IMG/VR virus record: IMGVR_UViG_3300044707_000238
Coordinates: 1-22,506 of that record
Source: a virus
Length of the DNA: 22,506 nt
Strand: one strand, 5' to 3'
Position numbers and translations under genes: made by a program
The notes under the pieces: generated by a model
Told to the model about the DNA's origin: nothing
The model's database searches: none
What the model saw: the letters and a program-made list of their open reading frames with translations, nothing else
Shown here: positions 1 through 22,506 of the stretch, piece by piece
Layout: each line of letters opens with the position of its first letter
Numbering within the stretch: the first letter of the stretch is position 1

Positions 1-493
1 TTAATTCACTCCAATATGCAATTACACCTGCAATTGTACCTGCTATTAAGAAAATTGGATTTGCAAGTAACGCTTTACCCATATCACCAATTCCTTTAAT
101 CAAACCACCTAATTCTTCTTTAATGGTTTTAAAATTTAGTTGTCCAAGTGCATTGCCAAAACCACTTAACGCAACACCTGCACCTTTTAAATCTAATGAC
201 ATTAATCTGTCACCAAACAATGATGCGTTATTTGCAACACCTTCGAATGCATTACCTGCGTTTGCACTCAACTCACTTGCTAAATCACTTATGTTGTCTT
301 TTAATTCAGATGCGCGTTGTGATGCTTTTTTGAATTCTTCGCTTGATTGATCCATTTCAAGCATTTGATTCTGCAACGCACGAAGTTCTGCTTTCGCACT
401 TTTAAATCCTTGCGCACTTTGTTCTGATGCTTGTGCAACATCGTTCATATATTGAACGCCATTGCCAGTTATATTGAATTCTTTTGTAGCCAT
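1..493 (-). CDS. Tape measure protein, N-terminal part (runs off the left edge)
   Basis: About 164 residues are visible, starting MATKEFN at 493, and the frame stays open to base 1. The first half is a charged/apolar helical stretch (around residues 18-70, with segments such as EEFKKASQRASELKDN). An Ala/Gly-rich part follows, then a hydrophobic segment near the visible end (ANPIFLIAGTIAGVIAYW). A coiled coil followed by membrane-like segments, last in a run of tail genes, is typical of tape measure proteins, which set tail length and pass through the envelope during DNA ejection. The start overlaps the upstream stop by one base (TAATG), which suggests coupled translation. The C-terminal part is not available, so the call rests on layout and context. 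Confidence 0.7.
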   Translation of the reverse strand, partial: MATKEFNITGNGVQYMNDVAQASEQSAQGFKSAKAELRALQNQMLEMDQSSEEFKKASQRASELKDNISDLASELSANAGNAFEGVANNASLFGDRLMSLDLKGAGVALSGFGNALGQLNFKTIKEELGGLIKGIGDMGKALLANPIFLIAGTIAGVIAYWSEL

Positions 494-684
494 TAATAAA
501 TGATTAGATAACTAATAAATAGATAAAACGCAAGGTTTACACTTATTCGCAAAACTTTTAATGCGTAATACTTGCGCATATCCAACTGGTATTTGCCTTG
601 CGCAATTTGTGATACGAATGATTTTCCTTTGATATCATTCTTGATGAACTCTAAACACGTAGTAACGTTATCTGCTTTTATCAT
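493..684 (-). CDS. Small protein with C-terminal membrane segment, between tail genes
   Basis: This 63-aa protein is not recognised. Its start overlaps the stop of the large tail gene (ATGA) and its stop overlaps the tape measure start (TAATG), so it is probably translated in a coupled chain. Residues 1-42 are polar and basic. Residues about 47-63 are hydrophobic and aromatic (NLAFYLFISYLIIY) and could form a membrane segment. The position just before the tape measure gene might suggest a tail chaperone, but the frameshifted chaperone lies elsewhere (7058-7809) and this protein does not resemble one. It could be a minor tail or membrane-targeting protein. Confidence 0.55.
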   Translation of the reverse strand: MIKADNVTTCLEFIKNDIKGKSFVSQIAQGKYQLDMRKYYALKVLRISVNLAFYLFISYLIIY

Positions 685-3581
685 AATTGCTCGATGTTTA
701 AATTAATTACACTTGCAACACTTGCTGTTATGTTAATCAATGAACCTTCTGCGATTGTATTACCTAATGTATATGCAACTGCATCATCTGTTATTGTAAT
801 TGTTGGCGCACCAACAACATTATCAATTGTGTTAATTGACATATCGTACGGCGCGTAAACATCAATGGTTTGCACATCCATTAATTCAATTGTCCACAAC
901 ACACTTGTATCGTTTTCATTATTGATGTACCAGTTGCTTCCATCACTCACTAACGTCACCGCGCTATTTGTTGTGTTCATTACATACGTCAACACATCGT
1001 CAATTTTTTGCGTTCCGTATGGTTGCAATGTCACGCCATAAGTTGCATCGATGTTCTTGAATGTAATTGATTGACCTTTGTACTGCGTTGCGTTTGGTAC
1101 GTACAACGTAATATCTGCAGTCATATCTTGCGTTAATATGTAATTGTCATTGCGCGTAACCGCATAATCAGTTGAAACAATTTTAATTGGTCTTTCAATT
1201 GGTGTTGTGAACTTTACATTGTCACCGAAAAACTTTGGTGCTAACACATTCGTTTTTGCTTGTAATAAATTCTTCGTTCCGCTCGATGGAATTGAATAAC
1301 ACTTATCATTTACTGAATTCCAAAAGTAACCATAACGTCTACAACAATCTTCTGTCGCTTCAACTGGGTCACCGTTTGAATCTTCCCAATTCAATGTCTT
1401 ATCTCTATTGGCACTTACTGGTGTTGCATCACAAGAATTATCAATATCTAACACACGAATCAATTTCACTTTCGTAACATCCATTTCACCAAGTACATAA
1501 CCTTCAATATCCAACACGCGCCACCACGAATCAATGATCCATATTTTATCAGCGAATGAAAATGTAAAAATATCTTCAAGTGTTAAAGCAAAATAACCTT
1601 CCATTATACGCGCTTGTCCATCGTAAATTTCACGATAGTAATTACGCCAAAAACGATTATACAAATTGTTGTAAGGTGATGCAGTAATTGTGTGCAATGG
1701 TACTTCGGGCGCAAAGTTCAAATCTAAATCGTTCACACCTGCGTTCATTGTAGAATAATTACTCAAGCATTTAACACTTGTTGTTTCAATTGCATCTGTA
1801 AATTCATTATACATCTGCACGTTGAAATTCGCGAAGTAATATAATATGCGTGGTTTAGGGTTTACAAATTCACCGCTTTCATTCAAGAATTTTGGTACAA
1901 CAACATCTGAACCATCGATGCCATTGCAAGGTGTTGATGCAAATGCAAGTTCAATTTTTTCTTCACCAGTTGCGAAATCATTGATAACATCAAAATCATT
2001 TTCAGTCACTTCATACCTTCCGAAAACGCGACCATTATCTTGATAAATCTTGTTGCAAAAATCACCATCAGCAGTATATGTGAATGTAAATTTCTTCTTT
2101 TGTAAATCTGTTGTTGGTGAATAAACAATGTCTTTATTTAAATCTAATTTCTTTGACCAATCCAACGTGTTACCACTTGCGATGTATTCGTTCATTGGTG
2201 TGATTCGCAACGTATTTGGTAATGTCTTATCGGGTACGAAAACTAAATTGAACATTTGCTGAATGCTTTTGATGAAATCAATTTGCTTCATTTCGGGCGC
2301 GTTGAATTTCATAAACACATTCACGTTACCATATAACTCTGATGTTACACTTTGCAGTTCAAGACCTGTACCTGTATAATTATTTGAACCATTACCAATC
2401 AAATCTAAATCTAACGAAGGTATAACACCTGGATTTAATCCACTTGCTAAACCATAACAAGCAATTTTAACTTTTAAAATATCACCAGTCTGCAATGCAA
2501 TTGTGTTAAGTATATCACAACTCACATCTGTTGAAGTCATCGTACCTTGTTGAATTATATTTGTTGCCTGCTCATAATTAACAATTTGGTCATTGACGTA
2601 GTATAATACAACTAATGTTGTGTTAGTTAAATCGGTATTTGTATTGTTACGCGTTGCACTTCCGTGTAACCAAAAACGAAATGTAAAGTCACCAGTTTGT
2701 GGCGCAGTAAATATGCCACCGCTCCAACTATTCGATGCATCTTCGTATTCTGTAAATTGTGTATAGATATCGTATTGACTACTTGTTGTGGTCAACGTGA
2801 TGTTATTGATGTTACTTGCTAATGCTAAATTCGATGCGAATAAACCAGTTGTATTAGCACCATTTAAGTATTGTGAATTTACGAATGGTACATAGACATT
2901 TGTAAGAATGCTATCTAAATAATCACTCTCGTAACTAATGCCTGCATCGAGCATAATTTGGTCAAACAAATACTTTGCTTTTACAGCAGGTGTTAAATGA
3001 CCAACGTACAAAGGTGTGCCACCATATTGCGCATCTGTTTGATTATAATAAATCGGTTGCCCTTCAAGATTACTTGCAGTAAAATTAAACTTATCGCACA
3101 ACGTAAGAATCACATCATCAGTCATACCACTCACGTTCTCATATAATAACTGATAATCTAAATCACCATTAGCAATTGTGCTGATATCACGTAGCATTTT
3201 TTCATTTAATGCACGTGCAAGATTTGGAACTTCACCGAAGAAAACAATTTCAAATTCAAACAACTTGCCTTGCGACCAATACACGCGCTTAACTTGTATG
3301 TGACCACTTGCAACTGGTATTGTATTATTCGTTAACGTTGCTTCAGTTTTAATTCGATAGTCAAACCACCCATCGAAATTGACGTTATAAATAGCACCGA
3401 AAAAATCAACATTTGTTTTACTTGCAGGTATGCGAAACTCACGCGAGTAATTACCAACTGCGCTAAAATCTGTGATATCTGTGAACTTAAAATTCAGATG
3501 CAGTTTTTCATTCTCGTACAAATCTAAAGTTGCATAAGTACCATCACCATTATTAACCGATAAAATAACTTCGTTTATCAT
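681..3581 (-). CDS. Large tail/baseplate structural protein (966 aa)
   Basis: The protein begins MINEVILSVNNGDG. It has an N-terminal domain of about 140 residues containing NYSREFRIPAS and a GHIQVKRVYW segment, of a kind seen in virion proteins of Bacteroidota phages. The middle is beta-rich and Asn/Thr-rich. A short cysteine cluster (EDCCRRYGYF...DKC) lies near residues 740-760. The last ~170 residues (YVPNATQYKGQSITFKN, then a VTLVSDGSNWYI motif) look like the trimeric beta-rich end domains of phage fibres. It starts with an ATGA overlap to the 409-aa gene. A role at the tail tip or baseplate, possibly touching the host surface, is inferred from size, composition and position before the tape measure gene. 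No catalytic motif is seen. Confidence 0.6.
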   Translation of the reverse strand: MINEVILSVNNGDGTYATLDLYENEKLHLNFKFTDITDFSAVGNYSREFRIPASKTNVDFFGAIYNVNFDGWFDYRIKTEATLTNNTIPVASGHIQVKRVYWSQGKLFEFEIVFFGEVPNLARALNEKMLRDISTIANGDLDYQLLYENVSGMTDDVILTLCDKFNFTASNLEGQPIYYNQTDAQYGGTPLYVGHLTPAVKAKYLFDQIMLDAGISYESDYLDSILTNVYVPFVNSQYLNGANTTGLFASNLALASNINNITLTTTSSQYDIYTQFTEYEDASNSWSGGIFTAPQTGDFTFRFWLHGSATRNNTNTDLTNTTLVVLYYVNDQIVNYEQATNIIQQGTMTSTDVSCDILNTIALQTGDILKVKIACYGLASGLNPGVIPSLDLDLIGNGSNNYTGTGLELQSVTSELYGNVNVFMKFNAPEMKQIDFIKSIQQMFNLVFVPDKTLPNTLRITPMNEYIASGNTLDWSKKLDLNKDIVYSPTTDLQKKKFTFTYTADGDFCNKIYQDNGRVFGRYEVTENDFDVINDFATGEEKIELAFASTPCNGIDGSDVVVPKFLNESGEFVNPKPRILYYFANFNVQMYNEFTDAIETTSVKCLSNYSTMNAGVNDLDLNFAPEVPLHTITASPYNNLYNRFWRNYYREIYDGQARIMEGYFALTLEDIFTFSFADKIWIIDSWWRVLDIEGYVLGEMDVTKVKLIRVLDIDNSCDATPVSANRDKTLNWEDSNGDPVEATEDCCRRYGYFWNSVNDKCYSIPSSGTKNLLQAKTNVLAPKFFGDNVKFTTPIERPIKIVSTDYAVTRNDNYILTQDMTADITLYVPNATQYKGQSITFKNIDATYGVTLQPYGTQKIDDVLTYVMNTTNSAVTLVSDGSNWYINNENDTSVLWTIELMDVQTIDVYAPYDMSINTIDNVVGAPTITITDDAVAYTLGNTIAEGSLINITASVASVINLNIEQL

Positions 3582-4807
3582 AGACCTACTCCTTGACTAT
3601 ATTTTAAATTCAATGTGACGTTAAACAACTTGCTATACTTTTCATTCTTAATTGTGAACTGCGAATCTGCAATTAATACTGGTGTTTGCGAACCATCATC
3701 ACTAACAATGAACACATCATTCGAGCGCATCAATGTCTGCAAGAATTCAAATTCACCAACACTCAACCAATCGCTATTAATCACAAGACCTTTCGTTGTG
3801 TTTACATATCTATCTGTTACACCCCTGTCATAAGTATTAAAACCAAACGTTGTTGAATTATAATCACCAATAACTTTTTGATATTGTTTGCGCTCGTAGT
3901 TATAAGTTAGTTCGCTACGTTTTGTGAAGTTGAAATAATCAACACCACCGCACGTATTTGTCCACATCAATCGCACGTTATCGAATAAGCAATCATCATC
4001 AATTTTGTAAAACACATAACGTCTTGAAACCCTTGTGCCACCTATGTTACGCGCATACACATCATACCACTTCCAATTCGTCATTGTTGCCCCATCAGAC
4101 AACAAGTTCATCGGGTACGCACCGAATGCATTAACTGCTAATGGATCACCACTTAACGCATATATAATTGTATCAATTAGTGTGTTGGATTGGTTGAAAA
4201 TGTTAATCGCAATTTCAACTGCTTCTGTGTCTGGTAACTGCGTTGATATTTGACCTACTGAATACATAACACCGTAATCACTTAATCGTGCAGGTATGTA
4301 CACTTCATCACTTGTTAAACCACCAACACTTGTATAATCACTCCAAACGTGGGTTGTGTTCAAGCGTTCTGATAATAAATACTTATCTGTTGTATTGAGC
4401 GCATAACGTGTATTTGTATCGGGTAAAAATCCATCACTCACTTGATATTCTGCAAGGAAAAAATAACCGCGTCTTGAAAGTGCTTGACCAACTGATGTTG
4501 GTGTGAACACTCCATTAATTAACCAACCTTCTTTTATTGTTGCACGTGCGTAAACAACTGAACTTGTTTCGTCTTGAATGTTTGCAAAATTTGCAAGCGT
4601 TGAATGGTATAATTTTTCACGTATGATTGGTGCGATATCTAACACACCATAACCACTCGCGTTGGGTTGTACGTTAATTGTGAAATCACCAAAATCGAAT
4701 ATGTAACGAAAACCTGCGTTACCACTATTCGTTGAAGATGCAACGTATATCAGTCGCTGACCAACTGGTGTAAATTGTTCGGGTTGTTGTTGAATTGTAA
4801 TTGCCAT
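3578..4807 (-). CDS. Tail structural protein (409 aa)
   Basis: The protein begins MAITIQQQPEQFTPVGQ and is beta-rich with many Tyr, Asn, Asp and Thr, without membrane segments or a visible enzyme motif. The N-terminal part, with a PVGQRLIYVASST stretch and an FRYIFDFGD strand, resembles the immunoglobulin-like or distal-tail start of virion proteins in Bacteroidota phages. The C-terminal part (SVGEFEFLQTLMRSNDVFIVSDDG) recalls distal-tail-like folds, but this is a weak resemblance. It lies between the gp10-like gene and the large baseplate gene, with an ATGA overlap into the latter. I infer a distal tail or baseplate component. The exact role cannot be fixed from sequence alone. Confidence 0.55.
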   Translation of the reverse strand: MAITIQQQPEQFTPVGQRLIYVASSTNSGNAGFRYIFDFGDFTINVQPNASGYGVLDIAPIIREKLYHSTLANFANIQDETSSVVYARATIKEGWLINGVFTPTSVGQALSRRGYFFLAEYQVSDGFLPDTNTRYALNTTDKYLLSERLNTTHVWSDYTSVGGLTSDEVYIPARLSDYGVMYSVGQISTQLPDTEAVEIAINIFNQSNTLIDTIIYALSGDPLAVNAFGAYPMNLLSDGATMTNWKWYDVYARNIGGTRVSRRYVFYKIDDDCLFDNVRLMWTNTCGGVDYFNFTKRSELTYNYERKQYQKVIGDYNSTTFGFNTYDRGVTDRYVNTTKGLVINSDWLSVGEFEFLQTLMRSNDVFIVSDDGSQTPVLIADSQFTIKNEKYSKLFNVTLNLKYSQGVGL

Positions 4808-4813
4808 AATTCT

Positions 4814-5356
4814 TTATTTAAATTCAGTATTTAATGTTGCTTCAAAATCTTTTCCATACGCAACAAATAATTTTTCTTCGTATTCATCCCATGTGTTTTC
4901 GAGCGCATACTCAAATGCATTCCAACCTTTGATGCCTTTCTTACCAATGCTACGCGCAATCAAGAATGCAACACTTCGCTTTAACGATTCAGTTTGCTTT
5001 TGTATACGCCCATCTTTATCACGTAGCTTAATGCCACGTTGATTGATCCAATCGTAAATCACATTTGATGGTGGTGCTTTTTTATTCGCTCCACGTCCTT
5101 CTTCCATTGAACCAAAATACTTACTTGCTTTTCCTTTCGCAAATACACTAACACCGATTGATGTTTTTTTAATTTTCAATCGATACGCAAGTGATTTATT
5201 TAATGTGCCAGTGTTAACGCGATTTGTTGTTAATGAGCGACCTGCACCGGTTGTTGTTTTGCGTTTCATTCGATAATCACTTTGCATTAACTCAATAAAA
5301 CGCTTTGCCATTTCATCGATTACAGAAAAGAAGTTCGGCATTTTTTCTCGCGTCAT
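4814..5356 (-). CDS. HK97 gp10-like tail completion/morphogenesis protein
   Basis: This 180-aa basic protein starts MTREKMPNFF with an ATGA overlap to the preceding 65-aa gene. The pattern resembles the HK97-gp10/virion morphogenesis group: a helical N-terminus, a TGTLNKSLAYRL segment followed by a strand (TSIGVSVFAKGKASKY), then an EEGRGANKKAPP loop, an IYDWINQRGI helix and a helix with KRSVAFLIARSIGKKGIKG. These proteins help join tails to heads or complete tails. Length and neighbours (tail proteins on both sides) agree. The match is by pattern and not by a computed alignment. Confidence 0.6.
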   Translation of the reverse strand: MTREKMPNFFSVIDEMAKRFIELMQSDYRMKRKTTTGAGRSLTTNRVNTGTLNKSLAYRLKIKKTSIGVSVFAKGKASKYFGSMEEGRGANKKAPPSNVIYDWINQRGIKLRDKDGRIQKQTESLKRSVAFLIARSIGKKGIKGWNAFEYALENTWDEYEEKLFVAYGKDFEATLNTEFK

Positions 5357-5550
5357 TTCATCACGGTTTTAAATTCTTCAAGTGTATTAATTACTTGCGT
5401 GTTTATGATGCATGGTAAAATGATTGCATAAATACCTTCGTTCAAATGCAAGTGTATACATTTGTCATCTATGATTTCATATTCGTGAAATACATACACG
5501 TTGTTTCTGTACGTCAATTCTAAACCTTTAATTTCTAATGCTTCCATCAT
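5353..5550 (-). CDS. Small hypothetical protein in tail block
   Basis: A 65-aa protein of unknown function (MMEALEIKGLELTYRN...). It is mostly beta-strand-like, with a hydrophobic strand IYAIILPCIINTQ, and has no clear domain. It begins right after the fibre-like gene stop, with two adjacent ATG codons, and its own stop overlaps the gp10-like start (ATGA). The coupling supports a real gene in the tail transcription unit. The pattern recalls small beta proteins that accompany tail genes in Bacteroidota phages, but I cannot assign a role. Confidence 0.55.
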   Translation of the reverse strand: MMEALEIKGLELTYRNNVYVFHEYEIIDDKCIHLHLNEGIYAIILPCIINTQVINTLEEFKTVMK

Positions 5551-5551
5551 C

Positions 5552-6637
5552 TTAACCTTTGTTAATTTGTACGTGTATAAATGAGCTTATTGTGCTATCT
5601 GCTGCACTTGTATTTTGAACTGATATTACAAGATATTGGTCAATTGTCCAATCGATATTTGAACTGACCACAACTGTACCTGTTTGAGTATCATCTGTGT
5701 ATACCCCAGCTATTGGAAAGCTCTCAGTGTTTGTAGATGATTTAACTGCTAATTGTCTCACCATTTGTGAGAATCTTGAAGTGTTTGCATTCGACGAAAT
5801 AGCAACGTTAGCACCACCAATTGCTGCACTTGTATTAACATATGCGCGAACTGATAACAAACCTGCAGTTCCCGTTTTACGAACGCGATTTCGAAATGTA
5901 ATTACATCACCAACTGCAACTGTATTAGCTGGAATTAAGATACTATCTGTTAATGTGTTGGCTGTTGTGCCTGTGACAGCAGTGCCATCTGTTGTCTTGA
6001 TTTTATTAATGATTGGAAGTGGCTGTTCAAATGTTTGTCTTATTTGTAACACACCATTAACTGCACTATGAATTACAATTGCAACCGTTACTTGGTTGTT
6101 TGGATATGTCGGCATAGTAGTAGTAAAACCACCTGCACTTGTACTTGATGCGTAAAGAATATCACCATCAGCAAATGCACTTGTATCGATACCGCGCAAT
6201 TGTCCAAAATGCATAACCATTCCATCTGCTCCATTAGCAATTGATTCAGCCGTTACACCCATGCAGTATTTTGATGGATATGTACCATTCGCTAAAAAAG
6301 GAGTAATCAAGATTCTTCCACTTGCACCAAGTGTACCATCTGCACGAACAACGGTACCTGCTGGTATTGTTGAACCAGTTTGATTCTTTGCGTAATAAAA
6401 TGTGTCTTGCATCAATTGCCCCACGTGACCATTCAATACAAGTTGCAATGTGCTATGGTCTGTGTCCCAACTTAATGTGCCTTGTGTTGTTGGTGTACTT
6501 GTTGGCGTTGTATCGAATGTAACAAAACCTGCATCTAAACCATATTCACCCAAGTCAACGTTTTGTGTTGCACCTGTGTATGGTACACCACCGCCACCAC
6601 CACTTGCAACTGCTTTTATATAGAAATCTTTACTCAT
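5552..6637 (-). CDS. Tail fibre-like / receptor-binding candidate protein
   Basis: The 361-aa protein has a Gly-rich hinge at residues 13-17 followed by VPYTGATQNVDLGEYGLDAG (about 18-37), a motif shared by fibre-like proteins of Bacteroidota phages and prophages. A repeated-fold domain follows (YYAKNQTGSTIPAGTVV, RILITPFLAN, YCMGVTAESIANGADGMV), typical of virion capping or fibre shafts. After a linker near residue 210, a separate beta-sandwich-like C-terminal domain of about 150 residues runs to the end (IPANTVAVGDVITFRNR...FIHVQINKG). This domain could be a head domain for host binding. The gene sits early in the tail block with an ATGA overlap to the upstream gene. The receptor-binding role is inference. 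Confidence 0.6.
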   Translation of the reverse strand: MSKDFYIKAVASGGGGGVPYTGATQNVDLGEYGLDAGFVTFDTTPTSTPTTQGTLSWDTDHSTLQLVLNGHVGQLMQDTFYYAKNQTGSTIPAGTVVRADGTLGASGRILITPFLANGTYPSKYCMGVTAESIANGADGMVMHFGQLRGIDTSAFADGDILYASSTSAGGFTTTMPTYPNNQVTVAIVIHSAVNGVLQIRQTFEQPLPIINKIKTTDGTAVTGTTANTLTDSILIPANTVAVGDVITFRNRVRKTGTAGLLSVRAYVNTSAAIGGANVAISSNANTSRFSQMVRQLAVKSSTNTESFPIAGVYTDDTQTGTVVVSSNIDWTIDQYLVISVQNTSAADSTISSFIHVQINKG

Positions 6638-7095
6638 ATACTTGAAGGTGTATCACACGATGACCAATAATAAGGCACTATCATATCAAATGTAATTGTC
6701 CAACCAGTTAACACGTTTGCAAACTCTTCGATGAATGGTTCAATCGAAACGTTTTGTACACTTATCAATTCACCAAACACTTGTCGATTCGTCATAACGT
6801 TTGCAATGAAATCTTCAACTATTTGTTGCAAGTCACTCAACACTTCTTTTTGATAATCAGTTTTTGTTTCTTTATCACGTGGTAAATCTGCAAGAATGAT
6901 TTGAAACGAAAATGTTTTCGCACCAGTTGCATAACTTACACTTGGTGGTATAACTTGGAACATCGGGAATTCATTCCACTTCTCGATGTCGAACGTATCG
7001 ATGTGACCAAAGCGAAATTCTTTGATGATGTAATGAGCATCAACCCACGTTTGGAATTTATTGATAACTTCGTTTAATGATTGTATTTGTGACAT
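6634..7095 (-). CDS. Tail completion-like structural protein
   Basis: The 153-aa protein starts MSQIQSLNEVINKFQTW. A helical first part is followed by FPMFQVIPPSV, a strand FSFQIILADLP, a helix with QKEVLSDLQQIVEDFI, and the closing pattern IEPFIEEFANVLTGWTITFDMIVPYYW with a C-terminal CDTPSSI. This closing pattern (EPF...L.GWTxTFDxxxP) is familiar from a conserved Bacteroidota phage family placed beside the tail chaperone, probably acting in tail completion or head-tail joining. Its start lies inside the end of the frameshifted chaperone extension (7058-7333), a 38-nt overlap. It ends in an ATGA overlap with the fibre-like gene. Confidence 0.6.
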   Translation of the reverse strand: MSQIQSLNEVINKFQTWVDAHYIIKEFRFGHIDTFDIEKWNEFPMFQVIPPSVSYATGAKTFSFQIILADLPRDKETKTDYQKEVLSDLQQIVEDFIANVMTNRQVFGELISVQNVSIEPFIEEFANVLTGWTITFDMIVPYYWSSCDTPSSI

Positions 7096-7333
7096 AATTA
7101 TAATCGAGCATATAGTTCATATAAGTAAATAGCTCCCACGCCTTTTTTTCGCTAATTAAATCCAACTTTGTTAAATCTCTATCACACGCTTCCATAAACA
7201 TATGATAGAATCCATAGCGACCTAACACTTGTTTTAATCCATCGTCAAATCGTGCATCTTCTTGTTCAACTCCATCAGAGTCTGCTCCAAAAATTCTTGG
7301 GAATTGTTGTTTAGTTCGTTTAGCAAAGTCGAA
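7058..7333 (-). CDS. -1 frameshift extension of the tail assembly chaperone
   Basis: After the T9 tract at 7340-7332, the -1 frame stays open for 91 codons to a TAA at 7060-7058, well past the zero-frame stop at 7234. The extension contains FPRIFGADSDG, an acidic DARFDDGLK stretch, RYGFYHMFMEACDRDLTKLD, then KKAWELFTYMNYMLDY. Its helical RYG...L.....D pattern matches what I know of downstream parts of frameshifted tail chaperones (gpGT-like) in Bacteroidota phages. The fused product would have about 159 + 91 residues from the ATG at 7809. No independent start with a good leader is seen at the beginning of this frame, so frameshifting is the simplest explanation for the otherwise empty 138-nt gap 7096-7233. 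Confidence 0.75.
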   Translation of the reverse strand, partial: FDFAKRTKQQFPRIFGADSDGVEQEDARFDDGLKQVLGRYGFYHMFMEACDRDLTKLDLISEKKAWELFTYMNYMLDYNYVTNTIIKRSYQ

Positions 7334-7809
7334 AAAAAAAGCATCGCACCGTTGAATTGTTCGAGCGTCATTTGCTCAACATACGATTCATTCAGCACAC
7401 GATTTTCAATTGTGTATTTTTCGATTGTGTACTTGTCAACAACACGCTTATCAATTGGTCTGTACAACACACCCATTATTTTCACGATGTTCGTATGCAC
7501 GTCTTTGCACCACTCACTTATGTCTGCGTACTCACCTGCAGTAATGTCATATAGATTTGGAATGAAACCAAAATCTTTATCACGAATCGTAATCACTTGA
7601 AAGAACTTCGCGCGTTCTTCTTGTAACGAATCAACGAATGCGTTAATCAAAGTTGGCAAATCTTTAACTGGTATTTGCTTCGCTTTTTCTTTATCGATTT
7701 GACAGCACGCACACACTTGTTCGATTTCATTTTTCGCTTGTTTAAAATCGCGATAGTGTTTAAGTGTGATGCTTGAGTAATCTGCTGGTATACTTACACG
7801 TAATGCCAT
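7234..7809 (-). CDS. Tail assembly chaperone (zero-frame product)
   Basis: The zero-frame product is 191 aa from the ATG at 7809 (MALRVSIPADYSS). This start follows an AAATAAACAACATAATTAT-type leader. A longer reading from TTG at 7875 would overlap the upstream gene and is less likely. The protein is helical, with EIEQVCACCQIDKEKAKQI, an ITAGEYADISEW segment, IVKIMGVLYRPIDKRV, and near the end EQFNGAMLFFSTLLNEL. The GxxxDL..W...VLYRP...GA..FF..L layout matches Bacteroidota phage tail chaperones, which coat the tape measure protein before tail polymerisation. The slippery T tract falls within the codons for the LFF motif, so a longer fused form is expected. Confidence 0.65.
   Translation of the reverse strand: MALRVSIPADYSSITLKHYRDFKQAKNEIEQVCACCQIDKEKAKQIPVKDLPTLINAFVDSLQEERAKFFQVITIRDKDFGFIPNLYDITAGEYADISEWCKDVHTNIVKIMGVLYRPIDKRVVDKYTIEKYTIENRVLNESYVEQMTLEQFNGAMLFFSTLLNELNNNSQEFLEQTLMELNKKMHDLTMD
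7331..7341 (-). promoter_or_regulatory. Slippery site for -1 ribosomal frameshift
   Basis: On the minus strand the sequence is C followed by nine T and then C. In the chaperone frame it reads CTT TTT TTT TCG, which contains a perfect X-XXY-YYZ heptamer (T TTT TTT). A -1 slip enters a long open frame ending at 7058. A stimulatory structure was not folded. Confidence 0.75.
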
Positions 7810-7853
7810 ATAATTATGTTGTTTATTTTCAACTAAAAAGTTCTTTTTGCTGT

Positions 7854-8084
7854 CTACGAACCACAATACAAGCAATCATCACCAGTATCGTTTAGTATGC
7901 GTTCGATTTCCTCATTGATTTGTTGTTCACTCCACGTTGGGTGAAATGCTTTGATTTGTGAACGCAAGAATGCGTTGTTGTTATCGCTCATAATTTGTTT
8001 ATTTTTTTTTAATATAACATTCCACTCCCATTTATCTTTTGGAGCATTCCACAATTCTTGAAGCATCGATTCTAAAACGCTCAT
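7854..8084 (-). CDS. Small hypothetical protein, possibly two tiny ORFs in one frame
   Basis: The open frame codes for 76 aa and starts with an ATGA overlap to the upstream gene (MSVLESMLQELWNAP). An internal ATG at 7991 (MSDNNNAFLRSQ) has a much better leader (AAAAAATAAACAAATT just before it) and would give a 45-aa protein. The end carries a CLYC pair (DDCLYCGS), which could bind a metal with a partner. Either a single 76-aa protein is made or the second ATG gives an independent small protein. The function is unknown. The setting, between the small terminase-like and chaperone genes, suggests a virion assembly role. Confidence 0.5.
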   Translation of the reverse strand: MSVLESMLQELWNAPKDKWEWNVILKKNKQIMSDNNNAFLRSQIKAFHPTWSEQQINEEIERILNDTGDDCLYCGS

Positions 8085-8323
8085 ATAATTAATTTATGTG
8101 TGTTGATATCGTGTTCTTCAAATAAATTTCTGATGTGTTCAAACACTTCTTCGATTCCTTTTTGATAATCTGAATTTTGATTGACGTTGTATTTAGTAAA
8201 TGTGCGATAAGAATTCGTTTGTAATTCCCATAACATCATTGCCATATCAGTTGATTTTACACAACGCAAATGTGCAAGTGCATCATCACCATCATCTAAA
8301 TTAAAAGTTAGTGTTGCTTTCAT
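8081..8323 (-). CDS. Conserved small phage protein (ATLTFNL family, unknown role)
   Basis: An 80-aa protein that starts MKATLTFNLDDGDDALAHL and continues DMAMMLWELQTNSYR, ending in a helical region with EEVFEHIRNLFEEH. The MKATLTFNLxxxxD...MxxxLWEL pattern is a recurring small-protein family in Bacteroidota phages, with no known function. Both ends are ATGA overlaps with neighbours (start with 8320-8562, stop with 7854-8084), which argues for coordinated expression. No catalytic motif or membrane segment is visible. Confidence 0.6.
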   Translation of the reverse strand: MKATLTFNLDDGDDALAHLRCVKSTDMAMMLWELQTNSYRTFTKYNVNQNSDYQKGIEEVFEHIRNLFEEHDINTHKLII

Positions 8324-8562
8324 TTGTACTTGCGAATTAACTCAAAAGTTTTTTTAATGTCTTGCCAGTTCAAGTGTGGTTTGTCATTTACTTTTGAACC
8401 ACTCCACGCAATTGTATAACCGTGATTGGCATTAACAAAATCTTCATACTTAACTTTGTTACCATTCACAGCGTCAAGATATATCCACGGATAATTACCG
8501 ACAAGCGAAATTTCAATGCCTATTTTTTTCAGTCGATTAATGAACACTTCGATTTCATTCAT
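8320..8562 (-). CDS. Conserved small phage protein (NYPWIYLD family, unknown role)
   Basis: An 80-aa protein with the pattern VGNYPWIYLDAVNGNKV, then ANHGYTIAW, and a C-terminal IKKTFELIRKYK helix. This combination is familiar from many Bacteroidota phage genomes as an uncharacterised family, usually next to the MKATLxFNL small protein, as here. It overlaps both neighbours by ATGA. The high aromatic content and short strands suggest a small alpha/beta fold. No enzyme function can be proposed. Confidence 0.6.
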   Translation of the reverse strand: MNEIEVFINRLKKIGIEISLVGNYPWIYLDAVNGNKVKYEDFVNANHGYTIAWSGSKVNDKPHLNWQDIKKTFELIRKYK

Positions 8563-8933
8563 AACTTATCGTTGATTACAATTTGTAATGGTTCTTGATT
8601 TGCACCAGTTAATTCAGTCATTTGTTTTGGATTACCATAAACACGTGACAATAATGTTTCAATAGAATACAAAGAACCTTTTTCTAATGATTTGCGCATT
8701 GCGTTTGCAATTGTCTTTTCAAGTATTGTGGCTTGTGGGTTGTCCCACACTTCTTTTAGTTCTTCAATATCCATTGCCATCATTGCTTGAATTGTATCAT
8801 TGATTTCGCTCAGTTTATAACCGTTCTCTTTTAATAATGATACATACTTGCGTGGTCTGCCTTTTCTATTTATTCGTTCGGGGTGTGTATCAAATCCATC
8901 ACCCTTCTTCAAGTTGTCTAATTTGTTTGCCAT
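8559..8933 (-). CDS. Small terminase subunit-like DNA packaging protein
   Basis: The 124-aa protein opens with a polar basic segment including RINRKGRPRKYVSLLKENG. A helical body follows (EINDTIQAMMAMDIEELKEVW, then TIANAMRKSLEKGSLYSIETLLSRVYG), and it ends in the pattern GNPKQMTELTGANQEPLQIVI. The K/N-G-R-P-R-K opening and the closing G.PKQ..E.TG....L.I..N are typical of small terminase-like proteins that bind viral DNA and recruit TerL. TerL lies 9 kb away on the other strand (17881-19188). The alternative is an unrelated DNA-binding adaptor. It stands 21 bp after the dioxygenase gene. Confidence 0.55.
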   Translation of the reverse strand: MANKLDNLKKGDGFDTHPERINRKGRPRKYVSLLKENGYKLSEINDTIQAMMAMDIEELKEVWDNPQATILEKTIANAMRKSLEKGSLYSIETLLSRVYGNPKQMTELTGANQEPLQIVINDKL

Positions 8934-8954
8934 ATTCGGTTGCTTTTCGGTTGT

Positions 8955-9749
8955 TTAATCTAATCCAACAAATGCTTTCAAAGGATAGAACACCAATGAA
9001 TTTCTATACCCACCTTCGTGTGTTGGGATAATTGGTGTAACACCGTGAACATTTTTCCACGCTGGGTAAACAAGTATTGAATTGTCTTGTTGTCCGATTG
9101 TAGCATTGTAATCTGGTATATGCAAATCACCACCTTTTGAATTATGTTTCTTGCAGATAATTACGTTTACTGCTCCAACTATATTTCCAGTATCACGATG
9201 GAATGGTGCGCTGATATTGTAGTTTGAAATTGAAGAAGTAAAAAAATTTGCAAATCTCCATTTCTTTTCTACTTGCTCGAATAACTTTACTTGCTTTTCG
9301 TATTGGTTTGGCAGTATTTCTTTTATCAGTTGTTCGCTTTCCGTTGCTAACATCAACATTGCTTTTACAAAAGTTTGAGCTGATTTTTTTAAATGAACAC
9401 TTGATCTTGAAGGATAGGGTCTTGACATATGTGGTTTTGGTGGTATTGAACCTAAAATGCAAGAATATTGAGCAACAACATTTTTATATTTATAAATTCC
9501 TTTTTCTTCATCAAAGCCATCTACAGTTCTTCTATGCATTACTGATTTTGGAACGTTTTTACTTCTTAACTCAGCATTAGCCAAGTCTGCAAGTTTGCAC
9601 ATTTTATCTGGCATCTTGGTAAGATAGAAACCAATTGGAATACCATCTGAATAAAAGATACAATCTTCTGTTATATTAGGTTCAATGTATTCACAAGCCT
9701 CACCAATCTTTCTGCTGTGAGGAATAGGTGTTAAATCAATTCTTTTCAT
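8955..9749 (-). CDS. TET/JBP-type 2-oxoglutarate/Fe(II) dioxygenase (DNA base hydroxylase candidate)
   Basis: The 264-aa protein carries a double-stranded beta-helix core near its C-terminus. The iron facial triad is visible as H184-x-D186 (APFHRDTGN) and H235 (KNVHGVTP), with R249 (GGYRNSLVFY) as the likely 2-oxoglutarate-binding arginine. The intervening GGDLHIP and SILVYPAW strands also fit TET/JBP enzymes, which oxidise 5-methylcytosine or thymine methyl groups in DNA. It overlaps the glycosyltransferase gene by ATGA, the expected partner for sugar transfer to the new hydroxyl. Nine of ten arginines use AGA, unlike neighbouring tail genes. Target base (5mC or T) cannot be told. A different 2OG oxygenase substrate is possible but less likely given the partner. 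Confidence 0.8.
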   Translation of the reverse strand: MKRIDLTPIPHSRKIGEACEYIEPNITEDCIFYSDGIPIGFYLTKMPDKMCKLADLANAELRSKNVPKSVMHRRTVDGFDEEKGIYKYKNVVAQYSCILGSIPPKPHMSRPYPSRSSVHLKKSAQTFVKAMLMLATESEQLIKEILPNQYEKQVKLFEQVEKKWRFANFFTSSISNYNISAPFHRDTGNIVGAVNVIICKKHNSKGGDLHIPDYNATIGQQDNSILVYPAWKNVHGVTPIIPTHEGGYRNSLVFYPLKAFVGLD

Positions 9750-10477
9750 TTTACTATTTTTTTGTAGTGAGTAGCCAACCCTTTTATGTCAGTCTTCATA
9801 TCCACGCGCTCACCTTTTCTTTGCAAGGTTACAAAAGGATTCCACTCTTTACACATCTTCTTTGCAGATTCCTCATCTTTCTTTGCCTTATACATATCCT
9901 GCAACCCACCTGCATTGCTTCCAACATCTGGACAAGCAAACCAATATCTATTGAAGCGCAGTATACCATTACCATTCTTTATTGTTTGCAAGGCAAAGTC
10001 CCTATCTTCTTTTAGGTTAAACTCTGAACGGTAATTCCAAGAGATTTTCTTGACATTCATCAAAACACAAACTTCTGCAAACTTTTTATTTATTGAGTAA
10101 TTTGTTTTTTCATGCCAAGCGTGCTGCGTGTAATTGATACCAACAATTTCAAAAGGAAGTTTCTTTGCCTTATCTAAAATATCAAACCAAATAGAAGCGT
10201 CTTTCTTTACTGTCTTGCCGTTGTATATTCCGAAGGAAGTTACATCGTCGTCGCAGACAATAACCCATTCGTGATTGTTCTTTCTTGCGTAATCAAGCAT
10301 AAAGTTTCTGACATATCCAATTCCTTTATTGTTTTCTAAAATAGAAACTTTATTTGGAACTGGGTATCTGTCTATTTCCTGCGGTTCAATAAAATGGCGA
10401 ACTTCAATTCCAACTTGTTCAAAAAGTTTATACGTTTTTGTTGTTGGTCTTGACTTACTTGGTATAAAACAAATCAT
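9746..10477 (-). CDS. TET-associated-type glycosyltransferase (DNA base glycosylation candidate)
   Basis: The 243-aa protein looks like a GT-A-fold glycosyltransferase of the TET-associated group found in phages. It starts with CFIPSKSRPTTKTYKLFEQ, has an EPQEIDRY segment, GIGYVRNFMLDYA, and the metal/nucleotide-sugar motif CDDDVTSF (D76-D78). Later come LKEDRDFAL (about 155-163, possible base) and a GSNAGGL loop (186-192). Such enzymes add sugar to oxidised bases made by TET/JBP dioxygenases. It is coupled by ATGA on both sides, to the ParB-like gene upstream and to the dioxygenase downstream. Seven of eleven arginines use AGA/AGG. The donor sugar is unknown. A role in surface glycan synthesis is the main alternative. 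Confidence 0.75.
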   Translation of the reverse strand: MICFIPSKSRPTTKTYKLFEQVGIEVRHFIEPQEIDRYPVPNKVSILENNKGIGYVRNFMLDYARKNNHEWVIVCDDDVTSFGIYNGKTVKKDASIWFDILDKAKKLPFEIVGINYTQHAWHEKTNYSINKKFAEVCVLMNVKKISWNYRSEFNLKEDRDFALQTIKNGNGILRFNRYWFACPDVGSNAGGLQDMYKAKKDEESAKKMCKEWNPFVTLQRKGERVDMKTDIKGLATHYKKIVK

Positions 10478-11055
10478 AACTTTTCTTTTTCTGATTTAAG
10501 ATATTCCATTATCATTCCACCAACATAAGCATTTCGTTCGCGCCAAAACTTTACAAGTTCATATGCTTCTTCGTAATGCTCTGCTTCAAATTCAATTTGG
10601 ATTGCTTTCTTTACGCCATCAGCCATATCAGAAATTAAATCATCTAAATCATCACCTTCATCTAAAATAGAATAATCAACATCTGCTGGTGCTTTCCAAA
10701 CATCTAAACCCCATTCAACAAGCATATCAGAATCCCATTCGTTGGCTACCATTTCCCAATCCCATTCACCATAACCAACATTATCTTTAATTATAAATTG
10801 ACGTTGTTCATCTTCAGTCAATTCTGATGCTTTGATAATTGGTATTTCTTTTAATCCTGCTTCTTTACACGCTTTTAAACGCATATTACCACCGAGAACA
10901 ATCATATCATCGTTAACAACAATTGGTCTTAACTCCAACATTTTCGGAAACTGTTTTATTGAATTAACCAGTTTGTTGAATTTGTCATCTTTAATTAAAC
11001 GTGGGTTGTTTGGATTTGATTTCACTTCTGAAATCTTAACGATAGTTGTTTTCAT
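10474..11055 (-). CDS. ParB-like nuclease-fold protein with extra C-terminal domain
   Basis: The 193-aa protein starts MKTTIVKISEVKSNPNNPR, the typical ParB/sulfiredoxin-fold opening. Next come RPIVVNDDMIVLGGNMRLKAC (the GGNMR motif matches the phosphate-binding GxxR of ParB) and a EIPIIKASELTEDEQRQF segment. An acidic linker (DEGDDLDDLISDMADG) leads to a C-terminal domain with IQIEFEAEHYEEAYELVKFW, which recurs after ParB-like domains in phages. In phages such proteins often accompany DNA modification enzymes. It is first in the modification operon, and its stop overlaps the glycosyltransferase start. It may bind DNA or nucleotide to direct modification. No methyltransferase domain is fused. 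Confidence 0.7.
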   Translation of the reverse strand: MKTTIVKISEVKSNPNNPRLIKDDKFNKLVNSIKQFPKMLELRPIVVNDDMIVLGGNMRLKACKEAGLKEIPIIKASELTEDEQRQFIIKDNVGYGEWDWEMVANEWDSDMLVEWGLDVWKAPADVDYSILDEGDDLDDLISDMADGVKKAIQIEFEAEHYEEAYELVKFWRERNAYVGGMIMEYLKSEKEKL

Positions 11056-11087
11056 AATTGTATAATATAATTTTGTGCTAATTTACT

Positions 11088-11119
11088 TAAATATACTAAT
11101 CTATATAAATGATATTCAA
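11088..11119 (-). promoter_or_regulatory. Candidate Bacteroidota promoter for the modification operon
   Basis: On the minus strand a TTG (11119-11117) is followed after 21 nt by TATATTTA (11095-11088), one base off the TAnnTTTG -7 consensus. The spacing fits the Bacteroidota range of about 17-23. It would start transcription about 25-30 nt upstream of the ParB-like start at 11055. The -33 side touches the mirror repeat. Confidence 0.4.
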
Positions 11120-11173
11120 AAGAAAAGAAAGAAAAAGAAAAAAGTTTAAAAAAGAAAAAGAAAGAAAAGAAAA
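11118..11173. repeat. Perfect 26-nt homopurine mirror repeat (H-DNA capable)
   Basis: The left arm 11118-11143 reads as A4-G-A4-G-A3-G-A5-G-A6. After a GTTT spacer (11144-11147), the right arm 11148-11173 reads A6-G-A5-G-A3-G-A4-G-A4, the exact mirror image. All 52 arm bases are purines on the plus strand. Homopurine mirror repeats of this length are the classic requirement for intramolecular triplex (H-DNA). It lies just upstream of the promoter candidate for the modification operon. Confidence 0.85.
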
Positions 11174-11315
11174 AGCTCCCCCAAGAAAAACAAACGTTCA
11201 CGCTCATAAAGAGCATTTACACGATCCAAGCATTGGTGTATTGCAAGTGTTGACATTTGATACTGCGCTATGTCCTACGCAGGTTAATTGATTAATGCTA
11301 CGCATCAAATAAGAG

Positions 11316-11364
11316 TAAAAGAAAAGCGCAAATGGAGTAATGCAACAAACCACCAAATGCGCTT
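11316..11364 (-). terminator. Terminator-like hairpin after the 12.8-11.5 kb minus operon
   Basis: On the minus strand AAGCGCATTTGG (11364-11353) can pair with CCATTTGCGCTT (11335-11324): seven bp, two mismatches, then three bp, with a 17-nt loop. It is followed by a T-rich run (TTTTCTTTT). It lies about 100 nt beyond the stop at 11470. Factor-independent termination is inferred. The plus strand lacks a comparable T run. Confidence 0.5.
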
Positions 11365-11469
11365 CCTTTTGATTTTGGAAATCCTAAACTAACTAAATAT
11401 GATATGACAAATTGCATTGGTGCAAATTTCGTTTGATTATTCTTGATATAAAAATAAAGTTACCAACTG

Positions 11470-11892
11470 TTACGAACTTTTCAAAGATTCACGCATTGTT
11501 TTTATCTCGCGTTTAATACACGCACTACAAGTTGAACGTTCATTGTATGCTTGTGTAATTTGGTCTTTGTAAGCATAGAACTTGTTACGTTGTGCATCGT
11601 CAATCTTACCAGTTGATTCGATTGTATCAAGCAATTCAATCAACGCAAGTTTTTCTTCATCTGTTAATAGACCTTTCCATTTAGATGCTGGGCAAGTTGC
11701 AAGTGAAAGTTTTGCTTTGATGGGCATTACACAACCACACAAGTGAATTGCTTTCTTGCGATAAAGAACTTCAATTTGTTCTTCACCACCTACGATTAAA
11801 GTACCACACGATTGAGTGGATGCTTCAAAAAATTTACAATTGCGACAGATTTCTAATCGTCTATTGTATTCTGAACTTCTAACGAATAACAT
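11470..11892 (-). CDS. Cysteine-rich zinc-binding-like phage protein
   Basis: The 140-aa protein begins MLFVRSSEYNRRLEICRNCKFF. Eight cysteines lie in pairs: C16/C19, C29, C52/C54, C67 and C122/C125. The first group (CRNC...CG...CGC.MPIKAKLSLATCP..KW) is a familiar layout of small phage proteins thought to bind zinc. The C-terminal STCSACIKREIKTM forms a second possible site. A helical middle (EEKLALIELLDTIESTGKID) separates them. It overlaps the end of the sigma-like gene by 14 nt and is last in the operon before the terminator. Function is unknown. DNA or protein binding is likely. Confidence 0.6.
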   Translation of the reverse strand: MLFVRSSEYNRRLEICRNCKFFEASTQSCGTLIVGGEEQIEVLYRKKAIHLCGCVMPIKAKLSLATCPASKWKGLLTDEEKLALIELLDTIESTGKIDDAQRNKFYAYKDQITQAYNERSTCSACIKREIKTMRESLKSS

Positions 11893-12373
11893 TGCTTCTT
11901 AGTTTTTGTTTTACTTTATCTATTGTTCTATAAAGATATACTTGTGGTATACCAGTTTGTTTACTGAATTCTTTGTACGAAAAATCTTCGAGAATATATT
12001 CTTCAAATATCAAACGCTCGAATTCTGATAAGCGGCTAATCAAGATATCTAATTGCTCATTAGCTAATCGTGAACCTAACCACGTTTTGTCTTCTTCGTA
12101 GTTTTTGTCAACGAAATCACGCTTGTTTAATTTGTATTGAATGTATTGTTTGTTGAACGGTGATGAAGGTGAATTAACTGATAAGTACATAACACGAATT
12201 AGATAGAATTCAAATTCATCGTTCTGCAATAAATTATCAATGTGTTTACTTGTGATTGCGCTGATAATTGATTCGTGCAAAAGGTCTTCATACCATTCAG
12301 CATTACGCGCAATGTTACGTGCCAACTTTTTGAGATGGGTGTAATTCTTTGTTATATACGCGTCAAGTGTCAA
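11879..12373 (-). CDS. Sigma-70-like/transcription regulator candidate
   Basis: The 164-aa protein has a helical N-terminal part resembling sigma region 2 (LKKLARNIARNAEWYEDLLHE, about 14-34). Its C-terminal part resembles region 4 with a helix-turn-helix: LSEFERLIFEEYILEDFSYKE, then FSKQTGIPQVYLYRTIDKVKQ (about 115-158). Compact sigma-like proteins occur near phage middle/late genes and may redirect host RNA polymerase. No in-frame ATG is available near the beginning. TTG at 12373 is the likely start and lies 11 nt inside the upstream VRR-NUC gene. A HTH DNA-binding protein without sigma activity is the alternative. Confidence 0.5.
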   Translation of the reverse strand: MTLDAYITKNYTHLKKLARNIARNAEWYEDLLHESIISAITSKHIDNLLQNDEFEFYLIRVMYLSVNSPSSPFNKQYIQYKLNKRDFVDKNYEEDKTWLGSRLANEQLDILISRLSEFERLIFEEYILEDFSYKEFSKQTGIPQVYLYRTIDKVKQKLRSNVIR

Positions 12374-12767
12374 GGTACTTCTTTATAATTTCAATTGCTT
12401 CGTCACTGCCCTTACAAATATAACTTTCATACTTTCTAATTCGTAATTCGTCACGCCACCATTTTTGCTCTGGTGATGCCGTACCACCTTTTTCTTTTTT
12501 CATTTCAATTGCTAATCCAAAAAATTCACCACGTGGTTCATATATAAATAAGTCGGGAAATCCTTTTACATAACCAGTTCGTTTCATTTTGACTGCTTGT
12601 AAATAACTTGTGCGCATACCACCTGCTGATGCGCAATAAAGTGCATTTGGATAGTTAGCACGTATAAATTGTATCACCAATTGTTGCTGATATGCTTCTG
12701 AATTGACATTCAAAACACCTTTCTTGTATGTTTTTTTAGGTTTTCTATGTAAAGTTTTTACGTTCAT
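12363..12767 (-). CDS. VRR-NUC domain nuclease
   Basis: Counted from ATG 12767 (a TTG at 12773 would add two residues and is less likely), the protein has 134 aa. It shows the VRR-NUC form of the PD-(D/E)xK nuclease fold: a helix with SEAYQQQLVIQFI, ASAGGMRTS, KGFPDLFIYEP (D72), then GLAIEMKKEKGG (E88-x-K90) and SPEQKWW (Q101). Phage stand-alone VRR-NUC proteins are thought to cut branched DNA (Holliday junction-like) during replication or before packaging. It is the first gene of the minus operon, facing the early plus operon. Confidence 0.8.
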   Translation of the reverse strand: MNVKTLHRKPKKTYKKGVLNVNSEAYQQQLVIQFIRANYPNALYCASAGGMRTSYLQAVKMKRTGYVKGFPDLFIYEPRGEFFGLAIEMKKEKGGTASPEQKWWRDELRIRKYESYICKGSDEAIEIIKKYLDT

Positions 12768-12814
12768 TTTCAATCAGTTAGATATTAGTCAGAAAAAAAA
12801 GTGAAAAAAAAGTG

Positions 12815-12843
12815 TTGTAATTCAAAATGTCGTTCTATATTTG
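12815..12843 (+). promoter_or_regulatory. Plus-strand Bacteroidota-type promoter for the early operon
   Basis: TTG (12815-12817), 18-nt spacer, TATATTTG (12836-12843), which matches TTG-N17-23-TAnnTTTG exactly. Initiation would be expected near 12850, leaving an A-rich leader of about 29 nt (ending AACAAAATG) before the ATG at 12879. Confidence 0.7.
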
Positions 12844-12853
12844 CTCCATCAAA

Positions 12854-12886
12854 CAAAGATAATTAAAACAAAAACAAAATGAACAA
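12854..12886 (-). promoter_or_regulatory. Candidate minus-strand Bacteroidota promoter
   Basis: Minus strand TTG (12886-12884), 22-nt spacer, then TATCTTTG (12861-12854), a full TAnnTTTG match. It would begin transcription near 12847, about 80 nt before the VRR-NUC ATG. The -33 element lies just inside the first plus-strand gene, which lowers confidence a little. Confidence 0.45.
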
Positions 12887-13151
12887 GTCAGAAATCGAAC
12901 AATTATTTGTAGAGAAATTCTCAAAATTCACGAAGCCACAACAAGTTATTATTAATAAACTTTTAAGTGGTCACAAACTAACGGCTGTAAATACTCATAG
13001 AATGAACAATGGAGAATATAAGTGGATTGTCCCTTCCTCGCAGTATTTAGAGTACGCTGGGCACGTGCATAAAGCGTTCAGAGGAGTAGAGCATTCAATT
13101 TACAAATTAACTAACGTGAGAGTTAATCTGTGGTCATTCTATTTTGTATAA
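12879..13151 (+). CDS. First early-operon protein, unknown function
   Basis: This 90-aa protein (MNKSEIEQLFVEKFSKFTKP...) is not recognised. The first half is helical and basic, with KPQQVIINKLLSGHKL. The second half (EYKWIVPSSQYLEYAGHVHKA, then YKLTNVRVNLWSFYF) is aromatic and beta-like. It is the first gene behind the strong plus promoter, with a clean A-rich leader, so it should be among the first proteins made. This placement suggests a regulator or host-takeover protein, but nothing in the sequence proves that. Confidence 0.6.
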   Translation: MNKSEIEQLFVEKFSKFTKPQQVIINKLLSGHKLTAVNTHRMNNGEYKWIVPSSQYLEYAGHVHKAFRGVEHSIYKLTNVRVNLWSFYFV

Positions 13152-13169
13152 CTAATAAAAAAAAACAAA

Positions 13170-13325
13170 ATGCACAAAATACAATTAACAGACGAACAAG
13201 TAGAATTGTTGATGACCTCATTAGTGGAATTAACAAGCCGATTTTCAATGATGGAAAATATGCAAGATGAAGTTGAAGATTTGCGAAAATTAAGAAGGGA
13301 TATAAGAACTCAGATGAATTTTTAA
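13170..13325 (+). CDS. Small helical early protein (51 aa)
   Basis: The frame codes MHKIQLTDEQVELLMTSL, then an acidic/basic helical end (NMQDEVEDLRKLRRDIRTQ). Nearly the whole chain could form a coiled coil. It follows an ATAAAAAAAAACAAAATG-type leader, the same kind as its neighbours, which supports translation. Function is unknown. Confidence 0.6.
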   Translation: MHKIQLTDEQVELLMTSLVELTSRFSMMENMQDEVEDLRKLRRDIRTQMNF

Positions 13326-13352
13326 TCAATAACAAACAAAAAACAAAACACA

Positions 13353-13544
13353 ATGTACACAAATATCTACTTCAGTAACATCGAAATCTTTATCGCTGAG
13401 TGCGAACAAAGAAACATTAAACCAACGAACGTGTCATACGAGTACGGTGAAACAACTGGTGCAATTGATTTTGCAAGAAACGAAAAACTAATCATGTGCG
13501 ATGTTGCTTATTACAACTGCTCACGTTACGAACGCGCTCACTAA
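13353..13544 (+). CDS. Small early protein, unknown function (63 aa)
   Basis: MYTNIYFSNIEIFIAECEQ opens the protein, followed by VSYEYGETTGAIDFARN and a C-terminal part with CDVAYYNCSRYERAH. Three cysteines are present but not in a known spacing. The gene has a standard A-rich leader (AACAAAACACAATG). The fold and role are not known. It is one of a run of short orphan genes. Confidence 0.55.
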   Translation: MYTNIYFSNIEIFIAECEQRNIKPTNVSYEYGETTGAIDFARNEKLIMCDVAYYNCSRYERAH

Positions 13545-13545
13545 T

Positions 13546-13668
13546 ATGAAAAAAGAACTTAAATGGATAATCGTAACAATCGTAATCTTCGTTGTTATCG
13601 GTATCGTTGGAACAGACGAATACGAATTTGAAAAACGTCAAGAATCAGTAATAACTCAAAACAAATAA
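13546..13668 (+). CDS. Tiny single-pass membrane protein (40 aa)
   Basis: The frame codes MKKELKWIIVTIVIFVVIGI, then a polar tail GTDEYEFEKRQESVITQNK. Residues 7-21 form a clear membrane segment after a positive start, so the tail is probably outside the cytoplasm. The ATG is one base after the previous stop (TAATATG). It could change the host envelope, for example in superinfection exclusion, but this is only inferred from the topology and early position. Confidence 0.55.
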   Translation: MKKELKWIIVTIVIFVVIGIVGTDEYEFEKRQESVITQNK

Positions 13669-13672
13669 CAAA

Positions 13673-13966
13673 ATGAACACACAATTTAACACAGAATTTT
13701 TATCACAACTTGGAACAGCAGATTTTGAAAGTTGGATATTAGTACAAAAAGCGTATCGTGACGAATGCTGGAATGAAGCAATTATGGAATGCGGATTTAA
13801 CAAGAATAGCGGATATGTATATATTGCTCTTGAAAACGGAATTTGTATTGCATCTTGTTTCGGACAATCAGTTGACTATATTGTAACAGATTATGAAACT
13901 GGTGAAGAATACTTTGAAGATTCTTACGATGAAGCAATAAATAAAAACGAAGAATTAAACCCATAA
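13673..13966 (+). CDS. Early protein, unknown function (97 aa, acidic)
   Basis: MNTQFNTEFLSQLGTADFESW begins the protein. The middle (GYVYIALENGICIASCFGQSVDYIVTD) is strand-like and the end is strongly acidic (EEYFEDSYDEAINKNEEL). No family is recognised. An acidic small protein expressed early could mimic DNA or bind a host protein, a frequent theme in phage counter-defence, but this is speculation. Its leader is AACAAATAACAAAATG. Confidence 0.55.
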   Translation: MNTQFNTEFLSQLGTADFESWILVQKAYRDECWNEAIMECGFNKNSGYVYIALENGICIASCFGQSVDYIVTDYETGEEYFEDSYDEAINKNEELNP

Positions 13967-13977
13967 TAATAAATACA

Positions 13978-14172
13978 ATGACAAATGAAAACAAAACAAT
14001 CACACTCAGCCATCAAGAACGAAACGCTATTTACAACGCTATCATTGTTGCGCAAAATGAATACGCAGATAAGCGTTGCGGTAACGAAGCATTTGATGAA
14101 ACTCTTACCAGTCGAATCGCAGAACTTGAATCAATACTGCACAAAATTATTACAAGTCCATTCGACAAATAA
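13978..14172 (+). CDS. Small helical early protein (64 aa), possibly frameshifted
   Basis: The protein reads MTNENKTITLSHQERNAIYN, then an acidic helical part (AQNEYADKRCGNEAFDETLTS) and RIAELESILHKI. A good leader (AATAAATACAATG) supports this start over the overlapping ATG at 13985 in another frame. The stop at 14172 is followed by 136 nt that stay open in the +1 frame (see 14173-14308), so the true protein may be longer. Function is unknown. Confidence 0.5.
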   Translation: MTNENKTITLSHQERNAIYNAIIVAQNEYADKRCGNEAFDETLTSRIAELESILHKIITSPFDK

Positions 14173-14308
14173 ACGCAAGTATGTTTGTGTTTCAAAAAGT
14201 GCTGATGCTTACAGCTTGAGCCACAATGAAATTTCAAACAATATCGTGAAGTGCAAAAAGATTTCAGAATTGCGTTGGAACGATAGCATTATTGAACCAT
14301 ATTTGTAA
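14173..14308 (+). other. Coding-like tail in the +1 frame after the 64-aa gene
   Basis: A +1 frame relative to 13978-14172 runs through this gap and ends TAA at 14306-14308. It codes KRKYVCVSKSADAYSLSHNE, later NIVKCKKISELRWNDSIIEPYL, which looks like a normal protein end. The next gene leader starts right after this stop, as if a gene truly ends here. No ATG with a good leader begins the frame. A frameshift (programmed, mutational or sequencing error) or a non-ATG start could explain it. Confidence 0.4.
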
Positions 14309-14327
14309 ACAATTAAAACAAAATACA

Positions 14328-14660
14328 ATGAACAATCAATTTGAATTATGTGGTGTATGCGAAAACATTGCGCTCACACACGAACAACTAACATCATTTC
14401 GCAATTCGTTCTTTGCGCACATTAAAATCTGCGCTCTTGAAGGCGATTACAAACAACAAGTGATAACACCAGTTGCTCTGAATGGAAGATTATATAAGCT
14501 GCGCACGTATGGTGAATGGACTGAACACGAAGGTGTGGATCATTACGAATGCATTGATGCTGAACTTCAATCGAATATTGAGAATGTGTGGTGGGGATTG
14601 AACACTGATTGGTTTCACACAAGATTTAGACACAAAGATTTCGCACCAATAAATTTTTAA
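14328..14660 (+). CDS. Early protein, unknown function (110 aa)
   Basis: The ATG at 14328 (MNNQFELCGVCENIALTHEQ) has the standard leader (AATTAAAACAAAATACAATG). A longer reading from TTG at 14292 is unlikely. The protein is mixed alpha/beta, with VITPVALNGRLYKLRTYGEW and an aromatic end (VWWGLNTDWFHTRFRHKDF). No known domain is visible. It is the last of the short early genes before the SSB-like gene. Confidence 0.55.
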   Translation: MNNQFELCGVCENIALTHEQLTSFRNSFFAHIKICALEGDYKQQVITPVALNGRLYKLRTYGEWTEHEGVDHYECIDAELQSNIENVWWGLNTDWFHTRFRHKDFAPINF

Positions 14661-14738
14661 CAGATGGATTATGAACTAATGCGTTGGGAAGAACGCAACG
14701 AAAAGAAAGAACAAAGTAAACAATTAAATCAAAATAAA

Positions 14739-15203
14739 ATGAGTAACAAAAAAAGTGTAGTTAAACACGTTCAATCAGCAGGTACGTGGAATGGGATGTT
14801 CAAATTCGATATCGATTTTGAAAACGGTGATACCGGTACTTGTTTCTGCAAGGAAGAAGCAAGTGTTCAAAAGAACTTCCCAATCGGAAAAGAAGTCGAA
14901 TATGAATTCACTCCGATGGGCAAAGGTCACAAGGTAAAAGCAGTTTACAATCCAACGTCAACTGGTGGTTCTAATGGTGGTAATGGTAATGGTGGTTTTA
15001 AATCATTTGCAAAATCACCCGAAGAACAATCACGTATTGCACGAATGAACGCATTAACGAACGCAGTTAATTGGGCAGTATCAAAAGATTCAGCAACTGA
15101 ATTAGACGTGCTAACAATTGCATCTGCATTCGAGAACTTCATTATGAGCGGATTGAACACATCATCAACATCAACAAATAATACTGAAGACATTCCATTC
15201 TAA
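14739..15203 (+). CDS. ssb: Single-stranded DNA-binding protein-like (OB fold, acidic tail)
   Basis: From ATG 14739 the protein has 154 aa. An OB-like strand set is visible in residues 8-70 (VKHVQSAGTWNGMFKFDIDF, ENGDTGTCFCKEE, GKEVEYEFTPMGKGHKVKAV). A Gly/Asn-rich linker follows (about 74-87), then a helical part (SPEEQSRIARMNALTNAVNW). It ends TEDIPF, matching the DDIPF-type tip by which SSBs recruit partners. Thus it should coat single-stranded DNA at the replication fork. An in-frame ATG at 14664 would add 25 residues, but the leader before 14739 (AATTAAATCAAAATAAAATG) favours the shorter form. The 14661-14738 gap holds nothing else clear. Confidence 0.7.
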   Translation: MSNKKSVVKHVQSAGTWNGMFKFDIDFENGDTGTCFCKEEASVQKNFPIGKEVEYEFTPMGKGHKVKAVYNPTSTGGSNGGNGNGGFKSFAKSPEEQSRIARMNALTNAVNWAVSKDSATELDVLTIASAFENFIMSGLNTSSTSTNNTEDIPF

Positions 15204-15403
15204 TGAAAAAAAGTACAATAACTTTTATAATTGATGAAATACACAATGCTAATTGTATTGATTCTGCAGCTGGAATATATATTGAAGAAGTTATAATTCC
15301 AATAATTTTGAGAGCAAAAGAAATACATCAGCAAGAAATAAAAGAATCATATTGTAAAGGAATGTTAGATTCAGAAAAATTTTATAACGAAAACTATTTT
15401 TAA
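15203..15403 (+). CDS. Small hypothetical protein coupled to the SSB-like gene
   Basis: A 66-aa protein, MKKSTITFIIDEIHNANCID, then helical (YIEEVIIPIILRAKEIHQQ) with a polar tail. Its start overlaps the SSB-like stop (TAATG), so its amount should follow that of the SSB-like protein. It is not recognised. A helper for replication is plausible only from position. Confidence 0.5.
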   Translation: MKKSTITFIIDEIHNANCIDSAAGIYIEEVIIPIILRAKEIHQQEIKESYCKGMLDSEKFYNENYF

Positions 15404-15404
15404 A

Positions 15405-15698
15405 ATGAAAAAGCTAATTAACTTAACTCAAGAAGTAAAATCATTACTTGAAAACAGACCTGCACTGCGTGAAAACAATCGTAAGTTGTGCATCGCAATT
15501 TGGAAAAAAGAAATGCGTGTGAAAAAACTTTCGGATAATTTTGAATTCGAATATGGTCGCGGTGCATTGTCTTGTGGGGATAACATCGTTCGCGTTGCTC
15601 GATTGCTCAAGGCAGAACACAAAGAACTGCGTGGAATGAATCACGTAACAAATCAAAAGAAAGCGTTAATCGGTAAAAAAATCTTAAGAAAAAAATGA
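15405..15698 (+). CDS. Conserved small phage protein, unknown function
   Basis: The 97-aa basic protein has the pattern LLENRPALRENNRKLCIAIW, then ALSCGDNIVRVARLLKAEH and KELRGMNH. A layout of P.LR..D..L....W...LS....I.R.RR.....P.LRG is common in phage early regions of Bacteroidota and other hosts. The function is not established, though DNA binding is possible from its basic nature. Its stop overlaps the next start by ATGA. Confidence 0.6.
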   Translation: MKKLINLTQEVKSLLENRPALRENNRKLCIAIWKKEMRVKKLSDNFEFEYGRGALSCGDNIVRVARLLKAEHKELRGMNHVTNQKKALIGKKILRKK

Positions 15699-16045
15699 AA
15701 ACACAAAGAAAAAAATTCGACAAAGAAAGAATAATTGAATTTTGCAAATTGGTTAATGCTGGAATGAAACCAAAAGATGCTTTGGCTAAAATGAAAGCGT
15801 GTCAAGGATATCAAACAGCACTCAAAAAAAGCGGAATTTATTACCAAGTTGGTGATAATTATTATGCAGTTGAACGATTAACAGATGCTAAATATGACGC
15901 TTTCAAAAATTTAAGATATCAAGAACAAAAAAAATATAATATCAAAAGTGTTAATAAATATGAATTGCCAGTACAACGTAAACCAAGAAAGAAAAAACAA
16001 TTAAACACAATTCAAAAATTTATAAAAAATATATTTAAGATATGA
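15695..16045 (+). CDS. Basic protein, possible DNA binder, unknown function
   Basis: The 116-aa protein is Lys-rich. The N-terminal part (FDKERIIEFCKLVNAGMKPK, then DALAKMKACQGYQTALKKSG) looks like a small helical domain of helix-turn-helix type. The C-terminal part is very basic (RKPRKKKQ). It is joined by ATGA overlaps to both neighbours. A nucleic acid-binding role is suggested by composition only. Confidence 0.5.
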   Translation: MKTQRKKFDKERIIEFCKLVNAGMKPKDALAKMKACQGYQTALKKSGIYYQVGDNYYAVERLTDAKYDAFKNLRYQEQKKYNIKSVNKYELPVQRKPRKKKQLNTIQKFIKNIFKI

Positions 16046-16284
16046 TAGTTGAACGTTATAACACACCATTCGCACGATTCGTGAAGAAGAATTTTGGTAC
16101 AATTAACAAGTTCAAAAAAGTTTTGAGTGTAAGCGAGCCAACCGTTCGCTTATACTTGAAACACCCAACACGAATGCGCATCGAAGATTTCAATCGCATC
16201 TGTAATTTTTTGGAAATGAAGCGCGAAGATGTTTGGAAATCAATGATAACTGAAGTAACAATTAAAAATGAAGGCAATGAATGA
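16042..16284 (+). CDS. Small helix-turn-helix protein (Cro/XRE-like)
   Basis: The 80-aa protein shows a helix-turn-helix arrangement: FARFVKKNFGTINKFKKVLS, then VSEPTVRLYLKHPTRM (recognition helix), IEDFNRICNFLEMKREDVW. The spacing and the conserved late helix match small Cro/XRE-like regulators in phages. Such a protein could repress or activate the early promoter or serve in replication. Its start overlaps the previous gene by ATGA and its end overlaps the DnaA-like gene by 17 nt. Confidence 0.6.
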   Translation: MIVERYNTPFARFVKKNFGTINKFKKVLSVSEPTVRLYLKHPTRMRIEDFNRICNFLEMKREDVWKSMITEVTIKNEGNE

Positions 16285-16816
16285 CATAACTGGTACACGC
16301 GCAATACGTGCAATTAAAAATGAGATTCTTGATATGATTCCACCAACACACTACAAGCGTTTTAATCAATTGTGGGAGCTTGTTGTACCCAGCGTAACAA
16401 CGCCATCAGCAGAACAGATTGAAGTGCAACAACAAATTGCGTGTGAACGTGATAGATTTTGGCTATGCGTTGAAGACAAAGTGTGTACGCACATTGGAAT
16501 AAACAGCGCAGAACTTTACAACAAAACACGCGTTCGTGAAGTTAGCCACTCTCGACAAATAGTGTGGTGGATAGTTTACAATACTTGCAGAATTTCTTTA
16601 CAAGCATTAGCGAATCGATACTACAAAGACCACGCAACGTGTTTACACGGAATCAGACAAGTGAATGGATATGTACAACACGATAAATCTTTTCGATTAG
16701 ATGTTGAACTTATATGCGATGCAATTACGAACGCAGGTTTTACACAAGCGAAAGAATTCTTCATTACTTTTACAAATGAATGTGAACGTCAAAAAAACAA
16801 AAAACAAAAATTATGA
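16268..16816 (+). CDS. DnaA domain IV-like replication/origin-binding protein
   Basis: The 182-aa protein has a helical N-terminal part and then a segment like the DnaA C-terminal DNA-binding domain: REVSHSRQIVWWIVYNT, ISLQALANRYYKDHATCLHG and IRQVNGYV (about residues 88-140). The SR...W......SL..LA..Y..DH.TxLHGI pattern mirrors DnaA signature elements (basic loop and DHxTV helix). It lacks the AAA+ ATPase domain, so it would bind origin or host DnaA boxes without being a full initiator. The start may be 16268 or ATG 16277. Neighbours support a replication role. Confidence 0.65.
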   Translation: MKAMNDITGTRAIRAIKNEILDMIPPTHYKRFNQLWELVVPSVTTPSAEQIEVQQQIACERDRFWLCVEDKVCTHIGINSAELYNKTRVREVSHSRQIVWWIVYNTCRISLQALANRYYKDHATCLHGIRQVNGYVQHDKSFRLDVELICDAITNAGFTQAKEFFITFTNECERQKNKKQKL

Positions 16817-17208
16817 ATGGTTATTTTCTAATGAAAAAAATTGATGCGTTAGAACTGCGCATCAAAGAACAACAAGAGCAAATTGATGCAATCGAAAAAC
16901 GTTTGAAGCAACGTGAACCAACCGGTAAACGATTTCAACCACCAACGCAAGAACAAGTTGTAGATTATATTTGCAACGATTTACAAAAGTTATGTGGTGA
17001 AGATGCACTGGTGTTTAGTGAAAAGTTTATTGCACACTATGAAGCGAATGGTTGGAAGGTTGGAAGAAACGCAATGAAGGATTGGAAAGCATCAGTGCGT
17101 AAATGGGACATCGAACAATTTAATAAACAAAAAAATGCAACAATCAAGAATGGAAAATTTGATTCAACGAATGCCGAACGCATCTACAAAGATGCTTTCA
17201 ATATCTGA
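16813..17208 (+). CDS. Replication-associated phage protein with coiled coil
   Basis: The 131-aa protein opens with a coiled coil (KIDALELRIKEQQEQIDAIE). After this comes a helical domain with FQPPTQEQVVDYIC, FSEKFIAHYEANGW and VGRNAMKDWKASVRKWDI. The F.PPt.e.V..Y......F...Y.a.GW.vG...MkdWkaavr.W pattern recurs at the end of phage replication proteins (primosome or helicase-loading proteins), here as a stand-alone unit. The start has an ATGA overlap with the DnaA-like gene. The exact partner is unknown. Confidence 0.6.
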   Translation: MNGYFLMKKIDALELRIKEQQEQIDAIEKRLKQREPTGKRFQPPTQEQVVDYICNDLQKLCGEDALVFSEKFIAHYEANGWKVGRNAMKDWKASVRKWDIEQFNKQKNATIKNGKFDSTNAERIYKDAFNI

Positions 17209-17884
17209 GCGTGTAACACTTGCAGAACGTCAAAGTGAATTTATAAGCAAACACGATTTACCAACATTCGTAAAGCTATGCGCAAAGTTGTGTGCGATGT
17301 ATGGTCTGCAACTCCCCGAAGCACAATTATTACAACTGCTCAAAGATTTCATTGATAAACATTATGCGTGGTGTACTTTTGAACATTGGAATATCGCATT
17401 CGAACTCAATGCATCGAATCAATTAGAAAAAAAGATTGAACCATTTGGAGCGTTAACCATTACATTTTTAGGTGATGTATTAACTTGTTACAAACCATTG
17501 CGAGACAAAGCGAATTTAGATTGGCAACGTGAAGTCAATGAATCAAAGAAACAAATTGCACCAGTTGTAAACGAAGAAGATTGGTTGAACTCTTTACGTG
17601 AAGACATCGATGCATTCAAGAAAAAGAAGTTCACGGTAATTGATATGCGTGGTTCAATTATGTTGGAATGGTTGGAAACAAGCGGAAGAATTGCACACGA
17701 TTATTTTAGTGATGAAGAATATCGCAAGGCGAAATTTGAAGCGAAGCGAATTGTATTTTCTGATTTGCAAATGTCACAAGCTAAATACGATAGAATGGTT
17801 GAAGGCAAAAAAGAAAAGGTGCGTGATTACATTCGCATTCAAGGTCTGCGTGAATTGTATAAGTTGTATTTATCAAAACAATGA
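17192..17884 (+). CDS. Replication-associated protein of unknown mechanism
   Basis: The frame is open from ATG 17135, but the ATG at 17192 (MLSISERVTLAERQSEF) gives only a 17-nt overlap with the previous gene and is preferred, leaving 230 aa. The protein is helical: KLCAKLCAMYGLQLPEAQLL, HYAWCTFEHWNIAFELNASN, and a C-terminal basic region. The LC..YGL.LP....L..L..F....Y.W.t...I..AFE.N.sg pattern is known to me from Bacteroidota phage replication regions, without a proven role. It lies directly before TerL (ATGA overlap). A helicase loader or primosome part is possible. Confidence 0.55.
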   Translation: MLSISERVTLAERQSEFISKHDLPTFVKLCAKLCAMYGLQLPEAQLLQLLKDFIDKHYAWCTFEHWNIAFELNASNQLEKKIEPFGALTITFLGDVLTCYKPLRDKANLDWQREVNESKKQIAPVVNEEDWLNSLREDIDAFKKKKFTVIDMRGSIMLEWLETSGRIAHDYFSDEEYRKAKFEAKRIVFSDLQMSQAKYDRMVEGKKEKVRDYIRIQGLRELYKLYLSKQ

Positions 17885-19188
17885 ATCAATACAAACCACA
17901 ATATCTACAACGTCAAGTCGAAGCGTTAATGCATCTTGCAACGGATTCACCAGTTGAACAAGTGTTGTATGGTGGTGGTGCAGGTGGTGGTAAAACAAGG
18001 TTCGGTTGTATGTGGCAAATACAAAGAAGGTTGAAGTACGCTGGTACACGTTCACTTATTGGAAGAAGCAAATTAGATACACTAAAAAAAACAACGCTCA
18101 ATACATTCTTTGAAACCTGCGCAGATTTTGGTTTACTTGCAGATAAGCATTACACGTACAATGGTCAAACGAATGTGATTACATTCTTTAATGGTTCTGA
18201 AATTGTATTAAAAGATTTGTTTGCATACCCATCAAATCCAAATTTCGATTCATTAGGTTCGCTTGAAATTACTGATTACTTCATTGATGAAGTCGCTGAA
18301 GTAACAGAAAAAGCAGTTAACATTGTTCATTCACGATGCAGATACAAGTTGAATGAATTCAATTTAATACCAAAGGGATTTCTTTCGTGCAATCCATCAA
18401 AGGGTTGGTTGTATAATGAATTTTATTTGAAGTATCGCAATAACGAATTACCAGTTCACCGTGCATTTGTTCAAGCATTGCCAACTGATAATCCGCATTT
18501 ACCACAAGCATACATTGAATCTTTAAGACGATTGCCCGAATACGATAGAAAACGATTGTTAGAAGGCAACTGGGAATTCGATGACGATTCAGATAAGTTA
18601 TTTGCAACTGATAATTTACTGCGAATGTTCCGCAATGAATTACTTGATGGAACAAAATACATAACATCAGACATTGCGCGATTCGGTAAAGACAGAACAA
18701 TCATTTGCGTGTGGAATGGTTTAACACTTATTGAATTAAAAATGCTACATAAAGCATCTATTGATGAAGTAGTGAATGAAATTCGCAACACATCAAAAAA
18801 TCACAACGTATTGTTGCAAAATGTCGTGTGTGATGAAGATGGTTTGGGTGCTGGTGCAGTTGATTTTTTAAAATGTCGCGGTTTCCTTAATGGATCTAAA
18901 CCAAAGCAACCGCAATATCAAAACTTGAAATCAGAATGCTATTACACACTTGCGCAGTACATCGAAGAAAACAAGTTAACGATTTTAGTTAATGACAAAA
19001 AAGAACAAATTGTGCGCGAACTGGAAATGATTAAACGCCATCGTGCAGATGTTGATGGAAAACTGCAAGTAACACCAAAAGACCAAATCAAATTACGCGA
19101 AGGAATTTCACCCGATATTGCTGATGCTATTATGATGCGAATGTTTTTTGAATTGCATAAATCGTATGGTCAATACTTTGTCGGTTAA
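17881..19188 (+). CDS. terL: Terminase large subunit (TerL)
   Basis: The 435-aa protein has all main parts of a packaging motor. Walker A is GGGAGGGKT at residues 31-39, Walker B with the catalytic glutamate is YFIDE (133-137), and the coupling motif is FLSCNPS (167-173). A C-terminal RNase H-like nuclease has acidic residues at ITSDIARFG (D264), VVCDEDGLG (D318/D320) and SPDIADA (D412/D415). It cuts concatemers and pumps DNA into the head by ATP hydrolysis. Unusually it follows replication genes and is not beside the small terminase-like gene (8559-8933) or a portal gene. Confidence 0.93.
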   Translation: MNQYKPQYLQRQVEALMHLATDSPVEQVLYGGGAGGGKTRFGCMWQIQRRLKYAGTRSLIGRSKLDTLKKTTLNTFFETCADFGLLADKHYTYNGQTNVITFFNGSEIVLKDLFAYPSNPNFDSLGSLEITDYFIDEVAEVTEKAVNIVHSRCRYKLNEFNLIPKGFLSCNPSKGWLYNEFYLKYRNNELPVHRAFVQALPTDNPHLPQAYIESLRRLPEYDRKRLLEGNWEFDDDSDKLFATDNLLRMFRNELLDGTKYITSDIARFGKDRTIICVWNGLTLIELKMLHKASIDEVVNEIRNTSKNHNVLLQNVVCDEDGLGAGAVDFLKCRGFLNGSKPKQPQYQNLKSECYYTLAQYIEENKLTILVNDKKEQIVRELEMIKRHRADVDGKLQVTPKDQIKLREGISPDIADAIMMRMFFELHKSYGQYFVG

Positions 19189-19211
19189 CAAAAATAAACT
19201 AAATTCACATA

Positions 19212-19421
19212 ATGAAATACATATACGAAACAATGGGAATAACGCAAGAACGCGAACGCTTCCTAATCACAATGCTATCGACATTAGTGCAACAACAAAA
19301 ACAAATTGGTGATATTCTTACTGAATTTCACAAGTCAAAAAATCTTACATCAAAAGAAAAAATGTACTTGTCATTTTGCGCAGGTGCGATTCTTGAAAAG
19401 AAACACAACGAAGAAAACTAA
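19212..19421 (+). CDS. Small helical protein, unknown function (69 aa)
   Basis: MKYIYETMGITQERERFLIT begins this helical protein, which continues QQQKQIGDILTEFHKSKNLTS and ends in a short apolar helix (KMYLSFCAGAILE). The leader is AAATTCACATAATG. It is not recognised. It is coupled to the next gene by TAATG. Confidence 0.55.
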   Translation: MKYIYETMGITQERERFLITMLSTLVQQQKQIGDILTEFHKSKNLTSKEKMYLSFCAGAILEKKHNEEN

Positions 19422-19579
19422 TGAAAACTTACGATTTTATCCATCCAGTTACTGGTGATGTATTTAGTGTTGAAGGTAAATTGTGTTTTGAAGATAACGG
19501 TTTTTGGATTGTAAAAATCAATTCAAAAGTTGTTGCAATTTTCAAAACAGATTATTCATTTATAGTACATTATAAATAA
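19421..19579 (+). CDS. Small beta-rich protein (52 aa)
   Basis: The frame codes MKTYDFIHPVTGDVFSVEGK, then LCFEDNGFWIVKINSKVVAI and FKTDYSFIVHYK. The alternating pattern suggests a small beta fold. The ATG overlaps the previous stop (TAATG), which supports real translation. No function can be named. Confidence 0.55.
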   Translation: MKTYDFIHPVTGDVFSVEGKLCFEDNGFWIVKINSKVVAIFKTDYSFIVHYK

Positions 19580-19588
19580 AAAAAAACA

Positions 19589-19909
19589 ATGCAAACAGAC
19601 GAAGAAAAATTAAGAGTAATTAACTTGCTGATGTGGTTGCAAGTTGCAATATACGCGTGTGATGAAGTTGAAAACATCAGATGGTTCAATAAGCATCGAA
19701 CTAAACAATCATTACAAGCGTTAGTGCGCACGATTCTTACTGAACACAACGTGGTTATTAAAGCGTTTTGGGATACCGAAGGTGTTCGAATGGATGAAAT
19801 AACTTTGATTCTTGACGAACTAACAAAACAAATTGCAAGTTGCCAGTATCACAAATTGCCCGAAGTAACTGAATGGATTGTTAACAATGATTATTTACGC
19901 GAGATATGA
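19589..19909 (+). CDS. Hypothetical protein (106 aa, helical)
   Basis: The protein starts MQTDEEKLRVINLLMWLQVA after an AAATAAAAAAAAACAATG leader. It is helical throughout (KQSLQALVRTILTEHNVV, DEITLILDELTKQIASCQ) and ends near VTEWIVNNDYLREI. No catalytic motif is visible. Its stop overlaps the next start by ATGA. The function is unknown. Confidence 0.55.
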   Translation: MQTDEEKLRVINLLMWLQVAIYACDEVENIRWFNKHRTKQSLQALVRTILTEHNVVIKAFWDTEGVRMDEITLILDELTKQIASCQYHKLPEVTEWIVNNDYLREI

Positions 19910-20133
19910 GTAAATTATTAGATGAAGTAATTAGTGATTTAAAACACCGCGAATTGAAAGGCGTGGAAACATATAACACAACAATGGATCGTACTGATTT
20001 AACGCAACAAGAATGGTTGCAACATCTTTACGAAGAACTGCTTGATGCTTCGCTTTACACGAAGAAATTAATTAAGACATTCGATAAATTGAAGTTTAAT
20101 TTACAAGAAGAAAAAGTAAAAGACCTTCGATAA
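19906..20133 (+). CDS. Small MazG/NTP-PPase-like helical protein
   Basis: The 75-aa protein has KHRELKGVETYNTTMDRTDL, then EWLQHLYEELLDASLYTKKLI (about 37-57). The pattern G..TYGttm.R.dl...EwlqH.yEEllDaalY resembles short phage proteins related to the MazG-like/all-alpha nucleotide pyrophosphatase group, where an EE..D helix binds magnesium. If active it could clean nucleotide pools. The short length (one helix pair) leaves this uncertain. It is the last gene of the plus operon, and its end overlaps the end of the minus-strand spanin gene by 38 nt. Confidence 0.5.
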   Translation: MSKLLDEVISDLKHRELKGVETYNTTMDRTDLTQQEWLQHLYEELLDASLYTKKLIKTFDKLKFNLQEEKVKDLR

Positions 20134-20557
20134 TTGCAACACCAGTTGTAACAAGTAAAACATCACGTTGACGTTTTTTTTGTTTTGTTAATTTATTATT
20201 TGACGATTGAAGATTTTGTTTATCATCTTCTAATAACTTCACTTTATTGCGAAATTCTTTTTCATTCTGCTCATACTTGTTGATTTGTTTTGACTGCAAT
20301 TCGATATCTTTTTTAAGCATCACAATTTTTTGTTCGTGAATATCTGATAAGTCACGAAAATAGCGTTCACTTAAAATTAATTTGTTAATCAAAACGTATT
20401 GTTGTGTTGGGGTCAAAGTATCGTTGCTCGTCAAGTTTTTGCAAGTAATAGTACACGCTATCAATTGCGTGTTCGTCAACATTAGTAATACTATTGATGC
20501 GATTAAAATCAATGTAGTATTTATTCGTGCGCTCTGCTTTTTTATTATCGATTTCAT
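20096..20557 (-). CDS. Spanin candidate with lipobox and C-terminal membrane segment (u-spanin-like)
   Basis: The 153-aa protein begins MKSIIKKQSARINTTLILIA. A charged start, hydrophobic core and lipobox L-I-A-C (cysteine near residue 35) suggest an outer-membrane lipoprotein. A coiled-coil region with many Lys, Glu and Gln follows (around residues 70-130). A C-terminal membrane segment (VLLVTTGVAIIEGLLLFLLV) lies at the end. Lipoprotein plus C-terminal membrane anchor is the plan of unimolecular spanins, which fuse inner and outer membranes in the last step of lysis. Its first 173 nt overlap the end of the i-spanin-like gene in another frame. Confidence 0.6.
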   Translation of the reverse strand: MKSIIKKQSARINTTLILIASIVLLMLTNTQLIACTITCKNLTSNDTLTPTQQYVLINKLILSERYFRDLSDIHEQKIVMLKKDIELQSKQINKYEQNEKEFRNKVKLLEDDKQNLQSSNNKLTKQKKRQRDVLLVTTGVAIIEGLLLFLLVN

Positions 20558-20762
20558 ACAATTGTTTTTGAAGTTCTTGATGTTGTAATTTGTATTGTTT
20601 TAATTCACCTGCATTTGAATTTAGTATACTATCGATGCGTTGAATTTCTTTTGTGTTATTCATTACTGGTTGTTCTTTTTTACTCCACACAAACCAACAA
20701 ATCACTAACCACGCAATTGATGTGAGAACGTAAACTGCAAGTGTTACATATATCTGCTTCAT
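20385..20762 (-). CDS. Rz-like i-spanin candidate
   Basis: The 125-aa protein has an N-terminal membrane anchor (YVTLAVYVLTSIAWLVICWF, residues 5-24) and a periplasmic helical rest rich in Gln, Lys and Glu (ELKQYKLQHQELQKQLYEID). This is the usual form of phage i-spanins. It is coupled to the metallophosphoesterase gene by ATGA, and its last third overlaps the lipobox protein gene in a different frame, as Rz and Rz1 do. It could act together with that protein or be a separate lysis component. Confidence 0.55.
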   Translation of the reverse strand: MKQIYVTLAVYVLTSIAWLVICWFVWSKKEQPVMNNTKEIQRIDSILNSNAGELKQYKLQHQELQKQLYEIDNKKAERTNKYYIDFNRINSITNVDEHAIDSVYYYLQKLDEQRYFDPNTTIRFD

Positions 20763-21760
20763 AACAATCGACCATTGTGAATGCGATAATTCTTAACGTG
20801 AAAATCTTTACCATTACCACGTGTGATAATCGCGAAGCCGTGATTGTATTTTGAATATGGGTTGTAATCGGGTGATAATTCAGATAAGCAACCAACACCC
20901 CAGCACGTTATAATTTTTCCATTAATGTCACGCTCTGAATGTTCTGCTGTTTGATGATGATGTCCACACATCGCAGTAGCTTTTGCCTTCATATAAAGAC
21001 CACGTGCAACGTTTACTGATGGTATAAATTGCTTTCCGAATTCGTGTCCGTGAAATATGCTCAATCCACCTACATTCAATTTACTTTTTCCATCGATCCA
21101 TATGATTCTGTTCTTATCGCAATGCGTTAACGTTGGAAAATCAAACGCATCAATATCAAATAATTCGGGTGCTTTCACGCGCATATAACGCCAATAACGT
21201 TCTTCGTGATTGCCTTCTTTATAATAGATATTCGCGTTCGGGAATGCTTGACGTAATTCAAATAAGAACGTGCGCATCGCATACAATTCTTCGCTGAACT
21301 TTCTTTTCTTCGGGTCTTTCACGAAGTCACTAATCATATGGCAATCGAGTGCGTCGCCATTTAAAATAATTGTATCACATTGTTCTTGAATACCAGTGTC
21401 AATTGCAAGTGTTAACGCTTCGATATCGTGGTAAGGTATGTGTACATCAGATAGTACAAGAATCTTCGAACCTTTCACATCAATGTGTTGACGTTTCTTC
21501 GCGTATGATTTTGGTAATTTGAATGGATTTAACGCGCGTGGTTTGTCTTCAAACAATGCTTTATCTTTTGTTTTATTTCTATTCGCAACGCCAGTCTTAC
21601 CACGTAGTTTTCGAATGTGTGAACGTGCGTGTTCAACGTCTGTGTAAACTTCGGGGTGTTCTGCAAATAGTTTTTTGGCAAGTGTTAATGATGGTGTGTT
21701 TGCAAACTGCTCACACACTTTCTTCGCCATTAGATGCGCTTGTGTTTTTGGATGTGCCAT
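20759..21760 (-). CDS. Calcineurin-like metallophosphoesterase with N-terminal HTH-like region
   Basis: From ATG 21760 (MAHPKTQAHLMAKKVCEQ) the protein has 333 aa. A TTG at 21787 would extend it by nine residues. The catalytic metal motifs are complete: SDVHIPYHD (D105-x-H107), NGDALD (about 134-139), EGNHEER (about 182-188), FHGHEF (about 236-241) and CGHHH (about 265-269). The first 70 residues (LAKKLFAEHP..., SHIRKLRGKTG) look like a small helical DNA-binding part found on such phage enzymes. The substrate (nucleic acid or nucleotide) is unknown. Oddly it sits inside a lysis cassette and its start overlaps the holin-like gene by about 50 nt. Confidence 0.8.
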   Translation of the reverse strand: MAHPKTQAHLMAKKVCEQFANTPSLTLAKKLFAEHPEVYTDVEHARSHIRKLRGKTGVANRNKTKDKALFEDKPRALNPFKLPKSYAKKRQHIDVKGSKILVLSDVHIPYHDIEALTLAIDTGIQEQCDTIILNGDALDCHMISDFVKDPKKRKFSEELYAMRTFLFELRQAFPNANIYYKEGNHEERYWRYMRVKAPELFDIDAFDFPTLTHCDKNRIIWIDGKSKLNVGGLSIFHGHEFGKQFIPSVNVARGLYMKAKATAMCGHHHQTAEHSERDINGKIITCWGVGCLSELSPDYNPYSKYNHGFAIITRGNGKDFHVKNYRIHNGRLL

Positions 21761-21974
21761 TGGTTTTATTTGTGAATGCTTCAACAACCGTTGTACTTAA
21801 AACACCACCTGCAACAATTGCTAATGCGTCATACATAAATTGTGGTGCAATGTAACTGGTGAATGTTCCAACGTATGCCAATACAATCAAATTAATTACA
21901 ATAAAAATAGCAGTAACTCTTTTACTGCTAACACTTTTTGAATAACTAAATAAATTGTTAATCCATTCCTTCAT
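21711..21974 (-). CDS. Holin-like membrane protein (two membrane segments)
   Basis: The 87-aa protein has a basic start with SKRVTAIFIVINLIVLAYVG (first membrane segment, about residues 18-37) and a second apolar helix (FMYDALAIVAGGVLSTTVVE). The tail is polar (NKTNGTSKNTSAS). Size, two helices and position after the lysin and XhlA-like genes fit a holin. It is coupled by ATGA to the gene before it. A phage membrane accessory protein is the alternative. Confidence 0.6.
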   Translation of the reverse strand: MKEWINNLFSYSKSVSSKRVTAIFIVINLIVLAYVGTFTSYIAPQFMYDALAIVAGGVLSTTVVEAFTNKTNGTSKNTSASNGEESV

Positions 21975-22219
21975 AATAACTTCATCAATAACTCAACAAT
22001 GAAACCACCAACGATACCCATACCCGTTGCAATGCCAGTAAACTTCGCAACTTGCAATCTTTGATTTTGAATATAACGTTCGTGACGCTCAACTTTTTTT
22101 ACAAGACCTTCTTGCAACATTTCATCGTCACCAATCAACGTTAATAACACTCTATCAATTTTGCGATTAAGCAATTGTATTTCTTCGTGAATCAAATGCG
22201 TTTCGTTTTCTTGGTTCAT
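21971..22219 (-). CDS. XhlA/holin-associated-like membrane protein
   Basis: From ATG 22219 (4-nt overlap with the lysin stop) the protein has 82 aa. ATG 22225 would add two residues. A coiled coil (LIHEEIQLLNRKIDRVLLTL) is followed by EGLVKKVERHERYIQNQR and a C-terminal membrane segment (FTGIATGMGIVGGFIVELLM). Coiled coil plus C-terminal anchor is the layout of XhlA-like proteins linked to holins. It may help time or localise lysis. Confidence 0.6.
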   Translation of the reverse strand: MNQENETHLIHEEIQLLNRKIDRVLLTLIGDDEMLQEGLVKKVERHERYIQNQRLQVAKFTGIATGMGIVGGFIVELLMKLL

Positions 22220-22506
22220 AACCATTCGTTCAATAAAGTGTACGTGAAAAATTTATTACCACTTGCTTCACACATAGAAATCAGCTGTGCAAATTCTTGT
22301 GGGTTATTCAACACTTGACATCCTGCACTCCATTTTTCAACAAGTGTACTAATCGCATTTGGATTTGCGCGATGAATGTTAATTCCAAAAATACCACGTT
22401 CAATGTTCGTTGTTACTTCAGCTATTTCATTCTTATTTGAATCGCGATAAACATCAATTGGTGCATATTGCGTTAATGCTTTATATTGCCCTTTGTGATA
22501 TCCTAA
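22216..22506 (-). CDS. L,D-transpeptidase-like lysis enzyme, C-terminal part (runs off right edge)
   Basis: The visible 96 residues end at TGA 22218-22216 and the frame is open to 22506. They contain GIFGINIHRANP and, 14 residues after the histidine, WSAGCQV. H-x14-SAGC resembles the L,D-transpeptidase (YkuD) signature HX14-17[S/T]HGC, with a catalytic cysteine, though the second His is Ala. The family occurs near holins in Bacteroidota phages and may cut or remodel peptidoglycan. The neighbours downstream are holin-like and spanin genes. The N-terminal part lies outside the window, so any other domain cannot be judged. Confidence 0.6.
   Translation of the reverse strand, partial: LGYHKGQYKALTQYAPIDVYRDSNKNEIAEVTTNIERGIFGINIHRANPNAISTLVEKWSAGCQVLNNPQEFAQLISMCEASGNKFFTYTLLNEWL

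What the first reader, a model, noticed from the sequence alone, without database searches (positions are those of the whole stretch)
16268..17884. DnaA domain IV-like protein without ATPase, beside two replication proteins
The 182-aa protein keeps the DnaA DNA-binding signature (basic loop and DHATCLHG helix) but lacks the AAA+ part. It is coupled to a coiled-coil GW..GR..MKDW protein and the 230-aa helical protein. No polymerase or helicase gene is visible in the window. The trio may capture host replication machinery at a phage origin.
Basis: partly seen in the sequence, partly recalled or inferred. Interest (0 to 1): 0.5.

Follow-up and report, generated by a model that had tools for sequence, protein, structure and literature searches.

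The report
Three-part phage replication starter module
A group of uncultured phages carries a fixed set of three small genes (a DNA-binding piece like that of the bacterial replication starter DnaA, a coupling protein, and a protein of a new family) that probably starts phage DNA copying by bringing in the host's own helicase.

Summary
Window 16268-16816 (P1) encodes a stand-alone DnaA domain IV (Pfam Bac_DnaA_C, 9e-13) without AAA+ part. P2 (16813-17208) is the C-terminal 'MKDW' domain of known phage replication initiators, with a short coiled coil in place of the usual DNA-binding N-terminus. P3 (about 17192-17884) is an undescribed all-helical family. The trio is more than chance: of 80 phage loci found through P2, all 61 with short P2 have P3 and 49 have the DnaA piece, against 0 and 5 of 19 with the fused form. 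All 117 loci found through P3 with enough upstream DNA have both partners (22 of 22 clusters). A practically complete 30-kb relative has no recognisable helicase, loader, primase or polymerase. In several phages the gene after an MKDW gene is a helicase or helicase loader, so P3 most likely recruits host DnaB; this is inference, and the pattern is partial. DnaA boxes are not enriched, so an origin built on host-type boxes is not supported. Best reading: a split initiator (P1 finds the origin, P2 bridges, P3 brings the helicase). Side result: a covarying structured RNA, unknown to Rfam, in the same phages.

The parts
16268..16816 (+). P1: stand-alone DnaA domain IV protein (182 aa; start shared with close relatives is Met4 at 16277)
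   Evidence: Bac_DnaA_C 9.4e-13; profile matches solved A. aeolicus and E. coli DnaA; key DNA-reading residues conserved
16813..17208 (+). P2: short coiled coil plus the MKDW C-terminal domain of phage replication initiators (131 aa)
   Evidence: phrog_15768 7e-20 to positions 109-210 of a 228-position profile; tblastn to annotated replication proteins; heptad pattern of residues 6-34 reached by 5 of 2000 shuffles, of residues 1-34 by 117 of 2000
17192..17884 (+). P3: all-helical protein of an undescribed family (230 aa from the ATG at 17192; frame open from 17135), proposed recruiter of host helicase
   Evidence: AlphaFold2 pLDDT 86.5, pTM 0.48 from 62 sequences; window protein has no Pfam match above cut-off (DUF3134 at 0.011 only) and no PHROG match; beside P1 and P2 in 117 of 117 P3-selected loci with room
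16042..16284 (+). 80-aa Cro/C1-like HTH protein just upstream, overlapping P1; kept in the close group, role open
   Evidence: present in 15 of 15 close records, window included; HTH_26 0.0019, below cut-off

Best explanation
The trio is a phage replication-initiation module in which the work of one initiator plus its loader is spread over three small proteins. P1 is the sequence-specific DNA-binding part, of DnaA domain IV type, and marks the phage origin. P2, whose usual N-terminal DNA-binding domain is replaced by a coiled coil, bridges P1 and P3. P3 brings the host DnaB helicase without an ATPase of its own, as lambda P does (that lambda P has none is recalled). Host primase and polymerase then copy the genome. 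Shown: the domain identity of P1 and P2, the fixed association, the lack of other recognisable replication genes in the practically complete relative. Inferred: origin binding, the P1-P2-P3 contacts, helicase recruitment.
For: P1 is DnaA domain IV. The residue aligned with E. coli Arg399 is Arg in 55 of 56 aligned domains, that with Arg407 in 56, that with His434 in 56 (numbering assumes that chain 1J1V starts at residue 374, recalled). P2 matches the C-terminal part of phage replication initiators, which elsewhere follows a longer N-terminus, Lin1244_N in the Porphyromonas one. All 61 short P2 have P3 beside them, 0 of 19 fused ones do. All 117 P3-selected loci with 1.5 kb upstream have both partners. 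In the four annotated phage records opened, of 32 with a P2 match, the gene after the MKDW gene is a DnaC-like loader, a DnaB or DNA helicase or 'replication protein P'. Of 16 long-form IMG/VR loci whose following ORF was tested, 2 are DnaB, 2 DnaC-like, 2 helicase loader/G39P, 2 weaker relatives of the last. 28 of 28 trio records lack DnaB_C and IstB/DnaC-type matches. Probable P3 relatives in Bacteroides phage B124-14 and Parabacteroides phage PD691P4 follow a possibly HTH-type protein.
Against: No origin found: no DnaA-box cluster, no iteron array, no clear embedded conserved site. P3 resembles no known loader in sequence, and its fold search is inconclusive. The place after an MKDW gene is not always a loader: 8 of 16 tested long-form loci have another or an unnamed ORF there. 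Some phages carry a DnaA-IV protein beside a fused MKDW protein (5 of 19) or beside other initiator-type genes, so P1 need not replace the lost domain of P2. L071 has P2 and P3 but no DnaA-IV in 4.8 kb upstream. No P1-P2 fusion was seen. The Gln408 position is Gln in only 28 of 56.
Confidence: 0.5

Rival explanations
1. P1 is a decoy or competitor of host DnaA: it occupies DnaA boxes at host oriC and stops new rounds of host replication, so that helicase and replisome are free for the phage; P2 and P3 alone start phage replication.
For: Most DNA-reading residues match those of a full-length DnaA from a gut scaffold (L020, organism not named), including Ala at the Thr435 position, while DnaA boxes are scarce in the phage genome. 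P1 has no AAA+ part, so it could bind but not open an origin as DnaA does. In some phages DnaA-IV accompanies a complete initiator-type protein.
Against: The fixed linkage with P2 and P3 (117 of 117) suits a working complex better than a take-over gene. Box scarcity is modest (11 and 2 of 224 permuted motifs as low) and may have other causes.
Confidence: 0.18
2. P1 is a transcription regulator with a DnaA-type HTH that controls the replication operon; only P2 and P3 act in replication.
For: DnaA itself can act as a transcription factor (abstract start of PMC8203912 in the listing); a second HTH ORF lies just upstream (16042-16284). In part of the phages the P1 and P2 frames are hundreds of bases to about 2 kb apart.
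Against: In 86 of 137 P3-selected loci with both, the open frames of P1 and P2 overlap or lie within 100 bases (stop-to-stop frames, so true gene overlap is not shown). DnaA-type DNA contacts are kept across diverged copies.
Confidence: 0.16
3. P3 is the small terminase or another packaging factor, being next to the large terminase gene.
For: P3 overlaps the large terminase gene in the window.
Against: The P3 to terminase distance runs from -4 to 1132 bases in the 15 close records while the P3 frame always overlaps P2. A small terminase gene lies elsewhere in G002 (phrog_309, 3e-7), and the window has a protein with the same C-terminal tail at the same place (8559-8933), although that one hits no terminase family.
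Confidence: 0.04

Closest known systems
Lambda O/P initiator-loader pair (features recalled, apart from P being unrelated to DnaC)
   Same: Small phage proteins made to borrow the host helicase; no phage helicase.
   Different: DNA binding is by a DnaA domain IV on its own protein; three genes instead of two; no iterons found; no match of P3 to a lambda P family.
Phage replication initiators with a C-terminal MKDW domain (Porphyromonas phage005b, Vibrio 1.236.O, Psychrobacter Y8A)
   Same: Same C-terminal domain as P2; next gene is a helicase or loader.
   Different: Those have a long N-terminal part before the domain; P2 has a short coiled coil instead and a separate DnaA-IV partner.
Bacterial DnaA
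   Same: Domain IV with its main DNA-reading residues.
   Different: No AAA+ domain III found; cannot by itself open an origin in the DnaA way.
Stand-alone DnaA-IV proteins of other phages (Leeuwenhoekiella Arctus_1, Rhizobium RHph_TM3_3_3)
   Same: Domain IV in a short protein next to replication-type genes.
   Different: Neighbours are an annotated DNA replication protein or a DUF1376 protein, not P2 and P3.
Bacteroides phage B124-14 ORF061c and Parabacteroides phage PD691P4 gp48
   Same: Probable relatives of the N-terminal half of P3 (20 and 35 bits to profile A7; tblastn only 0.07 and 0.04), directly after a possibly HTH-type gene.
   Different: No DnaA-IV or MKDW domain recognised in the 18 proteins tested there (one DnaA-IV-like hit of 7.8 bits not counted).

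Membership tests
DnaA initiator | DNA-binding domain IV | tested here: met
   Bac_DnaA_C 9.4e-13; A. aeolicus DnaA 3e-6, E. coli 1j1v 6e-4
DnaA initiator | AAA+ ATPase domain III | tested here: not met
   only Bac_DnaA_C matches in 182 aa at E up to 1
DnaA initiator | clustered DnaA boxes at the origin | tested here: not met
   no enrichment and no clusters of E. coli-type boxes in phage DNA; other box types were not tested
MKDW-type phage replication initiator | C-terminal MKDW domain | tested here: met
   P2: tblastn E down to 3e-11; 15 invariant columns in 8 aligned sequences
MKDW-type phage replication initiator | long fused N-terminal part (DNA-binding domain) | tested here: not met
   N-terminal part at most 62 aa in 61 loci (4 of them cut by a contig end), 84 aa or more in 19
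Lambda P-type loader | sequence membership of P3 | tested here: not met
   no such Pfam family among those matched by 62 members
Lambda P-type loader | binds DnaB and loads it | not testable with these tools
   needs protein work
DnaC/DnaI AAA+ loader | AAA+ domain | tested here: not met
   P3: no AAA family among Pfam matches of 62 members
G39P loader/inhibitor | profile similarity | tested here: not met
   no Pfam match; hhalign probability 0.2% (only 4 G39P-like sequences)
Known folds (PDB) | P3 matches a solved fold | tested here: inconclusive
   Foldseek best E 0.98; VIA best Z 4.8 over residues 11-114 only
Small terminase | fixed beside the large terminase and the only candidate | tested here: not met

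The most novel reading that the evidence does not exclude
P1-P2-P3 is a split initiator of a kind that I did not find described: a free DnaA domain IV reads the phage origin at sites unlike the E. coli-type box, a coiled coil on P2 joins it, and P3 founds a further, ATPase-free class of loaders for bacterial DnaB, also present in Bacteroides phages such as B124-14.
Probability: 0.32. Interest if true: 0.75.

Novelty: new variant of a known kind. Interest (0 to 1): 0.6.

Why it matters
It shows a DnaA DNA-binding domain used as a separate building block in viruses and ties it to a new protein family that may load host helicase. If true, it adds to the few known ways in which phages seize DnaB, and gives a three-protein system in which origin reading, bridging and helicase loading can be studied apart. 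Probable relatives of P3 in cultivable Bacteroides phages make it testable.

Tried and rejected
DnaA-box search as proof of an origin: boxes are not enriched in the window, in five genomes, in two 30-kb relatives against permuted motifs (of 600 permuted motifs drawn, the 224 with an expectation of 4 or more were used) or in 80 loci, long-form ones included (56 seen, 88.3 expected, no three within 400 bases). Repeats in 12774-20133: only weak short families, no iteron array. Synonymous-site conservation in the trio: no clear embedded element. P3 fold from 12 close sequences: pLDDT 48, not used. P3 against the PDB: Foldseek best E 0.98; VIA best Z 4.8, with RuvB-like, clamp-loader and other AAA+ rows below it, within what the tool calls a common arrangement. 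BFVD: 14 matches at E up to 0.001, all uncharacterised proteins; one G39P-named protein at E 1.6, dropped after hhalign gave 0.2%. Genome scans for P3 relatives (84,980 species): none confirmed, so no host is named; Bacteroidota is a guess from annotated relatives. [quoted passage not shown] its record names a DnaD/DnaB protein followed by DnaC; I did not search it for domain IV. Plasmid 'DnaA-like' initiators of Paracoccus (passages) were met in the same paper search and not compared.

On re-checking I tested the ORF after six more long-form MKDW genes: none is a loader. That weakens the argument from gene order, so I lowered the main odds from 0.55 to 0.5 and the novel reading from 0.35 to 0.32 and raised two rivals by 0.01 each.

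Papers: searches (open-licence PMC only) listed none whose title or abstract start describes this trio. Passages seen: PMC6391071, PMC5742627, PMC6209633, PMC4319499. All others: listings only.

Full report
What is there. The window is a 22,506-base phage contig (a virus record). P1 (16268-16816, +) hits only Bac_DnaA_C in Pfam (9.4e-13, residues 69-132). A profile of 12 close relatives finds the solved DnaA of A. aeolicus (3e-6) and E. coli domain IV 1j1v (6e-4). P1 was not folded. P2 (16813-17208) hits phrog_15768 (7e-20, profile positions 109-210 of 228). P3 (17192-17884, frame open from 17135) hits no Pfam family above cut-off (DUF3134 at 0.011, below cut-off) and no PHROG; over 62 relatives, phrog_26016 of unknown function is reached by 31 (best 4e-6).

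Close relatives. Fourteen IMG/VR loci found with P1 carry P1, P2 and P3 in the same order. The distance from P3 to the large terminase gene varies from -4 to 1132 bases in 15 records including the window, so P3 travels with P1 and P2, not with the terminase. One relative, G002, is 30,004 bases with a 98-base repeat at its ends by my comparison. All 49 of its listed ORFs were scanned against Pfam, 45 and 4 (one of them as its G001 homologue, a portal-like protein): terminase, protease, VRR nuclease, phosphoesterase, GIY-YIG, sigma-like and HTH families, DUF6712 and Bac_DnaA_C appear; no helicase, primase, polymerase or loader. ORFs under 60 aa or dropped by overlap were not scanned.

Distant relatives, found through P2. 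The part before the domain is at most 62 aa in 61 and at least 84 aa in 19. Four of the 61 (L064, L089, L105, L113) start at a contig end, so their true length is unknown. All 61 short ones have P3 next to them; none of the 19 long ones does (L097 has only 9 bases of room). DnaA-IV is found in 49 of 61 and 5 of 19. Of the 12 short ones without it, 11 have under 1.2 kb upstream; L071 has 4.8 kb and still none. Many of the 80 are near copies of each other.

Distant relatives, found through P3. Two P3 profiles gave 153 loci (three were already held), of which 152 hold P3. All 117 with at least 1.5 kb upstream have both a short P2 and DnaA-IV, in 22 of 22 clusters at 90% identity; no P2 was of the long kind and no P1-P2 fusion was seen. 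Some contigs are the same as in the first survey, and these queries came from the more distant groups, so this is a second view and not a wholly independent one.

Role of P2 and P3. Of 32 annotated-collection records with a P2 match I opened six; four of the six carry annotation (the two without). In these four the MKDW domain ends proteins called replication initiation protein (Porphyromonas), DUF4373 (Vibrio 1.236.O), hypothetical protein (Vibrio 1.061.O) and helix-turn-helix protein (Psychrobacter), and the gene directly after is a DnaC-like loader, a DnaB helicase, a DNA helicase and 'replication protein P'. Of 18 long-form IMG/VR loci with room, a following ORF was tested in 16: 2 DnaB, 2 DnaC-like, 2 helicase loader/G39P (above cut-off), 1 G39P below cut-off, 1 sharing an unknown PHROG with those, 1 methylase, 1 weak '3D' domain, 6 without a family (the ORF tested is not always the very next one, and one search used Pfam only). 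So the rule that a loader follows holds in about half. P3 sits in that place. 28 of 28 trio records tested have no DnaB_C and no IstB/DnaC-type match, against 1 and 2 of 12 records with the long form; most records are probably fragments. Probable P3 relatives in Bacteroides phage B124-14 (ORF061c, 20 bits, 1.2e-7) and Parabacteroides phage PD691P4 (gp48, 35 bits, 6.7e-12) come from a local profile search over 18 chosen proteins, so the E-values are for 18 only; tblastn over the whole phage collection gives 0.07 and 0.04. They follow a protein with HTH hits below cut-off. P3 is predicted all helix (pLDDT 86.5, pTM 0.48) with no clear solved match. DnaC and lambda P are stated to be unrelated in sequence and structure (passages of PMC6391071), so a new loader need not look like a known one. 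That P3 loads helicase is an inference from place and from what is missing.

Role of P1. The review PMC5742627 (passages) says that Arg399 reads the minor groove, that the helix 434-451 reads the major groove, and that R399A and T435M fail to bind. In 56 aligned domains (54 from the 80 loci, the window, and the full-length DnaA of L020, an unannotated gut scaffold), the Arg399 position is Arg in 55, Arg407 in 56, His434 His in 56, Asp433 Asp in 42, Thr436 Thr in 52, Gln408 Gln in only 28; the Thr435 position is Ala in 52, as in the L020 DnaA. Many rows are near copies. So most of the DNA-reading surface is kept and P1 should bind DNA. Yet DnaA boxes are not enriched: 3 against 8.2 expected, 2 and 1 in G001 and G002 against 8.0 and 8.5, as low as 11 and 2 of 224 permuted motifs, 56 against 88.3 in 80 loci and no clusters. 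P1 either reads other sites, needs only one or two, or acts on host DNA. P2's coiled coil (heptad pattern in residues 6-34 reached by 5 of 2000 shuffles, stretch chosen by eye; residues 1-34: 117 of 2000) is the likely contact point, without direct evidence.

Caution on the split-initiator reading. DnaA-IV proteins also stand beside fused MKDW proteins (5 of 19 long-form loci) and beside other replication-type genes in Leeuwenhoekiella and Rhizobium phages. In Porphyromonas phage005b the match is weak (29 bits, below cut-off). So P1 may add to P2 and not replace its lost domain.

Side result: a structured RNA. Window 11190-11382 (+), between two minus-strand genes, is kept in the five genomes compared. 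Folding of window 11175-11400 alone gives z -1.97 on the plus strand and -1.00 on the minus strand. A covariance model from nine close sequences finds it in 7 of 16 further trio genomes (9 of 18 with the two that helped build it), in 3 of 99 shorter trio loci, and in 0 of 18 records not known to hold the trio. On 14 aligned sequences 23 of 30 pairs show changes on both sides, 76 cells against 23.3 in shuffles and 7 to 14 in slid controls (the alignment was fitted to the model, which leans towards it). On the nine-sequence alignment not fitted to the model, 6 of 31 pairs and 16 cells do, against 3.6 (reached by 29 of 500 shuffles) and 5.2 (0 of 500); further pair types are no more than in shuffles. 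Rfam has no match at gathering score and two chance-level ones in this region at E up to 5. A link to replication is not shown.

Verdict. The domain parts of P1 and P2 are known; the fixed three-gene arrangement and the P3 family I did not find in the papers searched.

Noticed in passing
window 11190-11382 (+): Conserved structured RNA-like element with strong covariation (23 of 30 pairs with both-sided changes), no Rfam match at gathering score, found in 7 of 16 further trio phages and 0 of 18 others. On its plus strand it lies opposite to both flanking genes, after a long A/G tract.
   Followed up: yes
window 8559-8933 (-); L032:4035-4445; L030:486-767: Small-terminase position: three different N-terminal parts end in the same tail QIVINDKL in the window, G002 and G001; only the G002 version hits terminase small subunit families (phrog_309). 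Looks like swapping of the DNA-binding part with a kept tail.
   Followed up: partly
window 14664-15203 (+): 179-aa protein, conserved, with an acidic tail ending DIPF like single-stranded DNA-binding proteins; no Pfam hit above cut-off. SSB likeness is by eye only.
   Followed up: no
window 17884 to large terminase start, relatives: The space between P3 and the large terminase gene differs from -4 to 1132 bases among 15 close records: a likely hotspot for small genes.
   Followed up: no
window 5552-6637 (-): Protein 97% identical to G002 but only 46% and 38% in two parts to G001, between well-kept neighbours: likely a swapped module.
   Followed up: no
window 8955-10477 (-): Two genes with PHROG matches to auxiliary enzymes (phrog_6059 'queuine tRNA-ribosyltransferase', phrog_842 glucosyltransferase); no G001 or G002 ORF in the list is matched to them.
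   Followed up: no
window 11879-12773 (-): Sigma-factor-like protein (phrog_1740, 4e-10) and a nuclease-like protein (phrog_824, unknown function, 2e-28; phrog_5702 Holliday junction resolvase, 4e-16) on the other strand.
   Followed up: no
L055:5917-6288: Another phage contig with a 123-aa DnaA-IV protein near a Lin1244-type protein and a gene that looks like a DnaB helicase by eye.
   Followed up: partly
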